From positions 124,001-188,000 of the forward strand of contig CAMDBB010000002.1 in NCBI GenBank assembly GCA_945889195.1: a stretch of DNA of 64,000 nt, in the 5' to 3' direction. A program made the translations under genes and the position numbers. The stretch is from Bifidobacterium breve. Its GTDB lineage: Bacteria; Actinomycetota; Actinomycetes; Nanopelagicales; Nanopelagicaceae. The notes below the pieces were generated by a model. That model did not search any database. It was not told the DNA's origin and saw only the letters and a list, made by a program, of their open reading frames with translations. Below are positions 1 through 64,000 of this stretch, one piece after another. Positions within the stretch are counted from its first letter, which is position 1. Each line of letters opens with the position of its first letter.

Positions 1-678
1 GATTTCGATGAAATCATCAATCAGAACTGCAGCAATCTTTCCGCCTTCGTTGCGCAAGATTTCAATGACATCAGTCAGATAGAGCTCACCTTGTGAATTA
101 TCGTTCTTGAGCTTTCCGATTGCACTCGCTAATTTGGCAGCATCGAAGGCATAGACGCCAGAATTAACTTCGATGATGTCGCGCTGGATTTCATCAGCAT
201 CACGTTCTTCAACGATACGAAGTAGCGAAGCGTCATCGCCGCGAATAATGCGGCCATACCCGGTTGGATCTGGGTGCTCGGCAGTCATTACCGATGCGGT
301 AAAGCCACCTGCATGGTGTTCTGCCAGAAGCTGAGAGAGAGAAGTTCCGGTAAGCATGGGTGTATCGCCGGCGAGAACCAAGATGGTGCCGCTGGGAGTA
401 AGTCCGGCGAGCGCTAACTGAGTTGCATGTCCGGTACCGCCACGTTTTTCTTGAAAGACGGTGACCGCCTTTGGTGCAATCTCTGCAATATGCGCTTCAA
501 CTTGTTCACGACCTGCGCCAACAACAACGCGAACGTTCTTGGGCGCAAGCGCATCAACTGCGTTAAGAACATGGCCAACTAGCGTGCGACCTGCGATTGG
601 ATGTAAGACCTTGGGCGTACTCGACTTCATGCGAGTTCCTTCACCAGCAGCGAGAATCACTACGGTTTCAAGGCTCAT
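1..678 (-). CDS. glmU: Bifunctional UDP-GlcNAc pyrophosphorylase / GlcN-1-P acetyltransferase GlmU (N-terminal part, runs off the window)
   Basis: The frame reads leftward from an ATG at 678 and is open to base 1, so only about 226 N-terminal residues are seen. They start with a sugar-nucleotide transferase signature (VVILAAGEGTRMKS, then PKVLHPIAGR), followed by a GTGHATQLA-like stretch and LAGDTPML, the uridylyltransferase domain of GlmU, which makes UDP-GlcNAc for peptidoglycan in the cytoplasm. The left-handed beta-helix acetyltransferase domain would lie outside the window. There is no Shine-Dalgarno; a TAGACT hexamer sits six bases before the ATG, suggesting a leaderless mRNA. A tRNA gene lies just upstream. 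The family call is secure; bifunctionality is inferred from the family. Confidence 0.93.
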   Translation of the reverse strand, partial: MSLETVVILAAGEGTRMKSSTPKVLHPIAGRTLVGHVLNAVDALAPKNVRVVVGAGREQVEAHIAEIAPKAVTVFQEKRGGTGHATQLALAGLTPSGTILVLAGDTPMLTGTSLSQLLAEHHAGGFTASVMTAEHPDPTGYGRIIRGDDASLLRIVEERDADEIQRDIIEVNSGVYAFDAAKLASAIGKLKNDNSQGELYLTDVIEILRNEGGKIAAVLIDDFIEI

Positions 679-684
679 GTCGTA

Positions 685-690
685 AGTCTA
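685..690 (-). promoter_or_regulatory. Putative leaderless -10 element of glmU
   Basis: On the minus strand TAGACT is followed by exactly six bases and then the glmU ATG. This TANNNT-N6-start geometry recurs at many operon-first genes here and fits transcription starting at the A of the start codon. Confidence 0.5.
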
Positions 691-724
691 CTTGCTCCGC
701 CACTTTTATCGGCAGACCCATAAA

Positions 725-799
725 TGGCTCCGCCACCAGGTATCGATCCTGGACCCTGGGCTTCAAAGGCCCATGTGCTAGCCACTACACAATGGCGGA
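725..799 (-). tRNA. tRNA-Gln (anticodon TTG)
   Basis: The minus strand folds as a cloverleaf. The acceptor 5' strand TCCGCCA pairs with TGGCGGA, the T arm carries the TCGATAC-type loop, and the anticodon stem TGGGC/GCCCA encloses the loop CTTTGAA, giving anticodon TTG (codon CAA). The discriminator is G and the 3' CCA is encoded (725-727). It lies between glmU and a marR-type gene. Confidence 0.95.
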
Positions 800-853
800 A
801 CCTATATTCTCCCTTATCTTCGGCAGTGCTCGCGACCACTAAACTCATTTCTT

Positions 854-1357
854 ATGGGAAGCCAATCACTTGAGCGCGATGAAGTAGACCGCCTCATAGC
901 CGCTTGGAAGCGCGAACGCCCTGATTTAGACCTCTCTCCCCTTGCAGTCCTTAGTCGCATCACCCGTATTGCGCGCCATCTCGATATTGCGCGCCGCGAT
1001 GCATTCGGTGATCTAGAAAATTGGGGATTCGATGTTCTTGCAGCTCTTCGCAGAGCAGGCGAACCTCATCAACTATCCCCTGGTCAATTAATGCAAGAGA
1101 CTCTTGTAACGAGCGGAACTATGACCAATCGACTCGATCGCTTAGAAGAGTTACAACTTATTACTCGCGAACCAGATCCCAGCGATGGTCGCGGCTCGCT
1201 CGTGACTTTAACTCGAGCAGGTATGCGCGCAGTTGATTCAGCTATGGAAGATCTCTTAGAGAACGAGCGCGAGCTTCTGCAGAATCTGAGCGCAAAAGAC
1301 CGCGAAGTTCTGGCGGATTTACTGAGCAAACTTGTTACTGAATTTGATGAGAGTTAA
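854..1357 (+). CDS. MarR-family transcriptional regulator
   Basis: This 167-residue protein has the MarR winged-helix layout: an N-terminal dimerisation helix, then a helix-turn-helix around residues 75-100 (SPGQLMQETLVTSGTMTNRL), a wing with the DPSDGRGSLVTLT signature (the DxRxxxxxLT motif of the family), and a long C-terminal helix. MarR proteins are dimeric DNA-binding repressors that often respond to phenolic or lipophilic ligands; the ligand cannot be read here. No Shine-Dalgarno is visible. A TAAACT hexamer lies eight bases before the ATG. The gene converges on ispE with stop codons directly abutting. Its target is unknown. Confidence 0.88.
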   Translation: MGSQSLERDEVDRLIAAWKRERPDLDLSPLAVLSRITRIARHLDIARRDAFGDLENWGFDVLAALRRAGEPHQLSPGQLMQETLVTSGTMTNRLDRLEELQLITREPDPSDGRGSLVTLTRAGMRAVDSAMEDLLENERELLQNLSAKDREVLADLLSKLVTEFDES

Positions 1358-2275
1358 TTAGTTACTAATTACTTTGGCGCCTTGAACTGGGCCATGTGCT
1401 CGCGCCACGCTGCCGACAACTCCACTGGCAGTTAAGGCAACTGCAAGATCTAATCCAGAATCTTCATCGGCTACTAAGAATGCAACTGTTGGACCAGAGC
1501 CAGAGACGATTGCGCCGAGCGCTCCGTAATCGCGCCCTACTTCAAGAACCAGACTTAACGCCGGGCGAAGTGAACATGCTGCGTTCTGTAGATCATTGGT
1601 GAGCGCTCGTCCCACAGCATCAGCATCTGCAGCTAGAAGTGATTGCATCAAAACATCTGAGACTTGCGGAGGTGCAATATCTAATTCCGCGCGCATACGA
1701 TCACATTCGCCATATACGGCAGGAGTTGAAAGGCCAACGCTAGAGAGCGCAAGAACCCAGTGATAAGTACCGCGCGAAAGAGCGGCAGTCAGTTGATCGC
1801 CACGACCTTGCCCAATCGCGGTTCCGCCAGAGATCATAAATGGCACATCGCTACCTAATTGAGAGCCCAACGCATGAAGCTCTTCACGCGACATTTCTAG
1901 TTGAAAGAGCGCATCCATCGCAACCAAAGTGCCTGCTGCATCTGCACTTCCGCCCGCCATTCCACCAGCCACAGGAATAGATTTCTTAATCTCGATATGA
2001 ACATCGGTATCAAATTCGAATTTCTCGCCGATTAGCTGCGCTGCCTTAACTGCAAGGTTGGAGTGATCTTCCGGAACGCCGTGGGTGTGTTCGCCGCTTA
2101 CTGCAATCGTGACTCCGCTACCAGGCTTTGTTTTTGTGACAGTGACATCATCAAAGATAGAGATTGCCTGAAAGACAGAGACCAAATTGTGAAAACCATC
2201 TGCCTCTTTTGGGCCAACAGAGAGTTGCAGATTTACCTTGGCAGGTACTCGCACAGTTATCGAATTTGGGGCCAC
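1358..2275 (-). CDS. ispE: 4-diphosphocytidyl-2-C-methyl-D-erythritol kinase IspE
   Basis: The 305-residue GHMP kinase phosphorylates CDP-ME in the MEP isoprenoid pathway. It begins with RVPAKVNLQLSVG, the IspE N-terminal signature; the ATP loop PVAGGMAGGSADAAGTL lies near residue 105; the C-terminal GSGPTVAFLV motif is present. The start is GTG at 2275. It sits downstream of rsmA on the same strand with a nine-base gap, in the order known from other Actinobacteria (metG-tatD-rsmA-ispE). A second MEP enzyme, IspDF, is encoded at 48.7 kb. Length is normal for the family. Confidence 0.96.
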   Translation of the reverse strand: MAPNSITVRVPAKVNLQLSVGPKEADGFHNLVSVFQAISIFDDVTVTKTKPGSGVTIAVSGEHTHGVPEDHSNLAVKAAQLIGEKFEFDTDVHIEIKKSIPVAGGMAGGSADAAGTLVAMDALFQLEMSREELHALGSQLGSDVPFMISGGTAIGQGRGDQLTAALSRGTYHWVLALSSVGLSTPAVYGECDRMRAELDIAPPQVSDVLMQSLLAADADAVGRALTNDLQNAACSLRPALSLVLEVGRDYGALGAIVSGSGPTVAFLVADEDSGLDLAVALTASGVVGSVARAHGPVQGAKVISN

Positions 2276-2284
2276 GATAAAACT

Positions 2285-3115
2285 CTACCCAAGTTTCGCA
2301 ATTGCGCAGAAGCTATGGATATCCAGCGATTCACCACGCAAGGTGGGATCAATACCTGCTTGCGTTAGTAGCGCTTCAGCAGCTGCTGAACCGCCATACA
2401 TTGATGAGAGCGCAGAGCGCAGCATCTTGCGGCGCTGCGCAAATGCTAAATCAATAATTGCAAAGACTTTCTTGCGAAGTTCTTCATCGCCCGGAGTTGC
2501 CCGACGTGTAAATGCCACAAGTTTGGAATCAACGTTGGGTTGCGGCCAGAAGATATTGCGCGAAACTGAACCCGCACCTGTGACATCTGCCCACCAGGCT
2601 GCCTTAACGCTGGGAATTCCATACTCTTTCGAATTCGGCTTTGCAGCTAAGCGATCGGCAACTTCTGCCTGCACCATGATGACGCCAGAGCGCAGCGAAG
2701 GAAGAATCTCGAGCAGATGTAAGAAGACAGGGACAGAGACGTTGTAAGGAAGATTGGCAACTAAAACAGTTGGATCTGCCGGTAGCGTCTTTAACGTGAG
2801 TGCATCTTCATTGATAACAGTAAGTAGATGGGCGCGCCCTGTATGAGATGCCGCGGTAATCGGAAGTTGGTTGGCTAGGCGAGCATCGATTTCAACTGCA
2901 ATCACAGATTGCGCCTCTTCTAACATCGCTAATGTCAGTGAACCTAGACCAGGGCCAATTTCAAGTGCGATATCACTTGCAGTGACGCCTGCTGTGCGAA
3001 CAATCTTGCGACAGACATTGGCATCGTGGACAAAGTTTTGACCGAGTGATTTAGATGGTTTGAGATCGAGTTTGGCTGCCAATTCGCGTATTTCGCCCGC
3101 ACCCAGCAAGCTCAT
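2285..3115 (-). CDS. rsmA: 16S rRNA (adenine1518/1519-N6)-dimethyltransferase RsmA (KsgA)
   Basis: This 276-residue SAM-dependent methyltransferase dimethylates two adjacent adenosines near the 3' end of 16S rRNA during 30S maturation. Visible signatures are KPSKSLGQNFVHD near the N-terminus, the SAM loop ALEIGPGLGSLT, and the NLPYNVSVPV catalytic motif (NLPY). The start overlaps the tatD stop by four bases (ATGA), so the two are probably translationally coupled. In mycobacteria rpfB lies between these genes; it is absent here. Confidence 0.96.
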   Translation of the reverse strand: MSLLGAGEIRELAAKLDLKPSKSLGQNFVHDANVCRKIVRTAGVTASDIALEIGPGLGSLTLAMLEEAQSVIAVEIDARLANQLPITAASHTGRAHLLTVINEDALTLKTLPADPTVLVANLPYNVSVPVFLHLLEILPSLRSGVIMVQAEVADRLAAKPNSKEYGIPSVKAAWWADVTGAGSVSRNIFWPQPNVDSKLVAFTRRATPGDEELRKKVFAIIDLAFAQRRKMLRSALSSMYGGSAAAEALLTQAGIDPTLRGESLDIHSFCAIAKLG

Positions 3116-3969
3116 GCGAAAGATCCGAAGATTCGTTCGGCGTTATCTGAAAGCGCCGTGGCAAGCTCGGCGACATCTTCATTACGTTCTGCCGCCATCG
3201 CACGAACAATGTTGGCGATTTGAGCTGGGGTATTAAGAGCTCCTCGATGAGGCATCGGCGCCAAAAATGGTGAATCAGTTTCAACCAATAGTTGGTCATG
3301 CGGAACAAGCTTGACCGCTTCTCGCAGCGCCGGCGCATTTTTAAAGGTCATGGTTCCGGCGAAGGAAAGTATGTAGCCGCGCTCAATACAAGTCTTAGCC
3401 ATTTCAACATCGCCTGAGAAACAATGAAAGACAGTCTTTTCTGGCGCTCCTACTTCAAGAAGTACAGAGAGAACATCCTCGTGCGAATCACGATCGTGGA
3501 TTACGAGGGCTTTATTGGTCCGCTTAGCTAAATCAATATGCCACTTAAAGGAATCTTGTTGGCGCTTTCGTAGCTCTGGTGGAGTACGAAAGTAATCAAG
3601 GCCTGTTTCTCCGATGGCGCGTACGCGCGGTTCTTGCGCTAATTTTTCGATAATCGCCCAATCCGCTTCCAGATCTGCAACGACTGGCGCTTCATTGGGA
3701 TGAAGTGCAACGGCAGCAAGCACTCTGCCCGGAAATGCATTTGCCATATCAACGCACCACTGTGATTGCTCGGCTGAATAACCCACCTGCACAATGCGAT
3801 CGACATTAACTGACTTGGCATCATCCAGAACTTGTCGTACCGCATCTGAATCGGGGGCTTCTTTGGTGACAATTTCGATATGCGCGTGTGCATCGACTGT
3901 TGGAACAGGGAGCGCTTCGGGTAGCGGTGCTTGCTCGCGATCAATATCGCGGTTGTGGCGATCAGCCAT
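3112..3969 (-). CDS. tatD: TatD-family metal-dependent deoxyribonuclease/hydrolase
   Basis: The 285-residue amidohydrolase-fold protein shows TatD hallmarks: VDAHAHIE near residue 25 (HxH metal ligands), AIGETGLDYF in the middle, VIHDRDSHEDV, the VFHCFSGD motif and LLVETDSPFLAP near the end. TatD proteins are metal-dependent 3'-5' exonucleases linked to DNA repair; the substrate is inferred from the family. An N-terminal extension of about 20 charged residues precedes the first strand. The gene lies seven bases from metG and overlaps rsmA by four bases. Confidence 0.93.
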   Translation of the reverse strand: MADRHNRDIDREQAPLPEALPVPTVDAHAHIEIVTKEAPDSDAVRQVLDDAKSVNVDRIVQVGYSAEQSQWCVDMANAFPGRVLAAVALHPNEAPVVADLEADWAIIEKLAQEPRVRAIGETGLDYFRTPPELRKRQQDSFKWHIDLAKRTNKALVIHDRDSHEDVLSVLLEVGAPEKTVFHCFSGDVEMAKTCIERGYILSFAGTMTFKNAPALREAVKLVPHDQLLVETDSPFLAPMPHRGALNTPAQIANIVRAMAAERNEDVAELATALSDNAERIFGSFA

Positions 3970-3975
3970 AGAAAA

Positions 3976-5538
3976 TTACTCTTTAACTTCTAACCGCGGA
4001 AAGAGAACAGGTGTCTTTGTCACGGTTGCACCTGGCGGTAGCTGTCCCCAGGTGGCAACGCCGCTGATGGGTTGTGCGCCAATTTCACCGAGCGCAGCTT
4101 TTGCACCGAGTGATTCCCACAAGATTTCAGTCGTTGCTGGCATCACTGGATGCAGCAGGACTGCAAGGGCGCGCAGTGATTCAGCGGTGTTATAGAGAAC
4201 TTCTTCGAGAATCCCTTGATTGGCAGGATCTTTAGCGAGAATCCAAGGTTCTTTGATTGTGACAAAGCCATTGACCTGCTTGCAGAAATCCATCACCGCG
4301 TTGATTCCACCTTGGAAATCGAGAGCGACCATTGCGGCATCACACTTTTCAACAGTTGCAGCAAGCGCTGCAGAGAGAGTTGTATCTTGCGCAACTGCTG
4401 GCACTTTGCCGCCGCAGTACTTTTCAATCATGGCGGCAAGGCGGGAAGCGAGATTGCCAAAGTCATTGGCAAGTTCAGATGTGTAGCGCGCACTCATATC
4501 TTCCCAAGAGAAAGAACCATCAGAGCCAAATGGAATTGCGCGTAAGAAGTAGTAACGGAAGGCGTCAACGCCAAAGTGGTCGGTAATATCAGAAGGAGCG
4601 ATACCGGTGAGCTTTGACTTACTCATCTTTTCGCCACCCACCAATAACCAGCCGTGGGCAAAGACTTTCTTAGGGATTGCAATTCCGGCAGCCATCAACA
4701 TCGCCGGCCAAATGACTGCGTGAAAGCGCAAGATATCTTTTCCGACCAAGTGCACATCAGCTGGCCAAGTGGATGCAAACTTCTTTCCACCTTCAGAGTC
4801 GGGTGCATCAGTCAGACCAACTGCAGTTGCATAGTTAAGAAGCGCATCAAACCAAACATAGACAACTTGATCGGTATCCCAAGGAACAGGAATACCCCAA
4901 TCAAAGGTAGAGCGAGAGATAGATAAGTCAGAGACGCCACCTTCAAGAAATGAAATTACCTCGTTGCGCGCACTTTCTGGTTGGCAGGCCTCTGGGTTCT
5001 TCTTGTAATGATCAAGGAGTGGTTGGGTAAATTCTGAGAGCTTAAAGAACCAGTTATTCTCATTGACCATCTCGATCGGCTTGCTATGAATTGGACATAG
5101 CTTCTCGCCATCGGCATCAATCAGATCACCCGGTAGCTTAAATTCTTCGCAACCTACGCAGTAAGGGCCTTCATACTTTCCTGCATAGATATGGCCGGAA
5201 TCTTTTAAGGATTGCAAGAACTTCTGAACGCGCTCTGTATGGCGGGGCTCTGTAGTGCGGATAAAGTCATCGTTGGCGATATTGAGCGCAGTCCAATTAG
5301 GTTTCCACGCGTCGGCAACTAACTTATCGACCCATGCTTGTGGGGCAACGTTATTTTGTTCAGCGGTGCGCATGACCTTCTGGCCGTGTTCGTCGGTGCC
5401 AGTTAAGAACCAGACTGATTCACCGCGTTGACGATGCCAACGAGTAAGAACATCTCCTGCCACCGTTGTGTACGCATGGCCGATGTGCGGCGCATCATTT
5501 ACATAGTAAATAGGCGTAGTGAGGTAGAAGGATTTCAT
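3976..5538 (-). CDS. metG: Methionyl-tRNA synthetase
   Basis: The 520-residue class I synthetase charges tRNA-Met. It opens with FYLTTPIYYVNDAPHIGHAYTT, containing the HIGH signature as HIGH; a zinc-knuckle segment (CVGCEEF) follows at about residue 125; the KMSKSKLTG loop is at about 300. It lacks the C-terminal tRNA-binding dimerisation domain, as in the mycobacterial form. Its start overlaps the end of rsmI by four bases. The first position is ATG at 5538. Confidence 0.97.
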   Translation of the reverse strand: MKSFYLTTPIYYVNDAPHIGHAYTTVAGDVLTRWHRQRGESVWFLTGTDEHGQKVMRTAEQNNVAPQAWVDKLVADAWKPNWTALNIANDDFIRTTEPRHTERVQKFLQSLKDSGHIYAGKYEGPYCVGCEEFKLPGDLIDADGEKLCPIHSKPIEMVNENNWFFKLSEFTQPLLDHYKKNPEACQPESARNEVISFLEGGVSDLSISRSTFDWGIPVPWDTDQVVYVWFDALLNYATAVGLTDAPDSEGGKKFASTWPADVHLVGKDILRFHAVIWPAMLMAAGIAIPKKVFAHGWLLVGGEKMSKSKLTGIAPSDITDHFGVDAFRYYFLRAIPFGSDGSFSWEDMSARYTSELANDFGNLASRLAAMIEKYCGGKVPAVAQDTTLSAALAATVEKCDAAMVALDFQGGINAVMDFCKQVNGFVTIKEPWILAKDPANQGILEEVLYNTAESLRALAVLLHPVMPATTEILWESLGAKAALGEIGAQPISGVATWGQLPPGATVTKTPVLFPRLEVKE

Positions 5539-6377
5539 CTGCTCATCTTATTCGCATCGACTACCGCTGCATAAACGATCTTCTTCGGGAGGTCGAACTC
5601 TTCTGCGACTGTGGCGATCGCGCCTTTTCGGTCCATTCCAGCGGCCTCATATTCACGAACGCGGGCAACTGCATCATCTGCAGTCCTGATTTCAGAGCCT
5701 GCTTCAATTCCTGCGAAGACCAGAGTGATTTCACCGAGGATTTCGCGGCTTTGCGCCCACACAATTAATTCAGCAATCGTTCCACGAATGGTCTCTTCAT
5801 ATGTCTTTGTCATCTCGCGGCAGATTGCCGCCTTGCGATTTTCGCCAAGAATAGATGCCGCATCAACCAAAGATTCGAGTAAACGGTGTGGTGCTTCAAA
5901 GGTCACCATGGTGCGTTCTTCAAAACGTAGCTTTTCGTAGAAAGCGCGACGCGCACCTTGTGCACGGGGAGCAAAACCTTCAAAGGTAAAACGGTCTGTT
6001 GGAAGACCAGAGAGAGCAATCGCCATCGTTGGAGCGCTTGGGCCCGGGATTACAACTGTCGGAAGATTTTCAGCGATGGCATCTCGCATCAAGCGAAATC
6101 CAGGATCGCTAATGGTTGGCATTCCAGCATCGGTGACCACTAACACTTCTTTGCCTTCGCGCAGCAGAGTGAGAATTTCAGCGGTACGTTCTTTCTCATT
6201 TCCTTCAAAGAAAGAGATGATGCGAGCAGTAAATGTCACTTCAAGATCAGATGCCAGACGATGAAAACGTCGAGAATCTTCAGCGGCGATAATTTCAGCG
6301 CTTTCAATTGCTTTCTTCAGACGCGCGCTTGCATCGAGCGGATTTCCTAGTGGAGTCGCTGCAAGTACTAGTGTCAT
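5535..6377 (-). CDS. rsmI: 16S rRNA (cytidine1402-2'-O)-methyltransferase RsmI
   Basis: This 280-residue tetrapyrrole-methylase-fold enzyme 2'-O-methylates C1402 in the ribosomal P site. It begins LVLAATPLGNPLDAS, then IIAAEDSRRF, VTDAGMPTISDPGFRL and VVIPGPSAPTMA, the RsmI/YraL motif series. A GGGAAG Shine-Dalgarno lies eight bases before the ATG. It heads the leftward operon rsmI-metG-tatD-rsmA-ispE and abuts, head to head, the divergent pmt gene. Confidence 0.96.
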   Translation of the reverse strand: MTLVLAATPLGNPLDASARLKKAIESAEIIAAEDSRRFHRLASDLEVTFTARIISFFEGNEKERTAEILTLLREGKEVLVVTDAGMPTISDPGFRLMRDAIAENLPTVVIPGPSAPTMAIALSGLPTDRFTFEGFAPRAQGARRAFYEKLRFEERTMVTFEAPHRLLESLVDAASILGENRKAAICREMTKTYEETIRGTIAELIVWAQSREILGEITLVFAGIEAGSEIRTADDAVARVREYEAAGMDRKGAIATVAEEFDLPKKIVYAAVVDANKMSR

Positions 6378-7673
6378 ATGCGCATCTTCCCATATTCTGT
6401 ACTCATGGTTGCAGGTATCGCTCCGATACTCATCGCACTGGCTTCATTTTTCCTACGTCTATTTCATCTGGGAGATATCAAGACATTTATCTTCGATGAG
6501 GTCTACTACGTCGATGGCGCACGCGATCTCCTGAAATATGGCGTGGAAGTTTCTGGAAATAACCCTGAATTCATTGTCCATCCACCAATCGGCAAATGGC
6601 TCATTGCTGGTGGCATTCAAGTATTTGGCGACAACGCTTTCGGTTGGCGCTTTGCTACAGCTCTCGCTGGTTCGCTCATGATCCTGCTTATCGCTCTCAT
6701 TGCACATCGCCTCTTTAGAAACCCACTGCTTACCGGTCTTGCTAGCGCTCTGATGGCAGTTGATGGAATGGCGCTGGTGCATTCGCGAACAGCGCTACTC
6801 GATAACTTCCTTGCGCTCTTTATCTTGGCTGCGACTTATCTCTTTCTGCGCCGCCAATATTGGTGGACGGCAATTGCGCTCGGCTTAGCGCTCGGTACTA
6901 AATGGAGCGCGGTCTATTTCATCGCCATCTTCGGTTTGATTGCGCTCTATCGCGCCTTTACTCATCACACTGGTAAATCACTTATTCGTCCAACCTTGGA
7001 ACGCGTTGCGCAATTCGCTCTTATTCCAGCGCTCATTTATTGCGCATCATGGATAGGTTGGTTTATCTCTAATCGCGGTTGGGGTCGCGATTATTCCTCG
7101 AATGTAGCCTCTTCATTTATTTACTATCACCAACAGATTCTTGGTTTTCATACCTCGCTTACCGAGAAGCACACATATGAAGCTAACCCTTGGAGTTGGT
7201 TGATTATGGGAAGGCCGACATCTTTCTTCTATGAATCACCAAAGGGTTGTGGCGTAGCAAGTTGTTCGCAAGAAATTCTGGCGCTGGGTACACCGCAGCT
7301 CTGGTGGAGCGCAACTGCAGCTTTATGTGTAGTTATAGGAATGTGGCTGCGTGGAGTGCTCGCACGACACTTTGATCCTGCGCTGACAATCATTATCGCT
7401 GGAATGGCAGCTGGATATCTACCGTGGTACTTCTACCAATCACGCACAGTATTTACCTTTTACGCGATTATCTTTCAACCATTTCTTATCTTGGCCTTGG
7501 TCTACTGCGCACAGATGGCGCTTACTAAATTCGGTAGAAAAGGCTTAATCGCAATTGCTTCGCTCTTTATCTTGATAGCCCTTAACTTCGCCTACTTCTT
7601 ACCGTTGTATATGGGTGATCTCATTACCTATGAAGCATGGCGCGCTCGGATGTGGTTCCCGAGCTGGATTTAA
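6378..7673 (+). CDS. pmt: Dolichyl-phosphate-mannose-protein mannosyltransferase (PMT family)
   Basis: The 431-residue polytopic membrane protein shows about ten hydrophobic segments. After the first helix comes FDEVYYVDGARDLLKYG, carrying the DE motif of GT39 enzymes, and later FIVHPPIGKWLIAGG and ALGTKWSAVYF. PMTs transfer mannose from polyprenyl phosphate to Ser/Thr of exported proteins on the outer membrane face. Its place beside rsmI is the conserved actinobacterial position (Rv1002c/Rv1003). The first ATG abuts the rsmI start; an ATG at 6405, preceded by TATTCT and six bases, is an attractive leaderless alternative that removes nine residues. Confidence 0.93.
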   Translation: MRIFPYSVLMVAGIAPILIALASFFLRLFHLGDIKTFIFDEVYYVDGARDLLKYGVEVSGNNPEFIVHPPIGKWLIAGGIQVFGDNAFGWRFATALAGSLMILLIALIAHRLFRNPLLTGLASALMAVDGMALVHSRTALLDNFLALFILAATYLFLRRQYWWTAIALGLALGTKWSAVYFIAIFGLIALYRAFTHHTGKSLIRPTLERVAQFALIPALIYCASWIGWFISNRGWGRDYSSNVASSFIYYHQQILGFHTSLTEKHTYEANPWSWLIMGRPTSFFYESPKGCGVASCSQEILALGTPQLWWSATAALCVVIGMWLRGVLARHFDPALTIIIAGMAAGYLPWYFYQSRTVFTFYAIIFQPFLILALVYCAQMALTKFGRKGLIAIASLFILIALNFAYFLPLYMGDLITYEAWRARMWFPSWI

Positions 7674-7682
7674 AGCGCTGAA

Positions 7683-8477
7683 CTACTGGTTGGCGGCGCG
7701 ACTATCGCGCAGGCGACGAACAGCCTCTTCAGCCAATTGCTGATCGAAGATTTCATCTTGTGAAGGAGCCGCTGCAGCGAGCGCTTCGCGCTCAAGGCGT
7801 TGTTGATCTTCGCTCCACTTACCGGGTTCTGTTAGGTCGATGATGCGCTTAGCAGCAACCGCCTTAGGCGCATTTACATATGTCGGAAGTGGTACTTCAT
7901 TTGGTTGCCATTCAGCGCGCGCTTGCGCAGTTCCCTTAGGCAGAAGCGTTACACCGGAAAGCTCGCGCTCTGAAAGTGGAATCCAATGTTCTTGGTTGAT
8001 AACAGCTGCATGTGCAGATTTTGAGGTAACAACATCTGCAAGGTTGGTATGTGAAACACCATCTGTTGTGCGATGCAGTTGATCAACGCGACGACGTTGA
8101 ATCTTGTCGTGGTTAACCTGTCGGCGCACATGTGCGATGTAGATAAGCAGCGCAGTGACAGGAATTGCAATAGAGATGTACGCGAGTGTTTGCATAATTG
8201 CACCTACAGTCGTGAGGATGAGTGTTGTAGTAATCAGGAAGACGATGATTCGGCGGCGTAAAAGTTGTTGGGCGACTCGACCGGCTCGGTCGACATCTGT
8301 ATAGATAGCTCCAGAATTATTTATTGATCCAGGATTTGCACTCGCTACTACTCGAAGAGCGCTCTTATATTTTTCTACGCTCTTTCCTGAGAATTCATTC
8401 TTGTTATGTATCCAGCGAGGCAGAAAATAGGCAACCCACATGCCGATAATCGCTAGATAGATAATTCCTGAAGCCAT
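7683..8477 (-). CDS. Membrane protein with long cytoplasmic tail, probable Glp receptor (GlpR-like)
   Basis: The 264-residue protein has a TM helix at residues 3-20, a basic stretch, a helical hairpin at roughly 75-115 (IIVFLITTTLILTTVGAIMQ and a second segment), then about 145 polar, Glu/Arg-rich cytoplasmic residues. It occupies the position of Rv0996 downstream of moeA1/glp and rimJ. In Corynebacterium a membrane protein from this neighbourhood (GlpR) binds the gephyrin-like protein Glp and links it to FtsZ and polar growth. The match here rests on topology and gene order, not on sequence recognition. It is the last gene of a leftward operon. Confidence 0.62.
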   Translation of the reverse strand: MASGIIYLAIIGMWVAYFLPRWIHNKNEFSGKSVEKYKSALRVVASANPGSINNSGAIYTDVDRAGRVAQQLLRRRIIVFLITTTLILTTVGAIMQTLAYISIAIPVTALLIYIAHVRRQVNHDKIQRRRVDQLHRTTDGVSHTNLADVVTSKSAHAAVINQEHWIPLSERELSGVTLLPKGTAQARAEWQPNEVPLPTYVNAPKAVAAKRIIDLTEPGKWSEDQQRLEREALAAAAPSQDEIFDQQLAEEAVRRLRDSRAANQ

Positions 8478-8531
8478 GATGGGTAAAGGTTAAGGGTGAG
8501 CCCCTTCAACCTCGTGGATTTCAAGGGGGGT

Positions 8532-9107
8532 TTACTGAATTAATTCGTTGTACTTAACAAAGCTGACATGGTCTCGCCAAGCCCCATCTATATGCAGAAA
8601 TGCTTTGCGATGGCCTTCAAATGTAAATCCAGCCTTCTCGGCGACCTTACATGACGCTGCATTTTCAGGGCGTACATTGATTTCAATGCGATGTAATCCT
8701 AATTCTGAGAATCCATAAGATGAGAGACGCAGTACTGCTTGGGTTGTATAACCGCGATTAGCGAAATTTCTATCGATCCAATAGCCGATATGGCCCGCAC
8801 GTAGAGCCCCGTAGATCACTCCGCCCAACGTAATCTGCCCAATTAGGTTCTCGCCTTTCCAGATCAGAAATGAATATGAGCGTCCGGCGCGGGCTTCACG
8901 ATTGAGCGCATGCACCATCTCAAAGAAGGATGGGCGTTTGCTCACGAACTCACTTGCTGGAGATCCTGCGGGAACTCTAGGAAGAGTCGCCTCCCAAGGA
9001 GTTAACCACTCTTTATTTTCAGCTCGGACTTCATTCCATTTAGCTCTATCGCGAAATCGTGCCGGGCGGAGAAAGATCTCGTCTGCTTGGAGCACCAAGG
9101 GTGACAT
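8532..9107 (-). CDS. rimJ: GNAT N-acetyltransferase, RimJ-type
   Basis: This 191-residue protein has the RimJ/RimL layout: LQADEIFLRPARFRDR at the start, LIGQITLGGVIYGALR beta-hairpin, GYWIDRNFANRGYTTQAV (motif A, acetyl-CoA pyrophosphate loop) and LHRIEINVRPENAASCKVAEKAGF near the end. Family members acetylate protein N-termini or small amines using acetyl-CoA; the substrate is not determinable. It is separated from glp by two bases and from the GlpR-like gene by 54 bases, an order shared with mycobacteria (Rv0994-Rv0996). Confidence 0.9.
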   Translation of the reverse strand: MSPLVLQADEIFLRPARFRDRAKWNEVRAENKEWLTPWEATLPRVPAGSPASEFVSKRPSFFEMVHALNREARAGRSYSFLIWKGENLIGQITLGGVIYGALRAGHIGYWIDRNFANRGYTTQAVLRLSSYGFSELGLHRIEINVRPENAASCKVAEKAGFTFEGHRKAFLHIDGAWRDHVSFVKYNELIQ

Positions 9108-9109
9108 AG

Positions 9110-10021
9110 CTATAAGTAGCGTCGTTCGAGAACAACCACAGTCACCTGTGCGCCAGCTGCAAGATCGGTCTCGCCTTCAGGAACTGCGATGAAGCAGTTG
9201 GCATCAGAGAGTGTGGCCTGTTCATCTTGCGAGCTCAGCGGAACAACTGATTTGCCATCTTCACTCAAGATTGCTCGGACATATGAGCGCATTCCACCAG
9301 AGGAAGAGAGCGCCTTTTCAAGTTTTGCCTTCACGGATGGACGATGAATCGTTGCAGTGCCGAGCATCGTGCGAATCATTGGGCGAATCAAGAGTTCAAA
9401 AGATATGTATGCAGCGATTGGATCACCAGGAAGTGTGACCACAGGAGTCTTATCTGGCCCGATTGTGCCGAAGTTATGGCGACCACTGGATTCGATGGCG
9501 ATTTCTACAGTTTTTATCTCGCCCATCTTGGTAAGTGTGCGAGTAATCAGATCAAATGAATCATCATGGCGTTCACCAGAGATGATGATTAAATCTGCGC
9601 GAACTAGCTGATCTTCAATCACGCTCTGCAGTTGGGCTTCATCATCAGGAATTGAATGCACGCGATAGGCAACTGCTCCAACTTCACGGACTGCAGTTGT
9701 TAGTAGCCAAGAATTTGTCTCGTACTCTTCATCAGATTTCAGTGGCACGCCCGGTTCTACTAAATCGGGGCCAGCAGAAATGACAACTACTCGTGGATGC
9801 GGACGGGTGGGAAGATGATCAAGACCAATAGATGCAGCTAAGCCAATCTGAGTTGAGCGAATGCGGCTGCCCGCCTTCATGACCAAACGTTCACCGGCAT
9901 ACACATCTTCAGCAAGGGTGGCATCGTGAGCGTCAAGGAGCGGCATATCAAATGGCTCAAGCGGTTGGCAGAGCTCTAGAAGAGAGGTGAGTACTTCATC
10001 TACGCGCGCACGTTCTGACAT
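9110..10021 (-). CDS. glp: Reduced MoeA/gephyrin-like protein (Glp)
   Basis: The 303-residue protein aligns to MoeA at both ends but lacks the roughly 100-residue middle region. The segment carrying the usual PPFDNSAMDGYA motif is gone: AEDVYAGERLVMKAGSRIR jumps straight to the TQIGLAASIGL part. The MoCF domain follows (RVVVISAGPDLVEPG, LPGDPIAAYISFELLIRP), but the usual GGxSxGDYD site is ISGERHDDSFD. Molybdopterin insertion seems unlikely. A structural role with the membrane protein at 7683-8477 in division or elongation, as for corynebacterial Glp-GlpR, fits better. A longer frame upstream (to 10153) overlaps fthC and was not used; ATG at 10021 fits the family start. Confidence 0.82.
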   Translation of the reverse strand: MSERARVDEVLTSLLELCQPLEPFDMPLLDAHDATLAEDVYAGERLVMKAGSRIRSTQIGLAASIGLDHLPTRPHPRVVVISAGPDLVEPGVPLKSDEEYETNSWLLTTAVREVGAVAYRVHSIPDDEAQLQSVIEDQLVRADLIIISGERHDDSFDLITRTLTKMGEIKTVEIAIESSGRHNFGTIGPDKTPVVTLPGDPIAAYISFELLIRPMIRTMLGTATIHRPSVKAKLEKALSSSGGMRSYVRAILSEDGKSVVPLSSQDEQATLSDANCFIAVPEGETDLAAGAQVTVVVLERRYL

Positions 10022-10066
10022 AATCACTAACCTTACTTGCAGAGTACTTACTTCGAGGGGATTTAC

Positions 10067-10615
10067 ATGGGTATCAGCGAAGAAAAGGTTGCACTTCGTA
10101 CCCGATATCGCCAGGAACGTAACGCGCGTTACATCGAACATAGCTTTGAACATCTGGCGGAAATTCCTGAAATCCAGAATGCAAAAGTTATAGCGAGTTA
10201 TCTTTCCTATGGGGATGAACCAAGCACTGAGGATCTCAATCGCAAAATTTTGGAGTTAGGCAAGGTATTGCTTCTGCCCCGAATTAGCGGAAAAGATCTG
10301 GAATGGGTGCAGTGGTCAGGGGATCAGACAGTTCTTGTTGAAAAGCGAAAGATTTTCGAACCTAAAGGTGAGGTCTTTACACAGCTAGAAAAAGTCGAAG
10401 TGATTATTGTTCCAGCACTTCGCATCGATAGAAATGGTTTTCGATTAGGGCAAGGTGGCGGCTATTACGATCGCGCGCTTCCTCAGTTTGCAGCTTGGAC
10501 TATTGGGCTAATCCACCCTGACGAAATTTCTTCAACAGACTTACCCCGAGAAAAATGGGATTTTCCGCTTTTTGCGGCGGCGACTCCCGATCTAGTCTTG
10601 CGCTTTACGCGATAA
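10067..10615 (+). CDS. fthC: 5-formyltetrahydrofolate cyclo-ligase
   Basis: The 182-residue enzyme converts 5-formyl-THF to 5,10-methenyl-THF with ATP. It shows an N-terminal KVALRTRYRQERNAR, the PRISGKDLEWV region and the GFRLGQGGGYYDRAL motif, the MTHFS substrate/ATP loop. The start was set at ATG 10067 because CGAGGGG ends six bases before it; an ATG-like start 30 bases earlier lacks this. It diverges from glp with a 45-base gap, as Rv0992c does from galU/moeA1. Length is normal for the family. Confidence 0.93.
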   Translation: MGISEEKVALRTRYRQERNARYIEHSFEHLAEIPEIQNAKVIASYLSYGDEPSTEDLNRKILELGKVLLLPRISGKDLEWVQWSGDQTVLVEKRKIFEPKGEVFTQLEKVEVIIVPALRIDRNGFRLGQGGGYYDRALPQFAAWTIGLIHPDEISSTDLPREKWDFPLFAAATPDLVLRFTR

Positions 10616-10616
10616 G

Positions 10617-11762
10617 TTACGGAAGATTGCGCGCAATAACGATGCGCTGAATCTGATTTGTGCCTTCGTAGATCTGAGTCAATTTAGCATCCCGCATCAT
10701 TCGCTCAACCGGATAATCTGAAACGTATCCATATCCACCGAGTATCTGCACGGCATCCGTTGTGACCTTCATAGCAACATCTGTGGCATAAGTCTTGCTG
10801 ACAGCAGAGAAGAATTTAAGGTCTCTATCTAAGCGTTCACTCTTGGCAGCTGCTGCATAGGTAATCTGACGAGCAGTTTCAACCGCAATAGCCATATCTG
10901 CCAACATAAATTGCACGCCCTGGAAATCAAATATTTCTTTTCCAAATTGCTTACGCTCATGTGAATACTTCTTAGCAAAATCAAGGGCTCCTTGGGCAAT
11001 ACCTAAAGCTTGTGCTGCGATGGTGATGCGAGTGTGATCAAGGGTGTCCATCGCCAGTGCAAAGCCTTTACCCACTTCGCTTATGCGACGGTCATCGCCG
11101 ATTTCAACGTTATCAAAGTAAACCTCACGCGTAGGTGAACCTCTAAAGCCCATCTTCTTTTCGGGCGCACCGAAAGAAACTCCTGAATCGGATTTTTCTA
11201 AGACGAAGGCTGTGATTCCTTTTGATCCTAGAGATGGGTCTGTTTGAGCAATAACTGTATAGAACTCGGATTCACCTGCGTTTGAGATCCACTTCTTGCT
11301 GCCGTTAATGACCCAACCATCGCCTTTGCGTTCAGCCTTTGTCTTAAGCGCTGATGCATCAGAGCCCGCCTCTGATTCAGAGAGGCAGTATGAGAAACCT
11401 TTTCCTTGCGCCAGCGGACGGAGCCAACGTTCTTTCTGCTCTTTACTTCCGCTCAAGATAAGTGGCAGCGAGCCCAACTTATTTACTGCAGGTATCAGAG
11501 ATGCTGACGCGCATACACGAGCAACTTCTTCGATGATTAAACATGCAGCCAGCGCATCAGCGCCATCGCCACCGAATTCAGTGGGAACGTGTGCGGCAAA
11601 GAGACCTGCTTTAACGAGTGCGTTATGTGCTTCTTGTGGGTAGCGGTGATCGGCGTCAACTGCTTGCGCAAATGGTGCAATCTCTTTCTCTGAGAGAGCG
11701 CGCACGCTGCTACGAAGTTCGTTGTATTCAGCAGGAAGAGTAAAGATGTCTTCAAGACTCAT
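10617..11762 (-). CDS. Acyl-CoA dehydrogenase
   Basis: The 381-residue flavoprotein belongs to the short/medium-chain acyl-CoA dehydrogenase family. Signatures include YCLSESEAGSDASALKT (flavin/substrate loop), WVINGSKKWISNAGES, MGFRGSPTREVYFD and the C-terminal ILGGYGYVSDYPVERMMRDAKLTQIYEGTNQIQ, which contains the usual catalytic Glu in YEGT. It would oxidise acyl-CoA to enoyl-CoA and pass electrons to ETF. The start overlaps the CopD/CtaG stop by four bases; the metabolic link to those copper genes is not obvious. Confidence 0.93.
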   Translation of the reverse strand: MSLEDIFTLPAEYNELRSSVRALSEKEIAPFAQAVDADHRYPQEAHNALVKAGLFAAHVPTEFGGDGADALAACLIIEEVARVCASASLIPAVNKLGSLPLILSGSKEQKERWLRPLAQGKGFSYCLSESEAGSDASALKTKAERKGDGWVINGSKKWISNAGESEFYTVIAQTDPSLGSKGITAFVLEKSDSGVSFGAPEKKMGFRGSPTREVYFDNVEIGDDRRISEVGKGFALAMDTLDHTRITIAAQALGIAQGALDFAKKYSHERKQFGKEIFDFQGVQFMLADMAIAVETARQITYAAAAKSERLDRDLKFFSAVSKTYATDVAMKVTTDAVQILGGYGYVSDYPVERMMRDAKLTQIYEGTNQIQRIVIARNLP

Positions 11763-13609
11763 GACTTTCCCTCCTTCTGATCGCGTCGTTGCAATTGGCT
11801 CAGATAATTATTGTATTGGGCTAGCTCATCTGGTTCACCCATTGCGGCCAGCCGGGCTTCATTACGGTCGATGCGCTTGGTTTCGCGTTTGTCATCGCGC
11901 ATCCACTGAATAAAGGTGGCAACGAGCGCCAGGATGATTGGAATTTCGCCCATCGCCCAACCAATCGAACCACCAGCGTTCTGGTCGGCAAGTAAATCTG
12001 TGAGCCATGGAGTTTGAAGTGAGGCGTAGTAACCGCCATCAAGAAGTGTTGATGCTGAGATAAGTGCGATGGAGAAGAAGGCGTGGATACTCATCGCAGC
12101 AAAGAGAACCACGATGCGCACGATGTATGGAATCTTCTTTGGATTTGGATCGATTCCGATGATGACATGGAAGAAGAGGAAGCCCGCCAAGAGGAAGTGA
12201 ATATTCATAAAGAGATGGCCAGCATGTGATTGCATCAAATTACCGAATAAATCGGTGAAGTAAAGAACGAAGAGTGAACCATCGAAGAGAGCGAGCGCAG
12301 TAATTGGATTGGTCAGAATCACTGAGTAACGAGAATGCAAGAAAGCAATCAACATCCCACGCACACCGCGTTCTTCTGGTGTGCGACCAAGAGGCAAGGT
12401 ACGAAGCGCCAAAGTGACTGGAGCGCTTAGTACTAAGCCGATTGGCGCAATCATGCCGATGACCATATGAGCAATCATGTGATATTCAAATGAGAAGAGC
12501 GCATAAACACCTAGGCCACCGCTTGTTGCAAAATCAATTGCTGAGATTGCTAATGCGAATGAAACAGTTCTGCCTACTGGCCACTTATCTCCACGCTTAG
12601 TTAAAACGACAACGCCCTTGATATAGAGCGCGACTAATACGATGAGAATTCCCATGATGAGCGCATCTGGCTGATAGAGAAGCAGTAGTCGCGCCAGAGT
12701 TGGTTCCGCTGGAGTTGCAACACCAACAATGGAGAGCGCTGGAGAAATACTGAGATCGCCTCGTGCCGGTGGTTCGGACTGTGCCAACCAGCTACCGAGG
12801 AAGAGAAGGGTTGTCATGATGAAAGCTTCAACGACAACAAAACGTCCGAGTAGTTTGATTCCGGTTGAACTACCTTGCGCTAATTCGCGGCGATTGCGAT
12901 ATCCCAAGAAGAGCAAGATAAAGGTGAGCGCAGCTTTCAAGAGAACTATGCGTGCATAACCAGATGACCAGGCATCGACAAAATTCAAACGTGCCCAAGC
13001 GTTAGCGATTCCGCTGATAACAACTGCAATTGCAGCCCATAGCGCCATCTGGCTAAAGCGAGGAAGTGCAAACTTACGATCGCTATCTGGCAGAGCCACG
13101 ATGGCAAAGATGCCTCCGACCCAGAGCGAAAGCGCCACAACATGCACAACTAGAGAGCCAATTGCTAATTGGTGTGAACCACTTGAAGCGCTATGGCTCT
13201 GAAATACTGGAATTGTCAGAGTGATAAGTGAGAAGAGCAAGAGAATCGTGGCAGCGAGAACGGTACGCACAAAACGAATTGCAAGAGCAATCACTGCAAT
13301 CATGATGGTCTGAACGCCTAGATATTGACCAAGATCTACCTGGGTAAGAAAGGAGCGCAAAGTGTTGCGCTCTAGCGCATCGGCAAAAGATGTACCCAGA
13401 ATGTTTGCCAGAGTCAGAAAGATATGAAGAACGTTGGCGACTAACCAGGCGCCTACAATTGCAGTTGCACGCTTACGTACCTTGAGAGCGCCCTCTTGTA
13501 GCTTTCCTTGGTTTTCAACTAAGAGAAAGGCCATTGCAAGCAAAGCACCTACAACTGCAAAAGCTGCAACGAAAGATAGGGACTTATTGAGAGTTGCCAG
13601 TTCGCTCAT
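11759..13609 (-). CDS. CopD-CtaG fusion, copper/cytochrome-oxidase assembly membrane protein
   Basis: The 616-residue polytopic protein has about 15 hydrophobic segments. Residues 1-300 resemble CopD (LVVHVVALSLWVGGIFAIVAL; SGIANAWARL); residues 310-590 match the caa3 oxidase assembly factor CtaG (FEYHMIAHMVIGMIAPIGLVL, HAGHLFMNIHFLLAGFLFF). Conserved His residues in these segments could carry copper. Such fusions are known in Actinobacteria (Rv0102 type) and are thought to deliver copper to haem-copper oxidase. It overlaps copC upstream and the acyl-CoA dehydrogenase downstream by four bases each, so the three form one operon. Confidence 0.9.
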   Translation of the reverse strand: MSELATLNKSLSFVAAFAVVGALLAMAFLLVENQGKLQEGALKVRKRATAIVGAWLVANVLHIFLTLANILGTSFADALERNTLRSFLTQVDLGQYLGVQTIMIAVIALAIRFVRTVLAATILLLFSLITLTIPVFQSHSASSGSHQLAIGSLVVHVVALSLWVGGIFAIVALPDSDRKFALPRFSQMALWAAIAVVISGIANAWARLNFVDAWSSGYARIVLLKAALTFILLFLGYRNRRELAQGSSTGIKLLGRFVVVEAFIMTTLLFLGSWLAQSEPPARGDLSISPALSIVGVATPAEPTLARLLLLYQPDALIMGILIVLVALYIKGVVVLTKRGDKWPVGRTVSFALAISAIDFATSGGLGVYALFSFEYHMIAHMVIGMIAPIGLVLSAPVTLALRTLPLGRTPEERGVRGMLIAFLHSRYSVILTNPITALALFDGSLFVLYFTDLFGNLMQSHAGHLFMNIHFLLAGFLFFHVIIGIDPNPKKIPYIVRIVVLFAAMSIHAFFSIALISASTLLDGGYYASLQTPWLTDLLADQNAGGSIGWAMGEIPIILALVATFIQWMRDDKRETKRIDRNEARLAAMGEPDELAQYNNYLSQLQRRDQKEGKS

Positions 13610-14121
13610 CGATCGCGATAAAGCTTTCGGGCATATAGCGATAGCGCAATCGTGACGATGATTGCAGCAGCTAATAGGCCTAAGACAAAGATAGTTGTTC
13701 CCAAGTTATTTCCCGATGGCGTTGGTGTCATTGTCGGTTCAGGCGCAGGGGTGGCAATAACTGTTGGCTCTAAGAAGTTAAATGTGTAACTGCCAATAAG
13801 TGGAACTTCATTTTCTGCCAACAGCGAGTAGTTGACTCGATAGATACCAGTCTTTACCAACTGCTTAAGACCAATGACTGCATTTATGCCATCGACCATA
13901 AGTGCGCCATCATCTACACGAACGCCAGTTGGGTCAGTAACCGAGATTTCATTGCCGGTATCCATCAATGGGAATTCGGTGGTGATTGTTATTGCACTTG
14001 GCGCACTTTCCAGAGAAGCACCTGGAATCGGAGATGTCGAAACTAAAGTATTTGCAGTTGCTGGAGAAACAGCGAGAAAGAGAAGCCCGACAACAAGTGC
14101 AAGTACGTTGGCCCGCTTCAT
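13606..14121 (-). CDS. CopC-like exported protein lacking the usual copper ligands
   Basis: The start was placed at ATG 14121, after AGAGGAAG, giving a 171-residue protein with a signal peptide (LALVVGLLFLAVSPATA), a CopC-type beta-sandwich (STSPIPGASLESAPSAITI, then YRVNYSLLAENEVPLIGSYTF), a Pro/Thr linker and a C-terminal TM anchor ending RKLYRDR. The CopC fold binds Cu(II) through an N-terminal His and internal His/Asp. This protein has no His and no Cys anywhere, so ordinary copper binding is not expected. It is coupled to the CopD-CtaG gene by a four-base overlap. Confidence 0.85.
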   Translation of the reverse strand: MKRANVLALVVGLLFLAVSPATANTLVSTSPIPGASLESAPSAITITTEFPLMDTGNEISVTDPTGVRVDDGALMVDGINAVIGLKQLVKTGIYRVNYSLLAENEVPLIGSYTFNFLEPTVIATPAPEPTMTPTPSGNNLGTTIFVLGLLAAAIIVTIALSLYARKLYRDR

Positions 14122-14233
14122 TTCTTCCTCTTTCTCTTCATCACGTATGCTCAGGAGCACCGTGGATTCGCGCCTATCGTCTCACTTCTTTAGACTTAGG
14201 GCTAGATAACCCTTACGAGAAAGGTCACACACT

Positions 14234-14452
14234 TTGCCTACATACCAATATGCATGCATCGTCTGCGACCACGCCTTTGAGGCTTTTCAGTCTTTCTCTG
14301 ATGCGCCCCTCACTGAATGCCCTGAATGCAAGGGCGAAATTCGTAAGGTCTATTCGACTGTAGGAATTGTCTTTAAGGGATCTGGTTTTTATAAAACCGA
14401 CTCTGCAGCAAAGCCAGCACCTGCTGCAAAGACTGAAACTTCCAGCAGTTAA
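14234..14452 (+). CDS. FmdB-family zinc-ribbon protein
   Basis: This 72-residue protein starts at TTG 14234 with PTYQYACIVCDHAFEAFQSF and carries two CxxC pairs (CIVC, CPEC), the FmdB/CxxC_CxxC_SSSS zinc ribbon, followed by GIVFKGSGFYKTDSA and a short Ala/Ser-rich tail. A GAAAGG sequence precedes the start. The family is widespread and regulatory roles are suspected, but the function is unknown. Its TAA stop is immediately followed by the convergent stop of a small minus-strand gene. Confidence 0.86.
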   Translation: MPTYQYACIVCDHAFEAFQSFSDAPLTECPECKGEIRKVYSTVGIVFKGSGFYKTDSAAKPAPAAKTETSSS

Positions 14453-14569
14453 TTAATCGTGATGCGGGGGCTTGTCGCCCTTAATCTCAGCAATCCGCTT
14501 GGCATCTTCGTTTTGATCTTCGCGAGGGTCGCGCTCATCTTCCGTTGTTGCAGGAAACACATCGCTCAT
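14453..14569 (-). CDS. Small acidic protein, 38 residues
   Basis: The ATG at 14569 opens a 38-codon frame: MSDVFPATTEDERDP, then REDQNEDAKRIAEIKG and DKPPHHD. It is strongly charged, without Cys or hydrophobic segments, and probably disordered or a single helix. Its stop codon directly abuts the fmdB stop, the packing style of real genes in this genome, and no other gene occupies these bases. The ribosome site is weak. I do not recognise the family; function unknown. Confidence 0.5.
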   Translation of the reverse strand: MSDVFPATTEDERDPREDQNEDAKRIAEIKGDKPPHHD

Positions 14570-14615
14570 GCGTGTAATCATCTCACTTTAATTAGAGTCA
14601 GATAGACACTTCCAC

Positions 14616-14621
14616 CATAAT
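14616..14621 (+). promoter_or_regulatory. Putative leaderless -10 element of the MMPL gene
   Basis: CATAAT lies seven bases before the ATG at 14629, with no Shine-Dalgarno between them. Confidence 0.4.
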
Positions 14622-14628
14622 TAGACCC

Positions 14629-16734
14629 ATGTTTGAGAATCTAGGTCGAGTACTCGTTAATTACCGAAAAGCTGCAGTTGCCCTCTTTGTTATCGGAATT
14701 TTGGTAGCTGGCGCTGTCGGTTCGCTCATCTTCTCTCGCCTTGATTCAGGTGGTTACTCAGATCCCAATAGCGATTCATACAAAGTCTATGAATACCTAA
14801 GAGATGACTTGAAGGTTGAAGATCCCGCCGTCGTCGTTGTCATCGATGCCGGTGATCGCGATGTCACAGAACCTGCTGTTGCTCAACAAGCACTGGCGCT
14901 AGAAAAGTTGATGGCGCAAGAAGAAGGAGTCACAAGAACGCTCTCATTCTGGGGAGCTGGCTCTGATGCCAATCTAAAATCTGCCGATGGTAAGGCTGCC
15001 TATGTTCTGATCTTTGGAGAGGGAGAGGCATTCTCTCCTGGGAGTCAAGACCTCGGAAAACTCTTCCAGGAAAAATATGACGGGGAGTTCTCTGGCCTGC
15101 GTTTATACGCCGGTGGTGTTGCAGTCGTAGGACATGCAATAACAAAGAAGATTTCTGACGATCTAAAAATCGCTGAAGCAGTCTCAATTCCACTTACCTT
15201 TATTCTTCTCGCCTTTGTCTTTGGTGCACTTGCCGCATCTGCTATGCCACTTATTGTTGGAGTATCAGCGATCGTTGGCGCCTTCTTTATTCTCTACCTA
15301 ATCTCTCTCTTCACTGCAGTAAGCGTCTATTCCCTCAATCTGACTACTGGTATGGGGCTCGGGTTAGGTATCGACTATGCGCTTCTGATGGTCAATCGAT
15401 TCCGCGAAGAGTTGAATAAAGGCAAGAGCGTTGATGAATCGGTAATTACGACGATGGCTACTGCCGGAAAAACTGTCTTCTACTCCGGTCTAACCGTGTT
15501 AGTCACGATGGTCTCTCTTACCTTCTTCCCACTTCCATTCTTGAAATCATTCGGTTATGCAGGAGTTTCTGTTGTAGCACTCGCTGTAGTTGGTGCCATC
15601 TTTGGTCTGCCACCAATTCTTGCGATGATGGGTAAGCGAATTAATAAAGGTCCAGTTCGTAAATCTGCAATGACACCTAAAGATGATGGGCGCTGGGCCG
15701 ATACTGCTCGCTTTGTTATGCGTCGCCCTGTTCCAATTGTGCTTCTCTCTCTTATTGCACTTGGCATCATGGCTGCTCCTTTACAGAATATTTCATTCTC
15801 TCAAGGTGACTCACGCATGCTTCCAGCATCAAACCCAGCTGCAATTGCTACCGCTCTACAAACTGAGAGATTCCCTGGTCAGACTGGTACTCCCATCGAG
15901 ATTATTACCTTTGATGGAGCCAATAAAGTCGATGCGTTAAATGACTATGCAAATCGCATCTCACAAGTTCCTGGAATCGTTGGCGTCGTTCCACCTCAAG
16001 TAATTGGTGAAGATGTGCGAATTGTTGCCTACCAATCTATGTTGCCGCGTACACCAGAGTCACAGAAGTTGATCCATGATCTTCGTGATGTAAAGGCGCC
16101 AACCGGAACTCTTATCGGTGGAGTTGCCGCTGATTACACAGATTCACAAGATGGCATCTCGCGCACATTACCTTGGGCATTTGGCTGGATTGCTATCAGC
16201 GTCTTGCTTCTTGTCTTCGTCTTTACTGGATCAATTATCTTGCCAATCAAGGCGGTGCTACTTAACGTTCTTTCTCTTGCCGCCACCATGGGTGTACTCA
16301 CGTGGGTATTTATCGACGGCAACCTGCAGTGGTTGGTTGGTTCATTCACAGTTACCGGAAGCCTTGATACTTCCATTGTTATTTTGATTGCAGTAGTGGT
16401 CTTTGGACTATCTATGGACTACGAACTCTTCTTACTCTCTCGTATTCGCGAAGAGCATTTGGAAGGTAGATCAAATGTCGAATCTGTGGCCACTGGTCTA
16501 CAGCGTTCTGCACGCATCATTACTGCAGCTGCAGTTCTGCTTGCAGTTGTCTTCGCCGCCTTCGTTACAAGTGGAGTGACATCCATTAAGACGATGGGCT
16601 TCGGTGTAGCACTTGCTGTGCTTCTCGATGCAACGCTAATTCGCGCACTTCTTGTACCTGCCTTGATGCGCCTCATGGGTGAGCGCAATTGGTGGGCGCC
16701 AAAGAGCCTGCAGCGATTTACCTTAAAACACTAG
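14629..16734 (+). CDS. MMPL/RND-superfamily membrane transporter
   Basis: The 701-residue protein has the MmpL plan: TM1 near residue 20, a large extracytoplasmic loop, TM2-6 (SIPLTFILLAFVFGALAASAM; LTTGMGLGLGIDYALLMVNRFREEL, with the Asp-Tyr relay pair of TM4), then a second loop and TM7-12 with VVFGLSMDYELFLLSRIREEH repeating the pattern. These proton-driven exporters move lipids or other hydrophobic compounds across the actinobacterial envelope. It is a short MmpL without a long C-terminal tail, and a standalone gene. Substrate unknown. Confidence 0.93.
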   Translation: MFENLGRVLVNYRKAAVALFVIGILVAGAVGSLIFSRLDSGGYSDPNSDSYKVYEYLRDDLKVEDPAVVVVIDAGDRDVTEPAVAQQALALEKLMAQEEGVTRTLSFWGAGSDANLKSADGKAAYVLIFGEGEAFSPGSQDLGKLFQEKYDGEFSGLRLYAGGVAVVGHAITKKISDDLKIAEAVSIPLTFILLAFVFGALAASAMPLIVGVSAIVGAFFILYLISLFTAVSVYSLNLTTGMGLGLGIDYALLMVNRFREELNKGKSVDESVITTMATAGKTVFYSGLTVLVTMVSLTFFPLPFLKSFGYAGVSVVALAVVGAIFGLPPILAMMGKRINKGPVRKSAMTPKDDGRWADTARFVMRRPVPIVLLSLIALGIMAAPLQNISFSQGDSRMLPASNPAAIATALQTERFPGQTGTPIEIITFDGANKVDALNDYANRISQVPGIVGVVPPQVIGEDVRIVAYQSMLPRTPESQKLIHDLRDVKAPTGTLIGGVAADYTDSQDGISRTLPWAFGWIAISVLLLVFVFTGSIILPIKAVLLNVLSLAATMGVLTWVFIDGNLQWLVGSFTVTGSLDTSIVILIAVVVFGLSMDYELFLLSRIREEHLEGRSNVESVATGLQRSARIITAAAVLLAVVFAAFVTSGVTSIKTMGFGVALAVLLDATLIRALLVPALMRLMGERNWWAPKSLQRFTLKH

Positions 16735-16741
16735 AGTCCTT

Positions 16742-16747
16742 TAGAAT
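16742..16747 (+). promoter_or_regulatory. Putative leaderless -10 element of purU
   Basis: TAGAAT is followed by six bases (CCTCTA) and the purU ATG; there is no room for a ribosome-binding site. Confidence 0.5.
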
Positions 16748-16753
16748 CCTCTA

Positions 16754-17593
16754 ATGGATCTCATCGCTTCCCTGCAATGTGCAGATCAACCTGGCATCGT
16801 GCATGCGATGACATCCGCGGTCCTCAATTGCGGTGGCAACATCATCGAGAACCAGCAATTCACCGACACCACAACTAATACCTTTGTGATGCGTACCCGC
16901 TTTGAAACTTCGCAAGGCCTTGCAGCTGCACAGGCAAACCTTAACGACGGTCTCGGCAAGTTCTCACCTGCACTTCATATTCGCCCAACAGCGCAGAAGC
17001 CTCGCGCACTAGTCCTGGTCACTAAAGAGAGCCACTGCCTGCGCGACCTGATGTATCTGCTCGAACTCGGCGAACTTCCTATCGAAATCCCTCTGGTTAT
17101 CTCAAACCGTGAAGAACTTAAGTCACTTGTTGAATCACATGGAATTCCATTTCTCTATCTCGAAGTAACAGCTGCAAATAAAGCTGCGCAAGAGAAAGTC
17201 ATGCTTGCCAAGATTGCTGAGCTCAAGATCGACTTCGTTGTTCTAGCTCGCTACATGCAGATTCTCTCTACAGATTTCTGCGCCGCTATGCCCGGCAAAA
17301 TCATCAATATTCATCACTCATTCTTGCCAGGGTTTAAAGGCGCTAAGCCTTACCACCAGGCTCATGACCGCGGAGTCAAGATCATTGGCGCAACCGCACA
17401 CTTTGTTACAGCAGATCTAGATGAAGGTCCGATCATCGAACAAGATGTTGCTCACGTTACTCACTCAGCAACACCTGAAGAGATGATCGCACTTGGTCGC
17501 GATATCGAACGCCGCGTATTAGCTCGCGCAGTAAAGCTCTTTGCAGAAGACCGCATCTTTATTGTCGGTCATCGCACCGTTGTATTTGCTTAA
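16754..17593 (+). CDS. purU: Formyltetrahydrofolate deformylase PurU
   Basis: The 279-residue enzyme hydrolyses 10-formyl-THF to formate and THF. Residues 1-80 form an ACT domain (ASLQCADQPGIVHAMTSAVL); the rest is the formyltransferase fold with VLVTKESHCLRDLMY, the VLARYMQILS segment, IINIHHSFLPGFKGAKPY (catalytic His of the HHSFLP motif) and GATAHFVTADLDEGPIIEQ with the catalytic Asp. Length and motifs are complete. It stands alone between mmpL and a tRNA gene. Together with fthC it belongs to one-carbon balance. Confidence 0.96.
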   Translation: MDLIASLQCADQPGIVHAMTSAVLNCGGNIIENQQFTDTTTNTFVMRTRFETSQGLAAAQANLNDGLGKFSPALHIRPTAQKPRALVLVTKESHCLRDLMYLLELGELPIEIPLVISNREELKSLVESHGIPFLYLEVTAANKAAQEKVMLAKIAELKIDFVVLARYMQILSTDFCAAMPGKIINIHHSFLPGFKGAKPYHQAHDRGVKIIGATAHFVTADLDEGPIIEQDVAHVTHSATPEEMIALGRDIERRVLARAVKLFAEDRIFIVGHRTVVFA

Positions 17594-17606
17594 TTTTTTA
17601 AGTGAG

Positions 17607-17679
17607 TGTCCCCGGCGGGAGTTGAACCTGCGACCTACCGCTTAGGAGGCGGTTGCTCTATCCACTGAGCTACGGGGAC
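17607..17679 (-). tRNA. tRNA-Arg (anticodon CCT)
   Basis: The minus strand gives GTCCCCG paired with CGGGGAC at the acceptor, a D arm with GCTCAGTGGATAGAGC, an anticodon stem ACCGC/GCGGT with loop CTCCTAA (anticodon CCT, codon AGG), and T loop GTTCAACTC. The discriminator is A and the following bases are CTC, so CCA is not encoded, unlike the other two tRNA genes in the window. Confidence 0.95.
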
Positions 17680-17784
17680 CTATTCATTTATTACGCGATA
17701 ACTTGGCAAAGGTTATCTCTATGGCTAGCCTTGGGCTAACACTCTCAACAACGGTCGTGTGTAATAAAGAATGAAAGGCCACCC

Positions 17785-19011
17785 ATGAAAGCGCTCGTTA
17801 TCGGCGCAGGCGGAGTTGGCAGTGCAATCGCAAATATCGCATCACGTCGATCATTTATCTCTGAAATGATCATTGCAGATCGCAATCTGTCACGCGCAGA
17901 AGCAGCCGTAACCAAGTTGAAAGACTCTCGATTCTCCGCAGCGGAGGTGAACGCCGCAGAACTTGAAGATGTCCGAGCTCTCATTCGTAAGGCAAACCCA
18001 GATATTGTTGTGAACGCGGTAGATCCGCGTTTTGTGATGCCTATCTTTTTGGCGTGCGAAATTGAAAATGTAAATTACATGGATATGGCGATGTCACTTT
18101 CGCGCCCACATCCTCATTACCCAAATAGCGAAACCGGCGTAAAGCTCGGTGACGAACAATTTGCTCGCGACTGGAACTGGTGTGAACGTGGCATCTACGC
18201 AGTCGTTGGTATGGGTATTGAACCTGGCATGAGCGATGTATTCGCTCGCTATGCATCCGATGAACTCTTCTCGCGTCTTGATGAAGTAACTGTCTTTGAT
18301 GGTTCTAACCTGACCGTTGAGGGCGCTGACTTTGCTCCATCGTTTTCCATCTGGACAACGATTGAAGAATGTCTCAATCCCCCATTGGTTTGGGAAGATG
18401 GTCGCGGTTGGTATACAACTGAACCATTTAGCGAGCTTGAGGTATTTGATTTCCCTGAAGGAATCGGACCAGTCGAGTGCGTCAACGTTGAGCACGAAGA
18501 GGTAGTTCTTATCCCGCAGAAAGTTGATGCCAAGAAAGTTAAGTTCAAGTATGGACTTGGCTCTGAATTTATCTCAACGCTGAAGACAATTCATATGCTG
18601 GGAATGGATCGTAAGGAGCAGATCACTGTGCAAGGTGTTGCTGTTTCACCTCGCGATATCTTGGCTGCATCTCTGCCAGATCCTGCAACTCTCGGAGAAC
18701 GTATGCGTGGAAAGACTTGCGCAGGCACTCTTGTGAAGGGTCTTGATAAAGAAGGTAAGCCAAAGGCTGTCTACATTTACAACGTCGTTGATAACGCGTG
18801 GTCTATGGAGAATTACGGCGATCAAGCAGTTGTATGGCAGACCGCTATCAACCCAGTGATCGCTATGGAGCTTATTCATAAGGGTGTTTGGCAGCCGGAA
18901 GGCGTCAATGGCCCTGAATGGTTTGCACCTAAGCCATTCTTAGAGTTAGTTTCAGAGTATGGATCTTCATGGCATATCCGTGAAGAGGATACAAAGGGGA
19001 TTGTTGTCTGA
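17785..19011 (+). CDS. Saccharopine dehydrogenase-family oxidoreductase
   Basis: The 408-residue protein has an N-terminal Rossmann fold (ALVIGAGGVGSAIANIA, then IIADRNLSRAEA) and the long catalytic domain of the saccharopine dehydrogenase / carboxynorspermidine synthase superfamily (YAVVGMGIEPGMSDVFARYA). A GAAAGG Shine-Dalgarno precedes the ATG by six bases. Members couple amino-acid and keto/aldehyde substrates through a reduced imine; lysine degradation and carboxy(nor)spermidine synthesis are both possible and cannot be separated here. The next gene, an SDR, overlaps by one base, so the two are probably co-translated. Confidence 0.85.
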   Translation: MKALVIGAGGVGSAIANIASRRSFISEMIIADRNLSRAEAAVTKLKDSRFSAAEVNAAELEDVRALIRKANPDIVVNAVDPRFVMPIFLACEIENVNYMDMAMSLSRPHPHYPNSETGVKLGDEQFARDWNWCERGIYAVVGMGIEPGMSDVFARYASDELFSRLDEVTVFDGSNLTVEGADFAPSFSIWTTIEECLNPPLVWEDGRGWYTTEPFSELEVFDFPEGIGPVECVNVEHEEVVLIPQKVDAKKVKFKYGLGSEFISTLKTIHMLGMDRKEQITVQGVAVSPRDILAASLPDPATLGERMRGKTCAGTLVKGLDKEGKPKAVYIYNVVDNAWSMENYGDQAVVWQTAINPVIAMELIHKGVWQPEGVNGPEWFAPKPFLELVSEYGSSWHIREEDTKGIVV

Positions 19012-19784
19012 TGACTTCAACAAGGTGGGCTCTCGTCACTGGTGCAACTGCAGGCATTGGCGAGAGTTTCACCCGTCTTCTCGCAGCTAAGGGTTACAAC
19101 GTCGCACTAGTTGCGCGCGATGAAGCAAGGCTGCACGAACGCGCTGGGGCTCTGCGTGAAAAGTATGGAGTGCAGACCTTTGTGCTTCCAGCAGATCTAG
19201 CGACAAAAGCTGGCTGTAAGGCTGTTGAGGATTACATCTCTTCTTATCCAATTGAAGTACTGATCAATAATGCCGGATTTGGAATCAAGTACCCATTCAC
19301 AATGAGCGCGCTGCAAGCTGAGCAAGAGCTATTGGATGTTCTGGTGCGCACACCCATGAGATTGATGCATGTGATCTTGCCAGGTATGAAGGAACGTAAC
19401 TCTGGCGTGATCATCAATGTTTCATCGGTGGCAAGCTTTATTGCAGGGGGAACATATAGCGCAGCGAAGTCTTATCTGACTGTGCTGACTGAAGCTGTTA
19501 ACACTGAGGTAAAGAGCACCAACATTAAAGTCTCAGCGCTCTGCCCAGGATTTACCCGCACAGAATTTCATCAGCGCGGCAAGATGAAGATGAGCGGTCT
19601 GCCTGACTTTATGTGGCTGAACTCAGATAAGTTAGTTGAGCAGTCATGGAAAGATGCTCAGGCCAATAAGCCTGTCAGTATTCCTGGATGGCAGTACAAA
19701 CTACTTGTTGCAATTGTTTCTATCGCACCAAGAAAGTTCGTTCGCAATATCGGAATGAATATTCGTAAAAAGCAGAGGACTTAA
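19011..19784 (+). CDS. Short-chain dehydrogenase/reductase (SDR)
   Basis: The 257-residue classical SDR shows TGATAGIGESFTRLLA (TGxxxGIG cofactor motif), INNAGFG (NNAG), the catalytic Ser in INVSSVASF, and YSAAKSYL (YxxxK). A basic residue follows the second strand (ALVARDEARL), hinting at NADP. The C-terminal stretch after residue 225 is hydrophobic and basic (YKLLVAIVSIAPRKFVRNIG), suggesting peripheral membrane contact. The start codon overlaps the upstream TGA, and the end overlaps the convergent helicase gene by four bases. Substrate unknown. Confidence 0.9.
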   Translation: MTSTRWALVTGATAGIGESFTRLLAAKGYNVALVARDEARLHERAGALREKYGVQTFVLPADLATKAGCKAVEDYISSYPIEVLINNAGFGIKYPFTMSALQAEQELLDVLVRTPMRLMHVILPGMKERNSGVIINVSSVASFIAGGTYSAAKSYLTVLTEAVNTEVKSTNIKVSALCPGFTRTEFHQRGKMKMSGLPDFMWLNSDKLVEQSWKDAQANKPVSIPGWQYKLLVAIVSIAPRKFVRNIGMNIRKKQRT

Positions 19785-21862
19785 CGACCACGGCGGCTAT
19801 TGCCACCACGGTATCCACCACTCTTACCTGAACCACCGCGACGGCTTCCGCCAGAGCGTGAACCACCTTGTGGGCCTTTACGCTCAACGATAGGTGGAAT
19901 ATAAGGAACTCCAGTTGGCTCTTGCGCACCAGTGATCACCATCAACTTTTCATCGAGTGGGCGAACATCGTGGAACTTAGGAGTTACTCCTGCACGAGAG
20001 AGCAGGCCAGTAACGGCGCGCTGATTCTTAGAGGATGAGAGCGTTACAACTGTTCCTGATTCGCCAGCGCGAGCTGTACGACCGGAACGGTGCAAGTAAT
20101 CCTTGTGATCTTGTGGCAGATCAACGTGCACAACAAGTGAGATTCCATCTACGTGGATTCCGCGAGCTGCAACATCTGTTGCCACAAGTGCTGAATTCTC
20201 TTGTTCCTTAAAGAGAGCAAGTGTGCGAGTACGAACTGCTTGTGACTTTCCGCCGTGCAACGCACCAACTGGCACACCTGCATTAGCAAGCTTGTCAGCA
20301 AGGCGATCTGCTCCACGTTGTGTCTTTACGAAGAGAATTGTCTTTCCGTTACGAGCAGCGATTTGAGATGTGATGTCATCTTTATCGCCTGGGTGCATCT
20401 GAAGAACATGGTGTTCCATCGTTGAAACCGAAGCGCGGTCATTTTGCAATGAGTGAGTCTTTGGGTTCTTGAGGTACTGGCGAACGAGTGAGTCAACGCC
20501 GCGATCGAGAGTTGCTGAGAAGAGAAGACGTTGTCCATCAAGATTTGCCTGATCAAGGATTTCCTTCACAACTGGAAGGAATCCCATATCTGCCATCTGA
20601 TCTGCTTCATCAAGAACAGTAATCTGTAGTTGATCAAGCTGAACTTCGTTCTTATTGAGCAAGTCGATAAGACGTCCAGGTGTTGCTACCAAGATAGCTG
20701 TTGCCTTACGCATTGCAGTGATCTGCTTTGCATATGGCATTCCGCCTGCGATAACGACTGATTCATGTCCTACTGCGCGCGCAAGCGGGCGAAGTACTTC
20801 ATCAATCTGCTGTGCTAGTTCGCGAGTAGGGGTCAAGATAAGTGCCAGTGGCTTATGAGGGCGCGCGACCTTATCTGAAATATTTGTGAGCAAGGCAAGG
20901 CTAAATGCCAGAGTCTTTCCTGAACCAGTCTGACCGCGCCCCAAAATATCGTGGCCGGCGAGCGCATCAGGAAGTGTTGCGATCTGGATTGGGAATGGAT
21001 GTGTAATGCCTTGCGCGCTCAGTGCATTTGCAAGAGCTGGTGCAATTCCTAGGTCACGGAATGAAGTTGTTACTTCAGTCAGTGGAGTTGCTTCAACGAG
21101 GTTGGCATCTGCCAAGTTCACTGAAATGTAATTATCATCTGCACCGAAATCAACCGCTGCCTTGTTATGTGTCTTTGCTGCGCGGAAATCATCGCGCGCA
21201 TATGCAGGCGATTCATTACGTGAATCGTTGCGACGATCGCGTGGTGGCTTTGCAGGTGTGCGCGGAGAATCTCCACGACGTTGAGCTGCAGATTGTGGCG
21301 CTGCCGGATTATATTTTTCGCGCTTCTGCGGAATAAAGTTTGGACGGCCGTCATCAGAGTGAGCAACCTTCGCCTTGACTGCTTCGCGTCGAGTAGTTGG
21401 ACGCACATCTGATTTCGCTGGGCGCTCTAAACGCTCTGGGCGGAATGGGCGATCTGCCTTAAATGGACGCTCTGCACGTTCGGTGCGCTCTGCGACAAAC
21501 TTAGCAGCGCGTGATGGCGCCTTACGAGGTGGCTTTGCAAAGGTGCGCTCTTCTCGGCTCTGCTTTGGATTTCCCTTTGGTGCGCCTTCAATATTCTTTG
21601 ACTTGGAAGCTGTGCGTTCTTGGAAACGCTGTGCACGTAACTTAGAACGATCGGCTAAGCGAACTTCCTTCTTGGTTACTGTTTCGCGATCTGAATAACG
21701 CTTTGTTGGCGCGCTCTTTTCAGGGGCAGCCTTCTTTGAGAATGTGGACTTCTTTACGGGAGCTGCCTTCTTCGCTGCCTTTTGAGCAGAGGTATGGCGA
21801 GGCTTTCCTTTAGCGGCGCGACGAGCTTTTCCGGGCGCGGCAGTACGTGTTTGTAGAGACAT
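19781..21862 (-). CDS. DEAD-box ATP-dependent RNA helicase
   Basis: The 693-residue protein has a basic, disordered N-terminal extension of about 240 residues (Lys/Arg/Ala-rich, many KK and RP pairs), then the helicase core: TSFRDLGIAPALANAL (Q motif region), GRGQTGSGKTLAFSLAL, PTRELAQQ, VLDEADQM, LFSATL, VATDVAARGIHV and HRSGRTARAGESG. A Gly/Arg/Ser-rich tail ends the protein. Such helicases unwind mRNA and rRNA, typically in the cold. ATG 21862 was chosen; a TTG 27 bases upstream lies inside a hairpin loop. The long structured upstream region suggests post-transcriptional control. Confidence 0.93.
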   Translation of the reverse strand: MSLQTRTAAPGKARRAAKGKPRHTSAQKAAKKAAPVKKSTFSKKAAPEKSAPTKRYSDRETVTKKEVRLADRSKLRAQRFQERTASKSKNIEGAPKGNPKQSREERTFAKPPRKAPSRAAKFVAERTERAERPFKADRPFRPERLERPAKSDVRPTTRREAVKAKVAHSDDGRPNFIPQKREKYNPAAPQSAAQRRGDSPRTPAKPPRDRRNDSRNESPAYARDDFRAAKTHNKAAVDFGADDNYISVNLADANLVEATPLTEVTTSFRDLGIAPALANALSAQGITHPFPIQIATLPDALAGHDILGRGQTGSGKTLAFSLALLTNISDKVARPHKPLALILTPTRELAQQIDEVLRPLARAVGHESVVIAGGMPYAKQITAMRKATAILVATPGRLIDLLNKNEVQLDQLQITVLDEADQMADMGFLPVVKEILDQANLDGQRLLFSATLDRGVDSLVRQYLKNPKTHSLQNDRASVSTMEHHVLQMHPGDKDDITSQIAARNGKTILFVKTQRGADRLADKLANAGVPVGALHGGKSQAVRTRTLALFKEQENSALVATDVAARGIHVDGISLVVHVDLPQDHKDYLHRSGRTARAGESGTVVTLSSSKNQRAVTGLLSRAGVTPKFHDVRPLDEKLMVITGAQEPTGVPYIPPIVERKGPQGGSRSGGSRRGGSGKSGGYRGGNSRRGR

Positions 21863-21878
21863 GAAAAATGACACCAAT

Positions 21879-21899
21879 CGAGACGACAAGCGCGTCTCG
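21879..21899 (-). promoter_or_regulatory. Perfect hairpin just upstream of the helicase start
   Basis: CGAGACG and CGTCTCG form a perfect seven-base-pair stem with a seven-base loop, ending 16 bases before the helicase ATG on the minus-strand mRNA. It would cover the ribosome approach region and contains the alternative TTG start in its loop. A temperature-sensitive control element is possible. Confidence 0.45.
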
Positions 21900-21910
21900 G
21901 TTAGATGGCC

Positions 21911-21980
21911 AAACTAGTTTGAAACTAGCGCCACCAGGGTCTTGATAAGACTCGCAAGTAAGTGGCCATTCGGCTCACTT
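21911..21980 (-). promoter_or_regulatory. Further inverted repeats in the helicase leader
   Basis: Two more symmetrical elements lie upstream: CTAGTTT-G-AAACTAG at 21914-21928 (overlapping the self-complementary AAACTAGTTT at 21911-21920), and AAGTGGCC / GGC-T-CACTT at 21960-21980 with a single bulge. The first could be an operator, the second an RNA hairpin. About 290 bases lie between the two genes here, unusually long for this genome; I see no coding frame in them. Confidence 0.35.
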
Positions 21981-22149
21981 TGGGGGGAAGTACATCGGTG
22001 CGGATGCATCGATGGGTTAATCATACAGGGTCAAAAGTGGCTCAATTACCAGGGCTAATTCACATGAAATTCAATGGCGCTACCGCCAAGTCACGCTCAA
22101 TTTCTAAAACTCCCTCGGTACCATAGCCCAGTATCCAATGGAGGTTTTT

Positions 22150-22758
22150 ATGTTTCGCAAAGTATCAGTGGCCTTACTTGCTTCGCTTGTGGTTCTTTCC
22201 GGAGTAACCGCTCCGGCAGCAAGTGCGGCAACAAAGATCAGTAACGGGGTTGCCTGTTCAAAGGCAAATTCGAAGAAAACTGTAAACGGCTACAAGTACC
22301 GTTGCGCTAAGAACCCATTGGTAAAGAATGCAAAACTTACTTGGCTCTCATTTGAATGTCTGACAGCAACAAAACAGTGGCAGACAGCAACTAAGGCGCA
22401 GCGCGATCTCGTGAACGTGGCAGATCAGACCGCAGCACTTGATGCTGAATACATCGCTGCAACTGCCTCACTTGCCAGCACAACTGCAGCTCTTGAAAAA
22501 GCTCGAGCGCAGGTAACGCAATTCCAAGCGCAGATGAATGCCTCGACAAACTCTGCAGAGAAGTCAAAACTCGCAGTTGCTGTATCAAAGCTAGCAAATG
22601 CAGTTCTGGTACTCAGTGGCTCACGTTCTAAGCTCCAAACTCAGGTAAGTGACCTTGAATCAAAGAAGGCGCTCCTTCAATCTGCTCCAGAGCAGTTGAA
22701 GGCCAATGCAACTGATGCTCGCGCATCAGCTGGCCTGCTCTGCGCTAAGGGGTTCTAA
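22150..22758 (+). CDS. Exported coiled-coil protein of unknown function
   Basis: The start was set at ATG 22150 because GGAGG ends five bases earlier; an in-frame ATG at 22138 precedes that site. The 202-residue product has a signal peptide (VALLASLVVLSGVTAPAASA), a short Cys-containing N-terminal domain (CSKANSKKTVNGYKYRC) and a long Ala/Thr/Lys-rich helical region with heptad-like spacing at roughly 75-185, ending in a last Cys (LLCAKGF). I do not recognise a named family. A strong terminator follows. Probably a secreted or cell-surface protein. Confidence 0.72.
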   Translation: MFRKVSVALLASLVVLSGVTAPAASAATKISNGVACSKANSKKTVNGYKYRCAKNPLVKNAKLTWLSFECLTATKQWQTATKAQRDLVNVADQTAALDAEYIAATASLASTTAALEKARAQVTQFQAQMNASTNSAEKSKLAVAVSKLANAVLVLSGSRSKLQTQVSDLESKKALLQSAPEQLKANATDARASAGLLCAKGF

Positions 22759-22782
22759 CTCAGCGCTAAAGAAGACGCTTTA

Positions 22783-22828
22783 AAGTAAGGCTTCCCCTAT
22801 TTATAGGCGGAGGCCTTACTTATTTAAT
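22783..22828 (+). terminator. Rho-independent terminator
   Basis: AAGTAAGGCTTCC (22783-22795) pairs with GGAGGCCTTACTT (22809-22821), a 13-base-pair stem with one G-T pair, followed by the T-rich ATTTAAT. It ends the secreted coiled-coil gene; its tail doubles as the -10 region of the next gene. Confidence 0.8.
22823..22828 (+). promoter_or_regulatory. Putative leaderless -10 element of the diguanylate cyclase gene
   Basis: TTTAAT, five of six matches to TATAAT, is followed by six bases and the ATG at 22835. It lies within the T tail of the preceding terminator. Confidence 0.4.
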
Positions 22829-22834
22829 CTGTGA

Positions 22835-24211
22835 ATGCATCGAGCGGTGAAATGGCTTCCAGCTGCGCTTTTGACCTTTCATATCGCAGCGAAGATTTCT
22901 GCACCCGGACAATCTCTTCTCATGGATTTACTTGCCTACAACGTAATCTGGATAGCCGCCGTTGTTGCAATTACACAAGCGCCACTCATGAACGATCCGA
23001 TTGCACTGGCCTGCACGTGTTTAGCAATCTCATTTTGGGGAATCGGCTCATCACTCAATAGTTACAGCAACTTCTATAGCGTGAGCGAAAGCTCAGATTT
23101 GCTCGCACAGATTTGTTACACACTCTTCTATCCCTTTGCGCTCATTGCCTTGCCTCGAGTAGTCACACGCGGGCGAAAACTCAACCCCATAGAGCTCTTA
23201 GATGCTGCCATATTTGGCCTTGGTATCTCATCGATTGCGACAGCGCTCTTTATCTCACGAGTCTTTCCAGATTCACTTATCAATCTACAAGATCAATTCT
23301 TCTCGCTACTTTTTCCTATCGGAGATTTACTTCTGCTGACACTTTCAGCGGTTGCTGCAATTACACATCGACTACATCCCAGAGCGCTCTTTCTCTTTCT
23401 AGGTTTTGTGCTCTTTAGCCTCTCGGATATTCTCTATCTCTGGCTAGCTATCAACGAGAGTTACCAATTCGGTCAGCTCAGCGATGATGGATGGCTACTG
23501 GGAATTGTTCTGATTGCACTTTCATTCTGGTCGATACCTGCCCGTGATGGACGTGAAATCACCATCCATCCAGTCTTCATTGCCGTCTCAGTATTCATCA
23601 GCCCAACTCTCCTTGCTTATTCAGCACTTCGTCCTGGAGTTTTTCCTATCTTTATTATCGCTCCCACAATTGCAACTTTGTTCTTGGCCTTTATTCGCAT
23701 GACTATCGTCATTAGGCAGGCGCGAAATCTAGGTGAAGAGAAGGTATTGGCGCGCACCGATGAACTAACGGGCCTTCCTAATCGCAGACGGTTGATTGCA
23801 GATTTAGAAACTTTTTCAAAGAGCGAAGGTGCTCTTCTGCTCCTTGACCTCAATCAATTTAAACCGGTCAATGATCAATATGGCCACGAGTTCGGCAATC
23901 TTGTTCTGCAACAAGTGGCACAACGATTTAGCCGCTCACTTCCTACTGGCGCTGTCCTCGCCCGTCTAGGCGGCGATGAATTTGGAGTCCTGGTCAACGG
24001 CAACTACGAGCAGACGCTGGAAGCTGCTTACGCGTTGGAGGCGACGTTGAGCTATCCCTTTGTGATTGAAGGAAACTCAATCAAGATTGGAGTGAGCGTC
24101 GGCCATGTGCAAAATGATGGTTCGCATAACGCGTTAGAGCGAGCAGATGCAGCAATGTATGAAGCAAAGCGCAGCGGAGTTGGAGTTGTGCGGGCTCAGC
24201 CAGTCTTATGA
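22835..24211 (+). CDS. Membrane-bound diguanylate cyclase (GGDEF domain)
   Basis: The 458-residue protein has eight or nine hydrophobic segments over residues 1-290, then a GGDEF domain with ARTDELTGLPNRRRL, LLLLDLNQFKPVNDQYGH and the intact active-site motif RLGGDEFGVLV near residue 380. It would make c-di-GMP at the membrane. An RxxD inhibitory site cannot be confirmed by eye (LPTGAVLARLGG precedes the motif). No EAL or HD-GYP partner is encoded in the window. The end overlaps the convergent YeeE gene by 16 bases. The N-terminal sensor has no recognised family. Confidence 0.9.
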   Translation: MHRAVKWLPAALLTFHIAAKISAPGQSLLMDLLAYNVIWIAAVVAITQAPLMNDPIALACTCLAISFWGIGSSLNSYSNFYSVSESSDLLAQICYTLFYPFALIALPRVVTRGRKLNPIELLDAAIFGLGISSIATALFISRVFPDSLINLQDQFFSLLFPIGDLLLLTLSAVAAITHRLHPRALFLFLGFVLFSLSDILYLWLAINESYQFGQLSDDGWLLGIVLIALSFWSIPARDGREITIHPVFIAVSVFISPTLLAYSALRPGVFPIFIIAPTIATLFLAFIRMTIVIRQARNLGEEKVLARTDELTGLPNRRRLIADLETFSKSEGALLLLDLNQFKPVNDQYGHEFGNLVLQQVAQRFSRSLPTGAVLARLGGDEFGVLVNGNYEQTLEAAYALEATLSYPFVIEGNSIKIGVSVGHVQNDGSHNALERADAAMYEAKRSGVGVVRAQPVL

Positions 24212-25437
24212 AGCTTTAACTTGATTCCTACAAAAGATCCTAGGAATACAAAGATAAAGAAGATCCAGCCAGAGAGTGCAAATGCTTGAGTACCCGATAG
24301 CAGCACACCAATGGTGCAGCCGAGTGAGGTCATTGATCCCCAACCTAAAGCGACTCCACCGAGCAACGCTGTGCTGGTATTTGTAACTGTAAGACGTGAT
24401 GGCTTAAAGCGTCCGCCAGCGAAAGCTGCAGCAAATGAAGAGCCAATAATGCCGATGACGAGCCAACCATTATTTGTCAGCGTCTCGGTCACTACTGCAA
24501 TACAACCTGCCATGCGATCGAGGCCAGTAAGAGTTTCTGGTCCAATTCCATTGGAGTTCATAAAGGTGCGCGCAGTTGTGCTCAATTGACGAGTAACACC
24601 GAGTGGTTCAACACGTAGGTAGGCAACAGTGCCAACAACGCCAACAAGTAGACCTGTTGTAATTGGGCTCCAGCGTTCGAAGATTAACTTCTTAAGTGCT
24701 TGGCTCAAGGAAAGTGTGCTGGCGCTACTTCTAATTGGCTCTGAGTTAACGCCTTTTTTCATCACGAAGATTGCTAGCGCTAAAAGGACAGCCATCGTCA
24801 GAACGAGTGATCCTGAATATCCAATGTAATGCGGCAACCACAGAGTTGGTGCATCAGAGATCGCGTTGAGATAGAACCAGTTCCAGGTAAGGAATGCGAG
24901 AACAAACCCACCGAGGGTTCCAATTAGCGCAGGTATTGCACGCAAATAACCTTGGCCCAATCGATACAAGTGGCCACTGATACATGCGCCTGAGAGCGCC
25001 ATGCCAATTCCAAAGGTAAAGGCCGAAAGCGCCAATACCCAACTGACTGGTCCAATGTGGGCTGCAGGTGGAAGACGATCTGTTGTTGTATCAGGTAAGA
25101 ACTGCCCAAAGATCAGCGCATAACCAACTGATCCAGTTGCAATGGCAACAAGCACAGAGAGAAAGGGCGTTGTGTTCTTATCTTCAATCCCGTCCCGGAA
25201 GATGCAGAAGAAACAGAAACGACCGCGCTCGAGCAGAAGCCCCAAGCTGATACCAATCAAAAGTGAAATCGGCGCTGTTGAATTGCTGGTATTCGACGAA
25301 AGAATAAATGCAGTAAGTAGCAGCGCTGCGATTACTCCAAATGAGATTGCGGTGCGAATCTTTTCCGCACGGGTCCAGGCAGAAGCAGCAGCCCCGATGG
25401 CGCTGGGGCTGCTGCTCTGCTGTGGATTAATTGAAAT
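24196..25437 (-). CDS. YeeE/YedE (TsuA-type) thiosulfate permease, probable ATT start
   Basis: The polytopic protein carries three Cys-bearing motifs characteristic of thiosulfate-conducting YeeE: ERGRFCFFCIFRD, SGACISGHLYRLG and SLGCTIGVLLSG. It would import thiosulfate as a sulfur source. The first conventional start in frame is TTG at 25260, but the frame upstream is open and encodes KIRTAISFGVIAALLLTAF, a plausible TM helix. An ATT at 25437, overlapping the rhodanese TAA by one base and seven bases after GGGGAG, would give 413 residues. No ATG, GTG or TTG exists between. If ATT is wrong, the CDS starts at 25260. Confidence 0.85.
   Translation of the reverse strand: MSINPQQSSSPSAIGAAASAWTRAEKIRTAISFGVIAALLLTAFILSSNTSNSTAPISLLIGISLGLLLERGRFCFFCIFRDGIEDKNTTPFLSVLVAIATGSVGYALIFGQFLPDTTTDRLPPAAHIGPVSWVLALSAFTFGIGMALSGACISGHLYRLGQGYLRAIPALIGTLGGFVLAFLTWNWFYLNAISDAPTLWLPHYIGYSGSLVLTMAVLLALAIFVMKKGVNSEPIRSSASTLSLSQALKKLIFERWSPITTGLLVGVVGTVAYLRVEPLGVTRQLSTTARTFMNSNGIGPETLTGLDRMAGCIAVVTETLTNNGWLVIGIIGSSFAAAFAGGRFKPSRLTVTNTSTALLGGVALGWGSMTSLGCTIGVLLSGTQAFALSGWIFFIFVFLGSFVGIKLKLHKTG
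25384..25416 (-). promoter_or_regulatory. Strong hairpin at the rhodanese-permease junction
   Basis: AGCAGCAGCCCC (25384-25395) and GGGGCTGCTGCT (25405-25416) form a perfect 12-base-pair stem with a nine-base loop. No T run follows on either strand, so it is not a classical terminator. It lies inside the proposed permease N-terminus and could limit expression of that gene relative to the rhodanese. Confidence 0.5.
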
Positions 25438-26384
25438 TACGCTGCTCCCCAGATGGTTCCAGCGTTGTTAACGATTGGAACACCGACAGAGTTACCGTAT
25501 TCAGTCCATGAACCGTCGTAGTTCTTGACGTTGTAGCCCAAGATCTCGCTAAGGACGAACCATGTAAGAGATGAGCGCTCTCCGATACGGCAGTAAGTAA
25601 TGATGTTCTGCTTTCCATCGACGCCCTTATCTGCGTAGAGCTTCTTTAGCTCTGCAACAGACTTAAAGGTTCCATCAGCGTTCACATTTGCACCCCAAGG
25701 GACATTGATTGCACCTGGGATGTGGCCTGCACGAACTGCGAGTTCCTGGAATCCTGGAGCTGCGAAGATCTTGCCGTTGAATTCATCAGCGCCGCGGATA
25801 TCGATGAGATCTGCCTTAACGCGCTTCTTTGCAACTGGAAGAACATCGTTGATCAAAGTTGCACGTAGAGCCTTATCAGCCTTTGTTGCGACAAAGTTTC
25901 CAGCTGAGAATGTTGGTACCGCAGTTGTGAGTGGACGTCCATCCTTCTCCCACTTCACGCGACCGCCATCAAGGACGCGTACATCCTTCTGACCGTAGAT
26001 GTTAAAGATCCATGCTCCCCATGCAGCGAACCAGTTGTTCTTATCGCCGTAGAGAACAACAGTTGTGTCATCGCTGATGCCAGCCTTCTGAACCAACTTG
26101 CTGAAGTTCTTAGCATTGATGATGTCGCGGTTTACTGTGTCAACGAGATCTGTGTGCCAAACAAACTTAATTGCATTCTTAATGTGGCCACGCTCGTAAA
26201 GTCCTGGTTCAGTGCTTACTTCAATGATGCGGACCTTAGGATTATCAACATTTGCTTCCAACCAATCCGGCTGCGCAACTGAGCGAGCCTGGTTCTTTGG
26301 AGCCGCGTTTGCTGGAACTACTCCAACAGTTGAAACGAGTCCAGCAACAACTGCTGCTGCAAGTGCTTTCTTCAAGATAGACAT
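25437..26384 (-). CDS. Exported rhodanese (thiosulfate sulfurtransferase)
   Basis: The 315-residue protein has a signal peptide (ALAAAVVAGLVSTVGVVPANA) and two rhodanese domains. The N-terminal domain is catalytically silent (VVLYGDKNNWFAAWGAWIF at the loop position). The C-terminal domain has the active-site Cys near residue 265 in ITYCRIGERSS, the loop of thiosulfate:cyanide sulfurtransferases (SseA/CysA2 type). It would move sulfane sulfur from thiosulfate outside the membrane. It lies between a Cys-rich leader peptide and the YeeE-type permease, so the three form a sulfur-acquisition unit. A GGAA ribosome site precedes the ATG. Confidence 0.93.
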   Translation of the reverse strand: MSILKKALAAAVVAGLVSTVGVVPANAAPKNQARSVAQPDWLEANVDNPKVRIIEVSTEPGLYERGHIKNAIKFVWHTDLVDTVNRDIINAKNFSKLVQKAGISDDTTVVLYGDKNNWFAAWGAWIFNIYGQKDVRVLDGGRVKWEKDGRPLTTAVPTFSAGNFVATKADKALRATLINDVLPVAKKRVKADLIDIRGADEFNGKIFAAPGFQELAVRAGHIPGAINVPWGANVNADGTFKSVAELKKLYADKGVDGKQNIITYCRIGERSSLTWFVLSEILGYNVKNYDGSWTEYGNSVGVPIVNNAGTIWGAA

Positions 26385-26463
26385 TATTTTTCCATTTCTA
26401 AGAGTGAATTTGATTTAAGGTAAATCGAAAATAAATGAAATTAAAAAAGTTTTGAGGTTTTAC

Positions 26464-26529
26464 TTAAAGACAGCAGCTGGTGCTGTTGATGCGGCAGTAG
26501 TCAATAACGCGACGCTTAATGAAGAACAT
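26464..26529 (-). CDS. Cys-rich leader peptide of the sulfur operon (21 residues)
   Basis: The ATG at 26529 opens MFFIKRRVIDYCRINSTSCC-L and stops at 26464, 80 bases before the rhodanese start. The RRVIDYCRI core resembles short actinobacterial leader peptides found ahead of sulfur and cysteine genes (basic pair, aliphatic, Asp, aromatic/Leu, Cys, Arg pattern). Three Cys codons, two adjacent near the end, would stall ribosomes when Cys-tRNA is scarce. A small hairpin (ACAGCA-ccagc-TGCTGT) covers the last Cys codons. The peptide is probably cis-acting rather than functional itself. GTGAG lies five bases before the ATG. Confidence 0.68.
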   Translation of the reverse strand: MFFIKRRVIDYCRINSTSCCL

Positions 26530-26593
26530 CGTGACTCACTTTCCGCTTAGTTGTGGCTAGGTGAGAAAGATAAAGAGAAACTTGCGCTTTGTA

Positions 26594-26629
26594 AAAACGC
26601 TAATGATTTGCAGATGCAAGAAAACGCTA
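26594..26629. repeat. Direct repeat AAAACGCTA flanking a small inverted repeat
   Basis: AAAACGCTA occurs at 26594-26602 and 26621-26629; between them is TTGCA-GA-TGCAA (608-619). The region is upstream of the leader peptide on the minus strand and may hold the operator/promoter of the sulfur operon. The second copy overlaps the photolyase stop codon. Confidence 0.35.
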
Positions 26630-28000
26630 TTTTTTCTTCATAACAGGCTGCTCGGGCTTATCTGCTTTGATCTCTTTCAGCCGTTCTAGTGATTCAACTC
26701 TCTCGAGTGCGTGATCCACGATTCGTTCTGGGTAACCGTGCGAATATCCATCGAGAAATAGCCATGGTTCGTGGATTTCAGCAGCACTTAAGTGGGCCAG
26801 TTCTGCAACATATTTGCGAATGTAATCGCCGCTCTCATCAAAGCGTCGGCCTTGCTCGATGGGATTAAAGACGCGGTAATAAGGAGATGCGTCTGTGCCG
26901 GTACCTGCCGTCCACTGCCAGCCATGTGCATTTGAGGCTACGTCGTAATCAACGAGATGCTGAGCAAAGAAGCGCTCACCTAATTGCCACTCAAGGTGAA
27001 GATCTTTAACTAAGAATGAGGCAACCACCATGCGAGTGCGGTTATGCATCCAACCTTCAAGGACAAGTTGTCGCATGGCAGCATCTACAAATGGGTAGCC
27101 GGTCTTTCCTTCACACCATGCTTGAAATTGCTTACCTGGCTTGTCATAACGCATCGCCTTAAATTGTTTGGCGTAATACTCGGTATCGGTATCTGGATTG
27201 TTAAAGAGCACATCTGCATAAAATTCACGCCAAGCGATCTCTTTGCGGAAAGTATCATGGGCTTTGCTTTCACCAAGTCCTGCCAGCAGAGTGCGCGGAT
27301 GGATCTCGCCAAACTTAAGGTAGGTACTCATCTTTGATGTTCCGTCAATGGAAGCAAAATTTCTATTCTCGTCGTAACTATCTAAACCTTTTTTAGTAAA
27401 TTCTTTAAAACGAGTAAGGGCTGCCTTTTCGCCTGCGGTAATCACGTTGACGCCTGCTGGCATAGGAAAATCTGGAAAGGCGCGGTATTTAGCCGGTGGT
27501 GTGACTGCAGGAATTTTGGCTGGAGTCCTAGCTGGTGCGCGCCAACCATGTGTGCACCAAGCACGATAAAAAGGTGTGTAGACGCGATATGGAGTTGCAT
27601 CACTTGGCTTAACAACTCGTCCAGGCGCTACTGCATAAGGGCTGCCTGTTCGAACTAATTTGATTCCAGCTGCTTCTACGCGCGCATCGCGCGCTGCGCC
27701 ATAACTTTCATATTCATCTGAGATATGTACTTCAGAGACTCCATACATCTCGATAAGTTCTTTCAATACTTCTACTTGATCGCCTTCGATGATGTGCAAG
27801 CAATTGCCTAAAGATTCATCGAGTGCGCGAAGTGATTGCCCCATATATGCCAGCAACTTGGCGCCTGCTTCAGCAATCTGTGATTTATCAAGGATGAAGA
27901 CAGGAACGATTTCATCGCTACCTTCGATTGCTGCGTTGAGCGCTGGGTGATCACCCACGCGCAGGTCTCTGCGAAACCAGACGATATTTCGCACAGACAT
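26627..28000 (-). CDS. phr: Deoxyribodipyrimidine photo-lyase
   Basis: The 457-residue flavoprotein repairs UV-induced cyclobutane pyrimidine dimers using light. It starts SVRNIVWFRRDLRVGDHPALN (photolyase antenna domain), and the FAD domain shows TSKMSTYLKFGEIHPRTLL, EIAWREFYADVL, WCEGKTGYPFVDAAMRQL, MHNRTRMVVASFLVKDL and NAHGWQWTAGTGTDASPYYRVFNP, the class I CPD photolyase series. ATG 28000 is preferred over TTG 28006. It follows citrate synthase by seven bases. It fits a sunlit surface-water habitat. The tail is Lys-rich. Confidence 0.94.
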   Translation of the reverse strand: MSVRNIVWFRRDLRVGDHPALNAAIEGSDEIVPVFILDKSQIAEAGAKLLAYMGQSLRALDESLGNCLHIIEGDQVEVLKELIEMYGVSEVHISDEYESYGAARDARVEAAGIKLVRTGSPYAVAPGRVVKPSDATPYRVYTPFYRAWCTHGWRAPARTPAKIPAVTPPAKYRAFPDFPMPAGVNVITAGEKAALTRFKEFTKKGLDSYDENRNFASIDGTSKMSTYLKFGEIHPRTLLAGLGESKAHDTFRKEIAWREFYADVLFNNPDTDTEYYAKQFKAMRYDKPGKQFQAWCEGKTGYPFVDAAMRQLVLEGWMHNRTRMVVASFLVKDLHLEWQLGERFFAQHLVDYDVASNAHGWQWTAGTGTDASPYYRVFNPIEQGRRFDESGDYIRKYVAELAHLSAAEIHEPWLFLDGYSHGYPERIVDHALERVESLERLKEIKADKPEQPVMKKK

Positions 28001-28007
28001 GGGCAAG

Positions 28008-29123
28008 CTACTTGTGTAGCTGCTCGACAGAGCCGTCCCAACCCTTTACATCTTCAGGCTTACGAGGAGCCTTTCCGACGTAGCGAGCAGATGGACGAAT
28101 CAAGCGACCGGTGCGCTTCTGTTCCAAGATATGCGCAGACCATCCTGCAGTACGAGCTGCAGTAAACATTGAAGTAAAGAGCGGTGCTGGAACTTCTGCG
28201 AAGTCCAAAATAATTGCTGCCCAGAATTCAACGTTGGTTTCAAGGACGCGATCTGGTTGACGCTCGTGAAGTTCTTTAAGCGCTGCCTTTTCAAGAGCTT
28301 CTGCAACTGCGTAGCGAGGAGCGTTGAGTTCCTTTGCTGTGCGGCGAAGTGTGCGTGCGCGTGGATCTTCGGCGCGATAGACGCGGTGTCCGAATCCCAT
28401 CAAACGTTCCTTGCGATCAAGAAGATCCTTCACATACTTTTCAGCATTGCCGGTCTTCTCTACCTCTTCAATCATGTGCAATACACGTGATGGCGCGCCA
28501 CCGTGAAGTGGACCTGACATCGCACCGATTGCACCTGAAAGTGCCGCACAGACATCTGCACCCGTTGATGCAATGACGCGACCGGTAAAGGTTGATGCAT
28601 TCATTCCATGTTCTGCCGCCGATACAAAGTAAGCATCAATTGCGCGAACGTGAAGTGGATCTGGTTCTCCGCGCCAGCGAATCATCATGCGCTCAACAAC
28701 TGTATGCGCCTTATCAACTTCTGATTCAGGAATCATTGGATTGAAAAGTCCACGAGCAGCTTGTGCAAGGTAGGAAAGAACCATGACAGAGGTACGAGCC
28801 AAGTTGCTGCGCGCTTCTTCATCTGAAATATCAAGAATTGGCTTAAAGCCCCATGCTGGAGCGAGCATTGCAATCGCAGATTGAATATCTACGCGAACAT
28901 CACCTGAGTGAACAGGTAGTGGGAATGGCTCAGCGTTTGGAAGTCCTGGATTAAATTCATCATCAACAAGAAGTCCCCAGACATTTCCGAATGAGACGCG
29001 ACCTACGAGATCATCGATATCAACGCCACGGTAACGAAGCGCGCTACCTTCTTTATCTGGCTCTGCAATTTCAGATTCAAATGCAATTACGCCTTCAAGA
29101 CCTGGCTTGAAATCATCTGACAC
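28008..29123 (-). CDS. Citrate synthase
   Basis: The start is GTG 29123, six bases after a perfect AAGGAG; a longer frame upstream is unsupported. The 371-residue protein is a short-type citrate synthase condensing acetyl-CoA and oxaloacetate. It has LEGVIAFESEIAEPD near the N-terminus, SGAIGAMSGPLHGGAPSRVL (catalytic His), LMGFGHRVYRAEDPRARTLRR (second His/Arg region) and ETNVEFWAAIILDFAEVP with the catalytic Asp region. It may act on propionyl-CoA too, as some CitA/PrpC enzymes do; this cannot be told here. It diverges from pdxH. Confidence 0.95.
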   Translation of the reverse strand: MSDDFKPGLEGVIAFESEIAEPDKEGSALRYRGVDIDDLVGRVSFGNVWGLLVDDEFNPGLPNAEPFPLPVHSGDVRVDIQSAIAMLAPAWGFKPILDISDEEARSNLARTSVMVLSYLAQAARGLFNPMIPESEVDKAHTVVERMMIRWRGEPDPLHVRAIDAYFVSAAEHGMNASTFTGRVIASTGADVCAALSGAIGAMSGPLHGGAPSRVLHMIEEVEKTGNAEKYVKDLLDRKERLMGFGHRVYRAEDPRARTLRRTAKELNAPRYAVAEALEKAALKELHERQPDRVLETNVEFWAAIILDFAEVPAPLFTSMFTAARTAGWSAHILEQKRTGRLIRPSARYVGKAPRKPEDVKGWDGSVEQLHK

Positions 29124-29239
29124 GGTGCGCTCCTTAGGCTGTAGCTCTTCTTGCGGGCAATTCTGCACCTCCCGCGGGGGTGCTGACCACCACATGATGC
29201 GAGGATGCACTCAATCCGAAAGTGAGGTTCGATACACCT

Positions 29240-29914
29240 ATGAGCAACGATGACCTCACTCGCGATTCCATCAGAGCGATGCGCCGTTCCTATGGCGAGG
29301 TCGGCCTTGAGTCACTTCCCGACGATCCATTCGCTGCCTTTTCCAGCTGGCTGAAAGAGGCCGCTGATAATCCTGTCATCGTTGAAGCAAATGCGATGGT
29401 GCTCTCGACTTTAGGTGGCGATAGCAACGGCAACGATGCAATCTCTACTCGCACAGTTTTACTTAAAGATATTTCGCAAGGTGGATTTACCTTCTTCTCC
29501 AATTACTCATCGCGCAAAGCCCAGGCGATTGAAATGAATTCACAAGTCACTCTGCTCTTTCCTTGGTATGCCATGGAACGCCAAGTTTCGATCAGTGGAT
29601 TTGCAGAAAAGATTGAACGTTCAGAATCAGACGATTACTTTGCAACAAGGCCATGGTCATCACAGATTGGCGCATGGGCATCTGCACAATCAGCTCCCCT
29701 TGCAACTCGCGAAGAGTTAGAGCAACGCTTTGCTGGCGCTGCGCAAAAATGGCCGGAAGGAACAACAGTTCCATGCCCACCGCATTGGGGCGGTTATCGC
29801 GTTACTCCGGTCAGCATCGAATTTTGGCAGGGCCGTTACTCGCGCTTACATGATCGCTTGCGCTATGAGCGGGCTAACACCAATTCCGATTGGGAAGTAC
29901 ATAGGTACTACCCG

Positions 29915-29917
<3 letters not shown>
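29240..29917 (+). CDS. pdxH: Pyridoxamine 5'-phosphate oxidase PdxH
   Basis: The 225-residue FMN enzyme oxidises PNP/PMP to pyridoxal phosphate. It shows DLTRDSIRAMRRSYG at the N-terminus, RTVLLKDISQGGFTFFSNYSS (FMN site), LLFPWYAMERQVSISG, RPWSSQIGAWASAQS and WGGYRVTPVSIEFWQGRYSRLHDR with the C-terminal RLRYER. The start could be GTG 29222; ATG 29240 was chosen because no ribosome site precedes the GTG. serC, a PLP enzyme, follows after nine bases. Confidence 0.95.
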
Positions 29918-31050
<1,133 letters not shown>

Positions 31051-31051
<1 letters not shown>

Positions 31052-32223
31052 TGACTCACACAATCAAGCGGGACAGATACTTCTGGACCGTTGCTTTTCA
31101 AACTGTCTGCGTCAATATCTTCTTAGGTAGCTTCGGACCAACCCAGCCGCTGCTGCGCGCAGATCAAGGCACATCACTGACTATTGCAGGACTTCATGGA
31201 ACTTCCATTGGTCTGGCCTCTGTCTTTGCCGGTCTTGCAAACCCTCACATCGCTCATCGCTTTGGCAGAACAAAGACAGCCTGGATTGGGCTTTTAATCT
31301 TCTCCATCGGCATCATCGCCTTTGTTGCATCCCCTTCTGTTCTCTTCTCAATTCCAACAGCCTTTGTAACTGGCTTTGGAGTTTCGATCACCATCAATAA
31401 CGCGCTGACTGCGATCACATCTCACTATAAAGAGCTGTCACCGATGGCCCTGACACAAGCAAATGCCATCGCATCGTGTGGTTATGTAGGCGGAACTCTT
31501 ATTGTTGGAACAATTGCCAATAACTATCGCGACTACTGGCGCCTTGGCATGTTGATTGCTATTCCGGCTGTTCTGATTCTTTATTTAGCGCGGGACAAAA
31601 GCCCTGAAGTACATGTTCCAGATGAATCAGGCCCACAAACCGGAAAGTTATCTCGCGAATTTTGGTGGTCTTGGTTAGGTTTCGTTGCCTGTATCGCCAG
31701 TGAATTTGCGATTTCATTCTGGGCAGCAGCGTTAATCATTGATCGCACCAACGCATCCCCTGCTATCTCAACGCTCACAGTTGCAGCTTTTGGAACCGGC
31801 ATGGCTCTTGGTCGCTGGTATGGCGGTCGCGTCTTAAAACACTTTGCCCTCGATACCCAGTTGATTATCTTTATTGCAGTACAGGCAATTGGCTTTGCCA
31901 TTCTTTGGTTCTCGCATGATCTACAGATCAGCTTCCTTGGTGTTCTCATTGCCGGCTTAGGTGTTTCTAATCAATTTGCACTGGCTTCCCTTCGCATGAT
32001 TGATTTCAGCGAAGGCCGCCCTGATTTAGCAGTGGGTAGGAGTTCTAGCGCTGCAGGCCTGGCAATTGCAGGATCACCATTCTTACTCGGCGTCCTTGGC
32101 GATCAATTCGGAATTTCAAGAGCCTACTTAATGGTGCCAGTTCTGCTCTTTATCTCATACATCATTGTCCAACTCGTTCCATCACACGTTCCACAGAAAG
32201 TATTGGAAGATAATGAACTTTAA
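31051..32223 (+). CDS. MFS transporter
   Basis: The 390-residue protein has 12 predicted TM helices in two six-helix halves, with the loop motif GLANPHIAHRFGRTKTAWIG between TM2 and TM3 resembling the MFS GxxxDRxGRR motif. The GTG start overlaps the serC TAG. Helix TM7-12 contain SWLGFVACIASEFAISFWAAAL and ISRAYLMVPVLLFISYIIVQL. Substrate not recognisable; the nearby serine/PLP genes are weak hints only. The 3' end overlaps a possible 24-residue membrane microprotein. Confidence 0.85.
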
Positions 32224-32287
32224 AGTCCGTCGCCTGATAACAATTTTGACGCTTGTTGTACTAGTAGTACTTATCTTTTTAGGATAG
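32213..32287 (+). CDS. Possible 24-residue membrane microprotein
   Basis: The ATG at 32213, inside the last codons of the MFS gene and after GGAAG, opens MNFKVRRLITILTLVVLVVL followed by IFLG and a TAG. The product would be a short basic N-terminus plus one TM helix. It also overlaps the 3' end of the convergent MFS gene by 17 bases. Hydrophobic pattern and tight packing support it; the very short Shine-Dalgarno spacing argues against it. No family recognised. Confidence 0.38.
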   Translation: MNFKVRRLITILTLVVLVVLIFLG

Positions 32288-33521
32288 TTGATACTCGTAA
32301 ATCATCTGGCTTCTGTAACTTATCTTTAAAGAAGACCCAGAGCAGCGTTGCTGCAACCAGTGGAATCACGCCACAGATAAAGATTGTTTCGCGCACGCCC
32401 ACCGCTTCAGTCATATACCCAATAAAGAGTGAACCCAAGGGAGTGCCTCCCATAAAGATCAAGAGATAGATTCCCATCACACGTCCGCGCACTGCTGGAT
32501 CGCTATTGACCTGCACATAAGAATTGGCGCTGATTAACATCGCCAAGGCTGATACTCCACCGATTGGTAGCCAGAGTGAGTACGTCCAGTACGTCGGCAT
32601 AAATGCGGTGGCAATAACAACTAATGAGAAGAGCACACCAAGGCGCACCACCAACATGCTGTCTCTAAATCTTTCTAAGCGCGCACTGATGAGCGCACCA
32701 GCAAGTGATCCGATTGCAACATATGTGCCTAGCAACCCATACGAGGCAGGGCCTTTACCAAATTCTTTTGTGGCCATGAGCGCATTAAAGATCTGAAAGT
32801 TAAGTCCGAAGGTGGAGGCAAAGAAGATCAGCGCCATCACAACATATAAATCAGGACGGGCCATGGCATAGCGCAAGCCTTCGCGGATTGTGCCGAGGGT
32901 CTTCTCTTTCTTCTGGCTAAAGAAGTCGGAGGAGCGCATAAAAAAGAGCGAGCCAATAACAAAGAGATAAGAGGTTGCATTAATTAAGAAGGAGGGACCG
33001 GTATCAAAGTTGGCAATTAGAATTCCAGAAAGCGCTGGCCCAACTAAGCGCCCCATATTGAAATTAGCTGAGTTGAGGCTGACTGCATTAGCCACATCTT
33101 CATCGCCCACAATCTCGGCGGTAAAGCTCTGTCTAATGGGTGCATCAATGGCAGAGGCAATACCGAGAACAGCAGCGCAGACAAAAACATGCCAGAGTTC
33201 AATTATTTCAGCCACAACCAGAATACCGAGGGCATAGCAAGCAAGGGCAGCCAAGGTATTAGTTGCAATTAATAGCTTTCGTTTATCAACGCGATCTGCC
33301 AGCACACCACCGTGCAAGCTCAAGAGCATTACCGGTACAAATTGAATCGCAGTAACAAGACCAAGATAGAAACCATTGTTATCTGTGAGCTGAAGAACGA
33401 GCCAATCTTGGGCAATGATCTGCACCCAAGTGCCGATATTGGAGAGTGCGTTGGCAGGAAAGAGAATTCGGAAATTTCGATGGCGGAAAGAACGCCAGTT
33501 TCCGTTCTCATCTACTCGCAT
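32271..33521 (-). CDS. MFS transporter (MFS_3 / EntS-like)
   Basis: The protein of about 416 residues begins NWRSFRHRNFRILFPANALSN, typical of the MFS_3 family, with IAQDWLVLQLTDNNG (TM1-2), LHGGVLADRVDKRKLL (the GxLADRxxRR motif) and IDAPIRQSFTAEIVG. Twelve TM helices are expected. Family members export siderophores, drugs or other small molecules. ATG 33521, seven bases after TAGAGT, was chosen; ATG 33527 is two codons longer. Its -10 region overlaps the oppositely oriented one of the DUF2530 gene. Confidence 0.86.
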   Translation of the reverse strand: MRVDENGNWRSFRHRNFRILFPANALSNIGTWVQIIAQDWLVLQLTDNNGFYLGLVTAIQFVPVMLLSLHGGVLADRVDKRKLLIATNTLAALACYALGILVVAEIIELWHVFVCAAVLGIASAIDAPIRQSFTAEIVGDEDVANAVSLNSANFNMGRLVGPALSGILIANFDTGPSFLINATSYLFVIGSLFFMRSSDFFSQKKEKTLGTIREGLRYAMARPDLYVVMALIFFASTFGLNFQIFNALMATKEFGKGPASYGLLGTYVAIGSLAGALISARLERFRDSMLVVRLGVLFSLVVIATAFMPTYWTYSLWLPIGGVSALAMLISANSYVQVNSDPAVRGRVMGIYLLIFMGGTPLGSLFIGYMTEAVGVRETIFICGVIPLVAATLLWVFFKDKLQKPDDLRVSTILKR

Positions 33522-33527
33522 TCGCAT

Positions 33528-33534
33528 TACTCTA
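33528..33534. promoter_or_regulatory. Overlapping divergent -10 elements (DUF2530 gene and MFS gene)
   Basis: On the plus strand TACTCT (33528-33533) stands six bases before the DUF2530 ATG. On the minus strand TAGAGT (33534-33529) stands seven bases before the MFS ATG at 33521. The two hexamers share five base pairs, so only one polymerase could bind at a time. Confidence 0.45.
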
Positions 33535-33539
33535 CTCTC

Positions 33540-33740
33540 ATGACATCGCCAGGTTCTTCCAACATCAAGACCGTCGTTATTCTCATCTCTATAGGAAGTA
33601 TCGCTTGGCTTGCCGCAGGAGTTGTTGCAATCGCGATGGGCGCTGAAAGCAAAGTTATCTGGACATGCGTAGTCGGAGCAGCGCTCGGCGCAATTGGAAT
33701 TCGTTACTCAGTACGACGTTCACGCCGCACAGGAATTTAA
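33540..33740 (+). CDS. DUF2530-like small membrane protein
   Basis: The 66-residue protein has two TM helices (TVVILISIGSIAWLAAGVVA and VIWTCVVGAALGAIGI) and ends in a basic tail (RYSVRRSRRTGI). Size, topology and place between an MFS gene and the cold-shock gene fit DUF2530, a small actinobacterial family of unknown function. A much longer in-frame extension upstream runs antisense through the MFS gene and was rejected. Confidence 0.75.
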   Translation: MTSPGSSNIKTVVILISIGSIAWLAAGVVAIAMGAESKVIWTCVVGAALGAIGIRYSVRRSRRTGI

Positions 33741-33744
33741 AGAG

Positions 33745-34128
33745 TTAAGCCTCGAGCTGAGTTGCGATACCGCGCAGCACTCGACCAAGGCGCTCTGCTT
33801 CAGGACCTGATGGATGACGTCCCTGGCGCAAGCCATTGCCAACGCGATCCAAGATCTTGATGGTGTCTTCAATCATCGCAGCAAGGTCATCGCTATTTGC
33901 GCGTGAGCCTTCAGCGAGTGAAACTGGCGCTTCAACGATATGCACTGACATCGCTTGTGGTCCTTTACGTGAATCAATCACAGAGAACTCAAGCTTGGTG
34001 CCAGGCTTTACAGTGGAGACGCCTTCAGGAAGAGCAGAGGATGCAAGATAAACATCTTCGCCTTCATCGGATGCGATAAAGCCAAAACCTTTTTCTAGGG
34101 AGAACCATTTCACGCGACCTGTAGGCAT
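33745..34128 (-). CDS. Cold-shock domain protein with C-terminal extension
   Basis: The 127-residue protein opens with a cold-shock domain (PTGRVKWFSLEKGFGFIASDEGEDVYLASSAL; the RNP1 motif is KGFGFI), then adds about 60 residues of mostly helical character (DDLAAMIEDTIKILDRVGNGLR). This is the actinobacterial CspB form, which binds single-stranded RNA/DNA. AAGGAG lies eight bases before the ATG, with a leader of about 120 bases upstream. Its neighbour DUF3027 is conserved beside it. Confidence 0.93.
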   Translation of the reverse strand: MPTGRVKWFSLEKGFGFIASDEGEDVYLASSALPEGVSTVKPGTKLEFSVIDSRKGPQAMSVHIVEAPVSLAEGSRANSDDLAAMIEDTIKILDRVGNGLRQGRHPSGPEAERLGRVLRGIATQLEA

Positions 34129-34248
34129 AACAGTTACTCCTTAAATTTACGGTACTCGTTTAATCATGCGAGCCGGGGGTTTCGGACAGGGGGCTAATTT
34201 ATCGCATCGGCGCAGGGCCGTGCTACCCGGTTTTAAGCGTAGAAAGAG

Positions 34249-34911
34249 TTAGAGGGTCGCTTCGCTATGCGCGCCGCACCCGTGGTCGACTGAAACCACA
34301 CGTGCATCATCGGGTGCAATCGCATTGGCGCAGACACCAAAAGATGCGCGCATAGATCCTGCAATCGGTAAGAAGAATCCACATGATGCACATGGCTTTG
34401 GAGCTCCTTGTGCGAGTGGTGAATTCGGTCCGCGATCGCCTGTGTACCAACGCTTACTTGCTTGATCGCGACCTTCGATTGATAGAACACGTGGACGCAT
34501 CAAACCTAAATCAAAAATTTGAGTTGCATCAAGGCCTTCATCTTGCACAAGTGCATGAATACCTGGAACAAGGCGAGTATCTTCAAGAATACTTGGAACG
34601 ATGACACCTGGCTGAATATCTTCAGGTTGAATGCGATCGCGGTATGGAATGTGGTCTGGCGCAATAAGTGAATCTGGACCAGGCAAGATCACTACATCGC
34701 AGATAGTAGGAGTTGCATCTTCTTCGACCTTTGCAACTGTGATGCACCAACGCCATCCAAGATAGCCAGCAACTTCGGCCTTAAAGAGATAGGTAGCAAC
34801 GCGATTGTCGTCGTCATAGTCAACCGAGACAAAGTCGCCAACCTGAGATGCAAACTCCGCATCCGCTAGGGCAGCATCGCGCGCAATCTGCTGCGCATCA
34901 AATGTCTTCAT
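34249..34911 (-). CDS. DUF3027 family protein
   Basis: The 220-residue protein begins with LADAEFASQVGDFVSVDYDD, then GWRWCITVAKVEEDATPTICDVVILPG and ends CASCGFFLPIAGSMRASFGV, CANAIAPDDARVVSVDHGCG, AHSE, the conserved Cys-bearing end of DUF3027 proteins. Four conserved Cys suggest a metal site. The family is confined to Actinobacteria and sits next to csp, as here; function unknown. It is probably transcribed leaderless (TACGAT six bases before the ATG). Confidence 0.88.
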   Translation of the reverse strand: MKTFDAQQIARDAALADAEFASQVGDFVSVDYDDDNRVATYLFKAEVAGYLGWRWCITVAKVEEDATPTICDVVILPGPDSLIAPDHIPYRDRIQPEDIQPGVIVPSILEDTRLVPGIHALVQDEGLDATQIFDLGLMRPRVLSIEGRDQASKRWYTGDRGPNSPLAQGAPKPCASCGFFLPIAGSMRASFGVCANAIAPDDARVVSVDHGCGAHSEATL

Positions 34912-34917
34912 CTTCCA

Positions 34918-34923
34918 ATCGTA
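34918..34923 (-). promoter_or_regulatory. Putative leaderless -10 element of the DUF3027 gene
   Basis: TACGAT, six bases (TGGAAG), then ATG on the minus strand. It lies just downstream of the groEL terminator. Confidence 0.45.
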
Positions 34924-34929
34924 AAGCAG

Positions 34930-34961
34930 AAGGCCCCCGAGACGTTAATCTCGAGGGCCTT
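34930..34961 (-). terminator. groEL terminator
   Basis: AAGGCCCTCGAGA and TCTCGGGGGCCTT (minus strand) form a 13-position stem with one mismatch around a six-base loop, followed by a modest T-rich CTGCTTT. It separates groEL from DUF3027. Confidence 0.8.
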
Positions 34962-34981
34962 CGTAACTATTTACGCGTGCT

Positions 34982-36616
<1,635 letters not shown>

Positions 36617-36643
36617 CTATATATCTATTGAAACTGGGCCGAA

Positions 36644-36670
36644 TTATCACTCTCGACCCTCGAGTGCTAA
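36644..36670. promoter_or_regulatory. CIRCE operator (HrcA site)
   Basis: TTATCACTC (36644-36652), nine bases, then GAGTGCTAA (36662-36670): the consensus TTAGCACTC-N9-GAGTGCTAA with a single mismatch in the left half. Its location just upstream of groEL indicates repression by HrcA. Confidence 0.9.
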
Positions 36671-36726
36671 CGCCAAATCTAGACGGGTTTATTCCAAGGG
36701 GCAAAACGAGAGGGTGGGTTTGGGAT

Positions 36727-36993
36727 TTAGCGGGCGGTACGGGCGGCCATGCGGGCTTCGCGGAGCCTGCGCAGGCGCTTGACCAGCATCGGAGAGGCCT
36801 CGAGGGCATCATCGCGATCGATGAGGTCATTGAGCAGTTGGTAATAGCGGGGCGCTGTCATATCGAAGAGATCCTTGATTGCAGTCTCTTTCGCTCCAGC
36901 AAAGCGCCACCAATTACGTTCGAACTCAAGGATACGAGTTTCGAGATCGGTCAAGGTCGAACCCTGTGTCTCTGGATTTTCCAACGCGGACAT
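36727..36993 (-). CDS. DUF3263 family protein
   Basis: This 88-residue protein contains [38 protein letters not shown] and [18 protein letters not shown], the conserved core of DUF3263, a small actinobacterial family with helix-turn-helix-like character. The function is unknown; DNA binding is an inference. A TAAGAT hexamer lies seven bases before the ATG. Confidence 0.87.
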
Positions 36994-37044
36994 GGTGCCA
37001 ATCTTAGATTGAAAAGCGCGTTAACTGTGGGATTTACGAAGACT

Positions 37045-38520
37045 TTACGATTTTCTCGCAGCTTTTTCGATATTGCGTAGCATCGTCGGAAAGATAAAGA
37101 AGTGGAAAGGTGAAACCAGATACCAATAAATCTGGCCCCCTAATCCGCGAGGTGCAAAGAGCGCATCCTGCGTCACAACAGTCTTGCCATCGACAACCTT
37201 GAGGTTAAATTCCAACCACGCCTTGCCGGGCAGAATCATTTCGGCATACAGACGCAAATGCTCTTCCTTTGTAATCTTTTCAACGCGCCAGAAATCTAAA
37301 CTATCTCCCACGCGCAGGAATTGTGGATCGCGACGGCCACGACGAAGACCAACGCCACCAACCATGCGATCGAGTAAGCCGCGCAAATACCAGAGCCAAC
37401 CAGAACCGAACCAACCGTGCTCTCCGCCGATTCCTTCAATCTGTTCCCAGACTTTAGAGAGCGGAACATCGGTTGTAATTTCGCGATGATCTTTGAGCAT
37501 GAGCTCGCCTGCCCAATCAGGATCTCCTTGGGCCTTCTGCCACGGAGCTGTTGGAAATGCTGCATCAGACCAACGTGTATCTACTGAGTTTTCAGCAGTG
37601 CGGGTGAGGGCCAATTGAATCGCCTGCGAAACAGTAAGGAGGCCTTCAGGTGGAAGCGGAATAATTTCAGAAATGCTCTTTGCTGGATCTGCCACAACTT
37701 CGCTAATCAGCGATTCAACGAGCGGACGAGCAAGAGATGTTGGTACCGGAGTCACAAAACCAATCCACAGACTAGAAAGCTTGGGAGTCAGAACTGGAAC
37801 CTGAATAATCTTTCGTTTACGTAAGCCTGAAAGACCGGCAAACTTCTGCATCATCTCGGCATAGGTAACAACTTCAGGGCCACCGATATCGCAGATGCGA
37901 TTTTCAGGTTTAGTTAAATTGGCAGTCTTGCGCAGGTAGTAGAGAACATCGCGGATAGCAATTGGTTGCGTGCGATTTGAGACCCACTTAGGGGTCGTCA
38001 TAATCGGCAAGCGGTGGGTGAGGTGGCGCAGCATTTCAAAGGATGCAGAACCTGAACCAATAATGATGCCAGCGCGAAGTTCAAGGACTGGCACAGAAGT
38101 TGAAGCCAAATGTGTTCCAGTATTCATGCGCGATGTTAAGTGGCGGCTGCGGTTCTCATCGTTTGCAATTCCACCCAAGTACACAATCTGAGAAACTCCA
38201 GCCTTTTCAGAGGCGAGCGCAAACCCGCGCGCCATCGCCGCTTCAATATCTCCGAAGTCGGCGGCAGCATTAATAGAGTGCAGTAAGTAATAAGCGGTAT
38301 GAACACCAGCGAGCGCGCGATCTAAATCAGCTGCGTTGCTGGCATTGCCTTCAACGATTTCAACTTCGTGCGCCCAGCTCTGTCCTTGAATCTTCTTTGC
38401 ATCTCGCACAAATACGCGCACACGTTTTTTATCGCTCATTAAATCGCGGACTAAACGCCCACCCACATAACCGGATGCGCCCGTGACGAGGTATAACTTC
38501 CCTTGATTCTGCGTATCCAT
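37045..38520 (-). CDS. NAD(P)-binding SDR-like protein with C-terminal DUF2867 domain
   Basis: The 491-residue protein starts with a Rossmann fold of the atypical SDR/NmrA type (LYLVTGASGYVGGRLVRDLM; VRVFVRDAKKI), continues with the QIVYLGGIAN region, and from about residue 340 carries a DUF2867 (START-like) domain (ITTDVPLSKVWEQIEGIGG, GWFGSGWLWYLRGLLDRMVG). This architecture is common in bacteria (YbjT-like); the substrate is unknown. It diverges from the NDH-2 gene with overlapping -10 elements, suggesting a redox link. Confidence 0.87.
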   Translation of the reverse strand: MDTQNQGKLYLVTGASGYVGGRLVRDLMSDKKRVRVFVRDAKKIQGQSWAHEVEIVEGNASNAADLDRALAGVHTAYYLLHSINAAADFGDIEAAMARGFALASEKAGVSQIVYLGGIANDENRSRHLTSRMNTGTHLASTSVPVLELRAGIIIGSGSASFEMLRHLTHRLPIMTTPKWVSNRTQPIAIRDVLYYLRKTANLTKPENRICDIGGPEVVTYAEMMQKFAGLSGLRKRKIIQVPVLTPKLSSLWIGFVTPVPTSLARPLVESLISEVVADPAKSISEIIPLPPEGLLTVSQAIQLALTRTAENSVDTRWSDAAFPTAPWQKAQGDPDWAGELMLKDHREITTDVPLSKVWEQIEGIGGEHGWFGSGWLWYLRGLLDRMVGGVGLRRGRRDPQFLRVGDSLDFWRVEKITKEEHLRLYAEMILPGKAWLEFNLKVVDGKTVVTQDALFAPRGLGGQIYWYLVSPFHFFIFPTMLRNIEKAARKS

Positions 38521-38527
38521 GGCTGAG

Positions 38528-38537
38528 AGCCTAGACT
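38528..38537. promoter_or_regulatory. Overlapping divergent -10 elements (SDR/DUF2867 gene and ndh)
   Basis: On the plus strand TAGACT (38532-38537) is six bases before the ndh GTG. On the minus strand TAGGCT (38533-38528) is seven bases before the SDR ATG at 38520. The two hexamers share two base pairs. Confidence 0.45.
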
Positions 38538-38543
38538 TACCCG

Positions 38544-39788
38544 GTGGTGACTTCTACTTCAAAGGCAACTAAGCCTCGCGTCGTAATCTTGGGCGCAGGC
38601 TTTGGTGGACTGACCGCGGCTCGCGCGATGGCTAAGGATGCCGATGTCACCTTGGTTGACCGCCATAACTTTCAAACATTTCTGCCGCTGCTTTATCAGG
38701 TATCAACTGCCGGTCTAGCCGCCGATCACGTTGTTCACCCAATCCGCGGCGCGCTACGTAAATCAGGCGTTAAGTTTCGTATGGGTTCACCGCTATCGGT
38801 TGACCATAAGAACAAGACAGTGAAACTAGATTCCTCTGAAGTTCTCGAATTCGACCATTTAATTGTCGCCCTTGGTTCATCCACTGCAGACTTCGGAGTT
38901 CCAGGTGTGAACGAATACGGCATGGGTATGAAGAGCGTCAATGAAGCAATCAATATCCGCGCCGCCGTCATGCGCCGTTTTGAAGATTTGTGCCGCTTTG
39001 AAGATGACACTCGCCTTTCAATTGCTGTCGTTGGCGGTGGACCAACAGGCGTTGAGATGGCTGGCGCACTGGCTGAACTCAAGCGCGGGCCGCTGAAGAA
39101 CGATATGAAGCACGCAGCCGATCACATCGATATCTATTTAATCGAAGCTGGCCCACGAATCCTGCCGATGTTTAGCGAGAAGTTATCTGAGCGCGCAGAA
39201 TCTGATTTACGCAAACTTGGCGTCATCGTGCGCACCAACACTTCAGTGCGCGAAGTGCAATCACGAAAGATTATCGTCAAAGATGGCGATCCAATTCCAG
39301 CAGAAATTACAGTCTGGGCTGCTGGCGTTAAGGGCGAACCCACTGCAGAAATTCTTAACCTACCTATCGTTGGTTCTCGCATCGATGTTGAAGAATCTCT
39401 TCGTGTTAACCATTACCCACATATCTGGGCAATCGGCGATATTGCAGGAGCAAGGGGCGCAGATGGTCGCTTCTTGCCGATGGTGGCACCTGTTGCAATG
39501 CAGCAAGCACGCTTTGTTGCAAAGCAGATCGTGCGCGCACATAAAGGTGAAGCCCTCAAAGCCTTTAAATACATTGATAAAGGCTCCATGGCCACAATCG
39601 GTCGCCATAAGGCAGTTGTTGAAGTAAAGAAATTCCGTATGACCGGCGCACTTGCTTGGTTTGCTTGGTTATGGCTGCACTTGTTCTATCTCTTAGGTGG
39701 TCGCAACAAAATTGGCACGATGGCCGACTGGACCTGGAACTACCTCACCTTTGATCGCGGCAACCGTCACATCATGGATTCGCTCTAA
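38544..39788 (+). CDS. ndh: Type II NADH dehydrogenase (NDH-2)
   Basis: The 414-residue flavoprotein has two Rossmann motifs, RVVILGAGFGGLTAARAM (FAD) and LSIAVVGGGPTGVEMAGALAE (NADH), followed by VWAAGVKGEP and HIWAIGDIAGA, and a C-terminal amphipathic/hydrophobic region (GALAWFAWLWLHLFYLLG) that would bind the membrane. It transfers electrons from NADH to quinone without proton pumping. The GTG start is probably leaderless. The alpha/beta hydrolase gene follows after four bases. Confidence 0.93.
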   Translation: MVTSTSKATKPRVVILGAGFGGLTAARAMAKDADVTLVDRHNFQTFLPLLYQVSTAGLAADHVVHPIRGALRKSGVKFRMGSPLSVDHKNKTVKLDSSEVLEFDHLIVALGSSTADFGVPGVNEYGMGMKSVNEAINIRAAVMRRFEDLCRFEDDTRLSIAVVGGGPTGVEMAGALAELKRGPLKNDMKHAADHIDIYLIEAGPRILPMFSEKLSERAESDLRKLGVIVRTNTSVREVQSRKIIVKDGDPIPAEITVWAAGVKGEPTAEILNLPIVGSRIDVEESLRVNHYPHIWAIGDIAGARGADGRFLPMVAPVAMQQARFVAKQIVRAHKGEALKAFKYIDKGSMATIGRHKAVVEVKKFRMTGALAWFAWLWLHLFYLLGGRNKIGTMADWTWNYLTFDRGNRHIMDSL

Positions 39789-39792
39789 AGCA

Positions 39793-40572
39793 ATGCCTGA
39801 ATATCGCGAAGTCGGCGGACATCAGCTTTACTGCTACGAATGGGATAACAACGGCGAAGCGCTTGTGCTTCTGCACGGCGGCTTAAGTCAGACATCGCAC
39901 TGGGATCAAAACATCTTGCCTGCCGTTGAAGATCAATTTCATATCTTTGGCTATGACCGCACAGCCCACGGCTTTACCGGCGATCGTGCCGGCAGTCTGC
40001 ACTTTGATTATCAAGTAAAAGAGGCGATCGCCTATCTTGAAACAGTTGTGAAAGAACCTGCACACCTCATTGGTTACAGCGACGGCGGAATCATTGCGCT
40101 CCTCGTTGCCATCGCTCGCCCTGATTTAGTGCGCACCGTTGTCACACTGGGCGCCAACTTTCACCACAGCGGCACGTTGCCACTGCCTGAATTCAATGGC
40201 GTTGTTTCACCTGAAGATCAAGCTGAATACAACGAAACATCCCCTGATGCCCCAGAAACTTTGGTAGAAAAGATCACGCGCATGATGGCAATCTGGCGCA
40301 GCGAGCCAAACTTAGAGCGAGCAGAGCTGCTCAATATTCAGTGCCCAGTGCTGGTTATGGCAGGAGATGATGATGTCATCGCACATCACCACACCATCGA
40401 ACTCTTCGAAAACATTCCCTTAGGTCAGCTAGCGATTCTGCCTGGCACATCCCACGGCTTAGTAAAAGAGAAGCCTGCGCTTGTGCAGCTATTAATTAGA
40501 GAATTTCTGGAAGATTTAAGCTATCCAATTACCAAGATGCCAATACGACGCACCAATCCAACCGTTAACTAA
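39793..40572 (+). CDS. Alpha/beta hydrolase
   Basis: The 259-residue protein starts with PEYREVGGHQLYCYEWDNNG and shows VLLHGGLSQTSHWDQNI (HG oxyanion motif), LIGYSDGGIIALLVA (GxSxG nucleophile elbow, Ser in GYSDG), an Asp in VLVMAGDDDVI and a His in PGTSHGLV. These make a complete catalytic triad. ATG 39793 was chosen; an earlier in-frame start lies inside ndh. The substrate is unknown. The end overlaps the convergent carbonic anhydrase gene by four bases. Confidence 0.89.
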   Translation: MPEYREVGGHQLYCYEWDNNGEALVLLHGGLSQTSHWDQNILPAVEDQFHIFGYDRTAHGFTGDRAGSLHFDYQVKEAIAYLETVVKEPAHLIGYSDGGIIALLVAIARPDLVRTVVTLGANFHHSGTLPLPEFNGVVSPEDQAEYNETSPDAPETLVEKITRMMAIWRSEPNLERAELLNIQCPVLVMAGDDDVIAHHHTIELFENIPLGQLAILPGTSHGLVKEKPALVQLLIREFLEDLSYPITKMPIRRTNPTVN

Positions 40573-41087
40573 CCTTCAAACGGTTCGATTGCACCAGTCT
40601 TTACATCATAAATTCCACCAGCTACTGCCACACCTTCACGCAGTAGCGGATATGAACGAATACGGTTTAAGTCACTCGCAAGAGCTCCACGTTGATCGCG
40701 AGTAGTGCGAAATTCAAGGCTAGAAGTATTGACTCCATATTGTTCATCAATGAGCTTATGAAAATCAGCCTCATCATTTTCAGCCATCTTGCAATCAGTA
40801 TGTGGCATTACCAAGATGCGATTGACGTTGAGTAAATATGTAGCAAGAACCAAGGTACGCAAGACATCTTCAGTCACGCGAGCGCCAGCATTACGCAGAA
40901 TCTTTACATCTCCTGATTTCATTCCAATGACAGACAACGGATTAATACGTGAATCCATACAGGTAACAATTGCGAGGCCTTTAGCTGCAGATCCTGTCAG
41001 CTCTGAGTATTTGAAGTTTTTCTGGTATTCGGCATTTGCTGCCAATAAATCGCCAAAGAATTCGTGAGGAAAAGAGTTGTTCGACAT
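40569..41087 (-). CDS. Beta-class carbonic anhydrase
   Basis: The 172-residue protein has the zinc motifs VTCMDSRI (Cys, Asp-Arg dyad) and MPHTDCKM (His, Cys), so zinc coordination and the CO2/bicarbonate reaction are expected. The short form resembles mycobacterial Rv1284. The start was placed at ATG 41087, after AGGAG with six bases of spacing. It would supply bicarbonate for carboxylases. A tRNA gene lies just upstream on the same strand. Confidence 0.92.
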   Translation of the reverse strand: MSNNSFPHEFFGDLLAANAEYQKNFKYSELTGSAAKGLAIVTCMDSRINPLSVIGMKSGDVKILRNAGARVTEDVLRTLVLATYLLNVNRILVMPHTDCKMAENDEADFHKLIDEQYGVNTSSLEFRTTRDQRGALASDLNRIRSYPLLREGVAVAGGIYDVKTGAIEPFEG

Positions 41088-41123
41088 ATTTAACTCCTGA
41101 CTTAATCTATAACGGAGTAATTC

Positions 41124-41198
41124 TGGAGCCCCCCATCCGGATTGAACGGATGACCTGCTCATTACAAGTGAGCTGCTCTACCACTGAGCTAGGGAGGC
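41124..41198 (-). tRNA. tRNA-Thr (anticodon TGT)
   Basis: Acceptor GCCTCCC pairs with GGGGGGC (one G-T), D arm with GCTCAGTGGTAGAGC, anticodon stem GCTCA/TGAGC with loop CTTGTAA (anticodon TGT, codon ACA), T loop GTTCAATCC. The discriminator is T and CCA is encoded (41124-41126). Confidence 0.95.
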
Positions 41199-41327
41199 GT
41201 ACTGCGGGCGTAATTATGGCAGTTATCGCCAGATTGTAAAAATCGCTCTATTTCACCCTATAAATCAACACTTTGGAGGTCATCTGGACTGTAGTTATTG
41301 CGGGGCGCTAATGAGAGGATAACCGCC

Positions 41328-44300
41328 ATGTTGCCAAATTATTGGATGAGCCCAGAGACAAACTCAATAAACCGTTTGCCGATGCTCAACATCGAGCACT
41401 TTGAAACACTCTCACTCGACGGCACTTGGCGCTTCCAGTTACTACGTTCGCCCAACGATCAGTCACGTAAGAAGTGGACATCTATTCCTGTCCCGGGCTT
41501 GTGGACGATGCAACCAACCAGCGACACCTTCTTTGATAAGCCGATCTACACCAACGTGCAGATGCCGTGGGACCACGTAGCGCCAGAGGTGCCAGAAGAA
41601 AACCCAACCGGCATTTATGAACGCGACTTTGAGGTTCCGCAATCTTGGGATGGCAAGCGCATTGTTCTGCATCTTGGCGGTTATGAATCCGTTGCAGTCA
41701 TCACTGTTAATGGAACCGAAGTAGGCCTTACCAAAGATTCTCGCTTGGCTGCTGAATTTGATATCACCGCCTATATCAAAGCTGGTCGTAACACAGTAAA
41801 AATTTCAGTGACCAAATGGTCTGATGCCACATATATTGAAGATCAAGATCAGTGGTGGCATGGCGGCATTACCCGCTCTGTAAAGTTATATGCAACCGAC
41901 CTTGTCTACATCGAAAAGTTTGCAACAACTGCGGGCCTTAAGGCAGACGGCACAACCGGTACCCTAAAGATTGATGCAGTTATCGGTTCAATCAAGGGCA
42001 AGAGCGTTGATGGTTACACCTTGCGCACATCGATTGAAGAACTTCCAAAGGTAAAGAGCGCACAGCTCAGTGCTACCTATAAGCACCACGTAACACCGGT
42101 CTGGACTGAAATGTCTGCCGAACTGCAGGAAGCAAACCGCAAGCACTTTGCCGGCGAATACTGGGATGGCTCAATGCCAGAGTCAGCAAAGCGCCTGCGT
42201 GAACCTCTGCAATCACCATGGCCGGGCCATATCGTCCTTGAAACAACAGTTCCTAAGGTGGCTGCCTGGAGCGCTGAAACCCCTGCCCTTTACACACTTC
42301 GCATCGAATTAGTCAGCCCAACGGGTCAGGTCGTTGAGGTTTCACAACAGAAGATCGGCTTCCGCAGCGTTTTCGTTAAGGGCCGAGATTTATTGGTCAA
42401 TGGCAAGCGTGTCTTTATCTATGGCGTCAACCGCCACGACTTTAATCGCCACACTGGCCGAGTTCTCTCTCGTGAAGATATGCGCCAAGACCTACTAGAA
42501 ATGAAGCGTTGGAACTTTAACGCTGTGCGCACATCGCACTATCCAAACGATGCAGCTTTCCTTGAACTCTGCGATGAACTTGGTTTCTATGTCATTGATG
42601 AAGCAAATATCGAATCCCATGCATTTTATGATTCGATTGCAAATGACCCACGTTATGCATCAGCATTCGTTGAGCGCGTAGGTCGTATGGTGCAGCGCGA
42701 TATGCACCACCCATCAGTCATCTTCTGGTCACTTGGTAATGAATCAGGTATCGGCGCCAACCATTACGCAGCTGCAGCCTTTGCTCGTTCCCTTGATACA
42801 TCCCGCCCACTTCATTACGAAGGCGCCATCAATGGCGATTGGCGCGGTGGTCACACACTGACCGATGTCATCTGTCCGATGTATCCATCGATTAAAGCAA
42901 TTGTGAGCCATGCAAAGTCAGGCAAGCAAGATCGCCCGCTGATTATGTGCGAGTACTCGCACGCAATGGGTAATTCAAATGGAACCTTAAAAGAGTATTG
43001 GGATGCCATCCACTCACTTCCTGGCCTGCAAGGTGGATTTATTTGGGAGTTCTGGGATCACGGTATTGAACAGACTCTTGCAGATGGCACCAAGCGCTCT
43101 GCCTACGGTGGAGATTTCGGTGAAGTACGCCATGACGGAAACTTTGTCTGCGATGGAATGGTCTTTCCTGATCGCACACCTAAGCCTGCGATGCATGAGT
43201 TTAAAGCGATCGCAGCCCCTGTCGCCTTTACCTCAACAAAGGCAGCAACTGGCAACTTCACCATTACCAACCGCCAATTCTTCAAGGATTTAGCTGGTTT
43301 TGGCTGCACCTGGACCATCACCCGCGATGGCGAAGTTATTGATGGCGGAACTCTCAAGCTTCCAAACGTTGCCCCACAAAAGAGCGTCAAGGTGCGCATT
43401 GCATCGAAGTTCCTCGCCAAGATTGATGGAGCAGGTGAAAGATTTATTACCTTCTCACTCTTTAACTTACATCGCACTGATTGGGCACCTGCAGGCCATG
43501 AAGTCGCCTATCAACAATTTGCACTAGCTTCACGTAAGGCAACTTTTGCAAGCGCTGCAACAAGTGATCTCTTTGAAGGCGCAGTCGATGACGCTGGCGA
43601 AATCCAACTTCCATTCGGTCTTGTGGCACCACAACCATCGTTATGGCGCGCACCAACAGATAACGATCGCATCGCTCACTTTGCCGAAAAGTGGGATAGC
43701 TACGGCGTCCGTGACTTAGAACGTATCGATTGCACTATTACCGAAACAGCGAAGTCTTACAAGGTCACGAGCGTCTGGCAGACCAGCACCGGATTTAAAA
43801 TCAAGCAGGTTCAACTTGTGACACCTATTGCAGATGGATTCTCGGTCAAAGAAAGCATCACAACTCCAAAGCAATGGGATGACATCGCCCGCGTTGGTAT
43901 CAACTTTGAAATTGATGGCGCGCTATCAAACTTCACCTACCTTGGCGTTGGCCCACACGAGACTTATCCAGATCGCAAAATTGGACGCGTTGGTAAATGG
44001 GCATCCTCTGTCTGGGAGCAGTACATCCCATACGTTCGCCCACAAGAAAACGGTGGCCACACAGGCGTTCGCTGGTTTACCTTGACCGATAACGCAGGTA
44101 ATGGTCTTCGTATCGATATGGATAAGCCACGTCAGGTCAGCGTTAATCCATTTAGAGCAACTGAGCTAGCTGATGCAACCCATGATGTTGAACTACGCGC
44201 ATCTGGAAATACAGTTGTTCATATCGATGCTGCTCATCGTGGCGTTGGAACGGCATCCTGTGGCCCAGATACCTTGCCTCAATACCTAGTATCTGGCGGC

Positions 44301-44336
44301 ACTTTTAGCTTTACCTGGAGCGTAAGAGCTATCTAA
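41328..44336 (+). CDS. Beta-galactosidase, glycoside hydrolase family 2 (LacZ-like)
   Basis: The 1002-residue protein has the GH2 layout: jelly-roll N-terminal domain (SLDGTWRFQLL; ITRSVKLY), Ig-like domains, TIM barrel with GVNRHDFNRHTGRVLSREDM, RTSHYPNDAAFLELCDELGF, acid/base Glu in FWSLGNESGIG and nucleophile Glu in MCEYSHAMGNSNG, and the C-terminal small chain (LWRAPTDNDR; YLGVGPHETYPDRK). It has no signal peptide, so it acts on imported galactosides. GAGAGG precedes ATG 41328. No sugar transporter is adjacent. Confidence 0.95.
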   Translation: MLPNYWMSPETNSINRLPMLNIEHFETLSLDGTWRFQLLRSPNDQSRKKWTSIPVPGLWTMQPTSDTFFDKPIYTNVQMPWDHVAPEVPEENPTGIYERDFEVPQSWDGKRIVLHLGGYESVAVITVNGTEVGLTKDSRLAAEFDITAYIKAGRNTVKISVTKWSDATYIEDQDQWWHGGITRSVKLYATDLVYIEKFATTAGLKADGTTGTLKIDAVIGSIKGKSVDGYTLRTSIEELPKVKSAQLSATYKHHVTPVWTEMSAELQEANRKHFAGEYWDGSMPESAKRLREPLQSPWPGHIVLETTVPKVAAWSAETPALYTLRIELVSPTGQVVEVSQQKIGFRSVFVKGRDLLVNGKRVFIYGVNRHDFNRHTGRVLSREDMRQDLLEMKRWNFNAVRTSHYPNDAAFLELCDELGFYVIDEANIESHAFYDSIANDPRYASAFVERVGRMVQRDMHHPSVIFWSLGNESGIGANHYAAAAFARSLDTSRPLHYEGAINGDWRGGHTLTDVICPMYPSIKAIVSHAKSGKQDRPLIMCEYSHAMGNSNGTLKEYWDAIHSLPGLQGGFIWEFWDHGIEQTLADGTKRSAYGGDFGEVRHDGNFVCDGMVFPDRTPKPAMHEFKAIAAPVAFTSTKAATGNFTITNRQFFKDLAGFGCTWTITRDGEVIDGGTLKLPNVAPQKSVKVRIASKFLAKIDGAGERFITFSLFNLHRTDWAPAGHEVAYQQFALASRKATFASAATSDLFEGAVDDAGEIQLPFGLVAPQPSLWRAPTDNDRIAHFAEKWDSYGVRDLERIDCTITETAKSYKVTSVWQTSTGFKIKQVQLVTPIADGFSVKESITTPKQWDDIARVGINFEIDGALSNFTYLGVGPHETYPDRKIGRVGKWASSVWEQYIPYVRPQENGGHTGVRWFTLTDNAGNGLRIDMDKPRQVSVNPFRATELADATHDVELRASGNTVVHIDAAHRGVGTASCGPDTLPQYLVSGGTFSFTWSVRAI

Positions 44337-45465
44337 ACGAGAAGGTTTTCTCTGTCGTATAGGTATTTCCGGCTTCAGAGAGAATTGTGTAGGCGATGGT
44401 GCATAAACCTTTGCCAATTTTAGATACTTGAATACCTGAAGCTGAGCAAATACTTGGCGTGAGGCTAATTGCTGATTCCTTGGAAAGCTTCGCATCTGGC
44501 AGCTTAATCACGCTTGAAGCTGTGACTTTTCTCAGTGTATCCAGCTTGCGAAGTGACTTATCAATATCGACCGCTGCCTTTACATTGGTTTCAATTTTTA
44601 AAGCCAGTGATGACACATCTGCGGTTGTTCCTTGCACCTCGACAGCTTCCGACTTGATTACTGGAGCCACAAACTCGTTAGTGGCCTTAACTGTAATTGT
44701 GACCGAATCTACGCCAGCTGTTGCTGTTGAAGACTCAACATTGAGAACTGTTTGAGAATCTACGTTGGAAAGCGAATTAGAAACAGATCGGGTTTGAACA
44801 GTTGTTGTGTCGGATGATGCTGTTGCAATTGCACACTCTTGGCCATTTTCAAGATAGCCAGACCAAGATACACATCTTTCAATTCCGGGTGTCTGAGCTG
44901 CCAGTGATTGTGCTTGGCTTAATGCATTTTGGCGCTGGTTCTTTGCGCTGTCGATTCGACTAGTTTCTGTGACAAGTTGCTGATATTGATCTTGGCTCAG
45001 TGTTGTTGACGCAGAGACACCATTGCCCGTACTGAAACTTCTTCCACTTGAATCAGTCGCAATTCCATCTTTAATAATCAAAGTTATTTTTGCAGGAGGA
45101 GTTGGAGTTCCTGGTGCAGCGGCTGGTGAGCCGTTTGAAATAGTAAACGAGTTGGTTGCGTCGTCATATTGAACTGAAGTTCCTGGTGAAGAACCGTGAT
45201 ATCCAGCCACATTTCCTGTGTCTGGATCTGCCTTAGTTTGAAAAATGATTCGGGAACCAGGTGGGCAACCCATGTACTCGACAGGCATAGTTCCGCCGTT
45301 TCCAAATGGATCTGTACTGGTAGCCACAATCACGCCACATACATGGCCATCAGGGTGAACGACTGCGTAGCCACCTAATTCAGCGAAGGAGGGTTGGCTC
45401 TGGAGAGTAAGAAAGACTAGGAGCGCGCTAATGAACCAAGTAGATTTCCAAGTTTTCGTCTTCAT
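44329..45465 (-). CDS. Exported protein of unknown function
   Basis: From ATG 45465 the 378-residue product has a signal peptide (WFISALLVFLTLQSQPSFA), an N-terminal Cys-containing domain (GYAVVHPDGHVCGVIVATS and GCPPGSRIIF), a Pro/Ala linker, a coiled-coil-like Gln-rich stretch (SAKNQRQNALSQAQSLAAQ), a Thr/Ser-rich beta region and a C-terminal domain with two Cys resembling an Ig-like surface domain (CTIAYTILSEAGNTYTTE). I recognise no family. It is probably a cell-surface or secreted protein. It overlaps the convergent lacZ by eight bases. Confidence 0.72.
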   Translation of the reverse strand: MKTKTWKSTWFISALLVFLTLQSQPSFAELGGYAVVHPDGHVCGVIVATSTDPFGNGGTMPVEYMGCPPGSRIIFQTKADPDTGNVAGYHGSSPGTSVQYDDATNSFTISNGSPAAAPGTPTPPAKITLIIKDGIATDSSGRSFSTGNGVSASTTLSQDQYQQLVTETSRIDSAKNQRQNALSQAQSLAAQTPGIERCVSWSGYLENGQECAIATASSDTTTVQTRSVSNSLSNVDSQTVLNVESSTATAGVDSVTITVKATNEFVAPVIKSEAVEVQGTTADVSSLALKIETNVKAAVDIDKSLRKLDTLRKVTASSVIKLPDAKLSKESAISLTPSICSASGIQVSKIGKGLCTIAYTILSEAGNTYTTEKTFSFR

Positions 45466-45537
45466 GTTTCTAGTAAAGCGCACTTCACTGACAACCTCAA
45501 TGGGACGAGCACTCATCGCCGATTTAAGCGCAGTTTC

Positions 45538-46317
45538 TTACTTTATTGGCCACTTTGTTGGAGTTGGATATTTAGCAACTCTTCCATCACCCGATGATTT
45601 ACCGCGAAGGCGGCGGTATATCCATGGCAGCGCAAAGACAAAGAACCAGGCAACGGTGACGAGCTTTTCTAGAACCCACGGAGTCTTCTTCGCTGGTGGA
45701 AGCGGTGTGCGCCAAGCAGGATCAAAAGGAAGACCTAACTTCTCAAGAACAGCATCAGCGCATCTCTTATGTCCCTCAGCATTTAAATGAAGGCGGTCAA
45801 AGGCTAAGAATCTACGATCGCTAAAGAATCGCTCTTGGTTTGCATCAACGACAATCGCACCAACTTCAGCACCTACTGCGCGAACGCCCCGATTAAATTC
45901 AGAGAATCGCTTCTCCCAGATTTCAGAGCCTTTTCCTTTATTGCCAGTATTTTCAAGAACGGTAAAGAGCATCAAGGTTGCTCCAGATTTTGCAATCAAT
46001 CGCACTGCCTCTTGGTACAAAGGAATCGCAATCGATGCTTGATATCCAGGACGGAGTGCATCGTTGGCTCCTGCATGGAATGAAACCAAAGTATCTGGAC
46101 CAGTGACAAATGCCAGTGCTGTTGGAACTTGTTCTTCAACCACTTGGCCAATTAACTTACCGCGCACAGCCAAATTCATGTAGGTAAAGTCTGCGTGCGC
46201 ATTGGCCATCACATCGGCAACGCGATCTGCCCATCCGCGATATTTGCCGTCAATGACTTCATCAGACATGCCTTCTGAGTATGAATCACCACAGACAATA
46301 AATCGTTGAAGCGCCAT
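45538..46317 (-). CDS. SGNH/GDSL hydrolase-family protein
   Basis: The 259-residue protein shows FIVCGDSYSEGMSDE (GDS block, nucleophile Ser), the Gly block NLAVRGKLIGQV, VSFHAGANDALRP (GxND block) and FLAFDRLHLNAEGHKRCAD (DxxH block). Near residue 225 a hydrophobic segment (TVAWFFVFALPWIYRRLRG) could anchor it. The catalytic set is complete; esterase or lipase activity on lipid or sugar esters is likely. It starts four bases after rlmB with an AAGGG site. Confidence 0.87.
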   Translation of the reverse strand: MALQRFIVCGDSYSEGMSDEVIDGKYRGWADRVADVMANAHADFTYMNLAVRGKLIGQVVEEQVPTALAFVTGPDTLVSFHAGANDALRPGYQASIAIPLYQEAVRLIAKSGATLMLFTVLENTGNKGKGSEIWEKRFSEFNRGVRAVGAEVGAIVVDANQERFFSDRRFLAFDRLHLNAEGHKRCADAVLEKLGLPFDPAWRTPLPPAKKTPWVLEKLVTVAWFFVFALPWIYRRLRGKSSGDGRVAKYPTPTKWPIK

Positions 46318-46321
46318 CTGC

Positions 46322-47275
46322 TTAACCCTTACGACGCGCCTCGTCGACTGCATAGAGCGCGATGGAAGTTGCCACCGATGCGTTCAAGGATTCAGTCGTT
46401 GCGCTAATTGGAATCGAAACAACAATGTCGCACTTTTCACGCGTTAGACGAGCAAGCCCCTTGCCCTCTGAGCCCACAATCAGCATCAGCGGCTCAGTTG
46501 CAACCTTCATATCTGCAATCTTCACATCTGATTCACCATCAAGACCGACTACAAAGCAGCCCATCTTCTTAGCTTCATCGATAGTGCGAGCAAGGTTTGT
46601 GACCTGCGCAATCGGCAAGCGAGCAGCAGCTCCAGCGGATGACTTCCAAGCCGACGCTGTCATACCTGCAGCTCGTCGTTCAGTCATCAAGACACCTGAT
46701 GCGCCAAAGGCTGCAGCACTTCGCACAATCGCACCTAAGTTACGAGGGTCGGTAACGCCATCGAGAGCCACCAATAACATCGGTGTCTTTGCGCGCTGAG
46801 TAATTTCTTCAAATGATGAATATTGGAATGGCTTAATCGCCAGGATAATTCCTTGGCTATTAGGTGAAATTCCTTCAACCTCTGCGCGATGTGCTTCGCG
46901 GATTGAAAGCCCGTGATTTAACGCAAGCTGCAAGCTTTCTGCGACGCGATCATCAACGTCGATACTGCGTGCAACTAAGAGTTCTGTGGCCGGCACTGAT
47001 TCGCGCAACGCTTCAAGAACGGCGTTACGACCTGCCACGATTTCACCACGTGGTGCATCGCCTCGAGAAAACTTACGGGCTGCAGTTGCTGGCTTCTTTG
47101 CAGCAGTTTTTTCGGCTGCCTTCTTGCGCTTTGCAGCCGCGTGATAGGGACGATCTTCAGCCTTCGGCGTTGGACCTTTACCTTCTAAGCGACGCTTATT
47201 GTTTCCACCAGTGCCCGCTGTTGGACCCTTCTTGGATTTGCGCACTGCGCCTCTTGGTTTTGCATTACCGGCCAT
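46322..47275 (-). CDS. rlmB: 23S rRNA (guanosine2251-2'-O)-methyltransferase RlmB (TrmH/SpoU family)
   Basis: The 317-residue protein has a basic Lys/Ala-rich N-terminal extension of about 70 residues, a substrate-binding domain (EIVAGRNAVLEALRE) and a SPOUT domain with LVALDGVTDPRNLGAIVRSA, LIVGSEGKGLARLTREKCD and VSIPISATTESLNASVATSI, the trefoil-knot motifs. It methylates 23S rRNA. It follows cysS after two bases, an order conserved in Actinobacteria. Confidence 0.95.
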   Translation of the reverse strand: MAGNAKPRGAVRKSKKGPTAGTGGNNKRRLEGKGPTPKAEDRPYHAAAKRKKAAEKTAAKKPATAARKFSRGDAPRGEIVAGRNAVLEALRESVPATELLVARSIDVDDRVAESLQLALNHGLSIREAHRAEVEGISPNSQGIILAIKPFQYSSFEEITQRAKTPMLLVALDGVTDPRNLGAIVRSAAAFGASGVLMTERRAAGMTASAWKSSAGAAARLPIAQVTNLARTIDEAKKMGCFVVGLDGESDVKIADMKVATEPLMLIVGSEGKGLARLTREKCDIVVSIPISATTESLNASVATSIALYAVDEARRKG

Positions 47276-47277
47276 GG

Positions 47278-48681
47278 TTATTGTCCATCTCTAGAAATAG
47301 ACCAACGCGGCCCTTGTGCTGTGTCTTCAATAGTAATTCCAAGGGATGCTAACCCATCGCGAATAGCATCAGATGCTGCAAAATCTTTTCTTTCACGCGC
47401 AGAAGTGCGTTGCTCAAGCGCTAACTTAATTACGCCATCGAGGGCGGCAGTCATATCTTCGCCAGCGCCGCCTGATGCAAAGGCTGGATCAAATGGGTCG
47501 CAGCCAAGAACATCGAGTGCTCCACGAATTTCATTGGCAGCCGATGCAATCACAGCCTTATCTCCTGCAGTAATTGCGCTATTTCCGATCTTCAGCGCTT
47601 CAGAGATTGTGGCAAGTGCTGTTGGCACTGCTAAATCATCATTCATGGCATCGCTAAAGGCTGCGCTAATCACTGGCGTTGGCTCAACACCCAATAGTTC
47701 AACTGAGCGCGTTAAGAAGCCTTCAATCCGACGGAATGCAGTTGCAGATTCAGCAAGTGCTTCATGAGAGAACTCGAGCATGGAACGGTAATGCGCAGAA
47801 CCTAAATACCAACGAAGTTCAATACCGCGCACAGTCTTCAAAAGTTCGTGGACCTGAAGTGAATTACCTAAAGACTTCGACATCTTTTCACCAGATGCTG
47901 TCACCCAAGCGTTATGCAGCCAACGCTTAGCGAAGGCGTAACCGGCAGCTTCAGATTGTGCAATCTCGTTCTCGTGGTGAGGGAAGATCAGATCAAGTCC
48001 GCCACCATGAATATCAAATGCTTCACCTAAATAAGAGTGCGCCATCGCAGAACATTCGAGGTGCCATCCGGGTCGACCTGGCCCCCACGGAGTTGGCCAT
48101 GATGGGTCTCCTGGTTTTGCCGCTTTCCACAACGCAAAGTCGCGAGGATCTTTCTTATAAGTCTCATCAGCATCGGCTGCCGACTGTAGATCTTCTAACT
48201 TCTGGCGCGATAACGTTAAGTAAGAAGAGAGCTTACGAACCTCTAAATACACATCGCCATTGCCAGGTGCGTATGCCGCACCCTTTTCAATCAAGCTCTG
48301 CATCAGTTCAATCATCTGCGTGACATGCCCCGTTGCACGCGGTTCATATGTTGGCGGTAAGACGTTAAGGGCTGCGTATGCATCGGTAAATGCACGCTCG
48401 TATTTCATAGCTACTGCCCACCATGGCATTTCTTCGTGGACAGCCTTATGCAAAATCTTGTCATCGATATCGGTGACGTTACGGATAAAGGTGACGTTGT
48501 AACCGCTCTTTGTCAGCCAGCGGCGCAAGATATCGAAGTTAACACCAGAGCGAACATGGCCGATATGGGGAGGTGCTTGCACCGTTGCTCCACATAGATA
48601 GATGCCTACTTCGCCCTTTTTAAGGGGGACAAACTCTGATGTGGTTCGCGTCAGGGTGTCATATAAATGGAGCGAACTCAT
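47278..48681 (-). CDS. cysS: Cysteinyl-tRNA synthetase
   Basis: The 467-residue class I synthetase shows GIYLCGATVQAPPHIGHVRSG (HIGH signature and zinc Cys), FIRNVTDIDDKIL, LECSAMAHSYLG, DIHGGGLDLIFPHHENEIAQSEAA and SGEKMSKSLGN (KMSKS). It charges tRNA-Cys. Being fully cytoplasmic and complete it is distinct from MshC. Its promoter appears leaderless (TAGAAT six bases before the ATG). It is the first gene of the cysS-rlmB-SGNH unit. Confidence 0.97.
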   Translation of the reverse strand: MSSLHLYDTLTRTTSEFVPLKKGEVGIYLCGATVQAPPHIGHVRSGVNFDILRRWLTKSGYNVTFIRNVTDIDDKILHKAVHEEMPWWAVAMKYERAFTDAYAALNVLPPTYEPRATGHVTQMIELMQSLIEKGAAYAPGNGDVYLEVRKLSSYLTLSRQKLEDLQSAADADETYKKDPRDFALWKAAKPGDPSWPTPWGPGRPGWHLECSAMAHSYLGEAFDIHGGGLDLIFPHHENEIAQSEAAGYAFAKRWLHNAWVTASGEKMSKSLGNSLQVHELLKTVRGIELRWYLGSAHYRSMLEFSHEALAESATAFRRIEGFLTRSVELLGVEPTPVISAAFSDAMNDDLAVPTALATISEALKIGNSAITAGDKAVIASAANEIRGALDVLGCDPFDPAFASGGAGEDMTAALDGVIKLALEQRTSARERKDFAASDAIRDGLASLGITIEDTAQGPRWSISRDGQ

Positions 48682-48687
48682 TAGGCA

Positions 48688-48693
48688 ATTCTA
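48688..48693 (-). promoter_or_regulatory. Putative leaderless -10 element of cysS
   Basis: TAGAAT-TGCCTA-ATG on the minus strand; the hexamer overlaps the 3' end of ispDF. Confidence 0.45.
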
Positions 48694-49845
48694 TCGCTTG
48701 ATTACTAAGGCAGATGCAATCGCTGCAATGCCCTTGCCTTCACCGGTAAGGCCCATGCCATCAGTTGTAGTCGCAAGGATTGCTACATCTGCCCCACCAA
48801 GAGCCGCCGATAACGTTGCGATGGCTTCTGCACGGCGTGCACCAATTCGTGGACGATTGCCGATGATCTGCACCGATACATGTGAAATCGAATAGCCGCC
48901 CCGATTAATAATCGCCAGAGTCTCTTTCAGCAATGTAGCTCCTGATGCGCCCGCGTACTCGGGACGAGAAGTTCCGAAGTTGCTGCCTAAATCACCTAAA
49001 CCAGTAGCAGCAAAGAGCGCATCACAGATCGCATGGGATGCCACATCGCCATCAGAGTGTCCTTCTAAAGCATTTTCGCCAGGCCATTGAAGACCAGCAA
49101 GCCATAAATCGCGATGGCCTTGGCCATGCGCGTCATTCAAAGTGGAGCGACCTTCGGCAAAGGCATGTGCATCAACGCCAACGCCTGTAGTAAATGTTGT
49201 GGCATCACCTAAGAAAGTCAGCGCTGTAGCTAAATCTGACGGAGTTGTAATTTTTAGCGCTCGTTCTTCGCCAATAACAGTCTGGACTTTATGGCCTGCG
49301 TTAAGCGCCAAAGTGGAATCATCTGTTGCATCTTGGGCGCCTTGGTGAATCTCTTGAAGCACTGAATAAGTAAATCCCTGCGGCGTCTGCACGCGACGTA
49401 GCTGTGCGCGATCAACGGCTGCAACAACGTTTCCATCAGCACCCACCTGTTGCAAGGTATCGACAACGGGCAGAACTGGAACAACAGCGACTGCACCACC
49501 CTTAAGGCAATCCACAACGCGCTTTGCTAAATCAACACTGGCAAGGCAGCGCGCTGCATCATGCACCAAGACAAAGTCTGCGCCCTTGATGGCAGCAAGA
49601 CCTGCTCGAACAGATTCAGAGCGGGTTGCACCGCCAGTAACCACGGTGATGCCATCGCAAACGATTGACTTTATTTGCGCTTCATATCCACTGGGCGCAG
49701 TCACAACAATTTGATCTGCAACTGCCGAGATTGAGGCAACGGCATGTTCAAGGAGTGTGCGATCGCCAAGTTGGATAAGTGCTTTAGGGATAGATGCGCC
49801 AAAGCGTTCGCCGCTGCCAGCAGCAGCAATAATTGCGGCGATCAT
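48691..49845 (-). CDS. ispDF: Bifunctional IspD/IspF (MEP pathway cytidylyltransferase and cyclase)
   Basis: The 384-residue fusion has an N-terminal IspD domain ([45 protein letters not shown]) and an IspF domain from about residue 225 ([42 protein letters not shown], with the zinc Asp/His set). IspD makes CDP-ME, which IspE phosphorylates and IspF cyclises. The fusion is known in several bacteria. It lies 13 bases after carD, the actinobacterial order. Confidence 0.96.
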
Positions 49846-49858
49846 GAGAAGTTAAGAA

Positions 49859-50341
49859 TTAGGAAGCGAGAACCTCGTCAAGGAGAGTTGCAGCCTTCTC
49901 TTCATCTGTGCGCTCGGCTAGTGCGAGTTCAGAGACGAGAATCTGCTTCGCCTTGGCGAGCATGCGCTTTTCACCGGCTGAGAGGCCACGATCGAGATCG
50001 CGACGGTAGAGATCGCGGACAACCTCTGCGACCTTAATAACGTCTCCGGATGCAAGCTTTTCGAGATTTGCCTTGTAACGACGGGACCAGTTGGTTGGTT
50101 CTTCGGTATATGGCTGGCGGAGGACGTTAAATACGCGATCAAGGCCAGCTGAATCAACGACATCGCGCACGCCTACGAGATCTACATTATCGGCAGGAAC
50201 GCGGACTGTGAGGTCGCCCTGGGCAACCTTAAGTACTAGGTAGGTCTTCTCTTCGCCCTTAATTGTTCGAGTTTCAATTGCCTCGATAAGAGCTGCTCCG
50301 TGGTGGGGATAAACAACGGTTTCGCCGACCTTGAATGTCAT
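49859..50341 (-). CDS. carD: CarD-family RNA polymerase-binding regulator
   Basis: The 160-residue protein starts with the Tudor-like RNAP-interaction domain ([21 protein letters not shown]) and continues into the helical DNA-binding domain ([29 protein letters not shown]). CarD binds the RNAP beta subunit and stabilises open complexes, especially at rRNA and housekeeping promoters. A GAAGGG ribosome site precedes the ATG. It heads the operon with ispDF. Confidence 0.96.
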
Positions 50342-50468
50342 GTATTGCCCTTCGTTAGACGACCAATTCTACCAGCCATCACCGACATAGAAAAGCCAGT
50401 TTAATCTCACACAAGAGAGCCCAAATAGGCGAGAAATAAGGCTAATTTGACATGCGATAATTGCGCCC

Positions 50469-50993
50469 ATGCGCCGCCTCGATAGAAAAAAGATTGCTGC
50501 AACTTTCACAATTGCATCCCTTGCACTCACACTCTCATCCTGTGCAGGCGCCGGCCCAAGCGCTGCAACACGCGTTATCAAGCAAGTAACTGATGGCGCA
50601 GAAGCAAAGATCAAAACAGAAGGCAACGATATTTTCGTAGCGAACATGTTGCTTGTTGCTACCGATGATGGCTCAGCAGTAGTCGTCGGAACAATCGTTA
50701 ACTACCTAGAAACTCCAGATACCTTGCTTGGAATCAGCGCTGGTGGAGTTCAAGCTGTATTTACAGGCGAGAAGGAACTACGCCAGAACGAACCAATCCG
50801 CTTTGAAGGCGAAGTAGCAACTTCTAAGGCAGTATTTCCAACCGTTGGCGCAGAAGCGGGAAAGAACGTCACAGTAACTCTTGCCTTTGCTCGCGCTGGA
50901 GTAGTAACACTCAATGCAATCATCCGCGATCAGCGCGATGACTATGCCGGCATTACAACTGGCGCAAAGCTAGCCACAACGCCTGCTGAGTAA
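50469..50993 (+). CDS. Putative lipoprotein of unknown function
   Basis: The 174-residue protein has a lipoprotein signal (ATFTIASLALTLSSC, lipobox LSSC), so Cys would be lipid-modified and anchor it outside. The mature part is a beta-rich domain (DIFVANMLLVATDDGSAVVVG; FTGEKELRQNEPIRFEGEV) resembling small actinobacterial lipoproteins of the DUF461/PCu_A-like kind, but without the Met/His copper motif. It is divergent from carD. A GATAAT lies seven bases before the ATG. Function unknown. Confidence 0.78.
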   Translation: MRRLDRKKIAATFTIASLALTLSSCAGAGPSAATRVIKQVTDGAEAKIKTEGNDIFVANMLLVATDDGSAVVVGTIVNYLETPDTLLGISAGGVQAVFTGEKELRQNEPIRFEGEVATSKAVFPTVGAEAGKNVTVTLAFARAGVVTLNAIIRDQRDDYAGITTGAKLATTPAE

Positions 50994-51002
50994 AAAACTA
51001 AC

Positions 51003-51752
51003 TTACTTCTTACCTTGATTCGCCACGGCCTTGATGGCTTCCGCGGCTGCTGCAGGATCTAGATATTCCCCGCCCTTTTTCACCGGTGTGAAATCAGCGT
51101 TTAATTCATAGAGCAGTGGAATACCTGTTGGGATGTTAAGTCCTGCAATATCTTCATCCGAAATACCGTCTAAGTACTTCACCAGCGCACGGAGCGAATT
51201 ACCGTGAGCAGTCACCAGGACCACCTTGCCGCTAGCCAGATCTGGCTTAATATCTTTATCCCAGTACGGGATCATGCGAGCGACAACATCCTTCAAGCAC
51301 TCAGTCATCGGCAAATCAGCGCCTAGGTCTGCATAGCGCGCATCGGCATCTTGCGAGAATTCAGAGCCCTTTTCAATCACAGGAGGCGGCACATCGTAGG
51401 AACGGCGCCACAACATAAATTGTTCTTCACCGTATTCAGCCAAAGTCTGCGCCTTATCTTTTCCTTGCAGCGCACCGTAATGGCGTTCATTCAGGCGCCA
51501 CGAGCGCTTCACAGGGATCCAGTGGCGATCACATGAATCAAGGGCTAACTGCGATGTATGAATCGCACGACGCAAGAGCGATGTGTGCACTACATCAGGC
51601 AACAGCCCACGCTCTGCCAACATCTTGCCACCGCGGGCTGCCTCGGCCTCGCCCTTGCTTGATAGGCGCACATCAACCCAACCGGTAAATAAGTTGAGGG
51701 CGTTCCATTCGGATTCACCATGGCGCAGCAGGATCAGTTTCAATGTGGACAT
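51003..51752 (-). CDS. gpmA: 2,3-bisphosphoglycerate-dependent phosphoglycerate mutase
   Basis: The 249-residue enzyme interconverts 3- and 2-phosphoglycerate. It shows [25 protein letters not shown] (catalytic His in RHGE), [35 protein letters not shown] and [20 protein letters not shown]. It lies with a YbjN-like gene and mshA, as in mycobacteria (Rv0489-Rv0486). Confidence 0.96.
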
Positions 51753-51770
51753 GGGGCAAATCTTCTCACA

Positions 51771-52247
51771 TTAAATCAAATGTTCGAATGCTTTTAAGTT
51801 AGCCAGAGATTCACCACGGCTTACTCGCCAAGCCCATTCACGGCGTATTGCATCAGCAAAGCCCAACTCCAGAAGCGGATTAAATGAGCTATCTGAATAT
51901 TGCAGCACCGAACCAATCAAGCGATCTAACTCTTGCGCAGTAACTGCCGGTAGCGGCAGACGCCCCACCAAATAGATATCGCCCAACTCATTGATTGCAA
52001 ATGCAATCCCATACATCGCAGCATTTTTGGCCATGCACCATTTATGTACTGCATCCTCATGGGTATCAGGCTTACGAATCACAAAGGCATTAATGCTCAA
52101 AGAATGATCACCAACTACCAAAGCACAATGGGTCTGTAACTTCTTTTCACCTGGCAGTGTCACCATAAAGGTGCTGCCATCTTTCTTCTCAAAATCTAAA
52201 TCGTGTGATTGGAGAAAATCCTCAATCACATCTCGTGGATCAGCCAT
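51771..52247 (-). CDS. YbjN domain-containing protein
   Basis: The 158-residue protein has the YbjN/type III chaperone-like fold signature: DVIEDFLQSHDLDFEKKDGS, TFMVTLPGEKKLQTHCALVV, LGDIYLVGRLPLPAVTAQEL and DRLIGSVLQYSDSSFNPLL. It lies between mshA and gpmA, the same place as Rv0487. The start follows the mshA stop without a gap. The function is unknown. Confidence 0.88.
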   Translation of the reverse strand: MADPRDVIEDFLQSHDLDFEKKDGSTFMVTLPGEKKLQTHCALVVGDHSLSINAFVIRKPDTHEDAVHKWCMAKNAAMYGIAFAINELGDIYLVGRLPLPAVTAQELDRLIGSVLQYSDSSFNPLLELGFADAIRREWAWRVSRGESLANLKAFEHLI

Positions 52248-53507
52248 CTAGCCAATACTCTTTGCAGCCTGGTCACGCCCTGATAAAACACGGTCATAGA
52301 TATCTAAGGTTCCACGAGAAGTGGCTTCCCAGCCAAAGTGCGATGCATGCTCGATAGCACCAAGAGATAACAGCACACGGCGCTGTGGCTCTTGCAGCAG
52401 ACGAGCAAAGACAGAAGACCACGCACGTGAATCATGTCCATCTACTAATACCCCTGAAATACCGTCAGCAACTGCTGTACGCAGCCCACCAACAGCAGTT
52501 GCCACAACTGGTGTGCCACAGGCTTGCGCCTCAAGTGCTACCAAACCAAAGCTTTCAGAATAACTTGGCACACAGACTAAATCAGATGCGCGATACCACT
52601 GCGGCAAATCTGTGCGCAGTACCGGTGGTGCAAAGCGCACCACATCATCAATACCAAGCCATGAAGCGAGCTCTTTCAACCGCTCAACTTCAGATTGGTT
52701 GGCACCTGATGGCCCACCAATAATGTTAACGACCAACTTACTGCGCAGATGCGGTGAGTGCTGCACCATCTCAGCAACTGCTCTAATCAATACCTCAGGG
52801 CCCTTATGTGGCTGAATACGGCCCACAAAGGTAATAACATGAACATCTTTATCAAGACCAATAAATTCACGCGCAGCCATACGCCCCGCACCCGGTGTAA
52901 AGACCTTGAGGTTAACCCCCGGGCTGACAACTGAAACATGATCGGGGCATGCTTCATAAAGAGAAACCAAGCTGGCAGCTTCAGCATCAGTATTGGCAAC
53001 AAGCGCATCAGCTGCAGCCACAACCTGAGTTTCACCCTGCACGCGGATCATTGGCTCAGGAGATTCTCCTTCAGCCAAATTCAAATTCTTTACCCGCGCC
53101 ATCGTGTGCATCGTATGCACCAGCGGAAATCTGAGTTCTTTCGCAACCGGCATCGCCACCTTGCCGCTAATCCAGTAATGCGAATGAATCACGTCATAGC
53201 GGCTCTTCTTTAACTCTTCTTTAAATGCCTGCGCCATCTGCGGGATATATGCCGGCAGCTGCTCTTTTGTAACACCTTCAACTGGTCCCACATTAAGTTG
53301 AATCACGCGCACACCAGGAGTTACTTCAACAATATCAGCAACTTCTGTATTTGTTCGCCTCGTGAAGATATCTACCTCAACACCTTGCTGCGCCATATTC
53401 TGCGCTGCTTCACAGACATAGATATTCATTCCACCAGCATCGCCCACACCTGCCTGATCAAGAGGCGAGGTGTGCACCATCAAGGTGGCAACGCGGCGGG
53501 AAGTCAT
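52248..53507 (-). CDS. mshA: D-inositol-3-phosphate glycosyltransferase MshA (mycothiol synthesis)
   Basis: The 419-residue GT4 enzyme makes the first mycothiol intermediate from UDP-GlcNAc and inositol-3-phosphate. It begins RVATLMVHTSPLDQAGVGDAGGMNIYV, with DVIHSHYWISG, VHTMHTMARVKN, ITFVGRIQPHKGPEVLI and VPSYSESFGLVALEAQACGTPVVA (EX7E motif). Its position beside ybjN and gpmA supports MshA rather than another GT4. Its promoter shows TACCCT seven bases before the ATG. mshD is encoded at 58.2 kb. Confidence 0.93.
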   Translation of the reverse strand: MTSRRVATLMVHTSPLDQAGVGDAGGMNIYVCEAAQNMAQQGVEVDIFTRRTNTEVADIVEVTPGVRVIQLNVGPVEGVTKEQLPAYIPQMAQAFKEELKKSRYDVIHSHYWISGKVAMPVAKELRFPLVHTMHTMARVKNLNLAEGESPEPMIRVQGETQVVAAADALVANTDAEAASLVSLYEACPDHVSVVSPGVNLKVFTPGAGRMAAREFIGLDKDVHVITFVGRIQPHKGPEVLIRAVAEMVQHSPHLRSKLVVNIIGGPSGANQSEVERLKELASWLGIDDVVRFAPPVLRTDLPQWYRASDLVCVPSYSESFGLVALEAQACGTPVVATAVGGLRTAVADGISGVLVDGHDSRAWSSVFARLLQEPQRRVLLSLGAIEHASHFGWEATSRGTLDIYDRVLSGRDQAAKSIG

Positions 53508-53514
53508 ATACGAA

Positions 53515-53520
53515 AGGGTA
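53515..53520 (-). promoter_or_regulatory. Putative leaderless -10 element of mshA
   Basis: TACCCT-TTCGTAT-ATG on the minus strand. Confidence 0.4.
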
Positions 53521-53527
53521 CGCTCGA

Positions 53528-54448
53528 TTAAAAGGTTGCGCGAATGTTTCCGATTACTCGGTCTCCACCAAGCACGTTTTCAGGCTCATATGGGCTATCA
53601 ATTCCAAGCTTCTTCAAACCTGCATGCACCAAGACTCTAAATGGTCGTAGCGAGCCATCAGAGACCTTAAAGACAAGGGTGCGTCCATCTGGCATCGAGG
53701 CAACTTCAACAGCTTCTGCTCCGTCTTTCATATACAACCCAGGAACCGCTTCAATCATCTGCGTTGTTAAACGCCCCTTACCTGCAACCATCTCAGGAAA
53801 TGCACGAGATGCTGCCATCACTTCTTGATGAATCGGATCTTTTGAAATCGTAATATTTCGAATCGCCCGCGCTAAACCTGCAACAGATAACAGGAAGAGA
53901 GGCGCCCCGCACCCATCAGTTGAAGTCAACGTAATCTTTTCGCCCGCTAACGATTCAAGCTCAGTCTTAATCGCAACTTGCAGTGGATGCGCCGGATCCA
54001 AGTAACTATCTGTAGGCCACCCATTAACCACACAAGTCAGCAACATCGCTGCATGCTTACCGCTGCAGTTCATCGAAATACGAGTCGCAGGCTTATCGCC
54101 CCATTCACGTCGCTCTAAATCCCCCAGCGGCTTATCCAGCATGCACTGCAGGGCGCTCTCATCTAATTTAGCCATCGCCAATATCTCACGCACAGCAGAT
54201 AAATGCTCACTAGATCCCGAATGGCTAGAGCAACCAAGTGCCAAAAGCCTTGGTTCTAACTTCAAACCGGCTCGCACCATGGCAGCGCCTTGAATCGATT
54301 TCACGCAAGAACGTGGAAAGATCAAAGCCGAGCTATCACCGAGTTCGAGCGCAGTACTGCCATCAGCATTGAGTGCTAACAAATATCCACGGTGCACAGA
54401 TTCAACAAATCCATCGCGCACATACTCAGCAAGAACTGCATCTTTCAT
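53528..54448 (-). CDS. L-asparaginase II family protein
   Basis: The 306-residue protein is of the PF06089 asparaginase family: VESVHRGYLLALNADGS, FPRSCVKSIQGAAMVRAG, LALGCSSHSGSSEHLSAV, RISMNCSGKHAAMLLTCVV and LTSTDGCGAPLFLLSVAGL. The conserved Ser/Lys and Cys/Gly stretches are intact. It hydrolyses L-asparagine (or related amides) in the cytoplasm. The gene follows the nitrobindin gene by eight bases and may be co-transcribed. Confidence 0.9.
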   Translation of the reverse strand: MKDAVLAEYVRDGFVESVHRGYLLALNADGSTALELGDSSALIFPRSCVKSIQGAAMVRAGLKLEPRLLALGCSSHSGSSEHLSAVREILAMAKLDESALQCMLDKPLGDLERREWGDKPATRISMNCSGKHAAMLLTCVVNGWPTDSYLDPAHPLQVAIKTELESLAGEKITLTSTDGCGAPLFLLSVAGLARAIRNITISKDPIHQEVMAASRAFPEMVAGKGRLTTQMIEAVPGLYMKDGAEAVEVASMPDGRTLVFKVSDGSLRPFRVLVHAGLKKLGIDSPYEPENVLGGDRVIGNIRATF

Positions 54449-54456
54449 AAAACTAC

Positions 54457-54957
54457 CTACTCACTCTGGCGTTCAAGAGTTGACCAGATATGCGCCTGAA
54501 GTTCTTGTCCTTCAGCTGCCATGTCATAAGCAAAGAAGAGTTCTCCTGCAACGAGTCCATATAAACGAACACCCGCAGTAACAATCTTTGCCGTTGGCGC
54601 TGAATAACCTTGATCCATTACTAACTGAATCTTTGGACCATCAAACTGTCCAACCCAGCCTTCAGATATTCCAGTACTATGTGAAATAACTACCTCTAAA
54701 ACATTATTCGGCTTTACTCGCCAGAACCCAGCTTCAGATCCACCAGGGCGAAGAATTTCGCCATCGCTATCGATAATCCAAGAGCGTGAGTAGTAATTCA
54801 TAAATGGGCGACCATCGTGATTAAAGACAACCTCATGCGCGTATTCAAAGGTTTCAATCGTTGGATATTCACCACGGCCCTTACCGCGCCAGGTTCCAAT
54901 CATCCACGCCAATGGATTGAGATCAGGATGAAGTCCTTCTGGGATTGTGAAGGCCAT
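54457..54957 (-). CDS. Nitrobindin-like haem-binding beta-barrel (FABP/DUF1794)
   Basis: The 166-residue protein has MIGTWRGKGRGEYPTIETF, the opening signature of nitrobindin, then YSRSWIIDSDGEILRPGGSE, GFWRV and a C-terminal ELQAHIWSTLERQ with the His that would be the proximal haem ligand. Nitrobindins bind haem in a beta-barrel and handle NO or peroxynitrite. The start overlaps the upstream small-protein stop by one base (TAATG). The family order fur-ygfZ-nitrobindin is common in Actinobacteria. Confidence 0.9.
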   Translation of the reverse strand: MAFTIPEGLHPDLNPLAWMIGTWRGKGRGEYPTIETFEYAHEVVFNHDGRPFMNYYSRSWIIDSDGEILRPGGSEAGFWRVKPNNVLEVVISHSTGISEGWVGQFDGPKIQLVMDQGYSAPTAKIVTAGVRLYGLVAGELFFAYDMAAEGQELQAHIWSTLERQSE

Positions 54958-55091
54958 TAGAGCCTGCCTCTCTTATAAGTGCGCCCATCGCGCGCTTGCG
55001 ATTCTCGCGTGCCACGAATTCCATAGACAAGGAGCCCAACACCTAACCCAAGTGAAATCACCACGAGAAGTACAGTTGTAAAGAGCTCCAC
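54957..55091 (-). CDS. Small membrane protein, 44 residues
   Basis: From GTG 55091 the frame encodes ELFTTVLLVVISLGLGVGLL plus VYGIRGTRESQARDGRTYKR and GRL: one TM helix and a basic cytoplasmic tail. A TTG at 55145 would add 18 residues but overlaps the preceding microprotein in another frame and has no ribosome site. Stop and nitrobindin start overlap (TAATG). No family recognised. Confidence 0.55.
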   Translation of the reverse strand: MELFTTVLLVVISLGLGVGLLVYGIRGTRESQARDGRTYKRGRL

Positions 55092-55108
55092 AGGGTAAGA
55101 GTAACTGC

Positions 55109-55183
55109 TTAAAGCTTGCGCACAGCCAAGATAATCGCATAACAAGCAAGCACTGTGACAAATAACTGCCCCATAAACTTCAT
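55109..55183 (-). CDS. Membrane microprotein, 24 residues
   Basis: ATG 55183, three bases after the ygfZ stop and eight bases after GAGG, opens MKFMGQLFVTVLACYAIILA and VRKL, then TAA. The product is a single TM helix with a basic end. The good ribosome site inside the end of ygfZ and the operon position argue that it is real. It is followed by a second small TM protein, so the two could form a complex. Function unknown. Confidence 0.55.
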   Translation of the reverse strand: MKFMGQLFVTVLACYAIILAVRKL

Positions 55184-55186
55184 CGC

Positions 55187-56092
55187 TTATGCCTCAACGA
55201 TGATTTCTTGTGACGCGGCCACTCCTTCAACCATCAACTGCGCATCAACTGGCGTATTGCGCTTGACCACAGCCAGCGCAATCGGACCCAATTCATGATG
55301 GCGAGCAACAGTTCCAAGAAAACCCACCTGCACATCCCCATTCATCACAGGAGTACCAGATGGCGGCATAACTACTGCATGTCCATCAAGGTGCAACATC
55401 ACCAAACGACGAGGAGGTTTACCTAAGTTATAAATCTTGGCAACAGTCTCTTGTCCGCGATAGCAACCCTTATTCATATGCACCGCGCTATTTAAAACAC
55501 CAAGCTCATTCGGTATTGATTTATGGTCGGTATCAAAGCCATGACGAGGTCTGCCTGCAGCGACTCGTTCAGCATCTAACGCCCAGGTGCCCACCTGCAT
55601 CGCATTTGTGCCAAATACTTCTTCCATCTCAGCTATTTCAGAACGTGGCACCAAGGCAAATGGTCCACCAATATCTGTGGCTTTCCCAGGAGCTCGCAGT
55701 ACAGCAAATTCACTCGATGCATTGCGCACCTCAACCCGCAACATAAATCTCATCTTGTTGAGGTACTCAAGCAGACCCTGCACATATGGCGGGTCAATCA
55801 CGATCCACGAAGTATTGCCATCATCAACTAGAACAAATTGATATTCGACGTGTCCTTGAGGATCCAAGACCATTGCAGAAGTCCAGACACCTGCCTGGAA
55901 ATCCAGCAAGTACTGCGTTGTTAAATCATGTAACCACTTCAGGCGATCAACACCGGCAACAGCAATCACTGAAAGGTGCGATAAATCCGCCCAGGCTTTT
56001 CCTTCATCCATTGCCTTCTGCTCTTTATTGGGTTCACCGAAATGCCAGATAGCACCCTGATCTGGGCCCTCTTCGACATAGACGGCAGTCAC
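55187..56092 (-). CDS. ygfZ: Folate-binding protein YgfZ/GcvT-like
   Basis: The 301-residue protein is a GcvT-fold folate binder with the diagnostic NKGCYRGQETVAKIYNLGKP (KGCYxGQE motif, whose Cys is conserved in YgfZ). YgfZ helps iron-sulfur cluster enzymes maintain activity in a THF-dependent way. The Fur-type gene is immediately upstream (six-base gap), consistent with a metal/iron-sulfur role. Length is normal for the family. Confidence 0.92.
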   Translation of the reverse strand: MTAVYVEEGPDQGAIWHFGEPNKEQKAMDEGKAWADLSHLSVIAVAGVDRLKWLHDLTTQYLLDFQAGVWTSAMVLDPQGHVEYQFVLVDDGNTSWIVIDPPYVQGLLEYLNKMRFMLRVEVRNASSEFAVLRAPGKATDIGGPFALVPRSEIAEMEEVFGTNAMQVGTWALDAERVAAGRPRHGFDTDHKSIPNELGVLNSAVHMNKGCYRGQETVAKIYNLGKPPRRLVMLHLDGHAVVMPPSGTPVMNGDVQVGFLGTVARHHELGPIALAVVKRNTPVDAQLMVEGVAASQEIIVEA

Positions 56093-56098
56093 GGCAAT

Positions 56099-56506
56099 TT
56101 ACTTTACGCAGGCAGCGCAGGTGCCATAGATGGCAAAGTGCGTGACATCGGTCTTAAAGCCGTAGTCATCAGATAAATTCTGAACAAAGTTAGCTGCCAC
56201 ATCAATCGGCGCATCTCCCACTGATCCGCAAGTACCGCAGACAAGGTGCAGATGAGTTAACTCTTCAGCTGCGTGGTAGGTGGCTCCACCGTGGCCTAAG
56301 TGGGTGTGTTGCACAAGACCTACGTTTTCAAGTGTTTCCAAGTTGCGATAGACCGTAGATAAGTTAATTCCAGGATGTGTCTGGCGCACCTTCTCTGCAA
56401 CCTCTTCAGGCGTTGCATGCCCGAGCGAGCGCACAGCAGAAAGCACTAGCTCGCGTTGAGGGGTAAGGCGCAAGCCCTTTTCATGAAGTTCGTGTTTTCC
56501 AGCCAT
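56099..56506 (-). CDS. Fur-family metal-responsive repressor
   Basis: The 135-residue protein has the Fur winged helix (RLTPQRELVLSAVRSLGHATPEEVA; INLSTVYRNLETLENVGLV) and a C-terminal domain with HLHLVCGTCGSV and GTCAACVK, two CxxC pairs for structural zinc, plus His-rich HTHLGHGGATYH. Whether it senses iron, zinc or nickel cannot be decided. TAGACT lies six bases before the ATG. ygfZ and the small membrane genes follow in the same direction. Confidence 0.92.
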   Translation of the reverse strand: MAGKHELHEKGLRLTPQRELVLSAVRSLGHATPEEVAEKVRQTHPGINLSTVYRNLETLENVGLVQHTHLGHGGATYHAAEELTHLHLVCGTCGSVGDAPIDVAANFVQNLSDDYGFKTDVTHFAIYGTCAACVK

Positions 56507-56512
56507 GCCCTA

Positions 56513-56518
56513 AGTCTA
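56513..56518 (-). promoter_or_regulatory. Putative leaderless -10 element of the fur-type gene
   Basis: TAGACT-TAGGGC-ATG on the minus strand. Confidence 0.45.
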
Positions 56519-56532
56519 CTTTCTAATTTGAG

Positions 56533-56979
56533 TTACTTAGACGTGAAACGTAGGCCGAGCAGGTACATCTCGCAGCCCAAGCAGTAGTTAAACGCTGCAT
56601 TGAGGAACGCTGCCGCCAGCGCCATACCCACTGCCACCGTAAAGACCGCGCTAGATCCAGCAACAGCGCCTAAGACGCCAACGAGTGCAAAGCCAAACCC
56701 AACAGCCTGAGCAAACTTAGGTGGGCGCACATCTTCTGTTGGTGCTTCCTTCTTAAGTCTTGGCTTCACTAAAGTCTTGAAGATAAACGCATATGGTGTG
56801 AACTGTGGACCTCGCACTGCGCCAATGAAGAAGACAAGTCCCTGCACCGCCAATAACCAAGTGCTCTGAGTAACCAAAGCAATCGCCAAAACTGTTGTTG
56901 TAATCGCAGCACCAAATCGTGGACCGCGCGCATCGATATAGATCTTTGCAACTTCTGGCTTATTGAGAATCTCAGACAT
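56533..56979 (-). CDS. DUF4395 membrane protein
   Basis: The 148-residue protein has four hydrophobic segments (ITTTVLAIALVTQSTWLLAV; QGLVFFIGAVRG; VGFGFALVGVLGAVAGSSAV; VGMALAAAFLNAAFNYCLGCE) and the FNYCLGCEMYLLG ending, a redox-like CxxC motif typical of DUF4395. The neighbouring thioredoxin-like gene suggests a membrane thiol-redox pair, as seen in other Actinobacteria. TATCCT precedes the ATG by six bases. Confidence 0.86.
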   Translation of the reverse strand: MSEILNKPEVAKIYIDARGPRFGAAITTTVLAIALVTQSTWLLAVQGLVFFIGAVRGPQFTPYAFIFKTLVKPRLKKEAPTEDVRPPKFAQAVGFGFALVGVLGAVAGSSAVFTVAVGMALAAAFLNAAFNYCLGCEMYLLGLRFTSK

Positions 56980-56985
56980 GTGTAA

Positions 56986-56991
56986 AGGATA
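56986..56991 (-). promoter_or_regulatory. Putative leaderless -10 element of the DUF4395 gene
   Basis: TATCCT-TTACAC-ATG on the minus strand. Confidence 0.45.
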
Positions 56992-57035
56992 GGCAAGTAC
57001 CTTGATATGTGCGAGTTGCGAAGTACTTGCAGGAA

Positions 57036-57449
57036 TTATCGAATGGCCTCAAGCGCCTCAAGCACCTGCTCGCGCTTAGGTGTACCTGCAGCACGGCCTA
57101 CTTCAATGCCATCTTTGTTGATAAAGATTGTCGTCGGTGTTGAGCGAATATCTAGCTCTCGTACCAATTCAAGATGAGATTCAGCATCAACCTGAATGTG
57201 CTTCACATCGTTCATCGTCTGCACCATCTGCGACAACAAGGCATGGGTAGCCCGGCACGGAGTACAGAAGGCTGATGAGAACTGCACCATCGTCGCCCGT
57301 GATCCCAGAGATTGCCCCAATACCTGCTCGCTCAAGCGATGGCCTGGAATAGCCTTGTTAGACCTAATCGCGCCTGATTTACGCGTCCACCAGAACCCAT
57401 ATGCCGATGCCAGCACCAGCACAATAAGAAGTGGAAGATAACTTTTCAC
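57036..57449 (-). CDS. Membrane-anchored thioredoxin-like protein
   Basis: From GTG 57449 the 137-residue protein has an N-terminal signal anchor ([18 protein letters not shown]) and a thioredoxin fold with active site [18 protein letters not shown] (CTPC) and the cis-Pro in [12 protein letters not shown]. It probably acts outside the membrane with DUF4395. A TTG at 57467 would add six residues but coincides with the glnR start. Mtb has thiX (Rv0816c) in the same place beside glnR. Confidence 0.9.
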
Positions 57450-57454
57450 AAGAG

Positions 57455-57461
57455 TATTCTC
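57455..57461. promoter_or_regulatory. Overlapping divergent -10 elements (glnR and thioredoxin gene)
   Basis: Plus strand TATTCT (57455-57460) is six bases before the glnR ATG. Minus strand GAGAAT (57461-57456) is six bases before the thioredoxin GTG. They overlap by five base pairs, the same arrangement as at 33528-33534. Confidence 0.42.
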
Positions 57462-57466
57462 ACACA

Positions 57467-58180
57467 ATGGCCAAGGTGTTGCTACTTACTAATTCGCAAG
57501 GAGCGAGCGCAGAAGTTCTTCCTGCTCTCGGTCTTTTGCAGCACACCTGCAAAGTCGCACCTCTTGAAGCATCTGTTCTTGTAGACACACCAGTCATGGA
57601 TATCGTCTTCGTCGATGCTCGTCGTGATCTACCAACAGCTAAATCACTCACACGCTTACTTTCCACCACAGGCGTTGGTGCGCCCATCATCGCAATTACC
57701 ACAGAAGGCGGCCTCTCTGCATTCACTGCAGATTGGGGCGCAAACGATGTCATCCTCGATACAGCAGGCCCTGCAGAAGTAGATGCACGTATCCGCATCG
57801 CAGTCGGCGCACACATCGCAGCGCTTGAAGCACTTGACCCAACTTCTTCAGAAATCCGCCAAGGCGATGTCGTCATTGATGAAAACACCTACACCGCCAA
57901 GATCAAGGGAACATCACTTGATCTGACCTTTAAAGAGTTTGAATTACTTAAATACTTAGCCCAACACCCAGGCCGCGTCTTCACGCGTGCACAACTACTT
58001 CAAGAAATCTGGGGCTATGACTACTTCGGTGGAACTCGCACAGTCGATGTTCACATCCGTCGCCTCCGCTCAAAGCTCGGCCCTGAATTTGAATCCATCA
58101 TCGGCACGGTGCGCAACGTTGGCTATCGCTTCACCGTTCAAAACGGTGGCAAGGAAACTCCTGTTTCTGAACTCGTTTAA
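57467..58180 (+). CDS. glnR: GlnR-like OmpR-family regulator of nitrogen metabolism
   Basis: The 237-residue protein has an atypical receiver domain ([36 protein letters not shown], with Asp in VDARRDL) and a winged-helix domain ([60 protein letters not shown]). No histidine kinase is adjacent, as for actinobacterial GlnR, and the order thioredoxin-glnR-mshD matches Rv0816c-Rv0819. GlnR activates glnA, amtB and related genes under nitrogen limitation. The ATG at 57467 is probably leaderless. Confidence 0.9.
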
Positions 58181-58182
58181 CC

Positions 58183-58656
58183 ATGCGCCACATCCTCAAG
58201 CTCTACCGTTCCCTTGAAGAACCAATCCCACACATTCCACAAAACTATCAATTCATTACCTTTGACCCTGAAATTCATGCCGATGCCTGGCTAGAACTCA
58301 ACAACTTCATCTTTGCCCACCACCCTGACCAAGGTAATTGGGTCATGAAAGATCTAGAAAACAGAATGCACGAACCTTGGTTTGATCCACAAGGATTCTT
58401 CCTCTGCGTCCACAACGGCAAGATCGCAGGCTTCTGCTGGACCAAGATCCATCGCGACTTTGTTAACCAAGACCCCATCGGTGAGCTCTATGTCATCGGC
58501 GTAGACCCCAACGAAGCAGGTAAAGGAATTGGCAAAGCAGTCTGCACAGAAGGCCTTATCTACCTCAAAGAAAAGGGCATCAAACAGGCGATGCTCTACG
58601 TAGATGAAGATAACGAATCAGGCAAAGGTCTTTATACGACTCTGGGGTTTGAGTAA
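58183..58656 (+). CDS. mshD: Mycothiol synthase MshD, short single-domain form
   Basis: The 157-residue GNAT protein matches the C-terminal, catalytic half of MshD: NNFIFAHHPDQGNWVMKDLE, HEPWFDPQGFFLCVHNGKI, AGFCWTKIHRDF, GELYVIGVDPNEAGKGIGKA and MLYVDEDNESGKGLYTTLGF. Usual MshD has about 300 residues with two GNAT domains; the N-terminal one is missing and the last strand after LGF (about 15 residues) is cut short by a stop. It acetylates Cys-GlcN-inositol to mycothiol. It ends two bases before the island gene at 58658. Activity of this short form is uncertain. Confidence 0.85.
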   Translation: MRHILKLYRSLEEPIPHIPQNYQFITFDPEIHADAWLELNNFIFAHHPDQGNWVMKDLENRMHEPWFDPQGFFLCVHNGKIAGFCWTKIHRDFVNQDPIGELYVIGVDPNEAGKGIGKAVCTEGLIYLKEKGIKQAMLYVDEDNESGKGLYTTLGFE

Positions 58657-58657
58657 G

Positions 58658-58972
58658 TTAAAAGAAATCTAAGTCTTTTATTGCCTTATCGTCTACATAC
58701 AGATCGCCTGAGGGTTTTCCAAGAAAAAGTAGATGATATTTAAGTCCCCAGGCTGAGAGTTGCTCCCTTGTAAGTGATTCCCATTTAGCTTTTGCGATTT
58801 CAGCATCATTACCACTTGACCCCATGCCCCGGGCCGTGTAAATAATTATGTAATCTCCTTGATCAAAAAGATTGTTTACTCTCTGGATGCGATCGACAAA
58901 GGGTACTGCCTTTGAATAATCCCCTTGCGTATTTGTACACAGTGTTCCATCTATATCAAAAACGTAATTCAA
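58658..58972 (-). CDS. Small HAD-family phosphatase
   Basis: The 104-residue protein begins YVFDIDGTLCTNTQGDYSKA (DxDGT nucleophile motif), then YIIIYTARGMG (Thr motif II), a Lys in FLGKPSGDLYVDDKAIKDLD (motif III/IV). It is a minimal HAD phosphatase without a cap domain, of the kind found in capsule and sugar-nucleotide clusters. It would dephosphorylate a sugar phosphate, by analogy with GmhB. It is the last gene of the coupled island operon, with a four-base overlap to the epimerase. Confidence 0.85.
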   Translation of the reverse strand: MNYVFDIDGTLCTNTQGDYSKAVPFVDRIQRVNNLFDQGDYIIIYTARGMGSSGNDAEIAKAKWESLTREQLSAWGLKYHLLFLGKPSGDLYVDDKAIKDLDFF

Positions 58973-59796
58973 GGCTTATTCTCAATTTCTAACTTACTCT
59001 TGTATTCCAAGACTCCTGCCTCGAACGAGTATTTAGGTCTCCAGCCTGGCATCCATCTCTCCGCATTTCCACACGTATAAAACTGATAACCCTCTGGAAC
59101 CAAACTTGCCTCTGCATAAGAGTACTTCAGACCAAAAATATCAAGTTTATCTTCAAAACTATGAGCAACGCCTGTGCTCACTTCATAATACTTACCTTTT
59201 AGCTTGTCGTATTTCGAGTATGCATATCTGTTTGCAGAAACAACATCTTCAATATAAATAAAGTCTCGCAGGGGGCTTCCAGGAAATAACTTGATCTCCT
59301 TATCATTCCCACTCATTATGAAGGCTTGATATAGGAAGGAAGCCATTCTCCCTTTCGCCTGCTCACCCGGACCGTAAACGTTAAAGTATCTCAACGCTAT
59401 ACCGCCGCAATTGATGACGTAGTCTTCTGCGACATACTTGCTCCAGCCATATAAATTTGATGGGTAAAGTCCACTTTCGCCATAATTCGCAGCAGAGCTG
59501 GAATAAATGAGTTTCCGATTGTTTGTGGTGCACCAATCGGTTATCACTTTTGTTGACTCGTAATTTCGCGTCATCATGTATTGGACGTCTTGTTCTAATG
59601 TGTCCGAGCATGCCCCAACGTGGAACACTGCTTGAGGATCCAAAGAATCTAAAGTCAAATTTAGCGTCTGTTTCCAATCGATAGAATCAAAATACTCATC
59701 ATCAATTCCGATAACGCGCAATCCTTCATCACTCAAATCCGAAAGAAGGCGCTTCCCAACAAATCCTGAGGAGCCAGTTACCAAAAGGTTGTTCAA
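58969..59796 (-). CDS. NDP-sugar epimerase/dehydratase, HldD (heptose 6-epimerase)-like
   Basis: The 275-residue extended SDR shows NNLLVTGSSGFVGKRLLSDL (Rossmann), LIYSSSAANYGESG, LYPSNLYGWSKYVAEDYV (YxxxK) and ALRYFNVYGPGE, and DFIYIEDVVSANRYAY. The SSAANYG / YGWSK pattern resembles ADP-L-glycero-D-manno-heptose 6-epimerase. It may epimerise or otherwise remodel an activated heptose. Four-base overlaps on both sides indicate coupling with the kinase and the HAD gene. Confidence 0.82.
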   Translation of the reverse strand: MNNLLVTGSSGFVGKRLLSDLSDEGLRVIGIDDEYFDSIDWKQTLNLTLDSLDPQAVFHVGACSDTLEQDVQYMMTRNYESTKVITDWCTTNNRKLIYSSSAANYGESGLYPSNLYGWSKYVAEDYVINCGGIALRYFNVYGPGEQAKGRMASFLYQAFIMSGNDKEIKLFPGSPLRDFIYIEDVVSANRYAYSKYDKLKGKYYEVSTGVAHSFEDKLDIFGLKYSYAEASLVPEGYQFYTCGNAERWMPGWRPKYSFEAGVLEYKSKLEIENKP

Positions 59797-60521
59797 ATCA
59801 CACCTACTCCACGAGTTCTTACAACTCTGGATGCGGCGTAATTTGCTGCAAGAATACTTTCCTCTATTTTTGAGCTCTTCAAGAACTCTGCAACAAGAGC
59901 CGCCATAAAGCTATCTCCAGCTCCCGAGGTATCTCGAATCTCGAATTTTTCCACAGGGTAGTTTCTCCCCTGAAAATCGCATCCATCCGGCCCTCGGGTG
60001 TGAATTATTTTCTGACTAAGAATTTCCGACAAATGACTCTTAGAGTTCCTATACTCGAAATCGTTGATTTTTATATATGATGCTTTTTCTGCCCAAGGTC
60101 CAAGGATTTTTTTTGTATCTAAAAATACCATTGGGTGTGAATTGCAAATAAACTCGATATCAGATTCCATTAAATATCCCTTGTTGTAATCCGAAATAAC
60201 AATCACGTCCGAACCTAACTCAAGTTGTCGGATATCAAATCTGGCAATATCATGAGGTGTATCCACCCTGAAAAACATGTGGTTGCTTCCATCATGCATA
60301 TACCTTCTTTTAACAATTTCATTCCAATTCTTGTTTGTTATCAGACTTGTTGATATCGAACGTGCTTCAATATTTCGTTGAACATTCGCTGCCATTCCAG
60401 GATTAGTTTCGACGTGTATCTCCTGCAAAACCGGAACCGGAAGATCGGGTGCCAAGCGAATCGCGTCACAATATACGAAAACATCAAGACAGCTTTCTCC
60501 GATAACTGTAACCTGAGACAT
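59793..60521 (-). CDS. PfkB-family sugar kinase, HldE/RfaE domain I-like
   Basis: The 242-residue kinase shows SQVTVIGESCLDVFVYCDAI, APDLPVPVLQEIHVE, PGMAANVQRNI, FFRVDTPHDI, VIVISDYNKGYL and IRDTSGAGDSFMAALVAEFL (GAGD catalytic Asp). The APDLPVPV and SDYNKG blocks match heptose-7-phosphate kinase (HldA/HldE N-terminal domain). It is shorter than usual, about 310. It would phosphorylate C1 of a phosphorylated heptose or similar sugar. Gene is downstream of the ThDP enzyme with no gap. Confidence 0.82.
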   Translation of the reverse strand: MSQVTVIGESCLDVFVYCDAIRLAPDLPVPVLQEIHVETNPGMAANVQRNIEARSISTSLITNKNWNEIVKRRYMHDGSNHMFFRVDTPHDIARFDIRQLELGSDVIVISDYNKGYLMESDIEFICNSHPMVFLDTKKILGPWAEKASYIKINDFEYRNSKSHLSEILSQKIIHTRGPDGCDFQGRNYPVEKFEIRDTSGAGDSFMAALVAEFLKSSKIEESILAANYAASRVVRTRGVGVI

Positions 60522-61724
60522 TTAGTAGAGCGATTTTCTCTCAACGATTATTGCTGGGCGTTCGCTTGCAACGGCTTCTCTAAAGGCTTCGAGGAGTTCT
60601 TCGCCATTTTGAGGATCTGTAACAGGAAAGCTAACGGCTTCCCTTAAAACATTAGTAAAGTCCTGTGAATGAGTAATCCCTGAATAGAATGGGCCTCCAT
60701 CGGCAGTTACTGCTCGGATAATCACCGGTACTTTGTACTCACCGTGAGAAATTCTCTCAATTTTGTCAATATGATTGACAATTGCATCCATGGCAACCAT
60801 CATAAAATCATGACGTTCAAAGTAAAGTACTGGTAGAAATCCTTCGAAGGCCATGCCAATAGCTAGCCCAGCCATTAAGTTTTCAGCAACTGGTGTTTCA
60901 AGTTTTTGGTCAGTAGGTACTTCTTTTAACGTACCCATGGCATCACCGCGAGCTACGTTATAGCCAATAAATATTGCCCCCAGATCGCCGAGCTCCTTCA
61001 TGGCAGCATTCGCCGCATCCTTATAGGTGCCTCGATAGCTTTCTGATTCTAGATTTTTTCTCTTTTCGACTTGAGGGAGGGAGGGAAAATACTCTTCGTC
61101 TGACTTTTTTACCGCCTTAGAGAGGTCAATCATTCCTGGCTTGCGGGCATGAGGATAGGTAATCTCATATTTGTACTTCAATACAGATTGGGAGTTCCAT
61201 TTGTAGTCCCCGGTCTTCCCCCATCGTTCTGAATTGCTGGCTTCAACTGACCGGTCGTTATTTTCAATCACAAAAGTGCAAGGAAGTTCAAAACCGTCCA
61301 CATATCTAATCGCCTCGTAGAGATGTCCGTTATCTTCTGTTCCATCACCTACAAAACACCAAACTTTTTGCTTTGACCCTTTGCGCTTAAGTGCCCAGGC
61401 AATTCCAGCAGCGATGGCAGGAGTGCCGCCAATAATCGCGGAGCAGAAGAAATTTCTTTCACGGTCGTAAATGAACATGCTGCGGCCATTTAGAATTCGA
61501 TCTTCGATTACCTCTGGTGGGATTCCATGAAGAAGTGCGTGATAATGACTCCTGTGATTTGAAATTACATAGTCGCCCTCATTAATATCCTCAAAAATGG
61601 AGATGAGTTCTTTTTCATTTCCTCCAGACAAATGGAATAGAAATGGAAGTTTGTTGTCCAGATATAGATCACCAATTCGATCCTCAAACGCGATGAGTTC
61701 GTTCTCAGTCCATTGCTTTCTCAT
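60522..61724 (-). CDS. Fused ThDP-dependent E1-like enzyme (alpha + beta domains, no C-terminal domain)
   Basis: The 400-residue protein joins an E1-alpha-like pyrophosphate domain and an E1-beta-like pyrimidine domain. The ThDP/Mg motif GDG (126-128) is followed 28 residues later by NN (155-156); the beta part carries TPVAENLMAGLAIGMA with the cofactor Glu near 281. It ends at IIVERKSLY, where E1-beta would continue into its C-terminal swivel domain, absent here. No lipoyl E2 partner is encoded. It resembles E1-like enzymes used in sugar biosynthesis more than pyruvate dehydrogenase. It may transfer an acyl group to, or decarboxylate, a sugar precursor; substrate unknown. Confidence 0.8.
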   Translation of the reverse strand: MRKQWTENELIAFEDRIGDLYLDNKLPFLFHLSGGNEKELISIFEDINEGDYVISNHRSHYHALLHGIPPEVIEDRILNGRSMFIYDRERNFFCSAIIGGTPAIAAGIAWALKRKGSKQKVWCFVGDGTEDNGHLYEAIRYVDGFELPCTFVIENNDRSVEASNSERWGKTGDYKWNSQSVLKYKYEITYPHARKPGMIDLSKAVKKSDEEYFPSLPQVEKRKNLESESYRGTYKDAANAAMKELGDLGAIFIGYNVARGDAMGTLKEVPTDQKLETPVAENLMAGLAIGMAFEGFLPVLYFERHDFMMVAMDAIVNHIDKIERISHGEYKVPVIIRAVTADGGPFYSGITHSQDFTNVLREAVSFPVTDPQNGEELLEAFREAVASERPAIIVERKSLY

Positions 61725-62740
61725 TTGTCTTCCTTTGAGATACTAATCATTATTCTTCCGGCATCTCCGGACAATAAAAGTTCAAATGCAAAATTTACCT
61801 CAGTCAAACTAAATCTGTGGGTAACCAATTTTTCAACTGATATCAAGCCTAACCGAAACAATTCCAAATATCTTGGAATATCCTGATGAGGGCTAGTGGA
61901 GCCGCCTTGACTGGCTTTGATAGCAAGTCCAGCTCCGTTGAAAAAAGCTAGCGCATCAGGGATAACAATTTCCTGACCCGGCTTTGGTTGTCCTAGCAAG
62001 ATTATGCGCCCACGATTGCTTAACGCCCCAAAAGATTTTGAAATTACTTCTACGTTGCCAGTTGTATCCACAATTAGGTCTATTTTGTTCGGAATCTCTG
62101 AGATATCACTGAAAAAGAAGTTGGCTCCTTGGTTTAGGCATATTTCTTTTTTTGATTCAGTCCTATCAACTGCATAGATTTCTCCGGCTCCCGCAAGTCT
62201 GGCTGCTGCCAATACATTTAGCCCCACGCCACCACATCCAACTACTGCAACTCGCTCCCCAAACTTCAAATCTGATTCATTGTCGATAACTCCAAGAGCT
62301 GTGGTCAATGAACATCCAAGTAATGCTGCAAATTCAGGATCTGTATCCTGTGGCACAACTGTCAACCTGTTTTCAGAAACAATAGATTTTTCAGTTAACG
62401 TATTCACCTTTCCACTCGAAAATAGTTTGCCATTCATTTTGTATTTTGGGAATTCAGCTTCGATCCCTAGCCCTGGGCGCCAATGCATAACTACTTTGTC
62501 GCCTGGCTTTACCAGGGTTACACCTGGCCCTATTTCTTCAACAATTCCACATCCCTCGTGCCCCATTAGATGTGGCAGAAATTTGCCATTTCCTTTGTGT
62601 CCGGATATCTCATGTAGTTGTGATCCGCATATTCCACTTACTAGAACTCGGACAAGTACCTGTCCAACAGACAGCTCTCCCACTTCCACTTCAGAGAGTA
62701 ATAAAGGTTTGTTTAATTCAACCAAGACTGCAGACTTCAC
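61721..62740 (-). CDS. Zinc-type alcohol/polyol dehydrogenase (MDR family)
   Basis: The start is GTG 62740, six bases after GAGGAG inside the cupin 3' end. The 339-residue MDR enzyme shows VSGICGSQLHEISGHKGNG, PHLMGHEGCGIVEEIG (catalytic zinc Cys and His), VVGCGGVGLNVLAAARLAG (NAD fold) with Asp in YAVDRTES, and GRIILLGQPKPG. The structural-zinc Cys loop is absent. It would oxidise or reduce a hydroxyl of a sugar or polyol in this pathway. It overlaps the ThDP enzyme gene by four bases. Confidence 0.87.
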   Translation of the reverse strand: MKSAVLVELNKPLLLSEVEVGELSVGQVLVRVLVSGICGSQLHEISGHKGNGKFLPHLMGHEGCGIVEEIGPGVTLVKPGDKVVMHWRPGLGIEAEFPKYKMNGKLFSSGKVNTLTEKSIVSENRLTVVPQDTDPEFAALLGCSLTTALGVIDNESDLKFGERVAVVGCGGVGLNVLAAARLAGAGEIYAVDRTESKKEICLNQGANFFFSDISEIPNKIDLIVDTTGNVEVISKSFGALSNRGRIILLGQPKPGQEIVIPDALAFFNGAGLAIKASQGGSTSPHQDIPRYLELFRLGLISVEKLVTHRFSLTEVNFAFELLLSGDAGRIMISISKEDK

Positions 62741-62741
62741 A

Positions 62742-63110
62742 TTAATCTCCTCTAACGACTCTGTAGCTGTCTTCTTCCAGATGTTGGGTGGAAAACTCAA
62801 ATAAATCTGATTCTTCCAGCGCAATCATTTGGTGTCTTAGTCCAATCGGAACGTGAAAAATCTGGCCTGGGCTCAGTATCAATTCATCCGCAGTGCTAAT
62901 GTCATCAGTGAATGAGAAAAGAATTTTCATCATTCCAGATTGAAGATAGAATGTTTCCGTTTTCAGTTTATGAAAATGATATGAACAGCGTTTTCCATCT
63001 TGAAAATGAAGAATCTTTCCACAATACAAATCATTGTTGACTATCCATTCTTCATGGCCCCAACCTTTAGCATGGATACTCGATTCAATTAACGGAGCCA
63101 TATCAATCAC
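62742..63110 (-). CDS. Cupin domain protein
   Basis: The 122-residue protein has a single cupin barrel: KGWGHEEWIVNNDLYCGKIL, CSYHFHKLKTETFYLQSGMM (cupin motif 1 with HxH and Glu) and LILSPGQIFHVPIGLRHQMI (motif 2 with His). It resembles phosphomannose isomerase C-terminal-like sugar cupins. A metal-dependent isomerase or binding role is likely. It overlaps the nucleotidyltransferase gene by four bases and ends one base before the dehydrogenase start. Confidence 0.85.
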   Translation of the reverse strand: MIDMAPLIESSIHAKGWGHEEWIVNNDLYCGKILHFQDGKRCSYHFHKLKTETFYLQSGMMKILFSFTDDISTADELILSPGQIFHVPIGLRHQMIALEESDLFEFSTQHLEEDSYRVVRGD

Positions 63111-63508
63111 CCTGACACAATTTTGGAAATGGACATATTCTCAATTAGCGCAGTTGATGAATACCCCTTCAAGGTTTCAAAGATTTTGACTTCGCACAAA
63201 TCGTAACCCGCGACTTCTTCTGGTTTATAGTCGCCACCTTTTACAATTAGATCCGGTCCAATAGACTTAATCAAATCGTAGGGTGTGTCTTCTTCAAAAA
63301 TGAATACCTGGTTCACATACTTAATTGATTCTAGAATTGCCAAACGATTTCTTTCATTGTTAAAAGGCCGAGTTGGCCCCTTCAATCGACGTACACTTTC
63401 ATCACTGTTGAGGCCAACAAAAACTTCACCTAACGTTGAACAATACTTCAGAAGTTCCACATGCCCGACATGTAAGACATCAAAACAGCCATTAGTAAAA
63501 ACCTTCAC
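63107..63508 (-). CDS. Sugar-phosphate nucleotidyltransferase, HldC/RfaE domain II-like
   Basis: The 133-residue protein starts MKVFTNGCFDVLHVGHVELL (HxGH nucleotide motif), then VGLNSDESVRRLKGPTRPFN and VKGGDYKPEEVAGYDLCEVK, ending LKGYSSTALIENM. The KGGDYKPE block is that of the RfaE adenylyltransferase domain. It would activate heptose-1-phosphate or a related sugar phosphate with ATP or CTP. GTG 63508 is preferred over GTG 63511, as it stands six bases after TACAAT. It is the first gene of the coupled seven-gene operon. Confidence 0.86.
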   Translation of the reverse strand: MKVFTNGCFDVLHVGHVELLKYCSTLGEVFVGLNSDESVRRLKGPTRPFNNERNRLAILESIKYVNQVFIFEEDTPYDLIKSIGPDLIVKGGDYKPEEVAGYDLCEVKIFETLKGYSSTALIENMSISKIVSG

Positions 63509-63514
63509 CACCTG

Positions 63515-63542
63515 ATTGTAGTGGTTTTATGGTTTGGGTAAA
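63515..63542 (-). promoter_or_regulatory. Promoter of the sugar-nucleotide operon
   Basis: On the minus strand TACAAT (63520-63515) lies six bases before the GTG at 63508, and TTTACC lies 16 bases further upstream, acceptable -10/-35 pairing. The transcript would be leaderless. Confidence 0.5.
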
Positions 63543-63565
63543 GACTCAGTGGAGAAACACCCCCA

Positions 63566-63579
63566 ATGAGTTAACTCAT
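63566..63579. promoter_or_regulatory. Perfect 14-bp palindrome, possible operator
   Basis: ATGAGTTAACTCAT is exactly self-complementary and lies in the 116-base divergent region between the operon and the glycosyltransferase-like gene. It could bind a dimeric regulator controlling both. Confidence 0.45.
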
Positions 63580-63615
63580 CATGACATGGTGGGCTGTTCA
63601 GCCTGCCTGTTCGGA

Positions 63616-63621
63616 TACAGT
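63616..63621 (+). promoter_or_regulatory. Putative leaderless -10 element of the divergent glycosyltransferase-like gene
   Basis: TACAGT, six bases (AATTCC), then ATG at 63628. Confidence 0.45.
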
Positions 63622-63627
63622 AATTCC

Positions 63628-64000
63628 ATGCGAATGAGCAAGTGGGTTGTCATTACTCCACACCAAGGGCTGGGAGACCACCTGCTTTGCAACGGACTTT
63701 ACCGTCAATTTGCGAAGTTTAATGATCGAGTCTTTCTTTCTGTGAAGAGAAAGTATCATTCAGAGATTACTAATATGCTGCGTGATGTAGAGAACGTAAC
63801 ACTCCTTAAAATGCCAAACTTTCAATCTTGGAAAACAACGCGAGTCATACAGAGACTTGCAAGAATTATGAGAATTAGAGTTGTCGGTTTGGGATCATAC
63901 GGAATCGGGTTTTTTCCTCAGGGAGTTAGGTTTGACAATAATTTCTATGACCAAGGGGAAGTAGACTTTAAACACCGATGGGACTCCTTTCACGTGCCAA
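63628..64000 (+). CDS. Glycosyltransferase-like protein (N-terminal part, runs off the window)
   Basis: From ATG 63628 the frame is open to the window end, 124 codons. It begins MSKWVVITPHQGLGDHLLCN, then GLYRQFAKFNDRVFLSVKRK and YHSEITNMLRDVENVTLL. The GxGDxxxxxGxxR opening resembles the N-terminal nucleotide/substrate domain of GT-B glycosyltransferases, including heptosyltransferases of GT9, but I cannot place it in a family from this part. Divergence from a heptose-type activation operon suggests it uses the activated sugar. The low-GC composition matches the island. Confidence 0.6.
   Translation, partial: MRMSKWVVITPHQGLGDHLLCNGLYRQFAKFNDRVFLSVKRKYHSEITNMLRDVENVTLLKMPNFQSWKTTRVIQRLARIMRIRVVGLGSYGIGFFPQGVRFDNNFYDQGEVDFKHRWDSFHVP

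Follow-up and report, generated by a model that had tools for sequence, protein, structure and literature searches.

A conserved cysteine-containing leader peptide and a Nur-box-like promoter site ahead of sulfur genes in freshwater Nanopelagicales

The 64,000-nt stretch of DNA analysed here (the window) carries, ahead of a rhodanese gene, a 21-codon leader frame that we confirm to be real and conserved, and that very probably serves as a regulatory cysteine leader. The interpretation offered in the earlier note on this DNA is supported in part. For the most part the leader is of a known actinobacterial kind. The new parts are a single Cys held at a fixed place in the peptide and a promoter dyad common to the leader and other sulfur genes, the latter not foreseen in that note. 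According to excerpts of one study (PMC5301498), no group is more abundant in most freshwater lakes than the acI bacteria, which are said to lack sulfate reduction; how these bacteria perceive and obtain reduced sulfur is thus a question of ecology. For the sensing of reduced sulfur in acI, the leader and the dyad would together offer a concrete, testable form of two-layer control. The features concerned are collected in Table 1.

Table 1. Features of the leader, the rhodanese-permease genes and the second dyad site, in window coordinates.
Feature	Position	Strand	Remarks
Leader peptide gene MFFIKRRVIDYCRINSTSCCL	26464..26529	minus	ATG to TAA, 21 codons; conserved in 29/29 loci; NF042933 match below cut-off
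Shine-Dalgarno-like GGAAAGTGAG of leader	26535..26544	minus	read from sequence; candidate only
Cys12 codon TGC	26494..26496	minus	29/29 rhodanese leaders, 6/21 DUF4395 leaders
Cys19-Cys20 codons TGC TGT	26470..26475	minus	Cys19 is the invariant one
Leader-rhodanese gap	26385..26463	minus	G-poor, unstructured; candidate Rho-loading stretch
Predicted -10 TATCTT	26567..26572	minus	consensus scan by itself no better than chance (1 found, 1.1 expected); supported by conservation
Predicted -35 TTTACA	26590..26595	minus	17-nt spacer
Dyad TGCAAATCATTAGCGT, Nur-box-like	26597..26612	minus	exactly 40 nt upstream of -10
Exported rhodanese (predicted), thiosulfate/3-mercaptopyruvate sulfurtransferase type	25437..26384	minus	315 residues, two PF00581 stretches
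YeeE/TsuA-type permease frame (PF04143)	24196..25437	minus	start uncertain: TTG at 25260 (mechanical ORF list), conserved in-frame ATT at 25437
Strong hairpin directly after rhodanese stop	25379..25420	minus	
Second dyad TGCAAGTACTTCGCAA	57016..57031	minus	40 nt before TATCCT of DUF4395-nur promoter; no leader
DUF4395 membrane protein	56533..56979	minus	a Cys leader precedes its relatives elsewhere in the order
Fur-family regulator, Nur homologue	56099..56506	minus	candidate reader of the dyad

Conservation of the frame was followed in 28 related loci (L032-L059), chosen by similarity of the rhodanese (73-93% identity) and not by the leader; they include Candidatus Planktophila and Candidatus Nanopelagicaceae records. 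A peptide of the form RRxID[YF]CR stands upstream of the rhodanese in all 29 loci, the window included, with the leader stop 62-97 nt ahead of the rhodanese start; in the window this distance, which the earlier note had put at 80 bases, is 79 nt from stop to ATG. The nine core codons occur in 22 distinct DNA versions that encode only six peptides. Letters per alignment column average 2.44 at third codon positions vs 1.33 and 1.22 at the others, and synonymous change amounts to 0.703 per site against 0.063 for non-synonymous change, giving a dN/dS of 0.089 (NG86 counting over all pairs of sequences related by descent, with no tree). Change confined largely to synonymous positions is the pattern that the earlier note had named among its checks on the frame. 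This constraint and the conservation over 29 loci rule out a chance frame, and translation of the leader is supported by the same pattern of change. Ahead of remoter rhodanese homologues from other taxa (at most 66% identity; L060-L111 minus L087, which came without upstream DNA), the leader was found in none of the 51 loci examined.

The cysteine codons proved to be arranged otherwise than had been supposed. Two adjacent Cys codons, the feature to which attention was originally drawn, are indeed present in the window, but no more than 5 of the 29 rhodanese leaders have such a pair, which was accordingly dropped as a conserved sensor. What all 29 share is an RRxxDxxR motif followed six residues later by a Cys. 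When leaders were aligned on the RR motif, a Cys at this position (R+6, counted from the R8/L8 position) was found in 85 of 85 sequences, comprising 29 rhodanese, 21 DUF4395, 5 cysK and 30 class-wide leaders, though only the rhodanese leaders were collected independently of the leader and the other three groups were gathered by means of models or patterns biased towards the motif. The total number of Cys across the four groups varies from 1 to 8, and the Cys of the DxC element is present in 29/29 rhodanese, 6/21 DUF4395, 1/5 cysK and 30/30 class-wide leaders. Rhodanese leaders hold two Cys (23/29) or three (6/29), and in 22 of 29 the final sense codon is the last of these Cys. Among the 21 DUF4395 leaders, 14 hold only one. 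Such numbers are thin for pure codon starvation. The conserved feature is thus the peptide motif with one Cys at fixed spacing, the adjacent pair being local. With a single Cys kept at constant spacing from RRxxDxxR, the peptide itself, beyond its mere Cys codons, is under constraint. For this leader family, the reduction of the conserved part to these residues argues that the peptide matters beyond any Cys run.

Likeness to the cysteine leaders of Actinobacteria, also part of the earlier claim, is borne out at a distance. The window peptide matches the NCBIfam model NF042933, 'Ms5788A family Cys-rich leader peptide', with an E-value of 6e-4 and 19.4 bits, below the cut-off of 45 bits, which none of 296 genomes of the order exceeds. 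Order-wide matches at E<=1 are too noisy to count (199/296 genomes, but 6/14 controls). Across the class at E<=0.01, 118 of 148 genomes match, 18 of them over the cut-off, vs 1 of 14 controls. In the 30 best class-wide loci the leader reads KRRAVDLCRVA..C; each of the 30 has a homologue of the window rhodanese, and 16 have a DUF4395 gene. Of 112 genomes with a completeness of 90% or more, 79 match a leader model derived from the order (E<=0.001), some of these leaders being in the model itself. Within the order, leaders of the same build also precede DUF4395 operons (21 read) and cysK-like genes (5 read). By build and place, we consider the window leader to be a divergent relative of the Ms5788A family, below the curated score. 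It shares with that family, described from M. smegmatis ahead of a cysA2-type rhodanese, the core KRRx[VI]DxCR, the Cys at R+6 and the position ahead of a homologous rhodanese (29/29 in the order, 30/30 class-wide). It differs in that Ms5788A relatives across the class may hold up to eight Cys whereas the rhodanese leaders here lack a Cys run, in that the rhodanese here is predicted to be exported and is followed by a permease, and in that a 5'UTR, as opposed to a leaderless start, is predicted for the window leader. The predicted -10 begins 43 nt before the leader ATG in the window; in 9 of the 29 relatives the predicted spacing is 12-13 nt, as a leaderless start, such as that of the mycobacterial frames, would have.

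Several related systems have been described in mycobacteria and beyond. The polycysteine leaderless short ORFs of mycobacteria (Canestrari et al. 2020, as quoted in PMC9031893 and PMC13236596) are, in the quoted parts, likewise small frames upstream of sulfur genes, with Cys codons close to their stop; their Cys codons are contiguous, an arrangement not conserved in the present rhodanese leaders, where the run near the stop is limited to two adjacent codons in the window. In M. smegmatis, contiguous-Cys small ORFs are said in excerpts of PMC9031893 to attenuate downstream genes by cysteine availability, and a Cys-rich small ORF upstream of cysA2 (Rv0815) is noted for mycobacteria in part of PMC4633059. 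Candidate cys leaders were also described in Mycobacterium, Propionibacterium acnes and Bifidobacterium longum, and Rho was proposed, weakly, for the mycobacterial ones without terminators (PMC1262725, in part). The present leader likewise lacks a terminator, and Rho is suggested here too, but the leaders of that description have runs of Cys codons, and its excerpts mention neither a rhodanese-permease operon nor the dyad.

The stretch between leader and rhodanese is poor in G and lacks marked structure. On the RNA strand it contains 6.3% G vs 21.4% in 92 other upstream regions, with a C/G ratio of 3.5 vs 1.1, although these background regions may contain coding DNA. C exceeds G in 29 of 29 gaps, vs one of nine 5'UTRs of leaders and seven of 25 stretches ahead of the dyad. 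In the class-wide loci (L123 left out) the signature is weak: C exceeds G in 24 of 29 gaps, but the upstream controls show the same excess in 20 of 29. When folded with 20 nt added, the gap is less stable than its shuffles (mean z +0.88 over 29 loci, vs -0.96 for background), as is the stretch from leader to rhodanese start (z +0.86), the shuffles preserving single-base composition only; the window gap has a folding energy of -4.1 kcal/mol. Neither an intrinsic terminator in the window gap nor, over the 29 loci folded, a hairpin sequestering the rhodanese start was found, compensation in hairpins being assessed by eye. A single terminator-like match, no better than chance, was returned for the region, and it stands ahead of the leader; an Rfam scan of the window returned three tRNAs only. 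A rho gene is encoded in the genome, which, together with an unstructured C-over-G stretch directly after the leader stop, is only suggestive of a TnaC-like Rho leader.

On this basis we somewhat favour a cis-acting leader that would make expression of the rhodanese and permease cysteine-dependent, through stalling that blocks Rho-type termination; if the frame is a regulatory cysteine leader, the Rho step is a little better than evenly probable. With ample cysteine, the ribosome would complete the 21 codons and depart, leaving the 79-nt stretch naked for Rho to stop transcription ahead of the rhodanese. When Cys-tRNA is short, it would halt at Cys19-Cys20, next to the stop and perhaps with help from the conserved RRxxDxxR segment of the nascent peptide, cover the beginning of the stretch and so allow transcription to continue. 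The promoter site resembling a Nur box could add a second, DNA-level control common to other sulfur genes. Here we infer the stalling, the Rho step and the sign of the response. At both metY loci examined a SAM-IV riboswitch stands where the cysK and DUF4395 loci have Cys leaders, as is expected if each RNA senses the product of its own pathway. Against this reading, the window's own DUF4395 operon has no leader at all, so that the leader is dispensable there.

The same observations bear on other accounts of the frame. Control might be translational, the position of the ribosome on the leader altering access to the rhodanese ribosome-binding site with transcription not terminated. A Shine-Dalgarno-like sequence does precede the rhodanese start in all 29 loci, and the poverty in G suits a plain open ribosome-binding site as well, so that Rho is not implied by it. 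Against such control stand the positive folding scores, with no sequestering structure, and the length of the gap, since 62-97 nt would be long for termination-reinitiation coupling; we regard it as possible but rather unlikely, even though the mycobacterial case is called translation attenuation in the parts cited here of a 2026 paper (PMC13236596). We give similarly limited credence to an arrest peptide, in which the RRxxDxxR chain and the Cys at fixed distance would stall the ribosome in response to a small molecule or redox state and not to a shortage of Cys-tRNA. Comparable in this respect to TnaC, it would account for the retention of the same residues and spacing in acI, Streptomyces-size and Mycobacterium-like genomes, and for a Cys at R+6 in every leader of the four groups while Cys number varies; three of those groups, as stated, were collected in ways that favour the motif, which speaks against this account.

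The two remaining explanations fare worse. Amino-acid leaders in general offer a precedent for a classical attenuator with alternative terminator and antiterminator hairpins, which is disfavoured by a gap that lacks a terminator, folds weakly in the window and falls below shuffles in structure over the 29 loci, so that we consider it extremely improbable. That the frame encodes a functional small protein with no regulatory role would agree with constraint acting on amino acids. It is nonetheless highly unlikely, as the frame always lies 5' of sulfur genes, encodes 18-22 residues with variable start and end, and is lost at the DUF4395 operon of the window while the promoter remains.

Upstream of the leader, a dyad of the form TGCRAATnATTyGCA, close to TGCAAATnATTnGCAA, precedes a TAnnnT -10 by exactly 40 nt in 25 of the 29 rhodanese leaders; the exceptions (L042, L047, L049 and L050) have a similar dyad at another distance. 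Among 28 loci from the leader search, which covers rhodanese and DUF4395 leaders, the dyad stands at 40 nt in 26 (L002 and L010 being the misses), and in class-wide leaders it is hardly present (score >=16 in 2 of 29, L120 and L141), the score and its cut-off of 17 having been set after viewing the same sequences. Its variable positions do not covary (pair 3/11 is complementary in 11 of 32, 9.2 expected), and the reading as a palindrome consequently rests on the invariant positions. Alternatively, the site may consist of 11-nt direct repeats of the OmpR/GlnR type; a GlnR homologue adjoins the second dyad site.

That second site emerged from a promoter model (R1) trained on 32 of 43 promoter stretches, many of which it then recovered. 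In the window's genome the model finds two places at E<=0.5, both inside the window; the second, at 56987-57033, stands directly ahead of the DUF4395 gene, with the -10, six bases and the ATG in succession. Downstream of DUF4395 lies the Fur-family gene, the product of which has S. coelicolor Nur (3eyy) as its best solved relative (E 2e-45, next best 5e-16). The gene order GlnR, thioredoxin, leader, DUF4395, Nur and YgfZ occurs at 17 of the 21 loci with a DUF4395 leader; in the other four, within the fetched stretch, a rhodanese takes the place of Nur. Excerpts of two papers on Streptomyces coelicolor give the Nur box as tTGCaa-N5-ttGCAA (PMC3919588, PMC7055735). The dyad fits this box at its core, although the first window site ends in GCGT, not GCAA. 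Whether the Nur homologue reads the dyad is, in our estimation, evenly balanced.

From the model's match list 20 places were fetched, giving 18 new places of interest other than leaders. The 19 further model places in relatives considered here were hand-picked from that list (L184 and L192 included), with Pfam run on seven proteins, and are situated at ten NicO, two CbiM, four cysK-like and two metY-like genes and one solute-binding-protein gene. Similar dyads stand before NicO and CbiM genes and, as a difference from the S. coelicolor box, at promoters of sulfur genes as well, where their distance to the -10 is fixed. All seven sulfur and solute-binding places have a TAnnnT 39-41 nt away from the dyad (exactly 40 in three), vs none of the 12 nickel/cobalt places. 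No NicO match was found in the window's genome, where the only two sites found are both on sulfur genes; NicO is present in 36 of 55 genomes of the order.

The occurrence of the dyad at both nickel and sulfur genes leads to a tentative wider proposal, which we consider less probable than not, that in freshwater Nanopelagicales one Nur-type regulator governs nickel uptake and reduced-sulfur assimilation together with a product-matched RNA layer. At sulfur promoters the box, held in phase some 40 nt ahead of the -10, would be activator-like, and at nickel transporter genes it would be repressor-like. The RNA layer would consist of a peptide-specific Cys-sensing leader for cysteine and rhodanese genes and the SAM-IV riboswitch for metY. 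Against the proposal stand the lack of covariation in the dyad and the GlnR-type regulator beside the second site. A literature search found no paper linking a Nur regulon with sulfur assimilation, and a nickel-type box on sulfur promoters, if true, would be an unexpected link.

The genes behind the leader agree with the description from which this work began, an exported rhodanese followed by a YeeE-type permease: judged by eye, the rhodanese N-terminus resembles a Sec signal peptide, and thiosulfate use is suggested by the gene families. The permease frame lies in -1 relative to the rhodanese and is open, so a -1 ribosomal frameshift joining the two was considered; it was set aside because five loci (L034, L042, L047, L049 and L050) have a stop in the -1 frame just before the overlap codon and no common slippery run was seen. 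The inability to reduce sulfate, likewise part of the original claim, is consistent with the absence of any sulfite reductase match (NIR_SIR, PF01077; E<=0.01) in this 1.43-Mb genome (97.6% complete, 19 contigs), and accords with the lack of assimilatory sulfate reduction in the acI strains studied in PMC5301498, as excerpted. The sole PF01507 match of the genome is CysD (TIGR02039, 481 bits against a cut-off of 397), with a CysN-like frame behind it; given their presence, sulfate can probably be activated, though not reduced.

Across the 29 rhodanese loci compared (that of the window and those of 28 relatives, L032-L059), the YeeE/TsuA-type permease frame that follows the rhodanese gene has no ATG, GTG or TTG start at a common position. 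In every one of these loci, an in-frame ATT (26 loci) or ATC (three) overlaps the rhodanese stop codon, and the permease may start at a non-canonical AUU or AUC coupled to that stop. A strong hairpin lies no more than 60 nt 3' of the rhodanese stop in 28 of the 29 loci, with energies of -20 to -35 kcal/mol; the single locus without a counted hairpin, L034, meets a contig edge there. As judged by eye, the stems vary in sequence by clade and keep their complementarity.

Seven of the relatives' loci (L035, L040, L043, L044, L046, L057 and L058) come from freshwater-type MAGs with "Bifidobacterium breve" in their record titles. They group among Planktophila-like sequences, at odds with the title, which is probably a naming fault.

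Features and their positions (window coordinates unless a locus is named)
Feature	Position	Strand	Basis or remark
In-frame ATT overlapping rhodanese stop	25437-25435	minus	frame comparison, window and L032-L059
Hairpin after rhodanese stop	25379-25439	minus	folding; seen in 28 of the 29 loci (window and L032-L059)
DUF4395-nur promoter	56980-57031	minus	dyad and spacing kept, leader lost
GlnR-type regulator	57431-58180	plus	PF21695 with PF00486
CysD and CysN-like protein genes	L172 1417-3680		window's genome

Genes for CysD and for a protein resembling CysN are present in the window's genome, although a sulfite reductase was not found there, so activated sulfate may serve a purpose other than reduction.

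At the window's DUF4395-nur promoter, the Nur-box-like dyad and its spacing are retained, and the leader present at that place in relatives is absent. Because the -10 lies 12 nt 5' of the ATG, this mRNA is probably leaderless. The GlnR-type regulator adjoins the operon and is divergent from a thioredoxin-like gene.

Among the class-wide leader loci, five (L126, L129, L130, L134 and L142) carry, by eye, a GCGGAAG...CTTCCGC-like inverted repeat directly 3' of the leader stop, whereas the acI leaders lack such a repeat.
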